A DNA stretch of 64,000 nucleotides from Anaerolineaceae bacterium. GTDB taxonomy: Bacteria > Chloroflexota > Anaerolineae > Anaerolineales > Anaerolineaceae. The notes under the pieces were generated by a model. The model made no database searches and was not told where the DNA came from. It worked only from the letters and a program-made list of their open reading frames with translations. Both the position numbers and the translations under genes were made by a program. Position 1 is the stretch's first letter; each line of letters begins with the position of its first letter. The stretch spans positions 1 through 64,000 of the forward strand of contig PABH01000051.1 in NCBI GenBank assembly GCA_002702705.1, read 5' to 3'. Positions 1 through 64,000 of this stretch are shown piece by piece.

Positions 1-291
1 GGTAGACTTTCAAAACCGAGATTTTTGGGGGGAAGATCCGAGTTAAACCAATTAATCTGGAAAGAATACGAGCCGCTTAAGCAAGTATTTATCTCGGTTT
101 TTGCTCTTTTTATCCTTAAAATTAAGGATCACTCAATAGAAAAAGAACAGACCTCGAGGCCGAACCCCTACTTTACAGTTTACCAACAACATTTATGTTA
201 TTTTTACGTGCTCCTAACAAAATTATCAATGCACCTCCCCGATGGCTATCGTATAATGAAATCAATAATCGTTATTCATGGAAAAGTGACT

Positions 292-558
292 ATGGGTTTA
301 ATTACTTGGATCATCATCGGAGCTGCTGTAGGTTGGCTCGCAAACCGAATACGAAAATCTGATAAATCGACGATAAATCTGGAATGTATTCTCGCCGGGA
401 TGGCAGGAGGCACGATCGGTGGATTGTTAACCAATGTATTTTATCCCCCCGGCGGCCTTAACATCAATTTCACCTGGCAAACTGCAATCAGTGCTGCGAT
501 TGGTTCCTTTTTTGTATTAATGGCGTATTTTGTTTTTGAACGAAAACAAAAAATTTAG
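292..558 (+). CDS. GlsB/YeaQ/YmgE-family small membrane protein
   Basis: An 88-residue, almost wholly hydrophobic protein. It has three membrane segments (about residues 3-18, 33-50 and 62-80) and Gly-rich stretches (GAAVGWLANRI, AGMAGGTIGGLL) typical of the transglycosylase-associated/GlsB/YeaQ family, whose members are 80-90 residues and linked to general stress; their molecular function is unknown. The reading frame stays open upstream to position 25, but that extension is Lys/His/Tyr-rich and unlike the family, so the ATG at 292 is chosen. The ribosome site is weak (GGAAAAG about 10 nt upstream). A TATAAT hexamer lies at 252-257. The gene converges on the histidine kinase and the two stop codons overlap by 4 nt. 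Confidence 0.8.
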   Translation: MGLITWIIIGAAVGWLANRIRKSDKSTINLECILAGMAGGTIGGLLTNVFYPPGGLNINFTWQTAISAAIGSFFVLMAYFVFERKQKI

Positions 559-1964
559 TTCATAAGCGGCAAAACAAATTTAAAAGTACTTCCTTCCCCT
601 TCACTGCTTTCAGCCCAAATCCGCCCCTGATGCGCTTCGATCAGGCTTTTTGCGATGGATAAACCCAAACCACTCCCACCCTGATCGCGTGAGCGCGATT
701 TCTCAACCCGGTAAAAACGGTCAAACAGGAATGGCAAATCCGCTTGCGGAATCCCTTCACCTGTATCCTTAATAGAAACCAAAACTTCATTTTTTCCTTG
801 CTGCTTCATGGTCACATTTACCGAACCGCTTTGCGGTGTGTGACGAACAGCATTGGAAAGCAAATTGATCAAAACCTGTGAGAGGCGCTGGCTATCACCA
901 TTTACAAAAATTTCCTCATCTTGCAAATCAAAATCAAGCCGGACACCTTTATCACGCGCACTTTGCATCTGGCGTTCTACTACATCACGGATTAATGATC
1001 CTAATTCAATTTTTGCATGCTCAATGCTGATTTCACCAGCATCTACCCGCGATAATATTCTTAAATCTTCAACCAGGTTTCTCAAATGACTGACTTCGTT
1101 CTGCAATACCCGCATATTCTCCGGTGTAACTTCCATCAATCCGTCTTCCATACTCTCCAAATCAATTTGTAAAATACTAAGCGGTGTCCGAAGTTCATGG
1201 GCAATATCCGCCATCGAGCGGTTTCGCAAAGATTGTTGATTTTCTAACTCTTGCGCCATATCATTAAACGCTTGAGCCATTTCTCCAAATTCATCATTTC
1301 GATTGATCTTTATCCGATGGGCATAATCTCCCTTTGCAATCCGCCTGGTAGCGTTATTTAATATCTGAATGGGTTGAATGATCGACTGAGACTGGGTAAT
1401 CCCTACCACCAAAACAGCTGCAACCGACAAAAAAGCAATCCAAAGTAATATTCGATTCACTTCTCTTAAAAAACGGCTTTGATTATCGGTTAGGAACCCG
1501 ATCGCGGAACCAGCTACGACATTCCCAACCACTTTACCATCCACAATGATCGGAACACCGTATTTCTGGACATCCACATTCAATATGGACGTATTTCCTT
1601 TGGGGTCCGTATCAAACAAAACTTTGTTTCCTTCAAATAATATTAATCGTTCGTCACGCCCGGCAAATAAAAAATCAGGAATGACGGAATTATTGGTTAT
1701 TCGATTTGCGATTCGTTTTGGATTATCCTGAAATTCAACCAAAAGGGTGGCCAATTCATCCACATTGTCCCAACCATTATTGAGCTGATAATAACGTTCC
1801 AAAAACGGAGCGATTTTTTTTGCATAACTTTGTCCGGAACGGGCGATCATGTCATTAAATCGAACCCGAATAACCCGGTTTGTTAATACAACAAAAAAAC
1901 CGGTTGTCACCAAAATGATAATCAGGAAACTAAGAATTAATCGGGATGAAATGGATAAACGCAT
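555..1964 (-). CDS. Membrane sensor histidine kinase, BaeS-like
   Basis: A 469-residue two-pass sensor kinase. Transmembrane helix 1 is at about residues 8-29, an extracytoplasmic sensor at 30-168 and helix 2 at about 172-192. A HAMP linker follows (to about 245), then HisKA with phospho-acceptor His about 256 in IAHELRTP, then HATPase_c with N box (LLSNAVRHT), G1 (DTGEGIP), F box (LFDRFYR) and G2 (GGSGLGLSI). All catalytic motifs are intact. It lies 7 nt downstream of its response regulator on the same strand, so the two form one operon. The sensor domain carries no recognisable ligand motif. The secreted repeat protein just upstream of the regulator is a candidate target or partner, by inference from position only. 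Confidence 0.93.
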   Translation of the reverse strand: MRLSISSRLILSFLIIILVTTGFFVVLTNRVIRVRFNDMIARSGQSYAKKIAPFLERYYQLNNGWDNVDELATLLVEFQDNPKRIANRITNNSVIPDFLFAGRDERLILFEGNKVLFDTDPKGNTSILNVDVQKYGVPIIVDGKVVGNVVAGSAIGFLTDNQSRFLREVNRILLWIAFLSVAAVLVVGITQSQSIIQPIQILNNATRRIAKGDYAHRIKINRNDEFGEMAQAFNDMAQELENQQSLRNRSMADIAHELRTPLSILQIDLESMEDGLMEVTPENMRVLQNEVSHLRNLVEDLRILSRVDAGEISIEHAKIELGSLIRDVVERQMQSARDKGVRLDFDLQDEEIFVNGDSQRLSQVLINLLSNAVRHTPQSGSVNVTMKQQGKNEVLVSIKDTGEGIPQADLPFLFDRFYRVEKSRSRDQGGSGLGLSIAKSLIEAHQGRIWAESSEGEGSTFKFVLPLMN

Positions 1965-1971
1965 AAATTTA

Positions 1972-2655
1972 TTATTTCTGCTTTACAAATCGATAACCCA
2001 CGCCAAAAGCGGTTACCAAATAAACCGGATTGGATGGATCTGGTTCAATTTTTCGTCGCAAATTGTGAATATGGACATCCACCGTCCGTTCAACACCTTC
2101 AAAAACTCCCAAATCCGTTGCTTCCAATAATTGTGTCCGTGAACAGACTTGATTTGGATGACGTACCAGATGGTGCAGCAGATCAAATTCGGTTGGTGTT
2201 AAAGAAACCACATTACCATTCACTTTACATTCACGAGCAGCAACATCAAAAACTACCTGACCAAATTGATACACTTGGCTGGAAGGTGTAGGTTCCGCAT
2301 TTGCCCGGCGTAAAACAGCACGAGTGCGAGCCACCAATTCCCGTGGGCTGAATGGTTTGGTAATATAATCATCTGCTCCTAACTCCAAACCGATCAGTTT
2401 GTCCGTCTCTTCGACTCGGGCGGTTAACATAATAATTGGCACATTGGATTCTTTACGGATTTCGCGGCAAACATCGAAGCCGCCCATTCCCGGCAGCATC
2501 AGATCCAAAACCACCAAATCGGGAAACTCTTTTAATGCAAGCCGGACAGCACTCACCCCATCATAAGCTGCGATAACATCAAAACCAGCCTGTTCAAAAT
2601 ATTTGCGGGTTCCTTCCACAATTCTTTTTTCATCATCCACAATTAAAATCTTCAT
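1972..2655 (-). CDS. OmpR/BaeR-family response regulator
   Basis: A 227-residue DNA-binding response regulator. The receiver domain (1-120) has the acidic pocket DDE at 7-9, phospho-acceptor Asp51 in LVVLDLMLPG, a Thr in MLTARVEE, and Lys in TKPF. A Trans_reg_C winged helix follows (about 130-225) with the recognition region VERTVDVHIHNLRRKI. The frame is open further upstream only through a TTG, so the ATG at 2655, which starts directly with MKILIVDDE, is chosen; no strong Shine-Dalgarno is visible. It is cotranscribed with the kinase 7 nt downstream. The gene before it on this strand (the secreted repeat protein) is separated by about 100 nt containing a GC hairpin, so linkage to that gene is uncertain. 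Confidence 0.93.
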   Translation of the reverse strand: MKILIVDDEKRIVEGTRKYFEQAGFDVIAAYDGVSAVRLALKEFPDLVVLDLMLPGMGGFDVCREIRKESNVPIIMLTARVEETDKLIGLELGADDYITKPFSPRELVARTRAVLRRANAEPTPSSQVYQFGQVVFDVAARECKVNGNVVSLTPTEFDLLHHLVRHPNQVCSRTQLLEATDLGVFEGVERTVDVHIHNLRRKIEPDPSNPVYLVTAFGVGYRFVKQK

Positions 2656-2708
2656 ATGCATAGTATATATTAATAATTCCAATCACACGAAACCAGTGTA
2701 AACGAATT

Positions 2709-2730
2709 CCCGCCCCACAGGTGAGGCGGG
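2709..2730 (-). terminator. GC hairpin after the secreted repeat protein gene
   Basis: CCCGCC (2709-2714) and GGCGGG (2725-2730) form a 6-bp GC stem with a 10-nt loop. It lies 26 nt past the stop of the secreted protein gene and 54 nt before the response-regulator start. There is no clean T-run after it on the minus strand, so it may be a partial terminator or mRNA-stabilising structure between two cotranscribed units. Confidence 0.45.
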
Positions 2731-2755
2731 AGTAAACGGGGAAACCAAACGATAA

Positions 2756-3838
2756 TTAGTTTCCTTTACCGTGAAAAGGGAAGAAGTTTCCACGGTCCGG
2801 ACGCTGACCATCTTTCTGGTCAAAACCGAAAGGCTGTTTTTCCTGACGAACCTTCTGTAAGAAATCGAGTGGGAAACCATTATCCAATTGATTTTCCAGG
2901 CGTTCCATTATTTGGTCTGCCTGTGCCTTGGTGATTTTTCCATCTTCCAATGCAGTCTGAACAGTTTCCATTTGTTCGGTAATCCAATCTTGGTAAATAA
3001 CATCCAGGTCCACACCGGCTTCTTCAGCGATTTCATCTAGTGTTTTTCCATCTTGTAAAGCAGTACGAAGGTCCTGAACTGTCATACCCAGTGCATCCAT
3101 CGTTTGTGTAATTAAGTCTTTTGTTGAATTCAGAATTACCTTTTCTCGATCCAAACCTTTGTGTTCAAATGGGTTCCAATTTTCAAAATCAAATCCCTCT
3201 TCCAATATCTGATTCATCTTTTCGATTAAAGCATCAGCCTGCGCCTGAGTTAATTTTTCATCTTCAACAGCCTGTGAAAGATCTGCAATTTGCGCTTCAA
3301 CCCAATCCGCAAACAATTCATCTAAATCTACATTCTGCTCTGCTGCAATTTCCGGTAAGGATTGACCGTTATTCATGGCAGTTTTTAATTCCGCAGCTGT
3401 AAGTCCAAGGCTTTCCGCAATATTATCAAATGATAAAAAGCGCAATTTTTGGATACCGGGATGTTTGAATGAACGATGCCCTAACAAGAATGGTTTTCCT
3501 TCCTCCAATCCTTTTTCAACAGCAGAAATCATTCGCTCGGCTTGCGTTTCGGTAATTTTTCCATCTGCCAAAGCCTGATTGATACAATCGAGCTGAGTTT
3601 CGGCCAACTGCTGGAGATAAGCTTCATAGTCCAATCCGGCTTCTTCAAATAGATCCTGGATCGTTTTACCTTCTGCTAATGCGGATTTGACCTCATCCAA
3701 GGACATCTCTAAGGTGTCTAACAGGGTAGTTTCCGGTGCACACACCGGTGGATTTTCTTCTTGGGCATACACACTGGATGCAGCACCAACCACCAACATA
3801 CATCCAATTAAACTTGCGATTATTATTTTTCGAAACAT
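2756..3838 (-). CDS. Secreted acidic protein with three ~80-residue helical repeats
   Basis: A 360-residue protein of unknown function. It has a signal peptide (basic MFRK, hydrophobic core, likely cleavage after VYA, residues 23-25). Three homologous repeats follow at about 39-119, 137-222 and 242-326. Each has the pattern LGxTxxELxxAxxxGxxLxEIAxExGVDLDxxxxxWxExQ, then KITxAQADxxxExxxxxLxxG. The wording resembles Gly-x-Ser/Thr-type helix-turn-helix bundle repeats seen in secreted proteins of Gram-positives and Chloroflexota, but I cannot name a characterised family. The C-terminus is Phe/Gly/Lys-rich (QPFGFDQ, FFPFHGKG). The gene lies upstream of, and on the same strand as, a BaeSR-like system that may control it. 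No enzymatic motif is seen. Confidence 0.8.
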   Translation of the reverse strand: MFRKIIIASLIGCMLVVGAASSVYAQEENPPVCAPETTLLDTLEMSLDEVKSALAEGKTIQDLFEEAGLDYEAYLQQLAETQLDCINQALADGKITETQAERMISAVEKGLEEGKPFLLGHRSFKHPGIQKLRFLSFDNIAESLGLTAAELKTAMNNGQSLPEIAAEQNVDLDELFADWVEAQIADLSQAVEDEKLTQAQADALIEKMNQILEEGFDFENWNPFEHKGLDREKVILNSTKDLITQTMDALGMTVQDLRTALQDGKTLDEIAEEAGVDLDVIYQDWITEQMETVQTALEDGKITKAQADQIMERLENQLDNGFPLDFLQKVRQEKQPFGFDQKDGQRPDRGNFFPFHGKGN

Positions 3839-3967
3839 CGTTTTTTCCTTTCTAATAACTTTATATTTGAAGTATGGTTATCTTATCCAAAACATATTTA
3901 GAAATTGTTAAGAAGGTATTTGGATTGTGTGAGCTTAACTAACGTCAGTTTTGGTTTAGCTCTTTTT
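3839..3967. other. Upstream region of the secreted repeat protein gene
   Basis: This AT-rich stretch lies directly before the minus-strand gene that starts at 3838. The sequence next to that start reads GAAAGGAAAAAACG on the minus strand, a usable ribosome site. No gene is visible. The palindromic element at 3968 begins where this region ends. Confidence 0.4.
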
Positions 3968-4084
3968 GTCATCACGAGACCCCTTTGCGGGGACTAGCCC
4001 CCTTGCGGGGTCGAAGCGATCTATTGAGCTGTGATTTTAGATACCCGAAGGGGTAGACTGTTGCTTCGCTTCGCTCGCAATGAC
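3968..4084. repeat. REP/MITE-like palindromic intergenic element
   Basis: The element is bounded by GTCATCACGAG on the left and CTCGCAATGAC on the right, an imperfect terminal inverted repeat. The right arm read in reverse is GTCATTGCGAGCGAAGCGAA, a form of the GTCATTGCGAG palindromic repeat common between genes in many bacteria. Inside are nested GC hairpins: CCCCTTTGCGGGG, then CCCCCTTGCGGGG, and a CCCGAAGGGG block. It has no coding capacity. It lies between the secreted protein gene and the terminator of the REC/HD-GYP-like gene. Family membership needs a genome-wide search. Confidence 0.6.
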
Positions 4085-4121
4085 ATTTACATAAATTAGA
4101 TCGTTATCCAAAACTCAGGTT

Positions 4122-4163
4122 AACTAAAAACAGCGATGAAATGGATCATCGCTGTTTTTAGTT
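4122..4163. terminator. Strong Rho-independent terminator, bidirectional
   Basis: A perfect 18-bp stem, AACTAAAAACAGCGATGA (4122-4139) against 4146-4163, with a 6-nt loop. A- and T-runs at the stem ends allow termination in both directions. It ends the signalling operon whose last stop codon is at 4176. Confidence 0.9.
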
Positions 4164-4175
4164 TATGAATGTATT

Positions 4176-5309
4176 CTATCGGGATGGGATAATGACCTGG
4201 ATTGGTTCTTTAATAGAACCCGGTTTTTCAGAAAGCCGGTATAACTCCAACAAGATGGGGTAAGTTAATTCTAACCCTTTGGGCAAAACTTTCTCATTTT
4301 GAGAATTCATCACATCTTCTTCTAAGATCATACCTTCTTGTAATTTACTGATTGGAAGCTGTTTCCGATTTTGAAGATCAATTGTGCTTAAAGCCTTTAA
4401 CACTTCCGGCATAAATTCTTTGGGATCTTTTCGCATTTGATATACTGCCTCTTTGGTAGGCACCTTTTGAGTCAAATATTTATCAAAAACTTGGGCTGTA
4501 TACAATAAATGGGCGCCCATCGCTACCACCCACTCATCTCCCTGGGTATGGTCGGGGTGCATCCGCTGCAAGGGAACATCCTGAGAACCAACGATCTTAG
4601 CGACCTGTTCTAAACGGGGAATCCGTTCTAAGAATTTTCTAGCAATTGTTGGGTGTTGTGAAAATTGTTTTTCTTCTTCCAAAGAAAGTTCTCCCCCGGC
4701 AAATTTTCGCAACAGAACATCTTGCGGCAGCATCACCGTGCCCACCTGGGATAACATAGCAGCCAGTTCATATTGGTAAGCCTGCTCCAGTTTTAATTCC
4801 CGGACAATATGCTGCACAATCAACCGCAGGCGTGCGCTTAAGCTAAAAGCGAGGGGGTTGGTCATACTGAGCATGTCGGTTAACATGCGGATACTTCCAG
4901 CCAGTGTTTTTTCTAACAATTCTTTTTCGGCTGTAATCAATTGATACTGGCGGGCACCTAATTTTAAAACGTCCTGTAATATTTCTGGCGGGCAAGGTTT
5001 GGTGAGAAAACGAAATATATTTCCTTTATTAACTGCGTCAATCGCCACCTTTTGGGTGGCATTTCCCGTTAACATAATCCGCACCGTATCTGGCGAAAGT
5101 TCTTTTACTTGCTCTAAAAACTGAACACCATCCATTTCCGGCATATTCATATCCGCAACAATGACGGCAAACGGTCCCTTTTCTTCAATCAAGCTTAACC
5201 CTTCCGCACCGCTGGTGGCTATTTCCACATCATAAATATTCCTTAAGTGCCTTCGAAATGCAGAAAGCACATTCATTTCATCATCTACAAACAAAACTTT
5301 TTCAGCCAT
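4176..5309 (-). CDS. Response regulator with degenerate HD-GYP-like output domain
   Basis: 377 residues. An N-terminal receiver (1-120) has DDE at 9-11, phospho-acceptor Asp53 (VIVADMNMP) and Lys in LTKPC. The rest aligns by eye with HD-GYP phosphodiesterase domains: AAMLSQVGTVMLPQDVLLRK sits where the family has LLHDIGKIGIP and HP is retained in QHPTIARKFL. The HD pair is Ser-Gln, the HH pair is missing (VGSQDVPLQ) and no GYP motif exists. The domain therefore cannot bind the catalytic metals and is probably a binding or scaffold module. It is the last gene of a three-gene operon and overlaps the REC-HDOD gene by 8 nt (ATG at 5309), which suggests coupled translation and a common complex. 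Confidence 0.8.
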   Translation of the reverse strand: MAEKVLFVDDEMNVLSAFRRHLRNIYDVEIATSGAEGLSLIEEKGPFAVIVADMNMPEMDGVQFLEQVKELSPDTVRIMLTGNATQKVAIDAVNKGNIFRFLTKPCPPEILQDVLKLGARQYQLITAEKELLEKTLAGSIRMLTDMLSMTNPLAFSLSARLRLIVQHIVRELKLEQAYQYELAAMLSQVGTVMLPQDVLLRKFAGGELSLEEEKQFSQHPTIARKFLERIPRLEQVAKIVGSQDVPLQRMHPDHTQGDEWVVAMGAHLLYTAQVFDKYLTQKVPTKEAVYQMRKDPKEFMPEVLKALSTIDLQNRKQLPISKLQEGMILEEDVMNSQNEKVLPKGLELTYPILLELYRLSEKPGSIKEPIQVIIPSR

Positions 5310-6507
5310 AACGCAATCCTTCCATCGTAAATTTGCCGCATTTTTCTTTCCAAAAAGAAAGCTGGTTCGTAATACCTAACGCATTAAGATAATCCATGTG
5401 GATGCCTAAAGTAGCATCTGTTTTGTCGATATGATTGGCAAAACAATTAGCGATATGCACAGCAGCCACTTCATAACGAAACTCACCCACATAGTTTTCA
5501 GGTTCATGGTGAAACGCCGTAACAGCCATCACCACTTCATCCAACCCCCACACACCCAACAAATAAGCTCCTACATCCGAATGAGTAGCTCCAAAACGTT
5601 CCAATTCAAGCTGGATTAATGGTTTTTCATTTCTTTCAGCTTCCATTAAAACTGGCTTATATAACCTTGGTAGGTTTTGCGCCAAAACCAGTTTACCCAG
5701 ATCATGCAGCAGGCCTAACACAAATCCGACATCCCTTTGTTTGGGATTATGATTCAAATCCTGCAAAATAATCTTGCTAAACCCCGCTACTGTAAGAGAG
5801 TGATCCCATAACTTTGCCAAACCCATGTCAGCCAGCAGATCTTCATTAAACTGGGAAAAAACATGAAGCGATAACGCCAGGTCGCGCACCGTTTCTAAAC
5901 CCAAAAATGTCGTCGCTTGCACCGGATCAACGATTCGATTGGATAAACCAAAAAAGGATGAGTTTACCAATTGTAAAACACGCGCCGTCATTCCCATGTC
6001 CATCGCGATGATCTTTCCAATTTTTTGGGTGGATGTTTCGGGGGCATTTAATTCAGCCACAATTTTATAATATAAATCAGGCAGGCTGGGCAAAGAATTT
6101 AACCGCAAGACCAGTTTTTGGAGTTCCGGTTGTGTGATGAGGGTATGTAAAGTCGATGCACGCTGAATCGCTTTAATCAAAATATCCGCATTCACAGGCT
6201 TTGAAATAAATTGATGTGCCAAACCAACGGTACGTAAACTGATCTCACGGTCCGCATAACCGGAAAGCACAATCCGCACTGTATAAGGATATTGATTACG
6301 AACTTTTTCCAACAAATAAACCCCATCATGTTCCGGCATTCTTAAATCTGTTACCATCACATCGATTGGCTTGTTTGCAAAAACTTCCAGGGCTTCATCC
6401 GCTGAATTGGCAAAAACCATGTCATATTCAGTCCGAAATCCCCGTAGGATTCTTCTTAATCCGTGCAGGATATTGATTTCATCATCTACAAATAAGATTG
6501 TTTTCAT
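5302..6507 (-). CDS. Response regulator with HDOD output domain
   Basis: 401 residues. The receiver has DDE at 8-10, phospho-acceptor Asp54 (VMVTDLRMP), Ser in LSGYADRE and Lys in FISKPV. The HDOD domain (about 130-330) is recognised from LPSLPDLYYKIV, the segment IAMDMGMTARVLQLVNSSFF, the VDPVQATTFLG helix and GLLHDLGKLVLAQ. HDOD domains are non-catalytic HD relatives used in chemotaxis, c-di-GMP and stress signalling in proteobacteria and others. The gene starts at an ATG overlapping the kinase stop codon by 1 nt and overlaps the next gene by 8 nt. This is the middle gene of a kinase, REC-HDOD, REC-HD cascade, so both receivers are probably phosphorylated by that kinase (inference). Confidence 0.9.
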   Translation of the reverse strand: MKTILFVDDEINILHGLRRILRGFRTEYDMVFANSADEALEVFANKPIDVMVTDLRMPEHDGVYLLEKVRNQYPYTVRIVLSGYADREISLRTVGLAHQFISKPVNADILIKAIQRASTLHTLITQPELQKLVLRLNSLPSLPDLYYKIVAELNAPETSTQKIGKIIAMDMGMTARVLQLVNSSFFGLSNRIVDPVQATTFLGLETVRDLALSLHVFSQFNEDLLADMGLAKLWDHSLTVAGFSKIILQDLNHNPKQRDVGFVLGLLHDLGKLVLAQNLPRLYKPVLMEAERNEKPLIQLELERFGATHSDVGAYLLGVWGLDEVVMAVTAFHHEPENYVGEFRYEVAAVHIANCFANHIDKTDATLGIHMDYLNALGITNQLSFWKEKCGKFTMEGLRYG

Positions 6508-8546
6508 TAAGCCTGCACCTGTAAAGGTAACTGAATAAAAAATGTAGTCCCCTTGCCTACTTCGGTTTCAAACGTTAATGTTCCACCATGTTTTTCAACA
6601 ATCACATTATAAGCAATGGTTAACCCCTGACCGGTGCCACGCCCTACTTCTTTCGTCGTGAAAAATGGGTCAAAAACTTTGTTTCTTAGTTTTTCAGGAA
6701 TTCCTGTACCTGTGTCCGAAATCTGTATCTCAACCATATCATTTACTTTACGGGTTTTTATATGGATACGGCCTAATTCACCCGGCTCATCGGATAAAGC
6801 TTTGGAAATTGCATGCGCTGCATTGGTGATCAGGTTCAAAATAACCTGATTAAATTCACCCGGCAAACAGGGCACGAGGGGTAAATTCTCTGCATAATCA
6901 CGCTCAACCTCGGCGATGTATTTCCATTCATTTCGAGCCACAGTTAAGGTATTTTCAATTGCATGGTTAATATCCGTTGGTGTTTTTTCGCTTGACCCGG
7001 GATGTGAAAACTCCTTCATGGCACGCACTATGGTAGAAACCCGTTCAATTCCCTCTAAAGATTGCTGAACCGCCAGTGGGATCTCTTCCATTAAATAATC
7101 CATATCTACATCGTTTAAAACCGCGTTTAAGTTTTCAAGGGCAACGGGTAATACTTGCGCTGTCTCGGCTTCTTGTGTTAACGCTAAAACCGCTTGATAT
7201 GCCTGGTATAAATCCGCATAACTTTCTTTTAAGAATCGGATATTATCCCCAATATATTGGGTGGGGGTGTTAATTTCATGGGCAATTCCGGCAGCCAATT
7301 GCCCAATCGATTCCAGTTTTTGAGCTTGCAGCAATTGCGTTTCCATCAGTTTGCGATCTGTGATATCAGCTCCCAATAACAAACATCCCATATAGGATTT
7401 GTCTTGATCATCCATAATCGGATTTAAGGTAATCCCAAGGTATCCATCTCCCCCGCTTTTTCTTCTAAAATAAACATCATCCAGGCGCACCTGGGTTTGG
7501 AATATTTCACACTGTTGAAGGCCATCTAATATTCTTTTCTGGTCCCAATCAAAAGAACAGTTTTCAATCGTGTTGTGAACAACATCCTCTGTTTTTACCC
7601 CTAATACATCACTCGCTTTTTGATTCCAATGGACAATTTTTCGTTTTGCATCAATTTGAATAAATATTGATGTAATCGCTTTCATTAATTGTTTGTTTTG
7701 GGCAACCGCTTCTCTTAACCTGATTTCGGTTTGTTTACTGCGGGTAATATCTTGCGTGGAAACCAATACTCTTTCCCATGTATCTTTATATTCATCCGGA
7801 ATACGTAATTGAACCCTCATATCCATCCGTTTACCATCCAATGTAACCCGGCTGGTTTCCCCATCAAATTTCGTATTGCCCTGAATTAATGAAATAATCT
7901 CCTCTAAAATCATTTCCCGTGATTGGGTCATAAAAGAATCAGCCAATGTGCGGGTTAAATCCTCTTTTTTGGTAACCCCATTCTTTTCCAGGCACACCAA
8001 ATTCACATCCAAAATCTTGACCAATTCCAAAAATTTTGCTGTTTCATCGGGGTTATTCCTGAAATAGGTTTCCAGGTCAGCATGCCCCTCTGCACGAAGT
8101 TGCTCCAAATAGGCTAAAAAAGCGGAAAAATCCTCTTCCCACAAGGGAACAGGGATATTATCAAATAAAAATCGATACCTTTTTTCTTGTTCATAGGCAT
8201 GTGAGATATTGGTTTGTTTAACAATTTCTGTAATTTCTTTAAACACAACTGAGTGAAAAACAGCGCCATCCCGCTCATAAGTCCAACAGGTGTTGGTCCA
8301 TAAGCTGCCCGGCACATCGGTGTTTTCTAAATAAAGATCTTCCTGACATAAAACTTCTAAACTGACAATTCCAAATATTTTTTGAAACCTCTCCAACAAG
8401 CTGGAAGTGGTTTCTTTTTCCAAATCAAACATGTCTTGTGCTGCTGAATTAAAATTAACCAGCTCAAAATTATGATTAAGGATAATCATTGCGTGTTTCG
8501 TCGCCAGATCACCATCCTGCGTAACTAAATTGATTTGTTTCTGCAT
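6507..8546 (-). CDS. Soluble multi-PAS sensor histidine kinase
   Basis: 679 residues with no membrane segment. PAS-like regions are at about 15-110, 125-275 (the variant with WEEDF, LRAEG, YFRNNPDE, KILDVN) and 285-405. A HisKA-type dimerisation helix follows, with phospho-acceptor His in GIAHEINTPTQYIGDN, then HATPase_c (NLITNAAHAI, DTGTGIP, FDPFFTTK, GRGTGQGLTI). The HEINTP wording places it with HPK4-type kinases. It is the first gene of the cascade that continues into the REC-HDOD and REC-HD-like genes. The WEEDF-type PAS also appears in the HD-GYP receptor at 10.2-12.6 kb, so both may sense related cytoplasmic signals. The ligand is unknown. Confidence 0.92.
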   Translation of the reverse strand: MQKQINLVTQDGDLATKHAMIILNHNFELVNFNSAAQDMFDLEKETTSSLLERFQKIFGIVSLEVLCQEDLYLENTDVPGSLWTNTCWTYERDGAVFHSVVFKEITEIVKQTNISHAYEQEKRYRFLFDNIPVPLWEEDFSAFLAYLEQLRAEGHADLETYFRNNPDETAKFLELVKILDVNLVCLEKNGVTKKEDLTRTLADSFMTQSREMILEEIISLIQGNTKFDGETSRVTLDGKRMDMRVQLRIPDEYKDTWERVLVSTQDITRSKQTEIRLREAVAQNKQLMKAITSIFIQIDAKRKIVHWNQKASDVLGVKTEDVVHNTIENCSFDWDQKRILDGLQQCEIFQTQVRLDDVYFRRKSGGDGYLGITLNPIMDDQDKSYMGCLLLGADITDRKLMETQLLQAQKLESIGQLAAGIAHEINTPTQYIGDNIRFLKESYADLYQAYQAVLALTQEAETAQVLPVALENLNAVLNDVDMDYLMEEIPLAVQQSLEGIERVSTIVRAMKEFSHPGSSEKTPTDINHAIENTLTVARNEWKYIAEVERDYAENLPLVPCLPGEFNQVILNLITNAAHAISKALSDEPGELGRIHIKTRKVNDMVEIQISDTGTGIPEKLRNKVFDPFFTTKEVGRGTGQGLTIAYNVIVEKHGGTLTFETEVGKGTTFFIQLPLQVQA

Positions 8547-8690
8547 AAGCTGCTCTTAATATTTTGTTTTTTATAAGAAGGGTTTCATGCAAATAAAATT
8601 TTTACATAATACCTATGTTTTAATTATAAAGAGCCCTTCCAATAAGAAAATAAAAGCTGCATAAAAATAACAACAAAAACACCTAAATAA

Positions 8691-8724
8691 AAGAAAACGC
8701 TCCCGATAAAAGGAGCGTTTATCA
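8691..8724 (-). terminator. Rho-independent terminator of the RHH-like pair
   Basis: AAACGCTCC (8695-8703) and GGAGCGTTT (8712-8720) form a 9-bp stem with an 8-nt loop. Reading on the minus strand, the stem is followed by a T-rich run (TTTTCTTTTATTT). It lies 18 nt past the stop of the 112-residue protein. Confidence 0.85.
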
Positions 8725-8741
8725 CAAATTGACAAGGGATA

Positions 8742-9080
8742 TTACTTCACTTGTTTACTGGCAAAAATTACGCCAAGGTTTTCTTTCAGGTTTTTTATTT
8801 CCGCATTGGTTCTTTCTATTTTCTCAAATAGATCTTTCCGGGTTCTTGCCCCTTCACCAATCAGATATCGCGCGGCGGCACTTCGATTTTCAACCACACC
8901 AGCACCGACCAATTGATCTAACCGCTGGCGATCTTCTTCTTCCAGTGAAACCACGGTCAATTTAGATAAATCATTTGCCGCCTGATCAATTACTTTGCCA
9001 AGGGAATTAAGCAAGCTTAACCCTTCTTTTTTGAACTGTTCCCAGTTTGAATTAATTGAAGTATTTTCTTCCGCAGACAT
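8742..9080 (-). CDS. Small protein with ribbon-helix-helix-like core and coiled-coil tail
   Basis: 112 residues; function not known. The middle (about 40-80) reads LTVVSLEEEDRQRLDQLVGAG followed by NRSAAARYLIGEG. This is the strand-helix-helix layout of ribbon-helix-helix proteins, where the strand inserts in DNA and SRSEAARxLI-type helices dimerise. A charged helix follows (ERTNAEIKNLKENL), probably a coiled coil. The ATG at 9080 is chosen because GGAGAG stands 5 nt before it; the longer frame has no ribosome site. It is paralogous to the gene 12 nt upstream (9093-9500) and cotranscribed with it. It could instead be a structural, gas-vesicle or granule-type protein; the RHH reading rests on pattern only. 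Confidence 0.72.
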   Translation of the reverse strand: MSAEENTSINSNWEQFKKEGLSLLNSLGKVIDQAANDLSKLTVVSLEEEDRQRLDQLVGAGVVENRSAAARYLIGEGARTRKDLFEKIERTNAEIKNLKENLGVIFASKQVK

Positions 9081-9092
9081 AATTCTCTCCAC

Positions 9093-9500
9093 TTATTTAT
9101 TTGAATCCATCGATTCGTTTTTAACGGTTTCTCTTAATTGTTCACGTAATGCAGCAATTTTTGTTGTTACATCACTAATCTTATTAAACAAGCCATCATT
9201 TGCTTGAATGCCCTCATTGATTAACAAGGCTGCAGCTTCTGAACGGCTTTTAACAACCTCTGCCTCAACCAACATATCCAGGTGACGCAGAGCTTCATCA
9301 TTTACGCGCACCATAACCACGTTACCACGACCTTGCAGCGCGTCTCCAATCGCCTGTCCAATATTTTCGACTTGTTTCCAGGCACCTTTTAAATTAGGGT
9401 CCGCTTTTTGCGTTTCACCGGTTTTGTTTTTTACTTCTTGCCCTTCAACTTTAACCTCATTCACTGGGGTCTCATTTGTTTCATTATGTTCTTCTGTCAT
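9093..9500 (-). CDS. Small protein with ribbon-helix-helix-like core, first of a pair
   Basis: 135 residues, paralogue of the next gene. An acidic, disordered-looking head (EEHNETNETP) leads to a core at about 60-110. This has a beta segment NVVMVRVNDEALRHLDMLVEA, then SRSEAAALLINEGIQ, a close match to the RHH pattern, and an amphipathic C-terminal helix. The ATG at 9500 has GAGG 6 nt upstream; an earlier in-frame start lacks one. A perfect 15-nt palindrome lies 30 nt upstream in the promoter region, which fits autoregulation, the usual behaviour of RHH proteins. No toxin gene is adjacent, so a toxin-antitoxin reading has no support. Confidence 0.74.
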   Translation of the reverse strand: MTEEHNETNETPVNEVKVEGQEVKNKTGETQKADPNLKGAWKQVENIGQAIGDALQGRGNVVMVRVNDEALRHLDMLVEAEVVKSRSEAAALLINEGIQANDGLFNKISDVTTKIAALREQLRETVKNESMDSNK

Positions 9501-9529
9501 ATCGTCCTCAATCACCTTACACTGTATTT

Positions 9530-9544
9530 TGTAATTCAATTACA
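9530..9544. promoter_or_regulatory. Palindromic candidate operator of the RHH-like pair
   Basis: TGTAATTCAATTACA is a perfect 7-bp inverted repeat around one base. It lies 30 nt upstream of the ATG at 9500, beside TATATT/TATATG-like promoter hexamers on the minus strand. Autorepression by the RHH-like products is an inference. Confidence 0.5.
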
Positions 9545-9607
9545 TATAACAATATAACAAAAAACCTCTGGTAAGTCAAGACTTATTAAAATTTACAGAA
9601 AATTCAC

Positions 9608-9636
9608 TTGTCTTATGTACCCCTCTTCTATAGAAT
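9608..9636 (+). promoter_or_regulatory. Promoter of the membrane/HD-GYP pair, near-leaderless
   Basis: TTGTCT (9608-9613), a 17-nt spacer and TAGAAT (9631-9636) stand only 6 nt before the ATG at 9643. No Shine-Dalgarno is present. If this promoter is used, the transcript has almost no leader. Confidence 0.4.
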
Positions 9637-9642
9637 TAATCT

Positions 9643-10227
9643 ATGCTTGTTTGGATCTCCAAGGAGCTTCGTTTGTTTTTCAATCCTTCAAAAAAACAAA
9701 AGAGATGGGTTAAATCGATTCTAATAGGGCTAACAACTGGCTTACTATCCTTTTTGATCGTCAAATTTGCGATCTATATTCCCATTCCTGGAACGGTTAC
9801 GCATACAGACCCCCGCGAAATATTTACTATTTTGGGCAGTGCATTGGGTGGATTCCCTGCTGCTGTCATCTGTGGTGTTTTATCCGGTATCGGCACCAGT
9901 GAAAATACTCGATATGCCAGCGTGTTTGCCCATCTTTTAAGTGCGTTTTATGTCGCTTTTTTGTATAATACCTTTCTTTACAAATTAAAAACTTTACCAT
10001 TAATTATTTGGTGGTCAGTAATGGTCCTGGTGAATTTTTACTTGGTCCTTGCCCCCGCTTTTATCCTTGGTTTATTTATATTTAATTCACCGCCGGAACA
10101 TCCAATATCCTTATATACTTCAATCATAGAGGGGGCGAACATGGAAATTATCTACACCGTCTTCATCACAACCGCGGTTATTAATGCTTTACCAAAAAAT
10201 TTAAGAAAACCGGTCTTTGTGAAATAA
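9643..10227 (+). CDS. Multi-pass membrane protein paired with an HD-GYP receptor
   Basis: 194 residues. Five or so hydrophobic segments are at about 24-45, 62-85, 92-112, 118-145 and 165-182, after a basic cytoplasmic head (FNPSKKQKRW). The run ILGSALGGFPAAVICGVLSGIGT resembles the 5TM/ECF S-like modules fused to or partnered with bacterial signalling proteins, but no ligand can be named. The stop codon overlaps the start of the following receptor gene by 1 nt, so the two are translationally coupled and the protein may be the membrane input of that receptor. No ribosome site precedes the ATG. Confidence 0.72.
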   Translation: MLVWISKELRLFFNPSKKQKRWVKSILIGLTTGLLSFLIVKFAIYIPIPGTVTHTDPREIFTILGSALGGFPAAVICGVLSGIGTSENTRYASVFAHLLSAFYVAFLYNTFLYKLKTLPLIIWWSVMVLVNFYLVLAPAFILGLFIFNSPPEHPISLYTSIIEGANMEIIYTVFITTAVINALPKNLRKPVFVK

Positions 10228-12623
10228 TGAAAAATGATCAAATTTCTGTTTTAAAAACACCTCAAAAAACAAATAAATTGTCTGCCCTGGCACTCAGGTT
10301 AACCGTCTGGTTTCTGATTCTTTCTACCCTGCCATTAATTGTTTTGATGGTTTTTATTCAAGGAAATATTTCAAACCAATTACGACAGACGGAAGTTGAT
10401 ATGGAACAACGCCGGAATAAGGAGATCGCTGCTTCAATCAGCCAACAAGTACAGGTGGAAAACATCCTCCCTATTTTAAAAGCTTCATCTTCTCCTGATA
10501 AGACTTTTTATGCCATAAACAACGGTGGTGAAATTATTTTTCATCCCGATGGTGCGAAAATTGGCGAACAAGCTGAATTCCCAGAAAACTTCGATTATTT
10601 ATATAGGATTAATAATGAGATTGATGGTTATTTTATAACATTGGATGCCAAAACAATCATCTCCTTTACACCCATTCCCCATCTGAATCTTTTTTTAATT
10701 TCTGAAAATCGAAAACCTGCCATACTTTCTTCTATCAATGAATTAGAAACCAAGTCGATCATCCAACTTGGAATAAGTTTATTTATCATTTCCATCATTG
10801 CGGGAATCATCATTTGGATCGTAGTTGGGAAACCAATCCAAGATTTAACGAAGGTAGCAGTAAAAATTAGCGAAGGTGATTTATCACAAACCGTTAACCT
10901 TGAATCAATGAATGATGAGTTACTCGTGTTGGCTAATGTCTTTAATTACATGACCCAACAATTAAAAGACACGATTTTAGGATTAGAACACAATTTACAC
11001 CAATTACAGGAAACGCAATCCGCCTTAAAAAGCAGTGAAAACCGTTACCGTACCATTTTTGAGACTGCATCGGTTTGCCTTTGGGAGGAAGACTATACGG
11101 AGTTTTTTAATCGAATTCAACAGCTCCGTGATGAAGGCGTTACCAACTTCAGGGAATATTTTGATCAGAACCCGGACTTTTTAATAAATGCCTTTGCCTG
11201 TATTAAAATACTGGATGTAAACCAAGAAACAGTCAAACTGTACGAAGCAGAAAGTAAAGAAGAACTGCTTGGTTCATTGGATAGGATTTATACACCGGAA
11301 TTGCTGGAAGTTTTTAAAGAAGAAGCCATAGCAATTAGCCACGGGGCCAAGTCTTTTGAATCGGAAATTCCAAATTTAACCTTGAAGGGTAATAAAATCC
11401 AAACATTAATGCGTATCAATCTTCCGGAGACGAGATCGGATCAAAGATTGATGTTGGTCAGCATCATGGACGTTACCGATCAAAAACAAAATTCTCTTCG
11501 AATTCAAAAACAAGTTGAACATTTATCAGCCTTGCGGCAAATCGACCTTGCCATCACCTCTCATTTGGATTTGCGCAGCATCATTAACTTACTTTTATCT
11601 CAAATTCGGCGGCAGTTAAAAGTCGATGCGGTCAATGTCCTAAAATTTAACCCCCACCTTAATTACCTCCATTATATTTCCAGCACAGGCTTTCGCACAA
11701 ATGCGCTTCAAAACACCAGGCTGCGCCTTGGAGATGGTTTTTCCGGCAGGGCAGCACTGGAACGAAAGCCCTTATTTATTCAAGACCTTTCAGAACAAAC
11801 CAATCCATTTACTCAGGCCCCCTATTTTTTTCAAGAAGGTTTTGTTTCTTATTACGGCATTCCCCTCATCGCAAAGGGCGAAATAAAAGGCGTATTAGAA
11901 ATATTTAACCGATCACCCTTATCCATCAACGCGGAATGGGAAGAGTTTATCAAAGACCTGGCAACCCAAGGCGCGTTGGCCATTGATGCTGCTTCGTTAT
12001 GGGAAGAACAACAGCGGATCAACGAAGAGTTAAAAATAGCCTACGATAGCACCTTAAAAGGATGGTCATTCGCTCTGGAACTACATGATTATGAAACCTT
12101 TGGCCACTCGGACCGGGTTACGGATCGCACCGTACGTCTGGCACAAAAAATGGGCGTTCGACAGGATCAATTAATTCATATTCGCCGGGGGGCTATTTTA
12201 CATGACATCGGAAAAATGGGTGTTCCGGAAAGTATCCTCAATAAAAAAGATAAGTTATCCGAATCGGAGTGGAAAATCATCCGAGAGCATCCCCTTTATG
12301 CCAGAAGGTTGTTGGAACCAATCGATTTCCTTAAAGAAGCCGTTGACATTCCGTATTATCATCATGAATGGTGGAATGGCGGTGGGTATCCGGAAGGTCT
12401 AATGAAAGAACAAATTCCGTTGGCCGCCCGGATCTTTGCGGTAATTGATGTTTGGGACGCACTCAGTTATCCGCGCCCTTATCGGGATGCCTGGCCAAAA
12501 GAAAAGGTTTACCAATATATCAAAGATCTCAGTGGTATTCAGTTTGATCCACAAGTGGTCAGTGCATTTTTAGAATTGTTAACCGAGGAAGAACAAGAAA
12601 AATCGCTTAAGGTAGAGCCCTGA
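10227..12623 (+). CDS. Membrane receptor HAMP-PAS-GAF-HD-GYP, intact c-di-GMP phosphodiesterase
   Basis: 798 residues. Transmembrane helix 1 is at about 28-47, an extracytoplasmic Cache-like region at 48-175 and helix 2 at about 178-202. HAMP (205-255), a WEEDY-type PAS (275-400), GAF (425-580) and HD-GYP (605-790) follow. All metal-site motifs are present: ILHDIGKMGVP, EHP 29 residues after the catalytic His, YHHEWWNGGGYP, and AVIDVWDAL. It should therefore hydrolyse cyclic di-GMP, or a related dinucleotide, under control of the sensor modules. The PAS is closely similar to the second PAS of the kinase at 6.5-8.5 kb. It is translated with the preceding membrane protein and is the only HD-GYP in the window with a complete active site. 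Confidence 0.92.
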   Translation: MKNDQISVLKTPQKTNKLSALALRLTVWFLILSTLPLIVLMVFIQGNISNQLRQTEVDMEQRRNKEIAASISQQVQVENILPILKASSSPDKTFYAINNGGEIIFHPDGAKIGEQAEFPENFDYLYRINNEIDGYFITLDAKTIISFTPIPHLNLFLISENRKPAILSSINELETKSIIQLGISLFIISIIAGIIIWIVVGKPIQDLTKVAVKISEGDLSQTVNLESMNDELLVLANVFNYMTQQLKDTILGLEHNLHQLQETQSALKSSENRYRTIFETASVCLWEEDYTEFFNRIQQLRDEGVTNFREYFDQNPDFLINAFACIKILDVNQETVKLYEAESKEELLGSLDRIYTPELLEVFKEEAIAISHGAKSFESEIPNLTLKGNKIQTLMRINLPETRSDQRLMLVSIMDVTDQKQNSLRIQKQVEHLSALRQIDLAITSHLDLRSIINLLLSQIRRQLKVDAVNVLKFNPHLNYLHYISSTGFRTNALQNTRLRLGDGFSGRAALERKPLFIQDLSEQTNPFTQAPYFFQEGFVSYYGIPLIAKGEIKGVLEIFNRSPLSINAEWEEFIKDLATQGALAIDAASLWEEQQRINEELKIAYDSTLKGWSFALELHDYETFGHSDRVTDRTVRLAQKMGVRQDQLIHIRRGAILHDIGKMGVPESILNKKDKLSESEWKIIREHPLYARRLLEPIDFLKEAVDIPYYHHEWWNGGGYPEGLMKEQIPLAARIFAVIDVWDALSYPRPYRDAWPKEKVYQYIKDLSGIQFDPQVVSAFLELLTEEEQEKSLKVEP

Positions 12624-12625
12624 AG

Positions 12626-12652
12626 GTGATTTTTCAACGATTTTTAAATCAC
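12626..12652 (+). terminator. Weak stem-loop after the HD-GYP receptor gene
   Basis: GTGATTT (12626-12632) pairs with AAATCAC (12646-12652). The stem is AT-rich with no strong T-run. It lies just after the stop at 12623, between convergent genes. Confidence 0.4.
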
Positions 12653-12724
12653 AAAACGAAGTTGTTATTTTGAATTGACCGTAATGGGCATTTTTATTAA
12701 CCCGGTGTTGGATAATTATCCATA

Positions 12725-13507
12725 TCAGTTAATCACATTTAATTTTTTCTGCGGCGAAGCAAAACGGTAAATAATCGCTTGTTTTGAACACCCATCCACA
12801 CACTGACCACACAAGATGCAATCTTGATGTTCCATTACATTGTTTTTTACCATTTGGTGCACATCCAGACTCATCGGACAAGTCCGGTTACAACTTAAGC
12901 AATCTGAACAAAGTGAAGGATTTGTATACAAACGCAAAGCAGGTGTTTTAAAAAAATTGCTAATTTTTCTGCCCACAATCATAAAGGGCGCCATCCAACA
13001 TGTTGTATGGCAAAAACCACGTTTACCAACTGCTAAGTTTAAACCCACAATGGAAGCCAATACAAAATAATAAATAACATACTGTTCAGGGTGTGTAACC
13101 GAAACAATCTCCTCCGACATATAAAATGGATCCACTCGTTGGTAACCGCCTGCCTTAATTACAAACAAAGTAATTATGGTTAACCATATGGCCCAAACGC
13201 CCCACTTAATCCAACGGGTTTTTCGGCCTACCGGTTTTGTTTGCACCATTAAGCAAACATCCCCGATCCCAGCAGCCGGACATACCCAGGCGCACCATCC
13301 ACGCCCAAAAAACAAGGCACTTAAAAACAATAAACCAAACACCAAAAAAGACCCATTAATTACTCCTTCACTTGCTCCCATAATAATGAGATAAGGGGAA
13401 AGATAATTTAATACAACCGGGAACAACAATAAGGTAATTAATAAAATCGTCATCCGAAGTTTTTGGCGCTTCGTTTTTATTTTCATCCGATAAAATTCTC
13501 CAATCAT
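12725..13507 (-). CDS. Polytopic 4Fe-4S membrane protein, NapH/NosR-C-like
   Basis: 260 residues. Four or five transmembrane helices carry the conserved cysteine loops FFGRGWCAWVCPAAGIGD and KRGFCHTTCWMAPF. Two soluble ferredoxin motifs follow, CSDCLSCNRTCP and CILCGQCVDGC (CX2CX2CX3C each), together ligating two 4Fe-4S clusters. This is the NapH/MauN/PceC-type architecture that moves electrons from the quinone pool or membrane to periplasmic or flavin-linked partners. No reductase gene lies nearby, so the partner is unknown. Two starts are possible, the ATG at 13507 or the ATG at 13486 (MKIKTKRQK); the shorter has a distant GGAG. The gene sits alone, convergent with the HD-GYP receptor. Confidence 0.85.
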   Translation of the reverse strand: MIGEFYRMKIKTKRQKLRMTILLITLLLFPVVLNYLSPYLIIMGASEGVINGSFLVFGLLFLSALFFGRGWCAWVCPAAGIGDVCLMVQTKPVGRKTRWIKWGVWAIWLTIITLFVIKAGGYQRVDPFYMSEEIVSVTHPEQYVIYYFVLASIVGLNLAVGKRGFCHTTCWMAPFMIVGRKISNFFKTPALRLYTNPSLCSDCLSCNRTCPMSLDVHQMVKNNVMEHQDCILCGQCVDGCSKQAIIYRFASPQKKLNVIN

Positions 13508-13571
13508 TGAGTTTGGTTTAATATATCAGAAATTTTGTATTTTTACATCTACCCAAAGTCAAATCAAAGTA

Positions 13572-16166
13572 TTAAATCGGAAGTTCAGCATCTTTTTGAG
13601 TATTAATATCTGTCCAGGTATTGATAAATGCCTCCACGACGACGGGGTCAAACTGCCGCCCGCTGTTTTTCTTAATCTCTTCAATTGCTTGCTCTGGCAT
13701 CATAGCCGCCCGGTAAAAACGATGGTCCGTCATACTCATATAAGCCTCTGCCAATGCCAGAATCCTGGCACCAAGCGGAATCTGCCTGCCTTTTAATTGA
13801 TTTGGATATCCATTACCATCATAATGTTCATGGTAACTACTTAAGATCATTCCCACCGTGCGGTAACGGCTAAGCGGTTTAATTAATTTTTCAGCTTCTC
13901 TTGGAGCTTGCTGCACCAAACCCCATTCATCTTCCGAAAGCGGGCCTGGTTTTCGCAACACATCTTCCGGTATTTCCAACTTACCAATGTCATGCAAAAG
14001 AGCAGCCCAACGAATATCATGGATGTCATCTTCTGAACAACCTAAATAGCGCGCGGTTTTTTCTGCCCAATTTGCAATTTTTAATGTACAATCGGAAATC
14101 TTTGTTTCCCGTTCATCCATCGCTGCGGCTAATGCCAAAGCCAACTCTAAATATCCTTTTTCAAGTTCATCATACATCCAAGCATTTTGAAGTGTTAAGA
14201 CAGCAGTATTTGCGAAAATGCTCGTGATGGATTGTTCATCTTCTGACCAATTTTGAACATTTTTATTCGCAGATACAAAAAGGCCTAATACCTGACTCTG
14301 GTATAAAAATGGTAAGAACTTAATATTCTTAATATCCAAAGACTGTAAATAATTTGTAATCTGTTTTGGTAGTTTCTCTCCGGATTCGAGTGTGAAAGAA
14401 AATGGACGTTTATATTCTAAAATTTTTTTCTCGAACCCATCTTTTTCCGATTCCAAGAGCTGGTTTATTTTCCATGAAGGTATCCCATAAGAATAAATCG
14501 TGTTAAGCGTTCCATTTGGCTGCCTCAGTAATAAAAAAGCGATATCCGGTGTCATCATCTCAACGGCCGTATTCCCCACCACTTCAATCGCCTCATCGTA
14601 AGTTAATGTGTAACTCAGTTTATGCCCGAGTGTGTTCATCCGACCAATCAGATGGATCTGGTGTTTGTTTTTTATCTGGGTCTCCATCCTATGATATTCC
14701 AATGCCAGGTGTTTACCCGTAATCTCCAACAAGTTAATTTCATCTCGAGACCAATCCGAATAAAAAGGAGACGCAGTCAAAATATATCCAACCCGCTTCT
14801 CCTTTAACAAAAGTGGAACCATCAACAGGGATTCAATTCCGACGGATTCGATCATTTGCATTAATAAAGGATGGATTTCATCCGTTGGATTCACAGTAGG
14901 GATAGATATTCCTGAATTTCGCCAGGTTGTATCGTTTTCAAATAATTCATTAATTTTTTGTTCAAAACCATCAGGTAATCCACGGTTTATCGTGTGGTTA
15001 TTCAGCCGAATCGCTGCCATTCTTGCCCTTAAAACAGGCATACAATAATCCAGAATGGTGTTCATTAAGTCTTGAATGCCGGATGAAAAATAACCAGTTT
15101 CGAGAATCCGATTTAATGTTCGTTGATATTCTCTGATAATTTTTGTTTTACTGGTCAATTGATATCGATCAATAAAAACCCCATACCAGGCAATCATTTG
15201 TTCCAGTACGCACTCTTCTAAAGGGCCAAAACTCTGTTTATTGGCTGAGCGCATAGCCTGGATAACCGCAATCACCTCCCCATCCCGAAGAACCGGTTTG
15301 GCAAAGACGGTATGGAATGGCTTATCTAAATCATAAAACGCCTCACGGTACGGATATAGCGAATAATCATTTACTAAAATGGTTTTCGCCTGATCAGCCA
15401 CCATGCCCGCCACCCCTTCCCGATAATCCAGCGATAATTTTTCGTACCCAATTGGCGCTTGATAGGTATGTGTTACCCATAACCGGCCCAAATGCGGATC
15501 AACTTTAAACATCAAAACCGAATCTGCCTGGATAGCCTTGGTTGTATAACAAACAAACTGGTCTGACAAATGATCAAACTTCTCAATTTTTTGTAAATCT
15601 TGCACATACGATAAAATCATTTCCGAAGCATTTCTTGATTGTAGAATCTCCATATACAAAAAATTCATGCCAATCACATCTGCTGTTTGGCATGCAAAAT
15701 TAATTTCTTCTTCAATCCATATTCTTCTGGAACGAACCTGGTCAATCTTCAGCAAGCCAATTAACTGCCCTCCGCCGCGGATCGGAACAAACAACACCGA
15801 TTTTCCATCTTCCACCCCCCAAGATTGTGTTCTTAATTCTCTAAAATAGGGGTCCTCTTTGTAATGAAATATATCGAGAAAACGGTTAACCAAAATGGCA
15901 TTATAAAAAACCGGCATTTTTTGAATACTAATCTCCGGTAGTGTGCGGTGTATCCTGGTTGGTGCATAAAAAACATCCAAGGGGATCAGGCCTAAACGAC
16001 TTACTTCCAGTTTGTACACACTGACCTGTTCCACATCCAGTGTTTTTGCGATGACCTCACAGGTGGTTTTAAGAATTGGGGTTGGGTCCACTTTCGTAAT
16101 ATTTGGATCGGTTGCCAACTGTACCAAGATATCATCATACATTTTTCCGGCATCGCTGCGCATCAT
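13572..16166 (-). CDS. Four-GAF protein with partly degenerate HD-GYP domain
   Basis: 864 residues, soluble. Four GAF-like domains are visible at about 20-180, 195-340, 365-500 and 520-665, followed by an HD-GYP domain at 680-850. HD is kept (LLHDIGKLEIP) and so is the GYP tail (HEHYDGNGYP). But the HPxxG His is Ala (QQAPREA), the first His of the HH pair is Tyr (SSYHEHYDG) and the DxxDA metal Asp is Glu (LALAEAYMSM). Three expected metal ligands are thus changed, so phosphodiesterase activity is doubtful and a sensory or binding role is possible. It is a monocistronic gene divergent from the C39-like peptidase gene. Confidence 0.88.
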   Translation of the reverse strand: MMRSDAGKMYDDILVQLATDPNITKVDPTPILKTTCEVIAKTLDVEQVSVYKLEVSRLGLIPLDVFYAPTRIHRTLPEISIQKMPVFYNAILVNRFLDIFHYKEDPYFRELRTQSWGVEDGKSVLFVPIRGGGQLIGLLKIDQVRSRRIWIEEEINFACQTADVIGMNFLYMEILQSRNASEMILSYVQDLQKIEKFDHLSDQFVCYTTKAIQADSVLMFKVDPHLGRLWVTHTYQAPIGYEKLSLDYREGVAGMVADQAKTILVNDYSLYPYREAFYDLDKPFHTVFAKPVLRDGEVIAVIQAMRSANKQSFGPLEECVLEQMIAWYGVFIDRYQLTSKTKIIREYQRTLNRILETGYFSSGIQDLMNTILDYCMPVLRARMAAIRLNNHTINRGLPDGFEQKINELFENDTTWRNSGISIPTVNPTDEIHPLLMQMIESVGIESLLMVPLLLKEKRVGYILTASPFYSDWSRDEINLLEITGKHLALEYHRMETQIKNKHQIHLIGRMNTLGHKLSYTLTYDEAIEVVGNTAVEMMTPDIAFLLLRQPNGTLNTIYSYGIPSWKINQLLESEKDGFEKKILEYKRPFSFTLESGEKLPKQITNYLQSLDIKNIKFLPFLYQSQVLGLFVSANKNVQNWSEDEQSITSIFANTAVLTLQNAWMYDELEKGYLELALALAAAMDERETKISDCTLKIANWAEKTARYLGCSEDDIHDIRWAALLHDIGKLEIPEDVLRKPGPLSEDEWGLVQQAPREAEKLIKPLSRYRTVGMILSSYHEHYDGNGYPNQLKGRQIPLGARILALAEAYMSMTDHRFYRAAMMPEQAIEEIKKNSGRQFDPVVVEAFINTWTDINTQKDAELPI

Positions 16167-16582
16167 ATCACCTCATTTCTTTCCCTTATAACAATAAATA
16201 AACAAAAATACTCCTGTAGGTGAAAAAGACAGGAGTAGGTCCGGGTTGAGTTTCCAGGTTAACAATTTTTGTTTATGTTCTGTGGGTTGACTGAGATTTA
16301 ACCGTAATCCGCTTTTAATTTGGATAAATGGATTTACATGAGGGTTACGGATTTCAACCCAACCGGCACCTATAATCTATCTTCATTATAGAATATCAAT
16401 GAAGTTTGTCAATAATTCATAATGTTTCAGCATGTTAATTTTGCAGAATAGATAAACAAGGTTTTGCAACTGATAATGCCCAGAAAAAATTGGGGGAGGA
16501 GTTCTGATTATTTCGGTAGATTATATAGGTTTTTTACTTAGCTTTTACGGAAAGAAACTGGCTTCTTGTTAAAATTAGGATT
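16167..16582. other. Divergent intergenic region with two stem-loops
   Basis: No gene is visible. Between the GAF/HD-GYP gene and the C39-like gene there is an ACTCCTGT/ACAGGAGT hairpin around 16211-16234. There is also an imperfect long inverted repeat pairing AACCGTAATCC with GGGTTACGGATT (about 16300-16350). AGGA stands just before the ATG at 16583. Promoters are not clear enough to place. Confidence 0.4.
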
Positions 16583-17473
16583 ATGCAAGAATACAGTATT
16601 TCTCCTTTGATGCAGTTTATGAATCAGGGAATTCAGCCGTCCAGTTTTGAAAATGTTCAAAATCAGGATATGCAAAAAGAATTCCAACAGATTCTCTCTG
16701 CCATGATGTTTGGTCAACTTTTTTCCCCACTTTCCGAAGGCGGGAATACACAGTCGATGATGGGTTCTGATTTCTTATCACCATTAATGTTTATGTTAAT
16801 GAATAATTTTTCAATGGACTCAGCTGCAACCGACCTCTTTTCAATGCCCTCTAATCAGATGTCACTTGCACAAGCGCAGATGATTCATATCAATCAGTTT
16901 GATGCCGAAAAATTAGTGGGGGGTGACGGTGCAAACGCCAATTGTGGCCCTACGGCCTTAACCATGGCGTTACATGGCATTGGTTTACCGGTTGCGGGTG
17001 AAACACCCAGCAGTTCCAATGGACAAATTGTTGACCTGGCAAGACGTTCCATGATTCGAGATTCATACCGCGATGGTGTGGATGCAAACGGAAATCGTGC
17101 TGAATATGAACATAATTCATATACAAACTTCACTGATCTTAAAAACGGCGTGTTGGCCGCTGGTGCTCGTGCTGAATTGATCGAGCCAAATGCCGAAATG
17201 ATCCGAAGTGCCTTGTTACAAAATGCGAAAGTCGTTGTCAGTGGAACCTTTGCCGGAAAATCTCCCCTGCCCTGGACGGGTGATCGCGGTCACGATAACC
17301 AAAGCGCTCCCGGTGGTGCAACAGCCCATTTTGTCACCGTCACAGGTTATGATTCGCAGCGCGATTTATTTATTGTTAATGATCCAGCCCGGCGTACCCC
17401 TTTGGTCGTAACCGGAGCAACCCTGGAAAATTTTATGCGCGGTAATGCTGGCGCACTTTCCGTTCATAGATAA
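16583..17473 (+). CDS. C39-like cysteine peptidase domain protein
   Basis: 296 residues. The N-terminal 100 residues are Met/Gln/Phe-rich and low in complexity, with no signal peptide. From about 115 a papain-fold C39-like domain follows: NCGPTALTMALHGIG carries the nucleophile Cys121. A long middle region (TNFTDLKNGVLAAGA, IRSALLQNAKVVVSG) leads to GATAHFVTVTGYD with the catalytic His and FIVNDPARR with the Asp. This arrangement is that of peptidase_C39_2 proteins, often extracellular or in effectors. Substrate and export route are unknown; no ABC exporter of the bacteriocin type adjoins it. The ATG at 16583 has AGGA 4 nt upstream. A strong palindrome follows the stop. Confidence 0.8.
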   Translation: MQEYSISPLMQFMNQGIQPSSFENVQNQDMQKEFQQILSAMMFGQLFSPLSEGGNTQSMMGSDFLSPLMFMLMNNFSMDSAATDLFSMPSNQMSLAQAQMIHINQFDAEKLVGGDGANANCGPTALTMALHGIGLPVAGETPSSSNGQIVDLARRSMIRDSYRDGVDANGNRAEYEHNSYTNFTDLKNGVLAAGARAELIEPNAEMIRSALLQNAKVVVSGTFAGKSPLPWTGDRGHDNQSAPGGATAHFVTVTGYDSQRDLFIVNDPARRTPLVVTGATLENFMRGNAGALSVHR

Positions 17474-17515
17474 ATTTATATTCACTGAATTATTGGTTTT
17501 CTCCTCACACGATGT

Positions 17516-17546
17516 CCATAAAAGCGAGCTGAGCTCGCTTTTATGG
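17516..17546 (+). terminator. Perfect 15-bp hairpin after the C39-like gene
   Basis: CCATAAAAGCGAGCT (17516-17530) pairs completely with 17532-17546 around a single G. No long T-run follows, but position and strength fit a transcription end. Confidence 0.75.
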
Positions 17547-17574
17547 GTTTAATAACCAGTGTATACAAAAATTC

Positions 17575-17784
17575 ATGGATCTTGTTCTTCTTTTTAATCA
17601 AATCAGTCGTGGTAAACATTTTTAAACATTTGCCCAAATTGCAACGGTACCGGAAGCTTTCAGCCGCTGCTTACAAACACTAAAAAAACAAGGGATGATT
17701 AAAATCCCACAACAAACGATCGAATTTATCGATCTAAAAAATCTAATTAAAATCGCTCAGGTGGAATTATCGGTTGAAATTTAA
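17575..17784 (+). pseudogene. Remnant of a Crp/Fnr-type regulator, C-terminal HTH
   Basis: A short frame encodes FAQIATVPEAFSRCLQTLKK, then QGMIKIPQQTIEFIDLKNL and a stop at 17782-17784. This matches the end of Crp/Fnr proteins: the recognition helix with PExxSRxLxxLxxxGxI, then the last strand and a terminal helix. Upstream in frame is a TAA at 17623-17625, preceded by residues that still fit the helix before the HTH (LLFNQISRGKHF). No sensory domain or start codon is present. It is therefore a decayed 3' end of a regulator gene. A terminator hairpin directly follows the stop codon. Confidence 0.72.
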
Positions 17785-17814
17785 AACCCCGGCAGTGGGA
17801 GCGCGCCGGGGTTT
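17783..17814. terminator. Bidirectional terminator
   Basis: AAACCCCGGC and GCCGGGGTTT form a 10-bp stem with an 11-nt loop. It serves the Crp/Fnr remnant on one strand and the chemotaxis receptor gene (stop at 17855) on the other. Confidence 0.75.
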
Positions 17815-17854
17815 GTACCAATAAATGGAGAACATGCTCAAAGCATGGTTTCCT

Positions 17855-19336
17855 TTAATCAAATTTAAATCCTGCTACTGAAGTTACCAGTCGATCCGCC
17901 ATCGTTTTTAAATCCTGGGAAGATTGGGAAACATCCACGACCTGTGCGTTCATTTCTTCCGTGGAAGCACTGACTTCTTCCACCGCAGCTGCATTTTCCT
18001 CGCTGATACTGGCAATATTTTCAATGGCCTGAGTAAGCTCTCCGGCACTGGCTGACATCTGCTCCGTTGCGGCTGTGTTTTCTTCCACTACTGCCGAAAC
18101 GGAATCCATTGAATTAACCATTTCATCCGCTGTGGCGCTCATTTGTTGGGCAGAAGCGGCAATCTTTTCCACTTGCACCCGCACTTGTTCTGCCGAATCC
18201 AAAATTTCATTTAAGGCTGATCCCGATTGATTAGCCCCTTCGACACCTTTTTCAACTTCAGTCGCACTGGCGCTCATCGCATCTACTGCTTCGCTCACCG
18301 TTATCTGAATGGCATTAATCAAGTCCGCGATCTCTTTGGTTGCCGCCGCTGATTTTTCTGCAAGTTTCCGAACCTCATCTGCCACAACCGCAAAACCTTT
18401 GCCATGTTCACCGGCTCGAGCCGCTTCAATGGCTGCGTTTAATGCCAACAAGTTCGTCTGGGAGGCAATATCATCAATCGTTTCAACAATCACACCAATC
18501 TGGTTAGACCGTACTCCCATTTCTTTCACTTTTTGCGCGCTCTGACCCACTTTCGATTTAATTTCGTGCATGGCACGCAAATTGTCTTCCACTTTTTGCG
18601 AACCTTTTCGGGCAGCATCTGCCGCCTGGTTAGAGCCTTTCACACTCGCCTGGGCGCTGTCTGCCACTTCTTGAATCATGGAAGCCAAACGGCCGGTTAA
18701 CTGAGCCGCCTTATCAATCGCGTTCGCCTGTTCTTGCGCACCGCGTGCCACCCCATCAACCGTGCGTGCCATCTGTTCTACGGAAGTGGCGGTTGTGTTA
18801 ATAAATGTGGTCTGCTGCTGTGTACCACTGGCAACCTGCGTGATGGTGGAAGCGATCTGGTTGGTTGCCTGGCCGGATTGTAAAGCGGCAGCGGCCATTT
18901 GAGCACTCGCACTACCGATTTCACCACTCATATTGGATACCGTTTCACATACCGTGTAGATTTCCTGTAAATTCATCACATATTCGACAGCGCCAATTAC
19001 GTTTCCCTTTTCATCCAAAAGGGCATTGGCTGCATATTGGATTGGTGTGATTTTTCCACCCGCTTTACTGATGGTACGTCCCTCACGAATCTGTTTAGTT
19101 TCCATCGCCTGATGTACCCGGCAATTTTTCGTTTGGCAGTGATTGGTTTGAAACAAATCATAACAATGTAATCCCACACATTCCTGAGCTTGTTTCCCAA
19201 CCAATGAAGCACCAGCCTCATTCATATACGTTACCACAAAATCGGGGTTGACTGCCATCACAGGCGCGCCGACTGCGCTCAACAACATAGCCTGCTCTTG
19301 CAGCTGACTTGATTTTTTCTTATTAAAAATATCCAT
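17855..19336 (-). CDS. Soluble methyl-accepting chemotaxis protein with Cys-rich PAS
   Basis: 493 residues without transmembrane segments. An N-terminal PAS (about 15-130) contains the Cys-His cluster [13 protein letters not shown] and CRVHQAM, typical of PAS domains in cytosolic chemoreceptors. A long antiparallel coiled coil follows, with the receptor hairpin tip [40 protein letters not shown], and many Ala/Ser/Glu heptads for methylation. It should bind CheA/CheW, but no che gene is in the window. The Cys/His set could bind metal or sense redox (inference). The start has AGGAGGG about 11 nt upstream. It appears to be monocistronic. Confidence 0.93.
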
Positions 19337-19522
19337 TTAAAAGAATCCCTCCTGATTTGGAAGTTGTAAAAAGTGGTTGGCTTTGTAGTTAATCGGTGTC
19401 CCACCAGGTTTAATTTTTCACTGTTTAGTTTACTTAACTTTCCCCGCCAGTGCCATAAAATCAATATAAAGAATAGATAAATGTCACAAAAAAAACATAA
19501 ATCCATTGATGAAAAATCAAAA

Positions 19523-19588
19523 GACACCCCTTCGGGAAGTTTGGACTTTGTAAGCGCTAATCCCAAACTTGACTTCCCTGAAGGGGTC
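19523..19588 (-). terminator. Terminator of the MacAB-like export operon
   Basis: ACCCCTTC and GGGAAGT at the left (19526-19540) pair with ACTTCCC and GAAGGGGT at the right (19572-19587). A second inner pairing is AAGTTTGG/CCAAACTT. T-rich tracts flank both ends, and the element lies 31 nt past the stop of the adaptor gene. Confidence 0.75.
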
Positions 19589-19618
19589 ATTTTTTAATCG
19601 ATACTGTGTATTTAAAAT

Positions 19619-20785
19619 CTATTCTTCAAACGTTACCACAACGGACATCTTCCAGCGGAGGGGTAAATCCGTTTCGTCTAATTTAATCCGCACGGGGTAG
19701 GTAACATCACTGTAATTAATTTCAGCATAGTCTTTAATTTGAATAACGGTTCCGGTCAGGTCTTCCCCTTCAAAAGCATCCGTTTTAATCAGAACAGTAT
19801 CCCCTACTGCTACGCGCGTCACTTCCAATTCATTTAGATCTGTGGTTTCAACATACCAATCCGAAAAATCCGCCAAGACCGCAACCATTTGTGCTGCGCG
19901 AACAAATTCACCCTCTGTAATGTCAACACGAACCACTGTCCCATTAAAGGGGGCCGTTAACTCCAAATCCGAAATTGCGGATTGAAGGGCATCGACTTGT
20001 GCAGTGGCCGCAGCTAAGCGCTGCTCGGTAGCAGTCAGAACATCCTTGTCCGGACCCTGTCCAAATTTATCATAGGCATCTTCCGCTGTAGCTAAGTGAG
20101 CTCTGGCTAAGTCCAAATCCAAACGGAGCTGATCGTATTTTTGTTTAAGTTCGTCTCGATCCCGCTGTTTTTGGTTTAAGTCCACCTCCGCTCGATCAAC
20201 CGCATCCTGCCGATTTTGGCGGGTTGTATTATCCTCATCTAAATCCAGATAATCGGCTAAATCGTCTCGTTTATCTTCCAGGGTTTGTTTTGCGTCAGCG
20301 ATCTTCTCTTCCGCATCATCCAGGTCATCCTCATATGCATCTTCATCAAAATCATCCCAAGCTGCCTCAGCCTGGTTTAATTGAGTGCGGGCTTGTAAAA
20401 CATCTTGGTAAGCTTGATATTTTTCCGTGTCAGCGTATAAAAACAAATCATCCAAAACCTGCTGAGCATTAAGTTCTTCTAGCCGTGCTTTTTCCAAATC
20501 GGCTCTTAAAACTTGTTGATCTTCTAAACGAAAAAGCACATCTCCTGCACGAACAGTTTGCCCTTCCTCCACCAAAACTGATTCCACCACGCCGCTTACC
20601 TTAAACATCAGCTGCACATCTTTGGCGGGTACAATCTCGCCATCCGCGATAACCACACCCGAACTGGAATTCTCTGATGAATCATACACAACAGGAGCTT
20701 CCTCTGTGGGATTGATCTGGCTGCATGCACCAAGCAGTACGATAAAAGATAACGAGAGAATAATTAAGCTTAGTTTTTTGTTCAT
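19619..20785 (-). CDS. MacA/HlyD-like periplasmic adaptor lipoprotein
   Basis: 388 residues. A lipoprotein signal ends in LLGACSQ (lipobox Cys about 21), so the protein is anchored outside the membrane. A biotinyl-lipoyl-like half (MFKVSGVVESVLVEEGQTV, RAGDVLFRLEDQQ) is followed by a very long Asp/Glu/Lys-rich coiled-coil hairpin (about 105-245), the second lipoyl half (LTAPFNGTVVRVDITEGEFV) and a beta-barrel (VGDTVLIKTDAFEG). It is the last gene of an operon with an FtsX-type permease and two ATPases and would link the permease to the cell exterior. The ATG at 20785 has AAGGAA upstream; an earlier in-frame start lacks support. Confidence 0.9.
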   Translation of the reverse strand: MNKKLSLIILSLSFIVLLGACSQINPTEEAPVVYDSSENSSSGVVIADGEIVPAKDVQLMFKVSGVVESVLVEEGQTVRAGDVLFRLEDQQVLRADLEKARLEELNAQQVLDDLFLYADTEKYQAYQDVLQARTQLNQAEAAWDDFDEDAYEDDLDDAEEKIADAKQTLEDKRDDLADYLDLDEDNTTRQNRQDAVDRAEVDLNQKQRDRDELKQKYDQLRLDLDLARAHLATAEDAYDKFGQGPDKDVLTATEQRLAAATAQVDALQSAISDLELTAPFNGTVVRVDITEGEFVRAAQMVAVLADFSDWYVETTDLNELEVTRVAVGDTVLIKTDAFEGEDLTGTVIQIKDYAEINYSDVTYPVRIKLDETDLPLRWKMSVVVTFEE

Positions 20786-20833
20786 TTTGGATTTCCTTTC
20801 GATTTTTTCCAAATTTATCCCTCACAAAAATGG

Positions 20834-23221
20834 TTATTCGTAAGCCAAAACTTCCCGAATAGTAAGGCTGGCAGCATTTTTGGCAGGGAAGTAACTGGCA
20901 ACCAAAGATAAAATTAACAAGATAAAAAACCATAAGATAAAACCTTTTGGGGTAATGACAAAAGCGGAACTGGCCCCAAAAATAGCCGAATTGACCAAAT
21001 TAGTTAACACGTAGGAGATGGGGAATGAAATAACAATACCAATTAAATAACTGGTGAGGCCGATAAACAAACTTTCAAACATCACCAGGCGGGTAATAAT
21101 TTTGTTATAAGCTCCAATTGCGCGCAAAATGCCAATCTCCGCAGTTCGTTCCAGCACATTTAAGCTCAATGTACCGCTCAGACCAATTCCCCCCACAATT
21201 CCAGTTAATACGGACAAAAAAAGCAAAACGTAGATGAGCACGTTCATTTTTTCAAGTCCCTCTTTAACAATTTCCTGCTGAGATGTTGTACCGGCCACAT
21301 TATAACCCGCTGATGTGAGTTGGTCTTCAATTTTCTGAGCCATTTCCAACTGAAATTCCAGAGTATGTTCCGCCGTAACAACGCGGTACGTGCTGGTATG
21401 GTTCGGAGAATTCAGGTCTTGTGCCAGGGTACCAAAGGTGGTGTAAGCAAATTTTTCATCCAACCCGGTATAATGGAAAATACCCACAACTGTCCAAAAA
21501 TCTTCTTTGCCCCTGATTTCCAACAAAATTTGATCTCCGGGTTTTAAATCGGGGTAAGTATTCCAAAAAGCATCATTAACAACTATGGTGTGATTTTCTT
21601 CGGGTTTTACCCAGCTCCCCTCATTCACCACTTGAGATACGAGCGGGCTGTTATCTGGTGGTGCAACCAGGTTTACGTTTTCCGTCTTTGATTTGGTTTT
21701 CAGCTGGGCATACGTCGTCAACCAGGCCTCGCTGTAATCCACACCCGGAATCGTACTCAATTGGGCATTCATTTCTTTTACCGGATATTTTTGTTCCATT
21801 TCCAAATAAATATCAGCCTGGTTATAACGGGTTACGCGATCAATTTGTTTATCCAAAGAAAGTTCCACATTAAATACGGAAATAAAAATGGCACTTCCTA
21901 ACGAAAGGGTAAAAATGGTCAGGGCAAGCCGCCCCTTTTGGCGAAAGGTATTACGAATACCCAGGGTAATGATGCCATCTTTGCTGCGAATATTTTCTAA
22001 CCAGCGGTCAAACCGGCTTATTTTTTCTTCATTTTTAATTAATTTTGCTGAAAGTGCTTTCTGGATGGGCACGCTGGCCCCCTGCAGAATCGGGATAAAA
22101 GCCGCTAAAATCGGGATCAATAAAGCCACCACAATTTGCAGCATAATGATCGGTGGTAAAAAGATAAGCTGGTCATTAGTTTGTAACTTTCCGTTTAGAA
22201 CGGGCAAAATATTGGCTGCCATTTCCTGCCCCACGTAAGCACTGGCTGGTATGGCAATCATCAGGGAAATTAAACTAAATAAGACCACCAAAATCAAATA
22301 CATACCAATGATTTGTTTTCGTTCTCCACCAATCAATTTAATTACACCAATCTGGCGGATATGCTGTGCCATCAGTGCATTCATCGTGTTAATAACCAAT
22401 GCGCTGCTTAAGACCAAAATAAAGATACCGATAAAACCTATGATGACCGAAACCGCATCCGTGTAATTGGCGTAAGGCTGATCCACAGAACGGTTAATAT
22501 CTTTGCTTAAAATACGCCTCCCACTGTTTTCAACCTGTTCCGTAACCAATTCAGCTACCGCTTCAATTTCATTTAGATCATTTTGGTCACCTTCCGTAGT
22601 GATAACCAGGGTATCAAACAAACGTGGTTGGTGCAGATACTCCAGGGTATCCAGATTGATCATACCCAAACGTTGATTAAAAGTAATTGCCAGGTCAGAA
22701 CTATAATCTAAGGTTGTTCCAACCACATTTAACGTCAGGATGGTTCCATCGGAAAGCTCAACCTGCATCGGCGAACCCGGCTCAATTGGCAATGTTTCCA
22801 GGGAATCCGACAATAAGAGCACTTCTTTTTCAGCGGGATCAGTTTTTCCGCTGACCGGCGATAATTTTTTTATCCGCTGATTTGAAAAATCGTCAATTGC
22901 AGTAAACCGAATAGATAACCACTCATCTGTTCCCGGTTTTTTTGCGCGAGCTGCAATAGACACCCGTCCTTCGACTTCCTTCACCCCGTCGATATTTTGG
23001 ATCGTTTTTACAAAATCTTCGTCAAATAAATCGGTCTGAATTTGAATATTCGCCGGGTTCGTCGAAAGATAAGTTTGCACCATGCTTTCTGGAATGACAA
23101 AATAACCAACCCCCACGACACCCACCGCAAAAACCCCGATGGTTATGGATGCAATAATCATAATAGAACGAGCTTTATTATCCCAAAAATCCGTTAAAAC
23201 TTTTCGCCAGCGTGGTCTCAT
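20834..23221 (-). CDS. ABC transporter permease with two FtsX domains
   Basis: 795 residues. An N-terminal transmembrane helix (about 17-40) and a large extracytoplasmic domain (45-250) lead to an FtsX core of three helices (about 262-380). A second helix (430-450), a second extracytoplasmic domain and a C-terminal FtsX core (about 665-790, LERTAEIGILRAIGA) follow. The layout is that of long MacB/LolE-related permeases with both half-units in one chain. It overlaps the ATPase gene upstream by 4 nt (ATGA) and is followed by the adaptor. The substrate is unknown; lipoproteins, peptides or antibiotics are possible for this family. Confidence 0.9.
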   Translation of the reverse strand: MRPRWRKVLTDFWDNKARSIMIIASITIGVFAVGVVGVGYFVIPESMVQTYLSTNPANIQIQTDLFDEDFVKTIQNIDGVKEVEGRVSIAARAKKPGTDEWLSIRFTAIDDFSNQRIKKLSPVSGKTDPAEKEVLLLSDSLETLPIEPGSPMQVELSDGTILTLNVVGTTLDYSSDLAITFNQRLGMINLDTLEYLHQPRLFDTLVITTEGDQNDLNEIEAVAELVTEQVENSGRRILSKDINRSVDQPYANYTDAVSVIIGFIGIFILVLSSALVINTMNALMAQHIRQIGVIKLIGGERKQIIGMYLILVVLFSLISLMIAIPASAYVGQEMAANILPVLNGKLQTNDQLIFLPPIIMLQIVVALLIPILAAFIPILQGASVPIQKALSAKLIKNEEKISRFDRWLENIRSKDGIITLGIRNTFRQKGRLALTIFTLSLGSAIFISVFNVELSLDKQIDRVTRYNQADIYLEMEQKYPVKEMNAQLSTIPGVDYSEAWLTTYAQLKTKSKTENVNLVAPPDNSPLVSQVVNEGSWVKPEENHTIVVNDAFWNTYPDLKPGDQILLEIRGKEDFWTVVGIFHYTGLDEKFAYTTFGTLAQDLNSPNHTSTYRVVTAEHTLEFQLEMAQKIEDQLTSAGYNVAGTTSQQEIVKEGLEKMNVLIYVLLFLSVLTGIVGGIGLSGTLSLNVLERTAEIGILRAIGAYNKIITRLVMFESLFIGLTSYLIGIVISFPISYVLTNLVNSAIFGASSAFVITPKGFILWFFILLILSLVASYFPAKNAASLTIREVLAYE

Positions 23222-23949
23222 TGAAATTTTTTCCTTAATCGATGAAACAAGGATTCGGAGGTGGTCTTTTCACCAACCAATTGACCATCCACCAGTTTTA
23301 AAACCCGTTGCGCCCGGTTTGCAAGCTCATTGTCATGGGTCACCATAATAATTGTTTTTCCCTGTTCGGAAAGCGATTGAAAAATTCGAAATACCTGATC
23401 CGCTTCAGCAGAACCCAGATTACCGGTTGGTTCGTCCGCAATTAAGATAGGCGGATCATTCGCCAAGGCACGAGCGATGGCAGTTTTCTGCTGCTGTCCG
23501 CCGGAAACCGCATAAGGACGTTTATGTGCGTATTTTTTTAAATTGACCATCTCTAACAGTTCATAAGCACGATCTTCCTGTTGAGCAAGTGTAAACTTCC
23601 CGGCAATTTGCATGGGTAATTTGACATTTTCCAGCAGGGATAAAACCGGTATGAGTTGATAAAATTGAAAAACAATGCCCAGATTTTCACCCCGCCATAA
23701 CGCCATTTGTGTTTCGGATAAGGTATGAATCTCGGTGTGGTTGATGATTACCTTACCGGAGGTTGGTTTATCAATCCCCGTGATCATATTCATTAGTGTT
23801 GATTTACCGCTGCCGGAACGCCCCACCACCGCTGTAAATTCATGTTGGTAAAAACCTATTGAAATATCCCGTAAGGCAGGGAATTCTTCCGCCGCAATCC
23901 GGAACACTTTGTTTACTGAAGATAGGTTAATAAACGCCTGATCAGTCAT
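23218..23949 (-). CDS. ABC transporter ATP-binding protein, second of two
   Basis: 243 residues, LolD/MacB type. Walker A GRSGSGKST, Q-loop FQFYQLIPVLS, signature VSGGQQQKTAIARAL, Walker B ILIADEPTGNLG, and the switch His in MVTHDNEL are all present. The D-loop reads NLGSA instead of the usual NLDS. The gene overlaps the preceding ATPase gene by 8 nt and the permease gene by 4 nt. Together with its neighbour it may form a heterodimer of ATPases on one double-FtsX permease. Confidence 0.92.
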   Translation of the reverse strand: MTDQAFINLSSVNKVFRIAAEEFPALRDISIGFYQHEFTAVVGRSGSGKSTLMNMITGIDKPTSGKVIINHTEIHTLSETQMALWRGENLGIVFQFYQLIPVLSLLENVKLPMQIAGKFTLAQQEDRAYELLEMVNLKKYAHKRPYAVSGGQQQKTAIARALANDPPILIADEPTGNLGSAEADQVFRIFQSLSEQGKTIIMVTHDNELANRAQRVLKLVDGQLVGEKTTSESLFHRLRKKFQ

Positions 23950-24652
23950 TTTTGCCCCGCTTTTTTTCTTTAATCACTTCTCCATCTTCCAAAAAAAGCA
24001 GGTGATCAAATCGAGAAGCCAGGTTGCGATCATGGGTCACCATCACAACGGTTTTGCCACGATTGACCAGGTCCTGAAAGATCTGAAAAATAACTTCACT
24101 AGTCTGGGAATCCAGTGAACCGGTGGGTTCATCAGCAACAATTAAATCAGGATCATTCGCCAATGCACGCGCAATTGCCACTCGCTGGCGCTGTCCTCCC
24201 GAAATCAAATCCGGGGTCTTTTGGGCGTGATCACCAATCTCAACTTGCTCTAACAGTTGTTTTGCTCTTTTCGGACTCTCAAACGGGATGAATTTTCCAC
24301 AAAGGTCCATGGGTAACATTACGTTTTCTAATAGGCTGAGCTGATTCAGCAGTTCAAATGATTGGTAAATCACACCAACATTTTCTCCACGCCATCGGGT
24401 TAATTGATCCTGACTCAAATTGTGAAGTGGTGTGTTATCCACCCATAATTCACCGTGGGTTAGGTTATCAACTGCGGTTAACATATTGACCAGTGTCGAT
24501 TTTCCTGCACCTGATTTACCGATAATCCCAACAAAACTTGCCCTTTGAATTTCAAAATTTAAGGTTTTTAAAGCCGGAACATCCCCTGCGGGCGTGAAAT
24601 ATGTTTTGGAAACGTTTTGAAAACGGATATATGATTTTTTCTTATCATTCAT
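23942..24652 (-). CDS. ABC transporter ATP-binding protein, first gene of export operon
   Basis: 236 residues, LolD/MacB type. Walker [11 protein letters not shown]-loop [11 protein letters not shown], signature [15 protein letters not shown], Walker [14 protein letters not shown] and MVTHDRNL are intact. It is the first gene of the four-gene operon (ATPase, ATPase, permease, adaptor). TATACT directly abuts the start codon and no Shine-Dalgarno is visible, so the transcript may be leaderless or the real promoter is further up. It is divergent from a TetR-type regulator across a 110-nt region holding a palindrome. Confidence 0.92.
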
Positions 24653-24734
24653 AGTATAATTAACTTATGTCGTTTTATTTACAGATGAAGCATAAAATAA
24701 AGCGTGCTAATTGTCAAATTCAAATTTTGAAGTA

Positions 24735-24750
24735 TGTAAATTAGTTTACA
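24735..24750. promoter_or_regulatory. Candidate TetR operator
   Basis: TGTAAATTAGTTTACA is a perfect 6-bp inverted repeat with a 4-nt spacer. It lies 13 nt before the regulator start, within the divergent promoter region of the export operon. Binding by the adjacent TetR protein is inferred from position. Confidence 0.5.
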
Positions 24751-24762
24751 AAAAGGCTTATT

Positions 24763-25353
24763 ATGTCAAACAAATCTAAATTAGACCCGCGTGTCCGAAG
24801 AACACGAAAATGGCTGCAAGAAGCATTACTTTCACTGATGTTAACCAAACCATTTTCAAAAATATCAATTGCCGAAATAACCGACCAGGCAAATGTTTCC
24901 CGCCCTACTTTTTATTTACATTACAAAACGAAGGAAGAATTATTAATCGCCTATCTCGACGGCATCTATGAAAGTTTTATGGATGATATGGAGCAGTACA
25001 TCGATTTTATCGCCCAGGGGAAATTGGCCATCAAACTATATGAACAGGTGGCGGAAAACGCAACCTTTTTAAGGTCGCTGATCGATTCCGAAGTATCCAA
25101 CCTGGTGATGGAAAAAATGCAAAATTATTGTTATGATGTCATCAAAAAATTATTCGATAAAGAACCATTAAAATCCAACCACAATCTATCTGACAGCGTT
25201 AAAGACTTTACGGTTTCCAGTATGGCAGGCAGCACCTATGCGATGAGTATGCAGTGGCTTAAGACGGGTATGCCGCTCAGTCCAAAAGAAATGGGTGATT
25301 TAACCATGCGTTTATTAAAACCCGGCATGGAGGATGTTTTAACCAACGGATAA
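24763..25353 (+). CDS. TetR/AcrR-family transcriptional regulator
   Basis: 196 residues. The N-terminal helix-turn-helix (about 10-60) reads KISIAEITDQANVSRPTFYLHYKTKEELL, a canonical TetR_N. The C-terminal helical domain (70-190) would bind a ligand. It is divergently transcribed from the two-ATPase export operon, so it is the likely repressor of that operon and of itself. The ligand is unknown. The start ATG follows an AAAAAGG-like element about 7 nt upstream. Confidence 0.9.
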   Translation: MSNKSKLDPRVRRTRKWLQEALLSLMLTKPFSKISIAEITDQANVSRPTFYLHYKTKEELLIAYLDGIYESFMDDMEQYIDFIAQGKLAIKLYEQVAENATFLRSLIDSEVSNLVMEKMQNYCYDVIKKLFDKEPLKSNHNLSDSVKDFTVSSMAGSTYAMSMQWLKTGMPLSPKEMGDLTMRLLKPGMEDVLTNG

Positions 25354-25394
25354 CTTCTTCCAAATAAAGTTTTTAACCCCATCATTTATTAAAA

Positions 25395-27062
25395 TCAAGC
25401 TTGTTTTGTCATTTCCGCTTCAAGTTTGTCTAATAGATCATCCAAATCCTGATGGTATTCTTCAGCCGATTCCCAATTAATCATATCCTTATCCAGTGCT
25501 AAATCGATTTGGGAAATCATTTTTTCATAATTTTCTTCCGAAATCATGCCGGATTGTAACAAGGTATTGATGGTACTGCGTTCGGAACGTAAGGCTTCGC
25601 GCCATGCCATATCCAATTCATTCGCAGCCACATCCGGTTCTTTTTCCAACACCCCCCGAATCAAACCACGTAAACGAAATAATTCCGTTCTTAATACCGG
25701 ATCAACCAAATCAAAAGTGTGGTTAGAGATAAGCCCTTCGTTTCTAAGGGTATTGATGCGGTTATGCGCGGCCTGTGTGGCTGCTGCGCGAGCCTGGCGG
25801 ATCATATAAATATTATGCCCCAATGTATTTTCATTAAGCTTTAATCGTTTTACCAGGCCACCCATGGTTGTACCTTGAATAAGCAAGGTGAAAATCACCA
25901 CACCAAAAGTCATGGCACGGAGTTGGGCATACTGTGCTCCCAATCCTAATGCTAATGCCAGGGATATTGCGCCCCGTAAACCGCCCCAAAATAATACCGA
26001 CTTCCAACGGAAGGAAATAGATCGAGAAAAGCTGGAAAAACCAAAGATGACAATGGCTCTGGCAACCAAAACAGCCAAAATAGCTACGATAATAGCCTGC
26101 CAATTTTGCAATAACAAGACCGGATCTACTACCAAGCCAATTAATAAAAAGATCAATGAGTTGGCAATAAACGCTGCAAACTCCCAGAAGTTGGAAACAA
26201 CGATGCGGGTGGTGGGTGACATGGATTTTGGGCCAACACTCCCATTCACCAGACCTGCCGCTACCACAGCCAACACACCACTGACATGAATATTTTCAGC
26301 CAGGAAATAGACACCATATGCCAGAATAAAGGTGAGCGCGGTTTCAATCAGATAGTCATCCAATCGTGTCAAAATCCTAGATATGATAAAACCAATGATG
26401 ATACCAACCAAAATGCCGCCGCCCGCCACCAGAAGAAAATCCAGCATACCGGACAATAAGGTCACTTCTTTGGCCTGCGCAAGTTCAAGGGCGATGCCAA
26501 AAATGACAATAGCGGTCCCATCATTAAACAAACTCTCCCCTTCCAGCAGAACCTGCAGCCGTTTGGGCACACCCAAAGATTTAAACAAAGCTACCACAGC
26601 TACCGGATCGGTGGCAGCAATTAACGCCCCAAAAACCAATGCCGCTGTGAGCGGAATACCCACCCCAAAATATACACCAAAGCCCACCAATAAGGTTGTA
26701 ATTACTACACCCGGAATGGCAAAGGTGGTAATTAGTTTCCAATCCTTTAATAAATCTCTTGCTCGTAAATTAAAAGCTGCCTCAAAGATCAAGGGAGGAA
26801 CGAGTAATCCTAAAATAATTTCGCGGGTTACATCCGGGTCAAGATGAATAAACTCATCAAGAATATCAACCACACCTACGATAAACCCATATTCACTAAA
26901 TGATTGTGACCAATTGATGACAACAAACAGGAAAAAACCCACCAAAACCAGCCCAACCGTGTAGGGCATGCGTAATCTTCTGGCAATAATTCCCACAATG
27001 GCGGCAATTGATAATAATATTACAATTAATTCAATTGTTAAAATAATGTCTTGACTTGTCAT
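25395..27062 (-). CDS. Na+/H+ antiporter, CPA1/NhaP family
   Basis: 555 residues with about 12-13 transmembrane helices in the first 415. The ion-site helix has the family Asp-Pro (ALIAATDPVAVVALFKSLGV) and the next helix has LLEGESLFNDGTAIVIFG. The Arg-containing segment FWGGLRGAISLALAL is also typical of the family. A charged helical cytoplasmic tail (about 420-555, ending EAEMTKQA) probably regulates activity. It exchanges cytoplasmic Na+ (or K+) for H+. It is convergent with the TetR gene and divergent from azlC. No promoter element stands out. Confidence 0.93.
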   Translation of the reverse strand: MTSQDIILTIELIVILLSIAAIVGIIARRLRMPYTVGLVLVGFFLFVVINWSQSFSEYGFIVGVVDILDEFIHLDPDVTREIILGLLVPPLIFEAAFNLRARDLLKDWKLITTFAIPGVVITTLLVGFGVYFGVGIPLTAALVFGALIAATDPVAVVALFKSLGVPKRLQVLLEGESLFNDGTAIVIFGIALELAQAKEVTLLSGMLDFLLVAGGGILVGIIIGFIISRILTRLDDYLIETALTFILAYGVYFLAENIHVSGVLAVVAAGLVNGSVGPKSMSPTTRIVVSNFWEFAAFIANSLIFLLIGLVVDPVLLLQNWQAIIVAILAVLVARAIVIFGFSSFSRSISFRWKSVLFWGGLRGAISLALALGLGAQYAQLRAMTFGVVIFTLLIQGTTMGGLVKRLKLNENTLGHNIYMIRQARAAATQAAHNRINTLRNEGLISNHTFDLVDPVLRTELFRLRGLIRGVLEKEPDVAANELDMAWREALRSERSTINTLLQSGMISEENYEKMISQIDLALDKDMINWESAEEYHQDLDDLLDKLEAEMTKQA

Positions 27063-27177
27063 GTAGAACTCTCAGCTTTTGATTGTAAAACTCGACCCCA
27101 TTCATTATTTTATCATATTCGTTTTGTGATTTCATTTGATATAATCAAACGATCTTCGCCAAAAGGAACAATTTAAC

Positions 27178-27876
27178 ATGTCCACAGTTCGTCTCCGTCC
27201 GCTGGTTAAATCCATTTCTCCAGCCTTTCCGGTTGTATTTGGCTATTTACCCATTGGGTTTGCCTATGGAGTTTTAGCCAATAACGCCGGATTAAGTGTT
27301 TTTCAAACGGTATTAATGTCCATCATCGTATATGCCGGCTCTTCCCAATTAATTGCGGTTGGTTTGTTTGCACAAGCAGTGGAGCCAATTTCAATCATCA
27401 TCACGACCTTTATTGTCAATTTGCGCCATTTATTGATGTCTGCTGCCCTGGCACCCTACTTACGCCAGTGGAAAAACTGGCAGGTGTTTTTGTTTAGTTT
27501 TGAAATTACCGATGAAAGTTTTGGGATTCACAGTCTGCGATTTGAACAGGGTGAGAATCAAGCCGGTAACTCGATCCGGATTAACATGATCTGTCAGACT
27601 TCCTGGGTATTAGGCAGTTTTTTGGGTGCCGGTGCTGGAACATTGATCACCGATATTGAAGTATTCGCGTTGGATTATGCCCTTCCCGCAATGTTTATTG
27701 CTTTATTGATCTTGCAAATTCGCAAAAAGACCCATGTCTGGGTAGCCGTGATCAGCGCGATTTTATCCATCATGTTGTGGGTATCGGGAGCAACCCAATG
27801 GCATGTCATTATTGCAACCGTGATTGGTGCAACCATCGGAGCAGGAGTGGAAACATGGCAGAAAAAACAATCTTAA
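27178..27876 (+). CDS. azlC: AzlC-family branched-chain amino acid exporter, large subunit
   Basis: 232 residues with about six to seven transmembrane helices. The AzlC signature is clear: FGYLPIGFAYGVLANNAGLS, then YAGSSQLIAVGLFA, TFIVNLRHLLMSAALAP and SFEITDESFG. AzlCD pairs export branched-chain amino acids and analogues. The ATG at 27178 has AAGGAA 9 nt upstream. The 3' end overlaps azlD by 22 nt, the usual arrangement. A diverged 3' remnant of a second azlD lies at 30510-30568. Confidence 0.93.
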   Translation: MSTVRLRPLVKSISPAFPVVFGYLPIGFAYGVLANNAGLSVFQTVLMSIIVYAGSSQLIAVGLFAQAVEPISIIITTFIVNLRHLLMSAALAPYLRQWKNWQVFLFSFEITDESFGIHSLRFEQGENQAGNSIRINMICQTSWVLGSFLGAGAGTLITDIEVFALDYALPAMFIALLILQIRKKTHVWVAVISAILSIMLWVSGATQWHVIIATVIGATIGAGVETWQKKQS

Positions 27877-28181
27877 TCACCTTAGTGCTAATGGCATTGG
27901 TCACGTTTATTCCTCGTCTGTTACCAGCCTGGTTCCTGCGCGATAAATCACTGCCGCCATTTGTGATCGCCTGGTTAAGGTATGTGCCCGTGGCTGTCCT
28001 GGCTGCGATGCTGCTGCCTTCGCTGATCGTTAAGGACAATATGCTGAACTTCCAATGGAATAATATTTACCTTTGGGCTGCCATTCCGGCAGGCTGGGTA
28101 GCCTGGAAGAAAAAAAGCTTGTTCGGAACGGTCATCACAGGGATGGTCGTTGTGGCGCTGGCGCGTTTACTTTCTTTTTAA
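27855..28181 (+). CDS. azlD: AzlD-family small subunit of branched-chain amino acid exporter
   Basis: 108 residues with four hydrophobic segments. The conserved LVTFIPRLLPAWFLRDKSLPP and WLRYVPVAVLAAMLLP patterns define AzlD. The frame is open upstream inside azlC, but family length and the hydrophobic start select the ATG at 27855. It is translationally coupled to azlC through a 22-nt overlap. Confidence 0.92.
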   Translation: MAEKTILITLVLMALVTFIPRLLPAWFLRDKSLPPFVIAWLRYVPVAVLAAMLLPSLIVKDNMLNFQWNNIYLWAAIPAGWVAWKKKSLFGTVITGMVVVALARLLSF

Positions 28182-28210
28182 TACCCTAAATCCCGCTGAA
28201 AAATCGAAAC

Positions 28211-28240
28211 AAACCTATACTCTTGGTGAGGTTTTTTTTA
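28211..28240 (+). terminator. Terminator after azlCD
   Basis: AAACCT (28211-28216) and AGGTTT (28229-28234) with a 12-nt loop are followed by a T-run. The stem is short. Confidence 0.55.
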
Positions 28241-28297
28241 TCCTTTTTTCTCTTTTTTCTCTTTCAACAACAGGTTATAAATAAACTACCCTGAAAT

Positions 28298-29320
28298 ATG
28301 AGAAAAAACATGTTTAATACACCCACTCCAATTCAACAAATATTAATTTCAATGTCTTTATTGAATCTACGGGGAAAAGATTCGGTAGCTTACCAGACTT
28401 TGGAAGATTTTCAGAAAACAATTTTCTTTTCCGCCTTTAATGCTTTTCAATTTGACCACGTACAAAAATTAGTTAATCAGAACTATCTTAAAGTTAATGG
28501 GGATCATCTTCAATTAACTTCCGAAGGAAAAAAACAAGGAGACGCTTTACGATATCATTATCCCAAGGCACGTTTTTTTTATGATGAGTTTTTTCTTAAA
28601 GCCGACTCCAGCCCTACACATCAAAAATTTTGTGAACAGGTGTATGGCATGAATCTTTGCCAGCATGGCATGGCGACCATGAACCAGCTCCAGATATTAT
28701 TAGATTCCTTAAACATAACCCAAAACGACCGGGTTTTGGAGCTTGGTTGCGGAAATGGACGGATCACCCAATGGTTGCAGGCACAAACAGGTGCATTTTT
28801 TACCGGGATTGACCTTTCTCCGGTGGGTATACAACAAGCACAGATGCGTATGGGTAATACGAATCCCAACTTGAATTTTCAGGTGGAAAATTTAAATGAA
28901 TTTGTACCGGAAGTAACCCCATACCAGTTTATTATCGCAATTGATCTTTTTCCTTTTATCCAAGATCCGGAAGCCTTGCTAACCAATCTTCAAACTTGCC
29001 TTGCTCCTGGCGGAACCCTTGTGATATTTTGGTCTGCCTGGAAACCGGATCATTCCCCGGAAAGTGTCCTCTCACCAAAACACAATCATCTGGCATCGAT
29101 TCTTGATAAAAATAACTGGTCCTACCAGTTTCTGGATTTTTCAGTGCAGGAAAGAGAACACTGGAAACAAAAACATGAAGCATTGTTTGATCTAAAAAAT
29201 GCTTTTGAACAAGAAAACAATCATTTTTTGTATAACTACCGCTTTATGGAAACATCTTCCCACCAAACCTATGTAAACAATGGAAATCTGCGGCGGTTTT
29301 TATATTTGTGCACAAAATAA
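28298..29320 (+). CDS. SAM-dependent methyltransferase with N-terminal winged-helix-like domain
   Basis: 340 residues. Residues about 10-95 look like a winged helix or helical bundle (QTLEDFQKTIFFSAFNAFQF, LVNQNYLKVNGDHLQLTSEG). A class I methyltransferase fold follows with motif I VLELGCGNGRITQWL, an acidic loop FTGIDLSP, motif II/III FIIAIDLFPFIQDPEALL and LAPGGTLVIFWSAW. The layout is that of small-molecule O- or N-methyltransferases with an N-terminal dimerisation domain. The substrate is unknown. No ribosome site is obvious; the ATG at 28310 is an alternative start. Confidence 0.85.
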   Translation: MRKNMFNTPTPIQQILISMSLLNLRGKDSVAYQTLEDFQKTIFFSAFNAFQFDHVQKLVNQNYLKVNGDHLQLTSEGKKQGDALRYHYPKARFFYDEFFLKADSSPTHQKFCEQVYGMNLCQHGMATMNQLQILLDSLNITQNDRVLELGCGNGRITQWLQAQTGAFFTGIDLSPVGIQQAQMRMGNTNPNLNFQVENLNEFVPEVTPYQFIIAIDLFPFIQDPEALLTNLQTCLAPGGTLVIFWSAWKPDHSPESVLSPKHNHLASILDKNNWSYQFLDFSVQEREHWKQKHEALFDLKNAFEQENNHFLYNYRFMETSSHQTYVNNGNLRRFLYLCTK

Positions 29321-29351
29321 AATAATCTTACAGTGCATTTGTCATCTGCGC

Positions 29352-29405
29352 TTGACGGAAAAATCGTGAACCCCTATACTCAAAGATATACAATTAAGGT
29401 GGAGG
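29352..29405 (+). promoter_or_regulatory. Promoter and ribosome site of the MBL-fold hydrolase gene
   Basis: TTGACG (29352-29357), a 17-nt spacer and TATACT (29375-29380) are a near-consensus sigma-70 promoter. GGTGGAGG follows at about 29398-29405, 8 nt before the ATG at 29414. Confidence 0.7.
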
Positions 29406-29413
29406 AATAAACG

Positions 29414-30142
29414 ATGTCAGTACCGATTTTACCAATTAACCTGGGAATGGTTAATTGTTTTTTATTAGCGGGTAAAGAAGGGTACCTTTTGGTAGACAGC
29501 GGGTATCCACATACCTATGAATCCTTAATAGAAAAACTAAAAAAACAAAAAGTGAATGTCAAAGATATTCACTACCTTTTATTAACACACCACCACGATG
29601 ACCATTGTGGTGCGGCTGCCTTACTTCAGCAAACTTGTGACCTTCGATTGATTGTTCACAAAAACATGCTCCCTTTTTTGGAAGAAGGTCACGGCGCTTT
29701 GGATGGCGCTGAACCGGTTACACCAACGCTAAATTTCTTTTTAAATATTTACCAACGTTTTAACCGCTCCGACTATCCTTTTACCCCCGTAACCGTAAAA
29801 GAAGACGACATCATTTTACAAAACGATGACCATCAACTTTTACCGTCGATTGGTATTGCAGGATCTATTTTGTACACCCCAGGCCATACCAACAATTCTC
29901 TTTCATTGGTTTTAGAGGGCGGTGATGTCATTTGTGGGGATATCGCCTTTAACAATCCCTTGTTTGAATTAATGGGAGCCCGCCACCGCCCAATTTATTT
30001 ACAGGATGAAAAAACAGTCTACCGTTCCTGGCAAAAAATAAAACAACACGGTGGAAAACGTTTATTTCCGAGCCATGGTAAACCATTTTCTGTTGATAAA
30101 TTAATACGTCCGGAAGGTGAAATTAAATACCAGGTGGAATGA
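29414..30142 (+). CDS. MBL-fold metallo-hydrolase
   Basis: 242 residues, a single metallo-beta-lactamase-fold domain. Metal motifs are complete: THHHDDHCGA (HxHxDH), YTPGHTNNSLSL, CGDIAFNNP and LFPSHGKPF. It is in the glyoxalase II/lactonase-like group of MBL hydrolases that bind two metals; the substrate is unknown. A 53-nt internal piece of this gene (29713-29765) recurs with one mismatch at 32924-32976, inside the decayed island. The first palindromic repeat begins 8 nt after the stop codon. Confidence 0.88.
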   Translation: MSVPILPINLGMVNCFLLAGKEGYLLVDSGYPHTYESLIEKLKKQKVNVKDIHYLLLTHHHDDHCGAAALLQQTCDLRLIVHKNMLPFLEEGHGALDGAEPVTPTLNFFLNIYQRFNRSDYPFTPVTVKEDDIILQNDDHQLLPSIGIAGSILYTPGHTNNSLSLVLEGGDVICGDIAFNNPLFELMGARHRPIYLQDEKTVYRSWQKIKQHGGKRLFPSHGKPFSVDKLIRPEGEIKYQVE

Positions 30143-30149
30143 AAATCAA

Positions 30150-30506
30150 CCTCCAGGAAGGCAGTTTGTTCATTAAACTAACTTGACGTTACCTCCCGGA
30201 GGGACTAAGATACCTCCCGGTGGTGAGATGCCAACCGACCAAGCAAAAAATTACCCCACCGGGAGGATAATCATGCGGACCATGCTGATCCAAATTCGGC
30301 CTCCGGGAGGGCAGTTTGTTCATTAAACTAACTTGATCGTTACCTCCCGGAGGGACTGAGACACCTCCCGGTGGTGAGATGCCAACCGACCAAGGCCAAA
30401 ATTAAACCACCGGGAGGACAATCATGCGGACCATGCTGATCCAAATTCGGCCTCCGGGAGGGCGGTTTGTTCATTAAACTAACTTGATCGTTACCTCCCG
30501 GAGAGG
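30150..30506. repeat. Tandem ~151-bp palindromic repeats, 2.4 copies
   Basis: Units start at 30150, 30300 and 30451, with periods of 150 and 151 nt. Each full unit has hairpin A (CCTCCGGGAGG, about 32-nt loop, CCTCCCGGAGG), an 11-nt linker, hairpin B (CCTCCCGGTGG, about 32-nt loop, CCACCGGGAGG) and a 33-nt linker. The linker holds a short imperfect GGACCA/TGATCC stem. The third unit stops inside hairpin A with a mutated right arm. The first left arm is mutated (CCTCCAGGAAG). GGGAGG in the B right arm stands 6 nt before an ATG that opens a 17-codon frame in both full copies (30273-30326 and 30424-30477). Confidence 0.85.
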
Positions 30507-30509
30507 TTG

Positions 30510-30568
30510 AACTGTCAACACATGGATGGTCGTTATGGCGCTGGTGCGACTAATGATTTTTTAACACC
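30510..30568 (+). pseudogene. azlD: 3' remnant of a second azlD
   Basis: The frame ACA-TGG-ATG-GTC-GTT ends in TAA and encodes TVNTWMVVMALVRLMIF. The end of azlD at 28.1 kb encodes TVITGMVVVALARLLSF with the same codon phase and the same TAA. Homology extends a few codons further 5', where a TGA replaces a Gly codon, and then stops against the third repeat unit. It is a diverged paralogue end, not a recent copy: many codons differ but phase and stop are kept. Confidence 0.7.
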
Positions 30569-30731
30569 CATCCGGGCTTAAGAAAATAACGATCCGTGAC
30601 GATTTGTTCGTTAAAAAATCCGGTATATTGTCATATAAAAACTTTCCCCAGCTTACAAAGCTAACCAGGCACATCAAACAATGTAGAATTAAAATTTGGT
30701 ATGTTTAACTTTCTCCGGATCGGTTAAATAA
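30569..30731. other. Intergenic stretch, no feature
   Basis: AT-rich sequence between the azlD remnant and the end of the propeller pseudogene. No frame, RNA gene or clear hairpin is visible. Confidence 0.4.
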
Positions 30732-32778
30732 TTAATTGGCTTCGGCCGGAATATATTTTGTTAATGTGTCAGAGGCCAACCAAACCGTCCCGTTTTCATC
30801 AATTTCTAATTCAGTATAATATCCCTTTAACTTGTGATCAGTCCATTCCGTACCATCAAATGAAAACAAACCTGAATTCGTTAAAACCCACACTCTCCCC
30901 TTTGGATCGATTGCCATGTCATGCAAATAATCCGTGTTCCCATCTTCTTCCGTGTAACCGACTTCTTCTTTGTAACCAACCCACTCTTCCCCGTCAAAGT
31001 GGGAAACTCCTTCGGAACTGCCTACCCAAATTGTATTATCCAACCCAAGCATAAGTTTATTGGCAATGCCAATCGTTACTCCATCCCGTTTTCTAAAATG
31101 TTCTTTTAGGATCTCATCGTGAAATACATAGATTTCTTCATCAGTGGCAACCCAAATATCCCCATTGTGAGAAATGATTAAGTCATTAATAAAAATGCAA
31201 TTGTGATAAATAGGTTGGTTGACTCCAAACAAAATCATCTAATTGATATACCACATCACTTGTTAAAAATAGGAAATGGCCCTCATCGTTCATAGCTATT
31301 GAATAAAACGTATTACTTTCAGTTTCGGATATGTCTGGATAAGTAGTTAATATTTGATTCTTATATCGAAACAAATTATCATAAGTCGTCATCCAAAGAG
31401 AACCATCCGGTGTTAATAAGATATTGTAATATCTGATATCTTCATTATCCATATCTGAAGGTTCAAAAGGTTTCCATTTTTGTCCATCATAACTGGACAT
31501 CCTATCCGGGTATGTAATCCAAATTTTTTTTGAACTGAGTACTTGAAGGTCATTAATCGCGTTTGTCGGTATCTCGTCACTCGTTACCAAAGTTTGCCAG
31601 CCTTGTTCGTCCAATTTCGAGACACCCTGATTGTAAGTACCAAACCAGACATTACCTATTGAGTCCACCGCAATATCTGTTACCTCATTTTGGGCTAATC
31701 CGTCATCTTCATCAACTGTAATCCAGATTCCATTTTCGAATCGTGAAACACCATGAAACCTCTCTTTTACCTCCACCATATTCTCGCGAAAACCAAATGA
31801 GTGTTCATCCGAGGATTGTGTGAAACCGACCCACACCGTTCCTGATTCAGAAACAGCGATTGAAGATACACCAACCCCGATATTCCTTTCACTGGTAAAG
31901 GCAGCCGGATAGGTTTGCCAAATCCCATTCTTAAAAGACGCTAAGTATCCTTCACCCCCAACCCACATCGTACGATCCGGAGAAAACGTTATCGCCATCA
32001 CGGACGGTGCCGGTAAAAAGGGGCTGTAATCGATCCAGTTTTCTCCATCAAAGCGCAGTAAACTATGATCTCCTAACGCGCCAATCCACAAATCACCATC
32101 CGGCCCCTCTGTAATCACATCAACACGGACCAAATATAATTCCAGTGACGGCAAAAGTGGAATTTTTGTCCAAACCTCACCATCATATCGATTTAGACCA
32201 TCCACAGAACCAGCCCATACGATACCATCGGTTGTGACTGCCAGGCTCATCACACAATCTGAGATTAGTCCGTCTTCTATTGTAAAGGTGTTCTAGTTTT
32301 TTCCATCAAATCGAGTTACCCCGCCAAGGCAGGAGCTGAACCAAACCGCACCATCTGAAGTTTCTGCAATATCCGTAATAAAATTTCTGGGTAGACCTTG
32401 ATCCACGGTATATTTGGTATATTCCCCGCTGGTTGTATTCCAATAAACCGCACCCCCGCTTCCGCCCGTCCATAAATTACCTTGCTGGTCGATCAATAAA
32501 GTCCGAATATAGTTCGCGTTTGTAAAGTCGAACCATTCCGGTTGGCTTGGTTCTGATTTTACGGATTCAATTGTTGCTGTTAAGGTCGGCGTTGGCCGGT
32601 GTATTACTTCGGCAGGGATAAAAGTCTCGGTTACCACATTCACAGTGGGTTCTTGATTTACCGGCATTTGTGAATTTGGATGGATTAGGTTATTTACCCC
32701 TCCAGCACTACACGCGGTTAGAAAGATCAAGAGCAAAAAACACAATCGGACTAGAGGGCTGGATTTTTTATTTCCCAT
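30732..32778 (-). pseudogene. Lipoprotein of the two-component-regulator propeller type, broken by amber codon and frameshift
   Basis: Three consecutive minus-strand frames form one protein. The first (32778-32293) has a lipoprotein signal (LLLIFLTACSAGG) and starts the blade pattern. It ends RFDGKN-TAG and the same frame continues after the TAG with NTFTIEDGL; neighbouring blades have Trp there, so TGG became TAG (32293-32295). The second frame (to 31186) continues with blades of the form VWAGSxxGLxRYDGExW. Near 31205-31225 a 1-nt shift moves reading to the third frame (PIYHNCIFINDL), which runs to 30732. Blades repeat GxVWxGTxxGLxxFDGxxW about every 40-50 residues, the Reg_prop type. The intact protein would be an extracytoplasmic beta-propeller sensor or scaffold. 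Confidence 0.8.
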
Positions 32779-32923
32779 AGAAATACAACATTCTCAAAGT
32801 CTGTATTGGTTGAAACCAGTTATATGATCAACGATTTATTTAATTGTAATACTGAATGAAATAAAAATATCGTTCTTAGTGATATACGTTTCATTCCACT
32901 ACAGGTGTTTTTGATCTGAACCG
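32779..32923. other. Upstream region of the propeller pseudogene
   Basis: AT-rich sequence before the propeller start codon on the minus strand. Promoter hexamers are not clear. No gene is present. Confidence 0.4.
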
Positions 32924-32976
32924 ACCGGTTACACCAACGCTCAATTTCTTTTTAAATATTTACCAACGTTTTAACC
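32924..32976 (+). repeat. 53-nt copy of the interior of the MBL hydrolase gene
   Basis: Positions 32924-32976 match 29713-29765 of the MBL-fold gene with one substitution (CTAAAT to CTCAAT). No other part of the gene is present. About 6 nt further the second palindromic repeat starts. It is a recent duplication fragment, to judge by the identity. Confidence 0.85.
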
Positions 32977-32982
32977 ACATCT

Positions 32983-33148
32983 TTACCTCCCGGAGGGATT
33001 GCGACACCTCCCGGTGGTGAGATGCCAACCGACCAAGCAAAAAATTACCCCACCGGGAGGATAATCATGCGGACCATGCTGATCCAAATTCGTCCTCCGG
33101 GAGGGCAGTTTGTTCATTAGGCTAACTTGGTCGTTACCTCCCGGAGGG
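32983..33148. repeat. Second copy of the palindromic repeat
   Basis: It begins with the right arm of hairpin A (CCTCCCGGAGG at 32986-32996). A complete hairpin B, whose loop matches that of copy 1, and a complete hairpin A (33094 to 33147) follow. GGGAGG (33055-33060) and the 17-codon frame (33067-33120) are kept, with a silent CGG-to-CGT change and a TAA-to-TAG stop change. A further fragment ACCGGGAGGG occurs at about 33256-33265. Confidence 0.85.
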
Positions 33149-33300
33149 GTGGCTTTCCAAAGGATTTCCGCTTAACCTTTTGAAGGCAGCACTTTCATTA
33201 ATCCGATACTTCCTCTTGACCTTGATATCAGGAGGTATACAATTAAATTAACCGTACCGGGAGGGAAACTTCGGTAAGGACTAAAAAACAGGAGTTAATC
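33149..33300 (+). promoter_or_regulatory. Promoter region of the superoxide reductase gene
   Basis: TTGACC (33216-33221), a 16-nt spacer and TACAAT (33238-33243) form a plausible sigma-70 promoter. CAGGAG stands about 7 nt before the ATG at 33301. The segment between promoter and gene carries the leftover ACCGGGAGGG of the palindromic repeat. Confidence 0.5.
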
Positions 33301-33690
33301 ATGAAACAGAACCAAATATATGTATGTGGGGATAAAAATTGCAGCGGCATGGTTGAAGTAATCGCATCATGTGATACCTGCGAGGACACGGACCTGATTT
33401 GCTGTGGGGAACCAATGGTGTTATTGGAAGCGAAGACTGCAGACCAAGGAAAAGAAAAACACGTGCCGGTCGTAGAAAAACAAGATGGGGGTTATCTGGT
33501 CAAAGTTGGCGATGTGCCGCACCCAATGATCGAAAAACATTGGATTACCTTTATTGAATTACGCACCAAAGATGCCGTTTATCGAAAATATCTCCACCCT
33601 GACCAGGAACCACAAGCCTTTTTTGCCACGGAAGAAGAGATTGTGGAAGTGGTTTCTTATTGCAATATTCACGGGTTGTGGGTGGCGTAA
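33301..33690 (+). CDS. Desulfoferrodoxin / superoxide reductase
   Basis: 129 residues. The C-terminal superoxide-reductase domain has its iron ligands: His in EKHVPVV, two His in VPHPMIEKHWITFIEL and the Cys-His pair in SYCNIHGLWVA. It reduces superoxide to hydrogen peroxide in anaerobes without making oxygen. The N-terminal desulforedoxin-like part is unusual: Cys9 and Cys14 are four residues apart (normally two), extra Cys24 and Cys27 form a CX2C pair, and Cys34-Cys35 are the usual CC. Which four bind the FeCys4 centre is unclear. It is monocistronic with its own promoter and a strong terminator. Confidence 0.93.
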   Translation: MKQNQIYVCGDKNCSGMVEVIASCDTCEDTDLICCGEPMVLLEAKTADQGKEKHVPVVEKQDGGYLVKVGDVPHPMIEKHWITFIELRTKDAVYRKYLHPDQEPQAFFATEEEIVEVVSYCNIHGLWVA

Positions 33691-33713
33691 CCCGAATTTT
33701 TTTATCATTAAAT

Positions 33714-33746
33714 AACCGCTTTGCATTTGAGCAAAGCGGTTTTTTC
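33714..33746. terminator. Bidirectional terminator between superoxide reductase gene and guaB
   Basis: AACCGCTTTGC (33714-33724) pairs with GCAAAGCGGTT (33731-33741) and is followed by T5. The minus-strand reading ends the purine operon just after the guaB stop (33749). Confidence 0.88.
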
Positions 33747-33748
33747 TT

Positions 33749-35230
33749 TCACTCACCACGTTGATAATTAGGCGCTTCACGGGTAATGGTAATATCATGA
33801 GGATGGCTTTCAATCAATCCGGCGCCTGTGATACGAACCAAACGGGTGTTATTTCGCAGGTTTTCCAGGTTTTCAGCCCCGGCATACCCCATACCGGATC
33901 TTAATCCACCCACCAGTTGGTAGACAAAATCTCCCAATGTTCCTTTGTATGGCACCATACCTTCCACCCCTTCCGGTACCAATTTTCCCGGTCCACTCTG
34001 CCCGGAGCCATAACGGTCTTTCCCGTAACCCTGCATGGCCCCCATGGAACCCATACCGCGATACGATTTAAACTGTCGCCCGTCATATAAAATTTCTTCA
34101 CCAGGAGATTCCTTTAATCCAGCCAACAAACTACCCAGCATAACCGTGTCCGCACCAGCAGCAATCGCTTTCACAATTTCGCCGCTGTATTTAATGCCGC
34201 CATCCGCAATAACCGGTATACCTAACGGGCGGGCAACCTTCACGCAGCGGTAAATGGCACTTAATTGGGGCATACCGGCACCGGAAACTACCCGTGTGGT
34301 GCAGATTGAACCAGCACCGACCCCGACTTTAATCGCGTCCGCACCTGCTTCAATTAACGCCAGCGTGCCCGCTTCCGTAACCACATTTCCAGCGATCACG
34401 GGTAAATTGGGTACTGCTTTTTTTAACCGTTTGATGGCTTCGATCACACCGGTTGTGTGGCCATGTGCCGTATCAATCACCACGACATCCAAACCTTTAG
34501 TTAACATCAGTTCTGCCCGCGATTCGAGGTCGGCCCCCACACCCACGGCTGCCCCAACCAATAACCGGCCGCGATCATCTTTGGCGGCGTTTGGATACTG
34601 CGCTCTTTTTTGAATATCTTTTACTGTGATGAGGCCTTTTAAGTGACCCTGTGCATCGACCAAAGGTAATTTTTCAATTCGATGTTTCTGTAAAATCACC
34701 TTCGCCTGTTCCAGCGTGGTACCCAGTTCAGCGGTGATTAATTTTTCCGAGGTCATAAATTCAGAAACGGGTTTGTAATAGTCTTCACGTTCGGTAAAAC
34801 GAATATCGCGGTTGGTGAGGATACCAACCAATTTGTTGCTCTCAGGATCAACCACCGGTAAACCGCTGATTCGAAAGCGAGCCATGATCTGATCGGCTTC
34901 TTCCAAAGTGGCGTTTGGCGGTAAAGTGATCGGATCAGCGATCATGCCGGATTCGGATCGCTTCACCGTTTCCACTTCTTTGGCCTGGTCTTCCGCAGAC
35001 ATATTGCGGTGTAAAATACCGATGCCGCCTTCCCGCGCCAGCGCAATTGCCAGCCGCGACTCGGTGACCGTATCCATCGCCGCAGAAAGCAGCGGAATAT
35101 TTAGCTGGATATCACGGGTCAGTTGGGCTTTAACATCAACCTGAGAGGGTAAAACCTGGCTGAACCCGGGTTCAATTAATACATCATCAAAGGTTAACGC
35201 ATCGACTTGTTCAAAAAGTTTTTGATTCAT
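33749..35230 (-). CDS. guaB: IMP dehydrogenase
   Basis: 493 residues, usual length. The TIM barrel carries the catalytic Cys in [15 protein letters not shown], substrate loops [10 protein letters not shown] and [12 protein letters not shown], and the flap [16 protein letters not shown]. Two CBS domains are inserted at about 95-205 ([20 protein letters not shown] and [21 protein letters not shown]). It oxidises IMP to XMP, the first step to GMP. It is the last gene of the purine operon, 18 nt after purH, with AAGGAAAA before the ATG. guaA is not in the window. Confidence 0.97.
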
Positions 35231-35248
35231 GGATTTTCCTTAACTTGC

Positions 35249-36748
35249 TTAATGTCGGAAATGACGAACACCGGTAAAAACCATCACCAAACCCAGGCGG
35301 TTGCAGGCATCAATCGATTCTTGATCACGGATGGAACCACCCGGCTGCACGATAGCGCTGATACCGACCTCTGCGGCTGCTTCCACTGAATCCGCAAAGG
35401 GGAAAAAAGCATCCGAAGCCATTACCGCGCCCTGGGACTTTTCGCCAGCGCGTTGAGCAGCAATCGCTACACAATCCACCCGGTTGGGTTGGCCGCCCCC
35501 AATTCCAACGGTTGCCTCACCCGCAGCAAATACAATCGCATTCGATTTGACATGTTGGCAGGCTTTCCAGGCAAATTTTAAACTTTCCATTTGTGTTTCT
35601 GAGGGTTGTTTTTCGGTAACCACCTGCCATACTGTTTCCGCCGGGTCGCCCAGATCAACCGATTGTTTTAACATACCGTGTACAATCGAACGATACTCAA
35701 CAACTGGTTCAATGGCCAAATCAGGCATTTTTAACAAACGCAAGTTTTTTTTCTGAGTTAAGATTGATAAGGCCGTCTCACTAAATCCAGGTGCGATGAC
35801 ACATTCCACAAACATCTTGCTAATTTCTGCTGCTGTTTCGCCTGAAATTTCGCGGTTGGCTGCCACAATGCCGCCAAACGCGGAAACCGGATCACTGGCC
35901 AGGGCAGCCTGAAATGCATCGACTTGTGATTCCGCAGAGGCAATCCCGCAGGGGGAAAGATGTTTGACGATAACGATGCTGTTTTTTTGATAACTGACTA
36001 CAGCTCGCCAGGCTGCATCCAGATCAAGCAGGTTATTATAAGAAAGCGCTTTACCATGCAGAATTTTCCCACCCAATGGGCCTTGATTTGCATCATAACC
36101 GTAAACGGCAGCAGTCTGATGTGGATTTTCCCCATACCGTAATTCTTGCTGAGGGAAAAGATTTATACTTTCCATTTCCAAACCACTTAAATAATTTGTT
36201 ATGTGTTTATCATAATTTGATGTCAACCGAAAACCTTTAACTGCCAATTTTGACCGTTCTTCTACCGACAGGTTGCCAGATTTTAAAGCTTTCAGAATGC
36301 TGTCATAATCCACCGGATCACAAACAAGTGTCACCCTTTGGTGATTTTTTGCGGCGGCCCGAATAAGTGCTCCCCCGCCAATATCAATTTGTTCGATCGC
36401 TTCTGCCAGCGATACACCGGGTTTTGATATGGTTTCTTTGAAGGGATACAAATTCACCACTACCATGTCCAAAGGCTGCCAACCCAACTCAGAAAGTTGG
36501 TCCCGGTCCTCATCCGTATCACGGGATAAAATGCCCCCATGAATGGCAGGGTGCAATGTTTTTACCCGCCCACCTAAAATCTCTGGAGAGCCTGTGTATG
36601 CGGCTACTTCCGTCACCGGAAAATCATTATCTTTTAATAGTTTTGCAGTCCCACCGGATGCCAATAATTCCCAACCCAAACCCACCAATTCGTGGGCAAA
36701 TTGAATCAACCCGGTTTTATCATACACAGAAAGTAACGCTTTAGGCAT
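35249..36748 (-). CDS. purH: Bifunctional AICAR transformylase/IMP cyclohydrolase
   Basis: 499 residues, normal for PurH. The MGS-like cyclohydrolase domain (1-145) starts with KALLSVYDKTGLIQFAHELV. The transformylase domain (about 145-499) has LRYGENPHQTAAVYG, the catalytic KHLSPCGIA and SDAFFPFADSVEAAAEVGI. It performs the last two steps to IMP. The ATG at 36748 is chosen because GGAGG stands 6 nt before it; it overlaps the purN stop by 8 nt, indicating coupled translation. Confidence 0.97.
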   Translation of the reverse strand: MPKALLSVYDKTGLIQFAHELVGLGWELLASGGTAKLLKDNDFPVTEVAAYTGSPEILGGRVKTLHPAIHGGILSRDTDEDRDQLSELGWQPLDMVVVNLYPFKETISKPGVSLAEAIEQIDIGGGALIRAAAKNHQRVTLVCDPVDYDSILKALKSGNLSVEERSKLAVKGFRLTSNYDKHITNYLSGLEMESINLFPQQELRYGENPHQTAAVYGYDANQGPLGGKILHGKALSYNNLLDLDAAWRAVVSYQKNSIVIVKHLSPCGIASAESQVDAFQAALASDPVSAFGGIVAANREISGETAAEISKMFVECVIAPGFSETALSILTQKKNLRLLKMPDLAIEPVVEYRSIVHGMLKQSVDLGDPAETVWQVVTEKQPSETQMESLKFAWKACQHVKSNAIVFAAGEATVGIGGGQPNRVDCVAIAAQRAGEKSQGAVMASDAFFPFADSVEAAAEVGISAIVQPGGSIRDQESIDACNRLGLVMVFTGVRHFRH

Positions 36749-37349
36749 CGAATCCTCCATTTTTAATGATTTGTTTAATTGTCTCTACCAGAAGGTGATG
36801 TTCACAAGTATGAACCCTTTTTTCCAAATCTTCCAGGGTATCTTGTGCATATATCGGTACAATTTCTTGGTTTAAGAGCGGACCGTCATCAACCCCTTCA
36901 TCCGGTACTAGGTGTACCATTACACCGGTATGGGGTATTTGCCTTTGTTGAAAGGCTTCATACGCTCGTTGGATTGCATCTACGCCGGCAAACATGCCGG
37001 GCAAAGCCGGATGTAAATTGACCACGCGGTTAGGAAAATGACTTAAAAAAGACATGGATAATAACCGCATCCAACCTGCTAATATCACCCAGTCCGGTTG
37101 GTAAGCGGAAACCAATTCGGCCAGTTCGGCGTCGTAACGCTGACGATCCTGACTCTTTAATTTCGGTTTCACGATGGTTGGAATTCCGGCAGCTTTTGCT
37201 CGTTCCAGACCAAACGCGGATGATTTATTTGAAATAACGGCGCATATTTCGGCATCTAATTCACCACGGATTTTTGCATTGATAAGAGCCTGTAAATTAG
37301 TTCCACTGCCTGAAATTAAAACCACCAGCCTGGCATTCCTAGCCTTCAT
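36741..37349 (-). CDS. purN: GAR transformylase
   Basis: 202 residues, formyl-THF-dependent GAR transformylase. The N-terminal ISGSGTNLQALINA and the catalytic NLHPALPGMFAG (Asn/His) with HTGVMVHLVPDEGVDDGPLL are present. The ATG at 37349 is chosen: it lies inside the last codons of purDM and the two genes overlap by 11 nt. A single frameshift there would fuse GARS-AIRS to GART. It overlaps purH by 8 nt on the other side. The longer frame with a TTG or GTG start would extend further into purDM and is unlikely. Confidence 0.95.
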   Translation of the reverse strand: MKARNARLVVLISGSGTNLQALINAKIRGELDAEICAVISNKSSAFGLERAKAAGIPTIVKPKLKSQDRQRYDAELAELVSAYQPDWVILAGWMRLLSMSFLSHFPNRVVNLHPALPGMFAGVDAIQRAYEAFQQRQIPHTGVMVHLVPDEGVDDGPLLNQEIVPIYAQDTLEDLEKRVHTCEHHLLVETIKQIIKNGGFDA

Positions 37350-39621
37350 ACAATACAACCCGTTCGTTTTGATTTTCTCGTAATTCACCAATTAAATACG
37401 TTTTCTCCGGGATCAAACTTTGGAAATTGATCGCCTCCGTCTTCTCTACAACAGCAATCATACCAATGCCCATATTAAACACACGGTACATTTCTTTTTC
37501 CGGAATAGAGCCTTTGGCTTGAATCCAACCATATAAAGGGGGAACCTGCCAGGAATTTTTATCAATAAAGGCACCCAGATAATCTGGCAAAACTCTCGGA
37601 ATGTTTTCGTGAAAACCACCGCCGGTAATATGTATCAGCGCTTTCATTTTGTCTAAGACTGGGGATATTAATCCAAGATAAGAACGGTGCGGTCTTAATA
37701 ACAGATCACCCAGGCTGCCGCCTAGTTCAGGGCGTTCAACTAACAAGTTCTCCCCTTCGCATAACTGCCGGATCAAGGAATAGCCATTGGTATGTGGGCT
37801 GTTGGAGGAAAAGCCAATCAGGACATCTCCTGCTTTTAGGTTCTCTTTTTTCGGCAGGATTTGTGAACGGTTAACAACGCCAACAATCGTTCCTGCTACA
37901 TCAAACGATTGGTCTGTATAAACACCGGGCATCTCTGCGGTTTCACCACCCAACAAGGCGCAGCCATTCTGTTTGCAAGCTTCAGCCATTCCGGTCATAA
38001 TTTCTGCCACAACAAGCGGATCGAGACGTGCTGTTGCAAAATAATCCAGAAAGAATAACGGTTTCGCACCTTGTACCAAAATATCATCCACACAATGGTT
38101 GACAATATCCATCCCAATCCCCCGATAACGTCCTAATTGAGCCGCTAAAGCTACTTTGGTACCAACCCCATCTGTAGAAGCAACCAAAACCGCGTTTGTT
38201 TCCAGTGTGCTGATGTCATATAACCCGCCAAAACTACCCACTTCTGATAACACTTGCGGAGTATAGGTTGATTGCACCGCCGATTTCATCAAAGCAACCG
38301 CCTGGTTTCCCGCATCGATATTTACACCCGCCTCCTGATAGGAGGAAGGTTTTTTACTTTGTTTTAAAGTTTTCTGAGCGATATCGGTTCGATACTGCAT
38401 ACCTTCAAAATGAATGCCTTCAACAGCAACATAAGTGCGCTGGATGGCTGCCTTCATGGATTCATCCCAACAAGTAACCCCCAATACACGCCCTCCCGTG
38501 GTAATAAACCCATCTTTTGTTTTACGGGTAGCGGCATGAAATACCACGCCATTTTGGATCGATCTCTCTAAACCCTCAATTATTTTTCCGGTCTGTGATC
38601 GGTTGGGATATCCCTCAGATGCCAAAACAACACAAACGGCTGCCTTTTTTGACCAATTAATTTTTATATTTTTTAATTCCTGGCGGGTACATGCGATAAG
38701 GATGTCTACCAGATCACTTTCCAGTAAGGGTAAGATAACCTGGGTTTCCGGGTCTCCAAATCGGGCGTTAAATTCCAGCACTTTGGGACCATTCTTGGTT
38801 AAGATTAACCCAGTATATAAAACACCCAGGTACGGATTTCCTTCCTGGCGCATACCATTTATGACGGGTTGAAGGATTGTTTTATGGATGGACTGTAAAG
38901 CCGGATCGGATAAGATATCCGTCGGAGCAAAGGTGCCCATTCCACCGGTATTGGGTCCCTGGTCTTCATCCAATAGCCGTTTATGGTCCTGTACAGGGGG
39001 CATTAATTGCAGGGTATCTCCATCACTAAAAGCTAACAAAGAAACTTCCTGACCTTCAAGCCGTTCTTCGATCACAACTTGTTTCCCGGCTTTTCCAAAT
39101 CGTTCCACCACCATCATCTCATATAAAACAGAAAGGGCTTCTTCGTGGTCTTTTGGTAAGATGACCCCTTTTCCAGCGGCCAATCCGGATGCTTTGATGA
39201 CAATCGGATAATTAACCGTTTCCAAATGTTTTTTGGCATCTAAATAACGATCAAACACCGCAAAACGGGCAGTGGGAATGTGATGCTGGGCCATAAACCG
39301 TTTTGAAAATGCCTTCGATGTTTCAAGCTGAGCAGCTGCCTGAGAAGGGGCAAATACGGCAATTCCCGCAGCTCTTAAAACATCACTCACCCCAGCCGCC
39401 AAAGCAGCTTCTGGGCCAATCACAGCCAGGTCAATCTTATTATTGACCGCAAAAGCAGTTATCCCGGCACCATCCTCGACCTGTAAGTTAACCAACGTTC
39501 CCAACGCTGCCATCCCATCATTGCCAGGGGCGATAAATAACTGGGAACAATGTGGTGAATCAGTCAGTTTCCAGGCCAGCGCGTGTTCCCTTCCCCCTGA
39601 GCCAATTAATAATATTTTCAT
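37339..39621 (-). CDS. purDM: Fused GAR synthetase-AIR synthetase (PurD-PurM)
   Basis: 760 residues in one uninterrupted frame. Residues 1-425 are PurD (ATP-grasp): MKILLIGSGGREHALAWKL, HHIPTARFAVFD, VIKASGLAAGKGVILPKD, GPNTGGMGTFAPTD, EFNARFGDPETQVILPLL. Residues about 428-760 are PurM: SYQEAGVNIDAGNQAV, TDGVGTKVALAAQLGRY, GIGMDIVNHCVDDILVQGA, GCALLGGETAEMPGVY and ITGGGFHENIPRVLPD. Steps 2 and 5 of IMP synthesis are thus on one chain, as in yeast ADE5,7 and vertebrate GART. Separate genes are the bacterial norm. The ATG at 39621 has GGGAGGTG 8 nt upstream; the in-frame GTG at 39630 is part of that site. purN overlaps its end. Confidence 0.95.
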   Translation of the reverse strand: MKILLIGSGGREHALAWKLTDSPHCSQLFIAPGNDGMAALGTLVNLQVEDGAGITAFAVNNKIDLAVIGPEAALAAGVSDVLRAAGIAVFAPSQAAAQLETSKAFSKRFMAQHHIPTARFAVFDRYLDAKKHLETVNYPIVIKASGLAAGKGVILPKDHEEALSVLYEMMVVERFGKAGKQVVIEERLEGQEVSLLAFSDGDTLQLMPPVQDHKRLLDEDQGPNTGGMGTFAPTDILSDPALQSIHKTILQPVINGMRQEGNPYLGVLYTGLILTKNGPKVLEFNARFGDPETQVILPLLESDLVDILIACTRQELKNIKINWSKKAAVCVVLASEGYPNRSQTGKIIEGLERSIQNGVVFHAATRKTKDGFITTGGRVLGVTCWDESMKAAIQRTYVAVEGIHFEGMQYRTDIAQKTLKQSKKPSSYQEAGVNIDAGNQAVALMKSAVQSTYTPQVLSEVGSFGGLYDISTLETNAVLVASTDGVGTKVALAAQLGRYRGIGMDIVNHCVDDILVQGAKPLFFLDYFATARLDPLVVAEIMTGMAEACKQNGCALLGGETAEMPGVYTDQSFDVAGTIVGVVNRSQILPKKENLKAGDVLIGFSSNSPHTNGYSLIRQLCEGENLLVERPELGGSLGDLLLRPHRSYLGLISPVLDKMKALIHITGGGFHENIPRVLPDYLGAFIDKNSWQVPPLYGWIQAKGSIPEKEMYRVFNMGIGMIAVVEKTEAINFQSLIPEKTYLIGELRENQNERVVLYEG

Positions 39622-39636
39622 CGCAGTCACCTCCCG

Positions 39637-41082
39637 TTAACCCAGGTTTTGTTCAAACCCTGTTTTTACGATATCCTTTTGGATTACAAAAGGATACTCC
39701 CCCGTAAAACAGGCATTACAATACCCATTCTTACTATCGATGGCCTTCATCATCCCTTCCAGGCTCAAAAAAGCCAGCGAATCAGCCCCAACGTGCTGCC
39801 GGATTTGTTCAACAGTTTGGTGAGCTGCAATTAACTCTTCATAAGTACCCATATCCACTCCCATAAAACAGGGATGCCGAATGGGCGGGCAGGTGATGCG
39901 CACATGTACTTGTTTTGCCCCGGCGTTGCGTAACAGCTGAATTAGCGGGCCGGTCGTATTGCCACGCACGATGGAATCATCAACCAAAATGACCCGTTTC
40001 CCCTGGATATTCTCGAGAATAACATTGTATTTTAAGGCAACACCCTGTTTACGTAAGGAATCGGTCGGCTCAATAAAGGTGCGTCCGATATAACGATTTT
40101 TGATAAAACCGTCATTATATGGAATGCCGGAAGCTGCCGCATAACCAATTGCTGCCGGAATGGAGGAATCCGGAATTGGAATGACGACATCCGCTTCGGC
40201 GGGTGCCTGCATAGCCAGTTCTTTCCCCAAATTGTGACGCACCGTATGAATGGTTCGCCCGTCCCATACCGCGTCCGGGCGGGAAAAATAGATGTGTTCA
40301 AAGGTACAAAAGGCAGTTTTTTTGGCTGGTTTGAGTGCTTGGTTTACTTTTAAGGCTGTATCACTCAAGGCCACGATCTCTCCCGGCTGCACTTCACGAA
40401 TAGCTTCACAACCCAAGGTGCGTAAGGCACCGCTTTCTGAAGCAGCAGCATGCCCACCACCCGGTAGTAAACCAACACTTAATGGACGAACCCCCCACGG
40501 GTCACGGACAGCAAAAACCTGATCCTTGGTTAATAAAACCAGAGAATAGGCACCTTCCCAATGCTGCATGGCATCCTTTAGACGTTCAAACCAGGTTTCG
40601 CCTTGAGCACCAGCCAGCATCATCGTCATCACTTCCGTATCCGACGTGGATGATAAACCCACACCGGAATGCATTATTTTTGACCGTAAAGCGGCGGCAT
40701 TAACCAGATTGCCATTATGTGCCAATGCTAACGGCCCATACTGGGTATCAATTAAAAAAGGCTGGGCATTACGTGCAGAGGAGGAACCCGTGGTGGAATA
40801 ACGGGTATGCCCAATGGCATAATCACCATCCATTTTAGCCAGGGTGGTGGGAGAAAAAACTTGCGATACCAGGCCAATATCCTTATGCAGGCGCAGCGTC
40901 TGCCCATCGGATACGGCTAACCCGGCAGCTTCCTGCCCGCGGTGCTGCAAGGCGTACAAACCAAAAAAAGCCATTCGAGCCACATCTTCATGCGGCGCAT
41001 AAATACCCAAAACACCGCACTCTTCTCGAGGAGCGTCTTTATTTAAATTTAACGTATTTTCAATGTTGAAGTTGTTGGTCAT
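39637..41082 (-). CDS. purF: Amidophosphoribosyltransferase, Fe-S type
   Basis: 481 residues. A 21-residue leader precedes the nucleophile Cys22 in REECGVLGIYAPHEDVA. The glutaminase domain (22-250) has LQHRGQEAAG and GHTRYSTTGSS; the transferase domain has the PRPP loop VILVDDSIVRGNTTG. Four Cys that bind the 4Fe-4S cluster in the Bacillus enzyme are present: FCTFEHIYF, ITCPPIRHPC and the CNAC pair of GYCNACFTGEYP. The leader must be removed for activity. It starts the pathway from PRPP. It overlaps purE by 23 nt. An oxygen-labile cluster suits an anaerobe. Confidence 0.96.
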   Translation of the reverse strand: MTNNFNIENTLNLNKDAPREECGVLGIYAPHEDVARMAFFGLYALQHRGQEAAGLAVSDGQTLRLHKDIGLVSQVFSPTTLAKMDGDYAIGHTRYSTTGSSSARNAQPFLIDTQYGPLALAHNGNLVNAAALRSKIMHSGVGLSSTSDTEVMTMMLAGAQGETWFERLKDAMQHWEGAYSLVLLTKDQVFAVRDPWGVRPLSVGLLPGGGHAAASESGALRTLGCEAIREVQPGEIVALSDTALKVNQALKPAKKTAFCTFEHIYFSRPDAVWDGRTIHTVRHNLGKELAMQAPAEADVVIPIPDSSIPAAIGYAAASGIPYNDGFIKNRYIGRTFIEPTDSLRKQGVALKYNVILENIQGKRVILVDDSIVRGNTTGPLIQLLRNAGAKQVHVRITCPPIRHPCFMGVDMGTYEELIAAHQTVEQIRQHVGADSLAFLSLEGMMKAIDSKNGYCNACFTGEYPFVIQKDIVKTGFEQNLG

Positions 41083-41542
41083 CTGCGATTATCGTCTTTG
41101 CATTTTGTTCTTGGTAAGTCTGCACTTTTTTTAATACATCAGCATCAAATAAAGCAATGATTTTAGCAGCCAACAAAGCGGCGTTAGTTGGCTCCAACAC
41201 TACGGCTGGCGCAACGCCGGAAGGCATACGCAGCGATGAATAGATATCAGCCCCACCAAAACTATCGGAAGGTGGTGGGCAGGCAATGACAGGTGCTTTC
41301 ACAAAACCATCCGTGAAACCGGATAAGGCATTACTGCGGCCAGCAATGGTGATGTACACTTTGGGGGTGGGGTCATCTTCATAAGCTTTTAACAAATTCA
41401 TGACATGTCCGGCTGTTTTATGGGCTGATCCAATACGCAATTCCACCCGCAGACCAAACATCTCTGCGCCAGCTTTTATTTTTTCAGCGTGGTTTAAGTC
41501 CGCCTTGGAACCCATTAAAATAACAAGATACGCTTTATTCAT
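41060..41542 (-). CDS. purE: AIR carboxylase, class II (animal-like) PurE
   Basis: 160 residues. VILMGSKADLNHAEKIKAGA, RIGSAHKTAGHVMNLL, ITIAGRSNALSGF and CPPPSDSFGGADIYSSLRMP resemble the AIR carboxylase half of vertebrate PAICS more than bacterial class I PurE (GSxSDW, AGGAAHLPGM). Class II enzymes use CO2 directly and need no PurK, and no purK is in the window. The ATG at 41542 overlaps the purC stop by 4 nt (ATGA), so translation is coupled in the PAICS order. A TTG two codons upstream is ignored. Confidence 0.94.
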   Translation of the reverse strand: MNKAYLVILMGSKADLNHAEKIKAGAEMFGLRVELRIGSAHKTAGHVMNLLKAYEDDPTPKVYITIAGRSNALSGFTDGFVKAPVIACPPPSDSFGGADIYSSLRMPSGVAPAVVLEPTNAALLAAKIIALFDADVLKKVQTYQEQNAKTIIADDQQLQH

Positions 41543-42510
41543 AAACAACCTGCTTTCCTTAAATTCTCAATCAACCGCGGCTGCACCGGGTAATCTCCCG
41601 GCATAAACTGGAGGCCAGTTAATAATTCATAGATTTGAACATAACGTTGGCTGGCTTGAATCCATAGATCCGGATCAACTTGTGGAGGCTGTCCTTCACC
41701 ACGATAGCCTAAGTCTGCGTAAGCACGCCGGATGAATTCCTTATCAAAATTCTCCGGTTCTTCCCCTTTAATAAAATGATCAAGATAAGAATCCGCTTTC
41801 CAAAAACGGGAAGAATCGGGTGTATGGACTTCATCAATTAACACAATTTCACCGGCTGGGGTTAATCCAAATTCATACTTTGTATCCACCAGGATCAGGC
41901 CAGCCGATAAAGCGACTTCTTGACCCCGTTGAAAAATTTCCAAAGCCGCTTTTTGAATTTTTTTCCAAACATCCTCTTCCAAATAACCATGCTCCACCAC
42001 CTCAGAACAGGTTAACCGCTCATCATGCCCGGTTACGCCTCCTTTCGTGGTAGGGGTAATGATTGGGAATTCTAGTTTTTGATTTTTGTTTAACCCATCT
42101 TCAAACTGGTAACCGTAAATTTGACGCTCACCCAAGGCATACCGGTACCATAAAGCGGTACTGGTAACACCGGTGATGTAACCCCGCACAATCACTTCAA
42201 TGGGGAATGGCTGCACTTCCTGCACAATGGCAGCATTCGGGTCCGGCAGAGAGAGAATATGATTGGGCAAAACATCCGCTGTTTTTTCAAACCACCAGGC
42301 AGCCAATTGGTTTAACACCTGCCCCTTGTAGGGTACGACCGCTAAATTACGATCAAACGCTGAAAGGCGGTCTGTGGTAACGATTAAACGCTTTTGCTCT
42401 GGCAATTGGTACCAATCCCTTACTTTTCCGTGTTGTTTGCCCGGCAACGATAATGTTGTTTTTTCAAACGCAATGGGTTGTAAATTTACAAGTTCTTCCT
42501 TGGTTAACAT
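41539..42510 (-). CDS. purC: SAICAR synthetase, long form
   Basis: 323 residues, the longer SAICAR synthetase type (bacterial short forms are about 240). Motifs: KQHGKVRDWYQLP (ATP site), VVPYKGQVLNQLAAWWFEKT, PFPIEVIVRGYITGV, ILVDTKYEFGLTPAGEIVLIDEVHTPDSSRFW and FDKEFIRRAY. It joins aspartate to CAIR. The ATG at 42510 has GGGAG 6 nt upstream. It overlaps purE by 4 nt and starts 12 nt after the purQ stop. Confidence 0.95.
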   Translation of the reverse strand: MLTKEELVNLQPIAFEKTTLSLPGKQHGKVRDWYQLPEQKRLIVTTDRLSAFDRNLAVVPYKGQVLNQLAAWWFEKTADVLPNHILSLPDPNAAIVQEVQPFPIEVIVRGYITGVTSTALWYRYALGERQIYGYQFEDGLNKNQKLEFPIITPTTKGGVTGHDERLTCSEVVEHGYLEEDVWKKIQKAALEIFQRGQEVALSAGLILVDTKYEFGLTPAGEIVLIDEVHTPDSSRFWKADSYLDHFIKGEEPENFDKEFIRRAYADLGYRGEGQPPQVDPDLWIQASQRYVQIYELLTGLQFMPGDYPVQPRLIENLRKAGCL

Positions 42511-42522
42511 TTTTTCTCCCAA

Positions 42523-43302
42523 TCAACTCTGAGTGGCATGGCTGACACCGTTTACAAATAAAGCCAAACCGGAATTGTTTTTTCTGTGAAGCCGGTTCGG
42601 ATTTTGAAATTCAAAGATATGATCTTCTGGGTGCGGCATCAGACCCAATACATTCCCGGATGGGTTACAAATCCCAGCGATATCCAAACAAGAACCGTTG
42701 GGATTATAAGGATATTCTCCATTTGCCAGCTGACCATTTTGGTTTAAATAGGTTAATGCGATCTGATCAGATTGTTGTAATTTGTCTAAAATCTGATCAT
42801 CGGCCACCTGGAAATTCCCTTCTCCATGTGCTACTGGACAATTGATGTCTGATTTTAAATCACGCGTCCATAAACAAGTTTGTGAGGAAGGACGCAGTTG
42901 TACCCAGCGGCACTCAAAATGCCCAATTTGGTTAAAGGTTAGGGTGGCTTGTGGCTTGCCAGCAGAAAGATTATTACCCGGCAAGATACCTGCTTTAACC
43001 AGCGCCTGAAAGCCGTTACAAATTCCAATGACAGGTTTACCAGCAGAAACAAAGTCTTGAATTTGATCTTTAAAATAAGAATTTAAATCCAAAGCCAGCA
43101 GTTTTCCGGCACCCAGAGCATCCGCATAAGAAAAACCACCCGGGATAACCAGAATTTGATAATCCTGCCAGTTTTGTTCACTGGTTCTCAAGTCTATTAG
43201 GGGACGAATTTTAGTTTGTGCGCCAGCCTGTTCAAAAGCAACCGCTACATCCCCATCCCGGTTTGTGCCGGTGGTAAAAAGAATTAAAGCTTTTGGTTTC
43301 AT
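42523..43302 (-). CDS. purQ: FGAM synthase glutaminase subunit
   Basis: 259 residues, class I glutamine amidotransferase. The nucleophile is in GICNGFQALVKAGILPG, preceded by VIPGGFSYADALGAGKLLA; the catalytic His-Glu pair is in LMPHPEDHIFEF. It supplies ammonia to PurSL. It is slightly longer than the usual 220-230 residues. The ATG overlaps the purSL stop by 4 nt. Confidence 0.95.
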   Translation of the reverse strand: MKPKALILFTTGTNRDGDVAVAFEQAGAQTKIRPLIDLRTSEQNWQDYQILVIPGGFSYADALGAGKLLALDLNSYFKDQIQDFVSAGKPVIGICNGFQALVKAGILPGNNLSAGKPQATLTFNQIGHFECRWVQLRPSSQTCLWTRDLKSDINCPVAHGEGNFQVADDQILDKLQQSDQIALTYLNQNGQLANGEYPYNPNGSCLDIAGICNPSGNVLGLMPHPEDHIFEFQNPNRLHRKNNSGLALFVNGVSHATQS

Positions 43303-46220
43303 GGCAGTTCCTCGGGAAAAATTTGGTCTTTCCAGGCGGCGAGTAAGGTGCTGATGGAAAATTTAATGGGAGTCGCTTTGGAAGTGTTCACCTGGAAGAA
43401 AGGTTCCGGGGTGACCAAGCCAACTTGTTGGATAGGTAATCCTTCAAACTTTGATTCAAATTCAACCTGATTGGCTGGTGAAACCTCCACCAAAATACAA
43501 CCTGCTGTTTCTGCAAAACACCATCGATACCACATATCATCATCAAGTGTTAAGGTTAAACCCAATCGCCCCGCCATCGCCATCTCTGCAGCACAAACTG
43601 ACAAACCACCTTCACTGAGGTCATGAGCAGATTGGATCAGCTTGGCTTGGTTGGCCTGATAAAAACACGCATAGACGGCAGGTGTGTTGGGATGACAGAG
43701 CGGCATCCCCTCTTGAATGGGTTCACTGGTTAAATTATGATGGCTACCTCCAAACCGGGGTTCAAAATAACCCACCAGGTAGAGTAAATTACCCGCCTCT
43801 TTCAGATCCATTGTCAGTGATTCCCTCCAGGAAGGTAATACCCCAATCGCGGAAATTAAGAGGGTTGGTGGAATAGCATGACGCTGCCCATCCGAACCCA
43901 GATATTCATTATTGAAGGAATCTTTGCCAGAAATAAAGGGGGTTCCATACCGGAGGGCACCATCATAACAAGCCTGGGCGGCCTGCACCAAATCACCCAT
44001 TGTCTCAGGACGGTTTGGATCTCCCCAGCAAAAATTATCTAAAATTGCAATCCGCTCGGGATCGGCACCACAGCAGACCGCATTCCGCACCGCCTCATCA
44101 ATGACGTTGATCGTCATGACATAGGCGTCCACTTTACCATATTCAGGATTTAATCCGGCAGATAACACAAATGCGTATTCACCATCTACACTTACCGGTT
44201 TGATAACAGCCCCATCGGATGGCCCATCACAAGCCGGCCCGGTTAACGGTTTTACCACCGTCCCACCCTGCACTTCGTGATCATAAACTCGAATCACCTT
44301 CTCTTTTGAGGTTATATTCGGGTGAGCTAACAAGTTTAATAAGGTTTTCCCAGCCTGTTGGGTCGGATAAGCCTGGAGTACAGCCTTTCCAGGGTAATAA
44401 TCCGGTGTGCGAATCACTGCGTTTAATTTGCGCTGCGGTAATCCTTCGTGTAAAAAGTGATTCTCAAGGTTTAATACCACCTGATCTCGATAATATACAA
44501 TTAACCGCCCTGTACTATTAAATTCGCCAATATCGGTCAATTCAACAGCATATCGGTCACAAATTTTTTGTAAAGTTGGTATATTTTCCGCCGGAACTGC
44601 AATTACCATCCGTTCCTGGGCTTCCGACAACCAGATTTCCCAAGGAGCTAAGCCTGGGTACTTTAAGGTCACATTCGCTAACTGTACTTCACCGCCGCAA
44701 GTACTGGCCATTTCCCCTACAGCGGAAGATAAACCACCGGCGCCACAATCAGTGATGGCATGATATAACTTCTGGTCACGGGCTTCCATTAATACATCCA
44801 CCAGGCCTTTTTCCACAATCGGCGCACCAATCTGAACGGATGCACCGGACACTTCACCGGTTTGAGCATCCATCGTCATTGAAGAAAAAGTAGCCCCACG
44901 CAGACCGTCCCGCCCGGTGCGTCCACCCAACACGATGATGCGGTCCCCGGATATAATCTGACGGGGATGGGAATCCCGTGGTGCGAGACCCACACAACCG
45001 CAGAATACCAAAGGATTAGCGGTATAGCCAGCATCATAATAGACTGCCCCATTTACCGTAGGAATCCCCATTTTATTGCCATAATCTTCGATCCCTGCGA
45101 TAACGCCAGAGGCAATTCGGCGTGGATGCAGAACGCCATCCGGCAGGCTGGATAAATTCTGCTCCAAGGGACCAAAACACAATACATCGGTGGCTGCAAT
45201 CGGTTTGGCAGAAACGCCAATCACATCACGAATCACACCCCCAATGCCCGTATTCGCGCCACCAAAGGGTTCAATTGCGGAGGGATGATTGTGGGTTTCT
45301 ACTTTGAAGGAAAGTTCAAAATCGGGGCCAAATTCAATGATGCCCGCGTTATCTTTAAAAGCGGATAATACCCAGGGTTTGTTAATTTTATTTGTAGCCG
45401 CCCGAATCGTTTGGTTAAATAAATTGGTGTACGTATGAGGAAAAACATGATGCTGGTTTTTATTAGGCTGCACCTGGACATTTGCCTTGAAGGTTTTATG
45501 GACGCAGTGTTCACTCCAGGTTTGGGCAATCATCTCAAACTCAACATCGGTTAAATCGCGGTTTTCTTTTTCGCAGTAATCTTGAATAACCAACATTTCT
45601 TCCAGATTTAATGCAGCGCGGTGCTCCTGAGAAACTCTTAATAAACTCTTTTCCGATATGCCACGGATTTTAATCATTTCCACACTTTCAGAAGCACGGG
45701 CATCTTCCGGAAAAGAAGGAAAAATGGAACCCAACGTATATCGTTGGATGACATCATTGGTTAATAAGCGTTTTGCCAATTGATGAAGTTTTTCCGGCGA
45801 TAAATTCTCCCCTTTAACAACAAAACGTTGCCCGGTTGAGGCAGCGTTTATGTCGTAGGTGTTGATCAGTTGAGCCGCGCGTTGGATTTGTTCAGCCACT
45901 GCATCAGTCACCCCCGGGCGTAAAGCGACTTCGATTCTGCCCCCATCCGTTTCTTCATTTTCCTGTTTAATCAAGGTATCCGTTAGTGTCGTCCACTCGA
46001 TTTTTTGAGTAAGTGGGTCATGCAGCAGTTGGTTGGTTATTTCATTTAACTGTGCTTCTGTCAAAAAACCACGCAAAAAATAAAGATCATGGCACAAAAT
46101 TTGTGTTACATCGGTATATCCTAAAAAAGATGCATCTTTAAGATAATTTACAGAACGAGGATCATTTGGATTAATCGACTGGACGACAAACCGGTAAACC
46201 TGATTGGAACCACTACCCAT
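43299..46220 (-). CDS. purL: FGAM synthase, PurS-PurL fusion
   Basis: 973 residues. Two PurS-like modules stand at the N-terminus (about 8-80, YRFVVQSINPNDPRSVNYLK; and about 90-175, GGRIEVALRPGVTDAVAEQI with LAKRLLTNDVIQRYTLG). PurL proper runs from about 185: SEHCVHKTFKANV, FKVETHNHPSAIEPFGGANT, DCGAGGLSSAVGEMASTC and ALRYGTPFISGKDSFNNEY. Bacillus has separate PurS and PurL; here PurS is built in, doubled. It makes FGAM with PurQ. The ATG at 46220 has GAGGTG 3 nt upstream; the frame is open to 46283 but lacks a site. Confidence 0.94.
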   Translation of the reverse strand: MGSGSNQVYRFVVQSINPNDPRSVNYLKDASFLGYTDVTQILCHDLYFLRGFLTEAQLNEITNQLLHDPLTQKIEWTTLTDTLIKQENEETDGGRIEVALRPGVTDAVAEQIQRAAQLINTYDINAASTGQRFVVKGENLSPEKLHQLAKRLLTNDVIQRYTLGSIFPSFPEDARASESVEMIKIRGISEKSLLRVSQEHRAALNLEEMLVIQDYCEKENRDLTDVEFEMIAQTWSEHCVHKTFKANVQVQPNKNQHHVFPHTYTNLFNQTIRAATNKINKPWVLSAFKDNAGIIEFGPDFELSFKVETHNHPSAIEPFGGANTGIGGVIRDVIGVSAKPIAATDVLCFGPLEQNLSSLPDGVLHPRRIASGVIAGIEDYGNKMGIPTVNGAVYYDAGYTANPLVFCGCVGLAPRDSHPRQIISGDRIIVLGGRTGRDGLRGATFSSMTMDAQTGEVSGASVQIGAPIVEKGLVDVLMEARDQKLYHAITDCGAGGLSSAVGEMASTCGGEVQLANVTLKYPGLAPWEIWLSEAQERMVIAVPAENIPTLQKICDRYAVELTDIGEFNSTGRLIVYYRDQVVLNLENHFLHEGLPQRKLNAVIRTPDYYPGKAVLQAYPTQQAGKTLLNLLAHPNITSKEKVIRVYDHEVQGGTVVKPLTGPACDGPSDGAVIKPVSVDGEYAFVLSAGLNPEYGKVDAYVMTINVIDEAVRNAVCCGADPERIAILDNFCWGDPNRPETMGDLVQAAQACYDGALRYGTPFISGKDSFNNEYLGSDGQRHAIPPTLLISAIGVLPSWRESLTMDLKEAGNLLYLVGYFEPRFGGSHHNLTSEPIQEGMPLCHPNTPAVYACFYQANQAKLIQSAHDLSEGGLSVCAAEMAMAGRLGLTLTLDDDMWYRWCFAETAGCILVEVSPANQVEFESKFEGLPIQQVGLVTPEPFFQVNTSKATPIKFSISTLLAAWKDQIFPEELP

Positions 46221-46383
46221 AAACACCTCAAATTTAAACAGATGTTGGGATTTTACTCCGCAACCCCAAACCTGTCTAGTCATCTTTATGAAAGACCGCG
46301 TTTTATCCCTTTTAAGAGGATAAATGTCACTTTAATACGCCAATAACAGGGATTATTGTCAGACAACCGCCATATATGGTGTA
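46221..46383 (-). other. purB-purSL spacer with one stem-loop
   Basis: The 163-nt gap is the largest inside the purine operon. TTTATCC (46302-46308) pairs with GGATAAA (46318-46324). No purine-riboswitch core was recognised. It may carry a second promoter or a processing site. Confidence 0.35.
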
Positions 46384-47781
46384 TTAAGCAGGGTTTTGCA
46401 ATGTTTTCTGGATATCTTTGGCAATTTTTTTGGCTCGTTGGGGTGCGATGCCAACATAACCATTTACATCGGATAAAAGGTCAATTTCTTCAGCCGATAT
46501 ATAACTCAAAATAACCGGATCACTTTTTAGCTTTGTTACAAGTGTATTCTTTAAACCATGCTGAACTTCCAACCAGGCACGCAGTGCGTGTTCCCGCAAA
46601 CATTCATGCATCTCCTGCCGGTCCGCTCCCCGCTTACCGGCAGCCATCATCACCCGTTCCGTGCAGGCAAACGGTGCATATTGATCCAAATTGCGTTGAA
46701 TGGCGGTTTGGTGAATATTCAGATCACTGATCAATTTCAAAGTAACTTTTAATAATTCATCACAAATCAAAAATGATTCGGGCAGAATGGTGCGGCGGTT
46801 GGCACTGTCATCGAGGGTGCGTTCTAATAACGAATTTGCCGCATTATGCCAGGCCACCTGGGGATAAACCGATAACTGGCGAGCAAGGGAATCCATCTTT
46901 TCCGCGTTAATCGGGTTGCGTTTAAATGGCATGGCCGATGACCCGACCTGTTTTTTAGCAAATGGTTCGCTGATCTCCCCTAATGGCGGTGACTGTAATA
47001 ACCGCAGATCAAACGCAAACTTATGTAAGGATGCACCGAGTCCGGCAAGCGCAGACAAAATTTGATAATCCTGTTTGCGGGGATAGGTTTGGGTGCTGAC
47101 CGGGTAAAAAGGCAAATCCAGTTTTTGACTGAGACTGAACTCAAACCGCTCAAAATTCTCCATACCTAACAAATCCCCATAAGCTGCCGCTGTTCCAACC
47201 GCACCTTTAAAACCCTTTCCGCGAATCGAGTTTCTTACCTGTTTAATGGACTGGTAATCTTCAAATAAATCTTGGGTGTACATAGCCAAACGGTATCCCA
47301 AGGTAGAAGGTTCTGCTGGCTGGATATGGGTAAACGCCATAATCGGTAAATCAGCGGTTTTATTAATCAAATCGGTAAATTTTAATAGGATTTCTTTCAG
47401 GTAAACCAACAACAAATCCATCGCCTGCCGTAAACGCAAAGCATCCGCATTATCTTCAATATCCATTGAGGTTGCCCCCATATGCAGCACACCCCCAGCC
47501 GAAGGACATACAGCAGCAAATGTTTTTAACTCAGCCATCAGGTCATGATGAATTTCCGCTTCAATCTCCAATGCTTTTTGAATATCAATATCTTCGATGT
47601 GGGATTTTAATTCGGAAACTTGATCAGCAGATACCAGACCAAACTCTGACTGGGAAGCTGCCAGGGCTACCCAAATCTGGCGCCATAACCGGCGCTTGTG
47701 GACCTCGCTCCAAATTTGGCGCATTTCCGGTCTGCCATACCGCCAGGAAAATGGGGATTGATAATTCTCAAATTCATTCAT
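46384..47781 (-). CDS. purB: Adenylosuccinate lyase
   Basis: 465 residues. The fumarase-family signature GSSAMPFKRNPINAEKMDSL is present, with MGATSMDIEDNADALRL, FTHIQPAEPSTLGYRLA (catalytic His) and ERTLDDSANRR. It acts at step 8 of IMP synthesis and in AMP formation. It is the first gene of the purine operon. The ATG at 47781 has AAGGTG about 8 nt upstream; a start at 47790 lacks one. The 97-nt region before it has no clear promoter, so readthrough from the 236-residue protein gene is possible. Confidence 0.96.
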   Translation of the reverse strand: MNEFENYQSPFSWRYGRPEMRQIWSEVHKRRLWRQIWVALAASQSEFGLVSADQVSELKSHIEDIDIQKALEIEAEIHHDLMAELKTFAAVCPSAGGVLHMGATSMDIEDNADALRLRQAMDLLLVYLKEILLKFTDLINKTADLPIMAFTHIQPAEPSTLGYRLAMYTQDLFEDYQSIKQVRNSIRGKGFKGAVGTAAAYGDLLGMENFERFEFSLSQKLDLPFYPVSTQTYPRKQDYQILSALAGLGASLHKFAFDLRLLQSPPLGEISEPFAKKQVGSSAMPFKRNPINAEKMDSLARQLSVYPQVAWHNAANSLLERTLDDSANRRTILPESFLICDELLKVTLKLISDLNIHQTAIQRNLDQYAPFACTERVMMAAGKRGADRQEMHECLREHALRAWLEVQHGLKNTLVTKLKSDPVILSYISAEEIDLLSDVNGYVGIAPQRAKKIAKDIQKTLQNPA

Positions 47782-47878
47782 AAACTGCACCTTCTGTTGG
47801 GGATTTCTGAGTTTTATTATAACGGGCAGTTTATGATTTTAACTTAAAATCCGATCTTGTATAAACAACAATTAAAAA

Positions 47879-48589
47879 TCAAACACCCAAAGTGCTGAAC
47901 TGAACCTGTTTGACGGAAAAAATCCTATCCACCTGATCCACCAATTCTTTTCGCCGTTGGGCATATGGTTCGGGTAAGGTAATAAAATTCCGACTGCGCT
48001 GGCAGGCAGGCAAGGCGTAAGCCAATTCCGCATCAGCCTGCGGGGTATCACTTTCAAACAAAACCATTAGGGTGTAATAAAATGGAAAACGATTCCAACG
48101 CCCATTTCCGTCGCGCTGGCTTTTTAATAATCGCACATAATGGTTGATTCGTTCTTTTCCATCCAACCAATTCGCACTGATCAAATAACGCCAAAACGCT
48201 ACCAAGCTATAAGCACATTCACCGATCAAACAATCATCTTTAACGAAACAAAGGTTTAAAAGACGCTGATTAACATCCTTAATAATCTCCCTGGTTTCCA
48301 CCAAAAAACCATCCATACGCTGAAGCTGGCGGCATATTTCCAAACCGAGCACATAATTTAATCCAAGCTGGGTATGCAGTCGTTCACCGGTAAACAAACG
48401 TGCTCCATTGGTAAAATCTGCTGCGGAAAGGCAAAACCCCAAATAGTCTGAATTACCAGTGTGAAATTGTTTTAATACGTTAACAACCTGACGACGTTGA
48501 TGGGTTAATAATAACTCCCCTCGCCACTCCAGTTCATTTAAGTGTTCCACCAAATCTGCCAGACTTTTTTTTGAAGGTTCAAACTGCAT
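47879..48589 (-). CDS. Protein of unknown function, alpha-helical
   Basis: 236 residues, no signal and no membrane segment. The middle has repeating helical hairpins (LGLNYVLGLEICRQLQRMDG, ECAYSLVAFWRYLISANWLD). The segment SQRDGNGRWNRFPFYYTLMV is reminiscent of prenyltransferase/squalene-cyclase alpha-alpha toroids, where QxxxGxW repeats occur, but only one such motif is visible. Function is not known. The ATG has GGAGGAAA upstream. Its promoter is near consensus and carries a GAAC-N4-GTTC palindrome at the transcription start, so DNA-damage control is possible. It lies immediately upstream of purB on the same strand. Confidence 0.65.
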   Translation of the reverse strand: MQFEPSKKSLADLVEHLNELEWRGELLLTHQRRQVVNVLKQFHTGNSDYLGFCLSAADFTNGARLFTGERLHTQLGLNYVLGLEICRQLQRMDGFLVETREIIKDVNQRLLNLCFVKDDCLIGECAYSLVAFWRYLISANWLDGKERINHYVRLLKSQRDGNGRWNRFPFYYTLMVLFESDTPQADAELAYALPACQRSRNFITLPEPYAQRRKELVDQVDRIFSVKQVQFSTLGV

Positions 48590-48604
48590 GGTTTCCTCCT
48601 GTTA

Positions 48605-48618
48605 AGAACGTTTGTTCT
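48605..48618. promoter_or_regulatory. LexA-like box
   Basis: AGAACGTTTGTTCT contains GAAC-N4-GTTC, the core of Gram-positive-type LexA (DinR) boxes. It sits directly downstream of the -10 element, over the expected start of transcription, where a repressor would block RNA polymerase. Confidence 0.5.
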
Positions 48619-48621
48619 ATT

Positions 48622-48650
48622 ATTATAGCCCCCTTTTTAGACGAAGTCAA
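48622..48650 (-). promoter_or_regulatory. Near-consensus sigma-70 promoter
   Basis: On the minus strand TTGACT (48645-48650), a 17-nt spacer and TATAAT (48622-48627) precede the 236-residue protein gene. The start would fall in the LexA-like box. Confidence 0.75.
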
Positions 48651-48774
48651 TTAATTTTAAGAAATAAAACAAACCAATTAACCGATCGATTCCCCTGAGC
48701 GAACATTTTCTTCAACCTATACTAAGTGTTACTCGCTGATGGTAAAATAAGCCATTCCTTATCAGGTGAATCCT

Positions 48775-50412
48775 ATGACCTTTTTACAAATCTTCACAGC
48801 CATCACGCCCATCTTATTGGTATTAATTTTTTTGGTGATAATGCGCTTACCGGCCATCAAAGCGATGCCGCTAAGCTGGTTGGTTCATGCATTGTTGGCA
48901 ATTTTTATCTGGCAGGTCCCTTTAAAAATAATTGGTGCTGCTTCCATTGAAGGGCTGATCATTGCCGTCTCCGTATTATGGATCATCTTCGGTGCCATCT
49001 TATTATTAAACGTGCTCAAAACAAGCGGCGCATTGGAAACCATCCGCAGCAGTTTTATGCAAATCTCAAAAGACCGACGCGTGCAGGCCATTTTAATCGC
49101 CTGGGTATTTGGCGGGTTTTTAGAAGGCGCTTCTGGTTTTGGCACGCCTGCCGCGATTTGTGCCCCCATTTTAATTGCGGTAGGGTTCCCACCGCTCGCC
49201 GCTGTGGTTTTGGCGTTAATTGGAAATGGGATTCCTGTTACCTATGGCGGGATCGGCACCACCTTTCTGGTAGGAACGACTCAGGGTTTACAACAGGCCG
49301 CTGCCACTGCCCCCATCGTTAGCCAATACCTGGGCGGTACATCTTTGGTTGAATTTGTACAAACCGTGAGTGCGAAATCTGCATTGTTAAACATTCTTCC
49401 TGGCACGCTGATCCCACTAATCATCTCCGCTTTCCTCACCCGCTTTTTTGGACCCAATAAAAGCTGGAAGGAAGGGCTGGCCGTTTGGAAATTCGCCTTA
49501 TTGGCTGGATTTAGTTTCACCGGTGTCTCAGCCCTGATCGCCACAATGGCCGGACCGGAATTCCCCTCATTATTCGGCGGTTTGATCACCCTCATTATCA
49601 TGATCCCAATCGCAAAAAAGGGCTACCTGCTGCCAAAAGAGGTCTGGGACTTTGATAACCAACCGGAACAAAACATGTCCACGCCTGAAAAATTAAACCC
49701 AATGCCTTTATGGAAAGCCTGGCTGCCTTATATCTTGGTTACCTTTCTTTTGGTGATTACAAGACTACGTTTTTTACCGTTCAAATCATGGTTAAGTGAT
49801 ATTCCGCTTGGATGGAGTCATATCTTGGGCACCGAGATCAGCACCAGTTTTGCACCCTTTTATTCACCTGGGTTTATCCTGGTTGTCACATCCCTCTTGG
49901 TGATGATATTTTTCCGGCTGACCGGCCAGCAAATAAAAAACACATTCTCCGTATCCGGAAAAAGCATCCTGATTTCTGGAATTACCCTGGGAACGGCAGT
50001 CCCCTTGGTACGCATCTTTATCAACTCATCGATTAATGCTGCCGGCCTCGACAGCATGCCAATCGCCCTGGCTGAAACCATGGCAGAGGCCGTGGGGCCG
50101 CTATGGCCGCTGGTCAGTCCGTTTATTGGGGCATTAGGGGCTTTTGTTTCCGGCAGTGCCACCTTCAGCAATCTCATGTTCACCCTCTTCCAATTTGGCG
50201 CCGCCTTACAAAACGGATTCGATCCCATCAACATCGTTGCCCTGCAAACCATAGGTGCAGCCCTCGGCAATATGATCTGCGTGGTGAATGTTGTCGCAGC
50301 CTCCTCCGTGGTTGGGTTACAGGGTCAGGAAGGCCGCATCATTCGCTATACAGTAGGTCCGTCGCTGGCATTGTGTTTGCTGGTGGGGGTGATGGTTTTG
50401 GTGGGGGGATAG
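48775..50412 (+). CDS. lctP: L-lactate permease, LctP family
   Basis: 545 residues with about 13 or more transmembrane helices. The family motifs GGFLEGASGFGTPAAICAPIL and NGIPVTYGGIGTT are clear, and the C-terminal half ends in IVVNVVAASSVVGLQG. LctP/GlcA carriers bring lactate or glycolate in with protons. The ATG at 48775 is preferred because AGGTG is 7 nt upstream; the in-frame GTG at 48766 is part of that site. It is divergent from the 236-residue protein gene. No lactate dehydrogenase is near. Confidence 0.94.
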   Translation: MTFLQIFTAITPILLVLIFLVIMRLPAIKAMPLSWLVHALLAIFIWQVPLKIIGAASIEGLIIAVSVLWIIFGAILLLNVLKTSGALETIRSSFMQISKDRRVQAILIAWVFGGFLEGASGFGTPAAICAPILIAVGFPPLAAVVLALIGNGIPVTYGGIGTTFLVGTTQGLQQAAATAPIVSQYLGGTSLVEFVQTVSAKSALLNILPGTLIPLIISAFLTRFFGPNKSWKEGLAVWKFALLAGFSFTGVSALIATMAGPEFPSLFGGLITLIIMIPIAKKGYLLPKEVWDFDNQPEQNMSTPEKLNPMPLWKAWLPYILVTFLLVITRLRFLPFKSWLSDIPLGWSHILGTEISTSFAPFYSPGFILVVTSLLVMIFFRLTGQQIKNTFSVSGKSILISGITLGTAVPLVRIFINSSINAAGLDSMPIALAETMAEAVGPLWPLVSPFIGALGAFVSGSATFSNLMFTLFQFGAALQNGFDPINIVALQTIGAALGNMICVVNVVAASSVVGLQGQEGRIIRYTVGPSLALCLLVGVMVLVGG

Positions 50413-50421
50413 GAGAAAAAA

Positions 50422-50460
50422 AGACCGGATTATTCATTATAACCCGGTCTAAACTTTTCT
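50422..50460. terminator. Terminator between lctP and the secreted protein gene
   Basis: AGACCGG (50422-50428) pairs with CCGGTCT (50444-50450), 15-nt loop, followed by AAACTTTTCTT. The two genes converge here. Confidence 0.75.
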
Positions 50461-50474
50461 TAAAATATCATGTA

Positions 50475-52289
50475 TTACGGTATGATTTTCACTGGTGCTG
50501 CGCTGCAACTCACGCTTTCGTTATAACCATCATTTGCAACTGCACATATATAATATTCCCCAAGATTTACTCCAGAGGTATCCCACTGATAAGTTGGATA
50601 TTCGTAATTCACATAGTTTTTTAACAAAGTCGGCAAATAAACAAAATAAGGACCTACTGGGTCACCAGAACCTGGAATAAGATTAAACTCCTGTGCCTGA
50701 TTCTTTTTCGGTTCATCTAAGTTATCCGTGTAATAAAAAACCAGACTTTGTAAATCCTCCTCAGAAGAGTTATATTCTATTGTATATACTTCACCGGATT
50801 TTACGGATTCCATTTTATTTAGTTTGATCCAATCAATTTGTTGGTGAAAATGAAAATCCATCACATTTTCGTTAGGGTCAAAACGGAAATTTGCATTGGG
50901 TTCTGTGAAATTTAACCAATGCGTATTTGCCGAACAGTAATCACTATCCACTGGCACACCGTTATATGGATCGTATAAATCAATTGTGTACGTATGCCAA
51001 CCAATTTCCAGTGATATTTCACGCGAAACGTAAGTACATCCATTCGAGCGCCACATCCACCGCCCTGCCATACCTTCTTCCGGTGCGGAATAAGGTCCAT
51101 TTTGATACATACGGATATTTAAATAACGATAATCCGCCGGAGCAGCTAATTGATTATTAGGAAAGCTTAAGAAGATCTTTGGTTCAGCTTCACCCACCCC
51201 ACCTGCACATTGATGTGGATCTGTATATACGTGCAAAATACCATCGATGAACTGATAGGTGGAACATCGTGTATCCCAGACATCTTCCGGCCCGGACATA
51301 TCCCATGGAGCACCTGCTGCTGTTGCAAAATCCTCACCACTTGTTGGAGATGGATGATAAAATTCAACTTCAGGTTTTTTATTAATGATCAATTGACCAC
51401 TTTTAACCACGTTTGATGTACCTGCGGTCTTCACATAATAAGTATATTCTGTCTCTTCCATCCCTTGGGTATCAATTTGTAAACCACCATTTCCATCTGA
51501 ACTTACACCACTTTGTATTAAAACCAATCGTTCAGGAGATCCCAACCCAACCCAAAAATCATACTGAGTATTCGGGGTTAAGCCAGATATGCTAAAATAA
51601 ACGGGGTTACAATCTGTTAAACGAATCCAATCGTAACTAAGATTTGTGTTTGCATTCCATGTTGGATTAATCTTTAATACTTGCCATTCTGGCAAATCAG
51701 TCCATTTTAAATTCTCAGTTGTAGGCGGGTTTTTTAGATCAACTTTATAGAGCCTATAAGAACTTGATGCATAAGCATTAAGGTGCTGAGCAAAACCCGA
51801 GGTATATGGATCAATTCCCGATATAAAATTTCGATTACTACCATAAAATATTTGATAAATTGCATTCTTATCAATCTTTTCAGCGAGGAATAAACATTGA
51901 TATTGTGAAGAATCTATTGGGTACAACGCCCCAATTTTTCCATGTAATAAACCAGGTTTATAACCTGGAAATAACGGATAAAATTCACTATAAGTTCCTT
52001 CCGTCTTTGCAGAAAAAACACCATCTGAAACTTGAATATTCAACAATTCATTGGTTGTGCCAGCATTATTTAACCACTTATCAATATCATGAAATTCATT
52101 CATATCCCATGGATCTTTTAAAACGTCCGTCGCATAATCATTGCCAGCAGGAATTACCACTGGAGGATTATCATTTTGTGTTGCTGAAATATTTGATTCA
52201 GTCAATGAATATGAAGCATACAATTCTGTTGTATTAAATATCAATAATAAAGCAAATACGAAAACCAAGCTAAGCTTAAAAAATTTCAT
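50475..52289 (-). CDS. Large secreted protein with two repeated domains, unknown function
   Basis: 604 residues. A signal peptide is present (MKFFKLSLVFVFALLLIF, cleavage after YA, about 26). Two homologous domains begin with GNDYATDVLKDPWDMNEF and SGEDFATAAGAPWDMSGPED, each followed by DG-x-L/F and beta-rich sequence with a late DWIRL/DWIKL, a lectin- or carbohydrate-binding-like layout. The C-terminal third has YFVYLPTLLKNY, resembling the VYLP motif of Anaerolineae secreted proteins, and a beta-sandwich end with CAVANDGYNESVSCSA. No catalytic residues are recognised. It lies beside glycosyltransferase genes on the same strand but after a terminator. AAGGAGT precedes the ATG. Confidence 0.75.
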   Translation of the reverse strand: MKFFKLSLVFVFALLLIFNTTELYASYSLTESNISATQNDNPPVVIPAGNDYATDVLKDPWDMNEFHDIDKWLNNAGTTNELLNIQVSDGVFSAKTEGTYSEFYPLFPGYKPGLLHGKIGALYPIDSSQYQCLFLAEKIDKNAIYQIFYGSNRNFISGIDPYTSGFAQHLNAYASSSYRLYKVDLKNPPTTENLKWTDLPEWQVLKINPTWNANTNLSYDWIRLTDCNPVYFSISGLTPNTQYDFWVGLGSPERLVLIQSGVSSDGNGGLQIDTQGMEETEYTYYVKTAGTSNVVKSGQLIINKKPEVEFYHPSPTSGEDFATAAGAPWDMSGPEDVWDTRCSTYQFIDGILHVYTDPHQCAGGVGEAEPKIFLSFPNNQLAAPADYRYLNIRMYQNGPYSAPEEGMAGRWMWRSNGCTYVSREISLEIGWHTYTIDLYDPYNGVPVDSDYCSANTHWLNFTEPNANFRFDPNENVMDFHFHQQIDWIKLNKMESVKSGEVYTIEYNSSEEDLQSLVFYYTDNLDEPKKNQAQEFNLIPGSGDPVGPYFVYLPTLLKNYVNYEYPTYQWDTSGVNLGEYYICAVANDGYNESVSCSAAPVKIIP

Positions 52290-52407
52290 TCCATTACTCC
52301 TTAAAAGTATGGATTTATTATAAACAGCAAAATATTTTAATCACTTAACAACTTCGTTAGATTTTATATCAGCTGATTTCAATCGGTTTATTTGTAAAAC
52401 AAATACA

Positions 52408-52460
52408 TTTTTTATACAATCCCAATAACAACCTTGTGATTTTGGGGATTGTATAAAAAA
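52408..52460 (-). terminator. Terminator of the glycosyltransferase operon
   Basis: TTTTTTATACAATCCC (52408-52423) pairs with GGGATTGTATAAAAAA (52445-52460), a 16-bp stem with a 21-nt loop and T-runs at the stem end. It lies 3 nt past the stop at 52463. Confidence 0.88.
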
Positions 52461-52462
52461 CA

Positions 52463-55312
52463 TTAATTAAATTGTTGTTGGTTCCCATTTGTAAATAATA
52501 TTCTCAAAATATTTAAAGCTGCTTTTTCTGGATAGAATGTTCTGGTTTTATAAAGCGCATTTATTTGCAGTTTTTTACGTAATTCACTATCTTCAATTAA
52601 GGATTTTAATGCATTTAACATTGCAGCAAATGAAGAAGTATCGATGATCAATCCATCAATACCGTGACGGACAATGCTTGTGGATCCTCCATTTTCAGGA
52701 ACAATTACAGCATTTCCACAAGCCATAGCTTCCAAAGCCGCCAAACCCATTGCTTGATGCGTAGAGCAATCAATAAAAATATCCGATTTCGACATCAAAG
52801 CAGATACTCTTTCCGGAGGAAGGAGACCATATATTTCCCACTCAAAATCCACTGGAAGCATTTGAAATGAGCGATCATTCAATGTCGTACCGTAAAGCAT
52901 GATGTTTACGCGGTTTCCATACATTTTTTTAATTTTCCGCAATAACAACATCGTTTTGTAAGGTGCACGGTAAGGAGATTCTGGACGAATCATAGCGACA
53001 ATATTCACTGTTTTTTGATTTTGAACTTCAAAGAATCCTTGTCTGGGTTGGAATAGATCTAATTCAAGGCTCACCCCAATATTTGCAGTGTCGACACCTA
53101 TTTTTTCCAAAATCATCTTTCTTGTCCAATCCGTTTTGGTAAAACGTATCAACTCGGGAAACTTATTGTATGAGTTCCATGCAACTCGATAATCTTCACT
53201 ATCTTCAAGATACATTAATGGTTCAAATCCTTGAATATAATAACCACGGAATAACTTTTCCGTATCCTTCTGTAAATCCTCCATCCAAGCAACAGTAGGA
53301 TTATAAGTGGCAACAATTGCGTCAAATTTATTTACTAAGAGTTGGAGATCTTTAATTTCACCGTAAATTATTGGAAGCTGCAAGTTTGGATAAGCAGATT
53401 TAAATCTGGCTTCATAATCCATTAAATTAAATAGGCAGACTTTAACACCCATTTTTTGCATCGCATATGCTTCACTAATAACAACATTACCCCCGCCACC
53501 CGCACTTGTAATCGGCAAAATAAACAAAATACTTTTACCGGCAAACAATGCTGAGCCCATTTTGATTGTTTCTTCGCGTTCCAAAACTATACTGTTAATC
53601 GCCCGGATTCCTTCTAACACCCTGCTTTTATGACAAAACGCAACGCCCTCTTTTACATAGTCTGCGCCATGTTTGTTCTTTAATTTTTCAAACGCCTGTT
53701 GTCCTAGTTTTTTGCGAAGATCATTGCTGTAACTTTTTGATTGGGCATGATAAATATAAACATCATCAGCTAATGCTAATTTCCACCCGGCTTTTCTCGC
53801 GCGCAAAGCAAAATCATCTTCTTCTCCATAACCCTTTCCAAAATTTTCCTCATCAAACATCCCGATTTCGTTAATTAAAGCGCTGCGAATCAACAAACAA
53901 AAGCCATTTAAAAAAGGCATATCCGGATAAACCTGTCCCGAATATTTTGTTACTAGCCTAGCCATTTCCTGAACAGATATTCCTTCCGGCAATTCATTGG
54001 CTGACCAATCGCCGTTTTCTTCTAACTTTGGAACAGACTGCCACGATGCTGTATTAGATAATGGGCCAACCATCCCAATTTCATTATCACTGTTTGCACA
54101 GGCAACCATACGATCAAGCCATTCTGTCGAAACAATCGTATCGCTATTTAATAACACTACAAAATCCGCGGAACTAACCTGCAAACCACGGTTGGCTGCG
54201 TAGGTATATCCTGTTGCTTCCTCACTACGGTAAAGTTCAGCTCCAATTTCTACCGCTTTCCGATTTAAAAAACTTGCAGTTTCTTGATTACTTCCATCAT
54301 CAATCAAGATTAGATGATAAGGCTGATTGGTATACAATATTACGGATTCAATACATTTTTTTACGTCTTCCAATGCATTGTGAATACATATAATAATATC
54401 TACAGGTTCTAGATGAGGGGAAACATCAAAATCCGGCAAGTTGATCGGGGCAATCTCTTTTGAAGAACCACGCATATCACCGTAAAGGTTAATCTCCAAA
54501 CCAATTCGTATTAATATTTTTTGAAAAAAACCTAAAAATCCACGTTCTTTAAAAACATTTAAGATTTTAAACATTTTTTTAAGTATTTTTTCCAAAAAAC
54601 CACCTTTTGGAATAACTTTATAACGTAGAGAGCGGATAAAATTCATTATTATCCATAGTTTCCCCCGCTGCAGATCATCATAAAAAATTTGCCATTCTTG
54701 ATTCTTTAATTGAGCTAAAGAAAGTTTATCTTTTAATTCTTGGTCATACCCTTTTTCAGATAACAAATAACTAAAATGTTGGTTCCGCTCCAAGTTTCTG
54801 GCGTTTTGATTTTTGTACTCAATTAAAAGATTCTGCCGGATATCAATCTCTCGTGATCGAACAAGTGCAATTTTCTGAGTTCGGGCAATAAAACTTGTGT
54901 TATCCAAAAGGCTTTTTTCATACTTTAACACTTTAAATTCCGAATAATCAGAGATAAAATCGAAATCTTCATAGTATCGAAGTTCAGCAAATCGATCAAT
55001 TAATTCAAAAAGATCCAATTGGTAATCTAAAAACTGTGCTTTTGGCATCAACAAATAAACAGCTTGAAAAGCGGAGAGATTTGTGTATACCTTTAGCAAA
55101 TCTCCAAATTTATCAGGTAAAACAATTAGTGAATTTGTTTTTTTATTTTCAGATAAATCATATTTTTTTAATGAAGTAATTTGATGAACTGAATTAATTC
55201 CCTTAAATTCAATCGATGAGAAAACCAAAGGAGATTGATCGTAAATATTTTGGACAAGTTGTTCTAAACATAACTGGATATTTTTAAAATAATCTCGATT
55301 TTCGGATTCCAT
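52463..55312 (-). CDS. Two-domain glycosyltransferase (GT2 + GT4), with extra N-terminus
   Basis: 949 residues. An N-terminal region (1-250) of unclear fold leads to a GT-A domain at about 300-565. It has VDIIICIHNALEDVKKCIES, LILIDDGSNQETA, VLLNSDTIVSTEWLDR, and the GT2 acidic GYGEEDDFALRARKAGW. A GT-B GT4 domain (about 595-945) has ILPITSAGGGGNVVISEAYA and GLAALEAMACGNAVIVPENGG (EX7E motif). The chain therefore may add two sugars in succession. It is closely similar to the 707-residue protein two genes upstream, which lacks most of the N-terminus. The operon probably makes a surface polysaccharide. Confidence 0.85.
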   Translation of the reverse strand: MESENRDYFKNIQLCLEQLVQNIYDQSPLVFSSIEFKGINSVHQITSLKKYDLSENKKTNSLIVLPDKFGDLLKVYTNLSAFQAVYLLMPKAQFLDYQLDLFELIDRFAELRYYEDFDFISDYSEFKVLKYEKSLLDNTSFIARTQKIALVRSREIDIRQNLLIEYKNQNARNLERNQHFSYLLSEKGYDQELKDKLSLAQLKNQEWQIFYDDLQRGKLWIIMNFIRSLRYKVIPKGGFLEKILKKMFKILNVFKERGFLGFFQKILIRIGLEINLYGDMRGSSKEIAPINLPDFDVSPHLEPVDIIICIHNALEDVKKCIESVILYTNQPYHLILIDDGSNQETASFLNRKAVEIGAELYRSEEATGYTYAANRGLQVSSADFVVLLNSDTIVSTEWLDRMVACANSDNEIGMVGPLSNTASWQSVPKLEENGDWSANELPEGISVQEMARLVTKYSGQVYPDMPFLNGFCLLIRSALINEIGMFDEENFGKGYGEEDDFALRARKAGWKLALADDVYIYHAQSKSYSNDLRKKLGQQAFEKLKNKHGADYVKEGVAFCHKSRVLEGIRAINSIVLEREETIKMGSALFAGKSILFILPITSAGGGGNVVISEAYAMQKMGVKVCLFNLMDYEARFKSAYPNLQLPIIYGEIKDLQLLVNKFDAIVATYNPTVAWMEDLQKDTEKLFRGYYIQGFEPLMYLEDSEDYRVAWNSYNKFPELIRFTKTDWTRKMILEKIGVDTANIGVSLELDLFQPRQGFFEVQNQKTVNIVAMIRPESPYRAPYKTMLLLRKIKKMYGNRVNIMLYGTTLNDRSFQMLPVDFEWEIYGLLPPERVSALMSKSDIFIDCSTHQAMGLAALEAMACGNAVIVPENGGSTSIVRHGIDGLIIDTSSFAAMLNALKSLIEDSELRKKLQINALYKTRTFYPEKAALNILRILFTNGNQQQFN

Positions 55313-55319
55313 AAATTCC

Positions 55320-56378
55320 TTATGATAATAAAATATCTTGAATGGTCTTATAGATTCTCGTGATATTTTTTCGAATCGTATGTTGGTTTAATAAATCGAA
55401 ATAAACAGATTTTTTTATATTGTTTCTTAATACAGAATTTTCAATTAATTCGATGAAACTTGCTTCCCAATCTTGTAAATTTTCAGCCAAGAATCCGTTC
55501 TCTCCGGGGCGGATAACCTTCTGATATTCCTCAATCTTGGAAAAGATACCAGCTGCTTGGATCGCAGCATAATCCAAAAACTTTATATACGATTTTGCTT
55601 TATTAAACTCGTAGTCCTTAAATGGTGAAATTCCTATATCCCAATTAACCGTGGATGTAAACCATGACATAAACAAAGGATATTCATAATTTTCAGGATT
55701 TGTGGGTATGTTATAAATCGGAAAATCGATTTTGTTGTTTTCTAATATCTCTGGGGTTACAGCCCCAAGTAACTCAAACCGAATTCTGCTGCCAAATTTT
55801 TGATGCAAATTGGATAATACCGGTAACACCATTTCAAGATCATCCTTATGAGTTAGTGTTCCCATATAACCAATCCGAACCACTTCATTTACAACTGGCT
55901 GAATCTTCATCCCACAAATTAATCGTTCATCCATAAAATTCGGCAGAACTTGAACAGCATCATTCCAAGATTTGTATTTGTTTTTCAGAAAATCCGTTGT
56001 TACTAATAAGGAATCCGCGTTCTGTAAAAAAAACTCAAAAACTTCAATATGCCTTGAGGTTGGGAAGTCCTTACGCACAGCCTGTAATGCAAAAAAATCA
56101 TCATCAAATGCGTATACAAATTTAGCATGCACTTCTTTTATTTTATCGATCAAAATTTTAGCATATTCCAAATTAATATCCGGACGCCAAAAACGATCAA
56201 CAATGACGACTTGAGTTGAATCTAAAATATCATCATAAGTGACAGAATCGGTAACTATCAGTTTACTACTTAATAATGGATGGTAAAGAGGGCGTAATAA
56301 CCGGATATAAGCGCTACCGTGTGGTCGAAAATCGATCCCATATTCGGGTATGATATGAACCCTGATTTTATTTTCCAT
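55320..56378 (-). CDS. Glycosyltransferase, GT-B fold
   Basis: 352 residues. RVHIIPEYGIDFRPHGSAYIRL, FVYAFDDDFFALQAVRKDF, RIGYMGTLTHKDDLEMVLPV and GISPFKDYEFNKAKSYIKFLDYAA are typical of GT4/GT1-like glycosyltransferases in polysaccharide loci. A TTG at 56402 would overlap the preceding gene; the ATG at 56378 is preferred. It lies between two paralogous GT2-GT4 genes. Donor and acceptor are unknown. Confidence 0.8.
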   Translation of the reverse strand: MENKIRVHIIPEYGIDFRPHGSAYIRLLRPLYHPLLSSKLIVTDSVTYDDILDSTQVVIVDRFWRPDINLEYAKILIDKIKEVHAKFVYAFDDDFFALQAVRKDFPTSRHIEVFEFFLQNADSLLVTTDFLKNKYKSWNDAVQVLPNFMDERLICGMKIQPVVNEVVRIGYMGTLTHKDDLEMVLPVLSNLHQKFGSRIRFELLGAVTPEILENNKIDFPIYNIPTNPENYEYPLFMSWFTSTVNWDIGISPFKDYEFNKAKSYIKFLDYAAIQAAGIFSKIEEYQKVIRPGENGFLAENLQDWEASFIELIENSVLRNNIKKSVYFDLLNQHTIRKNITRIYKTIQDILLS

Positions 56379-56391
56379 GAAAGTAAAGCCC

Positions 56392-58515
56392 TTAACCTTC
56401 AAATAATCCAGATAACAGGTTAAATGATACCACTTCTGGGTAATATTGTTGTACGCTTAATAACGCCCGGTTTTGAATCTCTGCTCTTTTCTGATGGTTT
56501 TCTATTAAAAAACGGAGTTGCTTCATTATCTCTGATTCCACCTTGGTATCCACCAAATAACCATTTTGTCCGTGATTTATAAAAGTATCGGCACCGCCTT
56601 CTATTGGAGCAATTACGGCGCAACCACATGCCATTGCTTCCAGGGCAGTCAACCCCATCGCTTGGTAAGTGGAAAAATCTACAAAAATATCCGTTTCGTT
56701 TAATAGAAATGCAACTTGTTCTGGCGCAAGTAATCCATACAATTTCCAGGGAAATTCAATCTCCATTGATTGGAATAAATGGTTTGTAGCCGGTGTTCCG
56801 AAAATATTTATCTCAACCATCCCTCGATACTGATCGGATATTTTCTTAAGTATCTTCATCGTTAGGCCGGGTTGACGATATTCTGTTTCCGGTCGGATCA
56901 TCGCAGCAATTTGAATGGGCCCATTAGGCCAATCCTTCTTCGGGGTAGGACGAGGCAAAAACAAATCCACATCAAAATCACAACCAACAACCATAGCTTG
57001 TTTCCCGGTCTCATCCAAAACAATATCACGATTCCAATTCGTTTTTGTAAAACAAATCAGATTTTCAAATAGAGTATATGATTTCAAAGCTTGCTCGTAT
57101 TCTTTCGAACCTTTAGAAAACATTCGTGGTTCGAAATCTTGAATATAATACCCTTTTTTTATATTTTCCAAATTCCTCAACCATTCAACGGTATGGTATG
57201 CCGTTGCAATTACAGCATCAAAGTGCTCACAAATTTTGGGCAAGTTTTCCTTTTCACCATAAATTACGGGAAGTAATAATCCAGGGTATGATTGCTCAAA
57301 TTGTCCTCGATGTCCTTCTAAATTAAAAATCGAGACCTCAACCCCCATTTTTTGCATTGCGACTCCTTCCGACAGGATGATATTTCCTCCTCCAAAGGCT
57401 TTCGCGATAGGCAATAGAAACAAAACTTTCTTACCGATAAATTCCCCCCTCCCTTTTTGAATAATCTTTTCACGTTCCCAAAGAAACGCTGACTTCGCTC
57501 GAATTCCATTTAACACCCGGTCCGTCAGACAATATAACACTCCTTCATCAATAATACCCTGACCGTGTTTATTTACTAAAATTTTTCCTGATTGAGCACT
57601 GAGTTGCTTGCGCTTTTCCGAACTGTAACTTTTTGACTGGGCATGGAAGATATAAACATCGTCTGCCAAGGCCATCTTCCAACCAGCTTTCCTGGCTCGA
57701 AGCACATAATCATCCTCTTCTCCATATCCTTGACCAAAATTTTCTTCGTCAAAATACCCGATTGATTCAATTACTGCACGTTTTATCATCAAACAGAAGC
57801 CATTTAATAATGGCATATAAGGATACATCTGTGCGGAATTTCTTGAGATTAAGATTCCCATGTCAAAAACATCGATTCCGGAAGGTAATGGATTGGCTGC
57901 CCAATCACCATCTTCTTCGATTTTTGGAATGGATTGCCATGAAGCTGTATTGGACAAGGGACCAACAATGCCAATTTCATCTTGATGATTAGCACATTGA
58001 GTCAATCGATCAATCCACTGATCGGTAACAATGGTATCGCTATTTAATAGCACCACAAAATCCGCTGATGATGCCCGCATTCCGCGATTTGCTGCATATG
58101 TATAGCCAGTTCCGATATCGCTGCGTAATAGTGTGGCTTCGTGTTTTTTACTAAATTCTTCTAAATATTTTTGTGTTTCTATCCCGCTGCCATCATCAAT
58201 TAAGATTAGTTTATATGGGGATGAAGTGTTTTCAACAACAGATGTTAAACATCGTTTTACATCATCCAATGCATTGTGAACACAAACGACAATATCCACA
58301 CTTTGAGTATGTTGTTTTATAGCCTCCTGATCACGTTTGACTGCCTGTAAAGAATTTATGACTTTTTGATGATTTTTCCTGAACCGAAAAAGAACATTTC
58401 CTTTAATTAACAATAGAGTTCTTTTAACTTTCATAACAACGCGCCGTAAAGTTTCTTTAATCCCTGCTGTTTTTATTATATAAAAGAAGTGATTAACATA
58501 ATATCGTATTTTCAA
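56392..58515 (-). CDS. Two-domain glycosyltransferase (GT2 + GT4), paralogue
   Basis: 707 residues. A basic N-terminus (1-65) leads to GT2 (about 70-325): VDIVVCVHNALDDVKRCLTS, LILIDDGSGIETQ, VLLNSDTIVTDQWIDR and GYGEEDDYVLRARKAGW. GT4 (about 360-705) follows: LLPIAKAFGGGNIILSEGVA and GLTALEAMACGCAVIAPIEGG. The start is a TTG at 58515 with GAGG 5 nt upstream; the first ATG would remove 27 residues of a plausible head. The same domain order as the 949-residue gene indicates duplication. Confidence 0.87.
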   Translation of the reverse strand: MKIRYYVNHFFYIIKTAGIKETLRRVVMKVKRTLLLIKGNVLFRFRKNHQKVINSLQAVKRDQEAIKQHTQSVDIVVCVHNALDDVKRCLTSVVENTSSPYKLILIDDGSGIETQKYLEEFSKKHEATLLRSDIGTGYTYAANRGMRASSADFVVLLNSDTIVTDQWIDRLTQCANHQDEIGIVGPLSNTASWQSIPKIEEDGDWAANPLPSGIDVFDMGILISRNSAQMYPYMPLLNGFCLMIKRAVIESIGYFDEENFGQGYGEEDDYVLRARKAGWKMALADDVYIFHAQSKSYSSEKRKQLSAQSGKILVNKHGQGIIDEGVLYCLTDRVLNGIRAKSAFLWEREKIIQKGRGEFIGKKVLFLLPIAKAFGGGNIILSEGVAMQKMGVEVSIFNLEGHRGQFEQSYPGLLLPVIYGEKENLPKICEHFDAVIATAYHTVEWLRNLENIKKGYYIQDFEPRMFSKGSKEYEQALKSYTLFENLICFTKTNWNRDIVLDETGKQAMVVGCDFDVDLFLPRPTPKKDWPNGPIQIAAMIRPETEYRQPGLTMKILKKISDQYRGMVEINIFGTPATNHLFQSMEIEFPWKLYGLLAPEQVAFLLNETDIFVDFSTYQAMGLTALEAMACGCAVIAPIEGGADTFINHGQNGYLVDTKVESEIMKQLRFLIENHQKRAEIQNRALLSVQQYYPEVVSFNLLSGLFEG

Positions 58516-58544
58516 CTAATCCTCGATAAATTGACATTTTTTAT

Positions 58545-60095
58545 TTACTTGCTTTCGCAATTTTTTTCTAGATTTGGAGACATATACAAACCAGGTTCAA
58601 TATTAATATAATTAGCAACTAAATATTCATCTAATCGCTTTAAATATTCCCGAGTATCATAATGATCCCAAACAACCATCTCTTTTCGAATAACAATGGC
58701 ATTGATATCTGGTTGTTTTAAATCTATCAGAATATCATCCAAAGCAACTTCAGCTACCCATGGCCATAAATAAGTATATTTAGAGATGAATTTATAATCC
58801 GTATACCAATAAAAGTATAATTGTGATGGATAAAACCCAACCAACACATTGTTTTGTTCGCAGGTTAATTCATTTAGTTCATCTTTTAATTCTAAAATAT
58901 ATGAAAAGTTGTTTTTATAATTATACTTTTCAAAGTTATGAACTATACTTGTAAACACGCGAAGACTGATTCCACTAATTATAAGCAAAACCAATATAGA
59001 TACTCCTTGATATACTTTTCTTGGTTTTAAAGATTTCCAAACCTCAAAGCTACAAAACAATGAAATAATAAAAACTGCTAAGAGCACAAATGGTTGAGCT
59101 CGAAATCCCCATGGATTAATTACCAATGTTGCAGCCAAAAAAAGATAGACAAACAAACCAGATAAAAACTTTTTATGTAACAAATAAATTAAAACGATTA
59201 GAATACTGACAATCCGATATATCCCACCTGTGAAAAACCAACGATCAAAGTCCGTATAATTAAAAGTAATTGGTCGAAAAATATCAAAATTCCACCAAAC
59301 CGGATTAAATAAATCAAACGCTGTTCTAATAAATTTCCAAATATCAAGGAAACGATTCGGATTTGTGTACACATATTTTGAATAAATAGCAGTATTAAAA
59401 TGGATCGCCTGAGAATAAAATGCTTGAAATGAGTTTGTAATAATTAGAAATATAAGAAAAAAAAACACAAATCCTAAACCCAAAAAAAAGATTTTTACTC
59501 CTGCTTTAAAATGATCGATTGTGATAAAAATCCCTGCCACGAATATTGGATAAATTGCTAAAGGATCTGACATAATGGCGATAAAAGAAAACACAACGAT
59601 TGTAATAATATTAATAAAGTTTAATCTCTCTCGTTTAACAAATGCGTTTAAAACTAAAATAAACACAACCAATAAGGAAATAGCACAAAAAGCATTATAT
59701 AGAACCATATTTCCCAGATACATCACACGTAAAACACTCCAAATCAAGCTTGTGATCCCGATCGGAAGATAATTTTTTGTTAATTTTGCACACCAAATTA
59801 ACGACACTAATTGAAATAGTAATACAGATAATCGAGAAAAAAACAGTGATTTTCCAAAAATACTAACAACAAATGCCATCAAATAATAAGTAAAAGGAAA
59901 GTGATGGGTAAATACGTCTTTATAAAGGATTTTTCCTTGGGTTATAAAAGCGCCTGTTACGAGATTATCTGCCTCGTCATCAAAAACTCCTATATAAAGG
60001 GTAACAATACCTAGGGCTAACGAAAAGCAAAATAATACCCAACCTAATATTTTTTCAATTTCAATTTCTTTTTTTACTTTAAAATTCAGCACCAT
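58545..60095 (-). CDS. GT-C membrane glycosyltransferase
   Basis: 516 residues with about 11-12 transmembrane helices. The first extracytoplasmic loop has FDDEADNLVTGAFITQGKILY followed by KDVFTHHFPFTYYLMAFVVS. This is the acidic loop of GT-C (PMT/ArnT/GT39-like) enzymes that use lipid-linked sugars. A C-terminal soluble part (about 400-516) follows. It is the first gene of the four-gene minus-strand operon that ends at the terminator at 52408. Sequence is markedly AT-rich. Confidence 0.78.
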   Translation of the reverse strand: MVLNFKVKKEIEIEKILGWVLFCFSLALGIVTLYIGVFDDEADNLVTGAFITQGKILYKDVFTHHFPFTYYLMAFVVSIFGKSLFFSRLSVLLFQLVSLIWCAKLTKNYLPIGITSLIWSVLRVMYLGNMVLYNAFCAISLLVVFILVLNAFVKRERLNFINIITIVVFSFIAIMSDPLAIYPIFVAGIFITIDHFKAGVKIFFLGLGFVFFFLIFLIITNSFQAFYSQAIHFNTAIYSKYVYTNPNRFLDIWKFIRTAFDLFNPVWWNFDIFRPITFNYTDFDRWFFTGGIYRIVSILIVLIYLLHKKFLSGLFVYLFLAATLVINPWGFRAQPFVLLAVFIISLFCSFEVWKSLKPRKVYQGVSILVLLIISGISLRVFTSIVHNFEKYNYKNNFSYILELKDELNELTCEQNNVLVGFYPSQLYFYWYTDYKFISKYTYLWPWVAEVALDDILIDLKQPDINAIVIRKEMVVWDHYDTREYLKRLDEYLVANYINIEPGLYMSPNLEKNCESK

Positions 60096-60392
60096 ATAAA
60101 GATTACTCTCTTAATTTTTATACATTTGTGATTACAAAATTATATTGATATTAAAACTTTTTTAGTCTATTTTTTTCTTCGATTAATCTGATTTTTTAAA
60201 TTGACTAATTTTGTCATGACCAATTTCGACTAAAATACGATTATACTAAACTTGTAAGTGATGGACTATGTATATTCTTCTTTATATTTTTATTGAACAA
60301 TTGAGGTGTATGGTAAAGTTATTAGCAGATCAAGAATTATCAAATTGGTATCTTACTCAATTTGATTAGTAATTGCAGGAGAATATTATTTG
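60096..60392. other. AT-rich divergent region
   Basis: The sequence between the membrane glycosyltransferase and the first methyltransferase gene is very AT-rich. Many promoter-like hexamers occur on both strands and none can be chosen. AGGAG at 60377-60381 is the ribosome site of the methyltransferase. Confidence 0.4.
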
Positions 60393-61208
60393 ATGGAAAA
60401 TACTAATTTTAAAATGGGAGAACGATTCATCCCTTCAATCAAGGAATGGCCTGAAGATAGTCGAAAAATGTTTTTGGCGAATTATGTATGGGCCAGTCAA
60501 TTTGTTGAAGATAAAATAATTCTTGACTGTGCTTGCGGCTCTGGTTATGGTTCTGATATTCTATCAAACCGAGCCAACCAAGTTATTGGTGCTGATGTTG
60601 ATTTTGGAATTATTAATTACGCCAAGAAAAACTATCCAAAGTCAAATATCCAATTTCACAACTTTTCATCAATTGCAATACCATATCCAGATAATTACTT
60701 TGATGTGATTGTATCCTTTGATACGATTGAGCATGTGATTGATGATGATAAAATGCTTTTAGAATTTAAGAGAGTGACAAAACCTGATGGAATAATAATT
60801 ATTTCAACACCCTTACGATATTACAGAATTGATCAAGGGGATAAAGAATTATTTGATAATACACATATACGTGAATATTCTGCTTATGAGTGGTGTAATC
60901 TTCTAACACATTTTTTTCAACATGGAGATTTTTTCTCTCGAGATAGTGATTTTAATTTTCATAAAATTAACCCCGAAAATTATAGTGGTTCACCTTTTGA
61001 GGTAGGGCACGTGATTTTATACAATCGTTTTTTAAATGAAAACACAATTAATCAAATTAAACATAAGATCTCTGTACATTTGACAATAAAAATAAAAGAT
61101 TTAGAAAAAGAATTATTTTTTTGCCAAGAAGAATTAAAAAAATTAAATTCATTTAAGAATTTACTTAAATTAATGATAAAAAAGATTCAGCGTAAGTTTT
61201 TTTCTTAA
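60393..61208 (+). CDS. Class I SAM-dependent methyltransferase, first
   Basis: 271 residues. Motif I is ILDCACGSGYGSDILS, an acidic strand end VIGADVDFGII, motif II DVIVSFDTIEHVIDDDKML and motif III VTKPDGIIIISTP: a complete methyltransferase_11/25 domain (about 35-180). A Lys-rich C-terminal coiled coil follows (EKELFFCQEELKKL). The ATG at 60393 has AGGAG 11 nt upstream. Surface-glycan methyltransferases often sit at such loci; the substrate is unknown. Confidence 0.82.
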   Translation: MENTNFKMGERFIPSIKEWPEDSRKMFLANYVWASQFVEDKIILDCACGSGYGSDILSNRANQVIGADVDFGIINYAKKNYPKSNIQFHNFSSIAIPYPDNYFDVIVSFDTIEHVIDDDKMLLEFKRVTKPDGIIIISTPLRYYRIDQGDKELFDNTHIREYSAYEWCNLLTHFFQHGDFFSRDSDFNFHKINPENYSGSPFEVGHVILYNRFLNENTINQIKHKISVHLTIKIKDLEKELFFCQEELKKLNSFKNLLKLMIKKIQRKFFS

Positions 61209-61257
61209 ATTAAAATTTATAATCAAACAAATATTTACGATTGATTGGAGTTTTTGA

Positions 61258-62196
61258 ATGTTATCAAACAACATTTCTTGGACAGTTGACGAAATAACAG
61301 ACAATGGAGAAAGAGTTACCCATCTTAATAAAGACAGCGTATATTATGCCCATTTATCGATTTATGATTTTGGGCTTCAATTCTGTCGAAATAAAATCGT
61401 TTTAGATGCAGGCTGCGGATCTGGTTATGGTTCGGATTATATGGCTAAAAATGGGGCAGATTTTGTGTATGGCATCGATATTAGTGAAAAAGCTATAGAA
61501 TTTAATAAATTCAATTTTAAGAAAGATAATCTAATTTTTAAAACTATGGATTTAAGCAATATTACAGAGTTTGAGGCTGAAACCTTTGATTTTATTTTTT
61601 CATCAAATGCATTAGAACATATTTTAGATGTAAACCACTTTTTTTATACCGCCAGTAATCTCTTAAAGCCAGATGGGATTATTATGATCGCTGTTCCCCC
61701 AATCACTGACAATCGACTTTTATATCTAAATGTAACAAATCCTTATCATTTAAATTTATGGAGTCCAAAACAATGGGCACATTCTTTAAATACTTATTTT
61801 TCGGAAGTTAATTGTTATTTACATGGTGTTATTCATATTGGAAAGGATTTTAGACCAGAACATTTTACTGAAAAAATCTTAACCACAAAAGATTTTGTTT
61901 TTAAGAAATGTTCAATCGAAGAAATGTATAAAAAATTTACACTAACTTCTATCTTTGTTGCAAAAAAATCTCAAGTACAATCTGTTTTTCAGCTACAAAA
62001 ATTGAAATTTATTGATGATTCATTTTCAAGATTAAATGGTGAAATTGACGAAAAAACAAAAGAAAGATTAAAAGAATATTTCCTAATGACTGAAACCCCA
62101 TTTATTAAACCCTCTAAAAACAAAACGAATAGTGTTATATTAACAAAAATAAAAAGAAAACTAATTAAGCTTTTAGAAAGAATTAAAAGAATTTAG
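61258..62196 (+). CDS. Class I SAM-dependent methyltransferase, second
   Basis: 312 residues. Motif I VLDAGCGSGYGSDYMAKNGA, VYGIDISEKAIEF, motif II DFIFSSNALEHILDVNHF and motif III LLKPDGIIMIAVPPITD. It is related to the preceding gene (shared GCGSGYGSD core) but diverged in the C-terminal half, which ends in a Lys-rich tail. GGAG stands about 8 nt before the ATG. It is cotranscribed with the first methyltransferase. Confidence 0.82.
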   Translation: MLSNNISWTVDEITDNGERVTHLNKDSVYYAHLSIYDFGLQFCRNKIVLDAGCGSGYGSDYMAKNGADFVYGIDISEKAIEFNKFNFKKDNLIFKTMDLSNITEFEAETFDFIFSSNALEHILDVNHFFYTASNLLKPDGIIMIAVPPITDNRLLYLNVTNPYHLNLWSPKQWAHSLNTYFSEVNCYLHGVIHIGKDFRPEHFTEKILTTKDFVFKKCSIEEMYKKFTLTSIFVAKKSQVQSVFQLQKLKFIDDSFSRLNGEIDEKTKERLKEYFLMTETPFIKPSKNKTNSVILTKIKRKLIKLLERIKRI

Positions 62197-62327
62197 CCTT
62201 TTCGATTTGATTAACTCCCCACATTACAAAATAGAATGATTATATAACATCGATAATTTAACAGAGGTCTTGGATAAGTATCTAATTTGTTGGATTTCCT
62301 TGCAAGTAAATCTACGTTAGTGCAAAA
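62197..62327. other. Junction between the glycan island and IS21
   Basis: No gene is seen. The sequence changes from AT-rich to a more balanced composition just before the IS terminal repeats. The exact IS end is probably near 62321 (TGCAAAATCCGG). Confidence 0.4.
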
Positions 62328-62396
62328 TCCGGAGCATGTCGCACACTGAATTCGGAACAAGCCGCACAGTGAATCCGGGGCATGCCGCACACTTAT
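62328..62396. repeat. Three 23-nt terminal repeats of the IS21 element
   Basis: The units at 62328-62350, 62351-62373 and 62374-62396 share TCCGG(A/G)GCATG(T/C)CGCACA and end in GTGAA, CTGAA or CTTAT. They read on one strand at an exact 23-nt period. Such arrays are IstA binding sites at IS21 ends. Confidence 0.8.
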
Positions 62397-62479
62397 TAGG
62401 CGGATAAAAAGGGGAGAAAAAACACTGGTTGATACAAAACTATGGCAAGCTTACTACTTGAAAAACAAGGAGGTGAGCG

Positions 62480-64000
62480 TTGTCACAGGAGCGATTGACC
62501 ATGAGAAAAATCAAAGAAATAATGAGACTGAAATACGAAGCAGGTCTATCAAATCGAGCCATTGCTGGAGCAATAAGAGTGTCCAACAGCACCGTTGGCG
62601 AGTATCTAAGAAGAGCAAAACAGGCAGAGATTGAATGGCCATTGGGTGAAATTAGCGAAGAAGAACTGTTTTCAAAACTCTTCCCGGAACGGAAAAACAA
62701 GCATTCAGAAGAGCAACCATACCTGCCAGATTGGGAAGTCGTCCAAAAAGAAAAACGCCAAAAAGGTGTAACTTTGAAGCTGTTATGGATCGAATATAAA
62801 GAACAGCACCCCAATGGTTATCAGTATACACAATACTGTTATCACTACAAACAGTGGCGAAAAAAGCAGGTCGAACCAAGTATGCGTTTTGAGCATGTCG
62901 GGGGCGAACAAATGCAGGTGGACTACGCAGGCGTTAAAATTCAAATCACCGACCCAGAAACAGGGGAAATCAGCAAAGTACCTGTTTTCGTGGCCGTATT
63001 GCCAGCCAGTAATTACACCTATGCAGAAGTCCACTGCAACGCCAACCAACGGAATTGGAATAATGCCCATGTCAGGGCTTTGGAATACTTTGGTGGTGTA
63101 GTAAAGATCGTTATCCCGGATAACCTAAAAACCGGTGTCAAAAAACCAAACTACTATGAACCTGACATCAATCCAGCTTACCAAGAACTGGCAGAACATT
63201 ACCAATTCGTTGTACTTCCCGCCCGGGTACGTAAACCCAAAGATAAAGGCAAAGCCGAAAACGGCGTGCAAAATGTGGAGCGTTGGATAATTGCTCCACT
63301 TCGGAAAAAGACCTTTCACAGTGTCCATGAAGCCAATCTAGCGATCAAAGAATTGTTAGATGGACTAAACCATAAACCATTGAGCGGTATTAGCCGTTCC
63401 CGCTATGAAGAATACATCGAGATTGATAAACCCAATTTGCGTCCATTACCCAATAAACGGTATGAATATGTTGAAGAAAAGACCGCTATCGTTAATATAG
63501 ACTACCACATTGAGTATGATAAGCACTTTTACTCTGTTCCGTACCAGTTTATTCAGCAAAAAGTGACTGTTCGGGCTACAGAACGGGTAATACAGATCAT
63601 CTGTGGGAAAGAAACAATCACACATCCAAGGAATTTCAGAACAGGCCGCTATTCAACCATGCTAGCGCATATGCCATCCAATCACCAACATATGCGAAAC
63701 CAAAGTAAAGAGTACTTCATTCAGAAAGCAAAGGAAATAGGGTCGCAAACAACCAAATTTATGCAAGCGGTACTAAAATCGAAAGATTTTCCTGAACAAA
63801 CTTACCGGACTTGTATGGGTATCCTCAGTCTGACAAAGAAACATAATCCGTTTTTGTTGGAACAAGCCTGTCAGGCAATCCTGCCAGAGCGAGTTTACAC
63901 ATACTCAGCTCTGAAAGCTGAATTGGTTTATTTGAAAAGAAAAGAACCCGAACCAGAAATGGCAATTCTCGGACATGCCAACATTCGCGGCCCGGAATAT
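62480..64000 (+). CDS. istA: IS21 transposase IstA, 3' truncated by window end
   Basis: At least 507 residues, frame open at the window end. The N-terminal HTH reads MSQERLTMRKIKEIMRLKY, AGLSNRAIAGAIRVSNSTVG, EYLRRA. The DDE integrase core follows: MQVDYAGVKIQ (D), VIPDNLKTGV (D) and PKDKGKAENGVQ (E). The C-terminal beta-barrel contains YSVPYQFIQQKVTVRA. The sequence ends ILGHANIRGPEY, so only a few residues are missing. The TTG at 62480 has AAGGAGGTG 4 nt upstream and gives the usual ERLTMRKI head; the ATG at 62501 is the alternative. istB should follow beyond the window. Confidence 0.93.
   Translation, partial: MSQERLTMRKIKEIMRLKYEAGLSNRAIAGAIRVSNSTVGEYLRRAKQAEIEWPLGEISEEELFSKLFPERKNKHSEEQPYLPDWEVVQKEKRQKGVTLKLLWIEYKEQHPNGYQYTQYCYHYKQWRKKQVEPSMRFEHVGGEQMQVDYAGVKIQITDPETGEISKVPVFVAVLPASNYTYAEVHCNANQRNWNNAHVRALEYFGGVVKIVIPDNLKTGVKKPNYYEPDINPAYQELAEHYQFVVLPARVRKPKDKGKAENGVQNVERWIIAPLRKKTFHSVHEANLAIKELLDGLNHKPLSGISRSRYEEYIEIDKPNLRPLPNKRYEYVEEKTAIVNIDYHIEYDKHFYSVPYQFIQQKVTVRATERVIQIICGKETITHPRNFRTGRYSTMLAHMPSNHQHMRNQSKEYFIQKAKEIGSQTTKFMQAVLKSKDFPEQTYRTCMGILSLTKKHNPFLLEQACQAILPERVYTYSALKAELVYLKRKEPEPEMAILGHANIRGPEY

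Follow-up and report, generated by a model that had tools for sequence, protein, structure and literature searches.

Between an MBL frame and a desulfoferrodoxin frame, the 64,000-nt stretch of Anaerolineaceae DNA analysed here (the window) carries two arrays of structured palindromic repeats, and it may be asked whether they represent a regulatory RNA, a known repeat family or mobile DNA. The first-pass annotation had left all of these readings open. The arrays were therefore compared with each other, with the rest of the source genome (G000; a draft of 5.89 Mb in 74 contigs), with related genomes and with the repeat families described in the literature.

Structure of the arrays in the window

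Comparison in register gave three 179-nt copies (30178-30356, 30329-30507 and 32972-33150), thus confirming that the repeat units are real and lie where they had been annotated. The outer two are 89-90% identical to the middle copy, and the first spacing is 151 nt. Each unit of about 151 nt contains two inverted 54-nt hairpins, A and B, with 11-bp arms and 32-nt loops. The A arms are CCTCCGGGAGG/CCTCCCGGAGG and the B arms CCTCCCGGTGG/CCACCGGGAGG, with an offset of 43 from arm to arm. The left array begins on the minus strand with a diverged A hairpin (30150-30202; arms CCTCCAGGAAG/CCTCCCGGAGG, offset 42), followed by the first B hairpin (30213-30266, plus strand), a 33-nt linker carrying the ATG of a 17-codon frame (30267-30299, plus), the second A (30300-30353, minus), the second B (30364-30417, plus) and a third A hairpin (30451-30504, minus) that closes the array. 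The right array opens with a lone A right arm (32986-32996, strand not assigned) and continues with the third B (33007-33060, plus) and the fourth A hairpin (33094-33147, minus). The palindrome CCTCCSGGAGG, allowing one mismatch, was matched 14 times in the window compared to 0.42 expected.

In the congener G005, 107 nt separate the MBL frame from the desulfoferrodoxin frame. No such hairpin was seen between them, and the covariance model described below found none in G005. In the window genome the distance is 3158 bp, accounted for by both arrays, a disrupted propeller gene and an MBL fragment of 53 nt. A desulfoferrodoxin match was obtained only from G005 among the 12 relatives searched, so that an outgroup does not decide between gain and loss; gain in the window genome is simpler than loss in G005. 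The MBL fragment (32924-32976, plus strand), located just before the right array, is a 98% copy of the MBL gene segment 29713-29765 and is a trace of local duplication. Together with the similarity of the units, it suggested that tandem growth at this locus occurred by local duplication. The propeller gene (Reg_prop, two-component-regulator propeller; 30732-32778, minus strand) lies between the arrays, is split into three frames of 161, 355 and 168 aa and looks like a pseudogene.

Distribution of the hairpin family

A DNA similarity search detected more, diverged copies on four other contigs of G000, and arm patterns found others. From 42 copies of the 54-nt hairpin, a covariance model (R1) was built; with 150 of the 3785 first-look candidates scored, it gave at least 117 matches in G000 at E<=1, counting both strands. 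After merging, 95 rows in 53 clusters were obtained. These rows comprise the places found by the model, minus most of the duplicates read on the reverse strand, plus C42:196 and C23:29396; two rows on contig C50 are linkers overlapping hairpins. The 87 rows with standard length and ends (total length 53-55 nt, near-standard arm ends) were taken further, a filter which somewhat inflates the uniformity of length and outer arms. The eight rows left out were the two C50 linkers, C26:102639, C49:71281, C51:16566, C51:16628, C51:196712 and C72:7910. Five hairpin clusters (L027, L030, L035, L082 and L090) are located within about 600 bases of contig ends; the assembly may thus break at the hairpin family, and copies may be undercounted for this reason too. 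The hairpins are often found next to another repeat, CACACAGA..ACAGA.ATACAGAGAAGAG ... CTTCCGTACCTCCGTGTG (L035 196-760, L027, L031 11100-11557, L038 and L045).

Among 40 relatives scanned with the model at E<=0.1, using stricter filters than for G000 and at most 141 scored candidates per genome, one strong place (G002, same genus) and one weak place (G049) were identified. DNA similarity and exact pattern searches gave no copy in 60 relatives. A pattern scan of genome contigs yielded three stretches, from the congener Chloroflexi bacterium 44-23, from Streptomyces and from "Bacterium HR32", the latter two of which were judged to be chance matches. Within the reach of these searches, the family has expanded in this species alone. 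Some copies are nevertheless old, since the hairpin at C13:23813 of G000 occupies the same site in G002. An origin from phages or plasmids was dropped after a distant blastn search with 381 bases remained unmatched in both collections; two repeat patterns scanned in viral contigs were not found there either.

Using crude longest-frame gene calls, 44 of the 53 clusters were intergenic, while seven overlapped called frames and two lay inside them, many of these frames being short. For the 42 intergenic clusters with both neighbours, the flanking genes were convergent in 14 cases, divergent in six and co-directional in 22.

Covariation of the arms

Pairs of CCTCC and GGAGG were collected from the window and 19 fetched stretches without requiring that the inner bases pair. 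All six inner pairs were Watson-Crick in 36 of 45 cases at offsets of 42-44, compared to none of 34 at other offsets (20-99). Thirteen of the 36 carry the arms of the pattern used to fetch most stretches, which are nearly self-complementary, and six come from a pattern that itself demanded pairing. The remaining 17 have arms used in no search (13 CGTTGG, three GGGTGG and one CGTAGG), the three GGGTGG pairs being tandem copies on C50. Within the 87 rows, positions 6, 8 and 9 exchange as pairs (CG/GC, TA/GC and TA/AT, respectively) and the other positions hardly vary. The 42-row alignment, which was partly chosen for pairing, gave a covariation score of 0.269 compared to 0.084 after shuffling, and 47 cells changed on both sides compared to 19.3; none of 500 shuffles was as high in either measure. 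Double changes occurred in 3 of the 11 pairs in these 42 rows, as many as in the shuffles. The compensating changes that the first-pass annotation had proposed to look for were thus present.

Loops were 31-33 nt long in the 87 rows, as ensured by the filter, and 68 of them started with TGA. The bases mainly kept across the genome family are this TGA, a C at the loop end and two A positions. The conservation of loops and linkers noted earlier therefore applies to the window copies and does not extend to the family at large. A and B are one kind of module in opposite orientations. Of 24 pairs of adjacent inverted hairpins, 23 differed in their inner arm code (expectation 17.9; count of 23 reached by 0.4% of the shuffles); five of these pairs are from the window and one (C67) was read out of register. 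An inverted hairpin pair at C51:16566-16682 (L103), outside the 87 rows, has outer arms changed in step (TCGCC..GGCGA and CTCCC..GGGAG) in place of CCTCC/GGAGG.

Copies with IS66-type ends and target duplications

Sequences resembling GTRACTGCTCAGC (up to five mismatches) were found on both sides of 16 out of 127 hairpins or hairpin pairs, compared to three out of 127 for the reversed control motif. In six of these 16, the flanks carry 8-bp repeats matching at 7-8 positions (four of them at all eight), while flank shuffling gave a mean of 0.62 such duplications and a maximum of four in 5000. Eight better elements, picked by eye from the 16 for length and ends, include all six with duplications; C51:208845 and C58:68594 are the other two, with duplications matching at four and one positions, respectively. 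Six of the eight are 173-176 bp long and contain two inverted hairpins, and two are 105-106 bp long and contain one.

In Deinococcus geothermalis, ISDge4 (ISBst12 group, IS66 family) has GTGACTACTCAGCA and GTAACTGCTCAGCA at its ends, together with a direct repeat of 8 bp, according to the available text of PMC12898284. Both the end sequence GTRACTGCTCAGC and the 8-bp direct repeat liken the elements described here to this group. Unlike ISDge4, however, they are 105-176 bp long, which leaves no room for a transposase, they contain covarying hairpins, and the window copies do not carry these ends. We concluded that the form bearing terminal inverted repeats is an IS66-type MITE and part of the family, its transposase being inferred: a search of G000 with PF03050, a profile uncalibrated for the ISBst12 group, gave no IS66 transposase at E<=0.001, and the draft may lack the partner. 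End-like places with up to two mismatches numbered 130 in the genome, many of which are chance matches since the reversed control gave 52. Examination of 14 listed places revealed one further degraded copy (C1:127274) and no transposon. Among the matches listed, one inward-facing pair of ends 1-3 kb apart, on C9, had no duplication and enclosed a 680-aa frame, which we take to be UvrB-like.

The window arrays are not bracketed by such ends, the nearest motif matches (30660, minus strand; 32234, plus strand) carrying three mismatches. Over the whole window, 20 end-motif matches were counted against 11.3 by chance (one of 100 shuffles as high). Pairs without ends showed no target duplication: with sliding allowed, one of 23, a window pair, reached 5 nt (0.37 expected). 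The mobility of the MITE form can therefore not be extended to them. A target duplication belonging to the single hairpin was also looked for, and none was found in the 87 rows. For the family as a whole, the suggestion of a non-autonomous mobile unit gained support from its dispersal, from the ends and 8-bp duplications of a subset and from the congener without repeats at the locus.

Regulatory RNA or host-maintained sites

The initial proposal that a hairpin arm hides a ribosome site was based on the B right arm, which holds GGGAGG 6 nt before an ATG. This ATG opens the 17-codon frame (MRTMLIQIRPPGG(Q/R)FVH), and in all three window units the frame starts 6 nt past the B right arm (30273-30326, 30424-30477 and 33067-33120, plus strand). 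The strong fold of the window array (z -6.0 against shuffles) could also be accounted for by a structured regulatory RNA or attenuator whose hairpin would conceal the ribosome site of a short leader frame. Since the window units are similar tandem copies, however, the conservation of the frame says little, and we judged the frame incidental. In 77 of the 87 hairpins the right arm terminates in GGAGG as part of the arm motif, and starts at ribosome-site distance were not enriched beyond it: an ATG lay 4-12 nt beyond the arm in 23 of 174 flanks, three of them those of the window units, compared to 27.2 in shuffled sequence, and any start codon in 64 compared to 69.3. The minimum-energy fold of the array uses longer pairings between the A arms of neighbouring units, which can pair together because they are nearly self-complementary. 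A MITE copy also folded better than shuffles (z -5.4), as inverted repeats necessarily do. Downstream of genes, again by crude gene calls, the sense strand showed 28 G.U pairs and 22 A.C mismatches; these about equal numbers, in a comparison of low power, do not indicate that one RNA strand is under selection, and the suggested regulatory RNA thus drew no strand-specific support. No Rfam family was matched up to E 1 in 29000-34500, and a known Rfam family was dropped accordingly. Most sites are intergenic, with convergent neighbours outnumbering divergent ones, which also argues against a leader. Taken together, a regulatory leader appears very improbable. A likeness to attC sites was noted by eye and this reading was set aside.

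Another possibility is that the hairpins are 3'-end or chromosome-organising sites maintained by the host, as argued for some REPs and BIMEs, with a protein reading CCTCC/GGAGG and mobility being secondary. The outer arm bases hardly vary while the inner ones covary, and 21 of 22 arm bases are retained in the orthologous copy, whereas its loop has 8 differences in 32 aligned bases and one gap; the flanks of this copy are well kept too. Flanking gene 3' ends (105) outnumber 5' ends (56), counted per hairpin on crude gene calls and hence not independent. Against such maintenance by the host speak the one strong and one weak place in 40 relatives, under the filters given above, and the single shared site that happened to be noticed. 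We consider host maintenance quite unlikely.

Comparison with REPINs, BOX and other repeat families

In REP/REPIN systems, two inverted short sequences form a hairpin that is moved by a RAYT, a Y1 transposase. The family resembles the REPINs of P. fluorescens, as described in the available text of PMC3116915, in its inverted doublets with constant spacer length, compensatory changes, extragenic location, tandem clusters and alternating orientation; extragenic inverted doublets able to form hairpins, by which REPINs are recognised, were indeed what we found. Six Y1_Tnp matches are also present in the genome. However, none of the six loci showed this type of arm at 10 or more of 11 pairs in flanks of up to 1.5 kb, shortened by contig ends in two cases, so that a RAYT partner was rejected. 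The GTAG tag is missing as well: no flanking tetranucleotide (GTAG/GTRG) is conserved beside the palindrome (no position within 15 nt exceeds 0.66 bits), the flanks hold little information, and 14 of the 87 rows have CTAC where the loop ends. Moreover, a subset lies inside an IS66-type MITE with 8-bp duplications, unlike REPINs. A true REPIN system moved by a RAYT is therefore an unlikely explanation. Two Y1 (RAYT-like) transposase matches, L050 and L051, have their own repeats on both sides, unlike the hairpin family.

The BOX elements of pneumococcus, in the available text of PMC3049150, are likewise structured, modular composites with a variable number of modules, ends and target duplications, an excess between convergent genes and a narrow species range. 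Unlike here, their host belongs to a different phylum, and the likeness to boxA, boxB and boxC is one of description and not of sequence profile. The GTAG and CGTC superfamilies of REPs share stem subfamilies with complementary changes, hetero-dimers and a 3'-end location, judging from the part of PMC3733652 that was available. Their loops are 2-20 nt (GTAG) or 4-5 nt (CGTC) long, compared to 31-33 nt here, and the tag tetranucleotide is absent here. RepRanger, according to the accessible part of PMC12306157, has a default loop limit of 11 nt. In the available text of a MITE review (PMC10969869), a word search found neither IS66 nor Chloroflexi. Literature searches with the arm and end sequences, covering mostly non-subscription papers, gave no account of the hairpin family and one relevant paper, that on ISDge4. 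For Chloroflexi with MITE or palindromic repeats, the family was absent among the matches listed, mostly from non-subscription literature, and for Anaerolineae with REP and for ISBst12 with miniature inverted repeats nothing was found in similar literature. The statement that no described family has this form has thus withstood these searches, with REPIN, BOX and MITE families, as far as their available descriptions go, being close in kind.

A modular repeat and its possible spread

We consider it likely that the hairpins constitute a lineage-specific, dispersed and modular selfish repeat of BOX/REPIN-like kind, a subset of which is part of an IS66-type MITE while the window arrays lack its ends. 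Its module, an inverted repeat of 54 nt, is able to form a hairpin and often occurs as an inverted pair. One form carries two modules inside a MITE of roughly 175 bp with ISBst12/IS66-type ends, which a putative IS66-type transposase acting in trans may insert with an 8-bp target duplication; the ends and duplications were observed. In the other form, represented by the window, pairs or tandem units occur without those ends, and the window arrays probably grew by local duplication after arrival, in keeping with the tandem 151-nt units and the MBL fragment observed there. Given the near invariance of the outer CCTCC/GGAGG and the paired exchanges at three inner positions, a pairing constraint combined with recognition of the sequence by a presumed reader protein may keep the arms complementary.

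A further version of this selfish reading would have two layers, in which the 54-nt module spreads independently, besides having been captured in an ISBst12-type MITE. A dedicated protein would read the CCTCC/GGAGG feet, covariation would keep the hairpins foldable, and the differing codes of neighbouring hairpins would favour local folding. This version is possible although doubtful.

Most simply, the family is selfish intergenic DNA, and judging from sequence, effects of the hairpins on mRNA ends are possible. The ends, target duplications and structure of a Chloroflexota repeat family from a lineage represented by draft genomes are now partly defined, and REPIN-like covarying hairpins appear here tied to an IS66-type end instead of a RAYT. 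If the module does move both with and without those ends, it would offer a test case for small structured repeats that change their mobilising enzyme.
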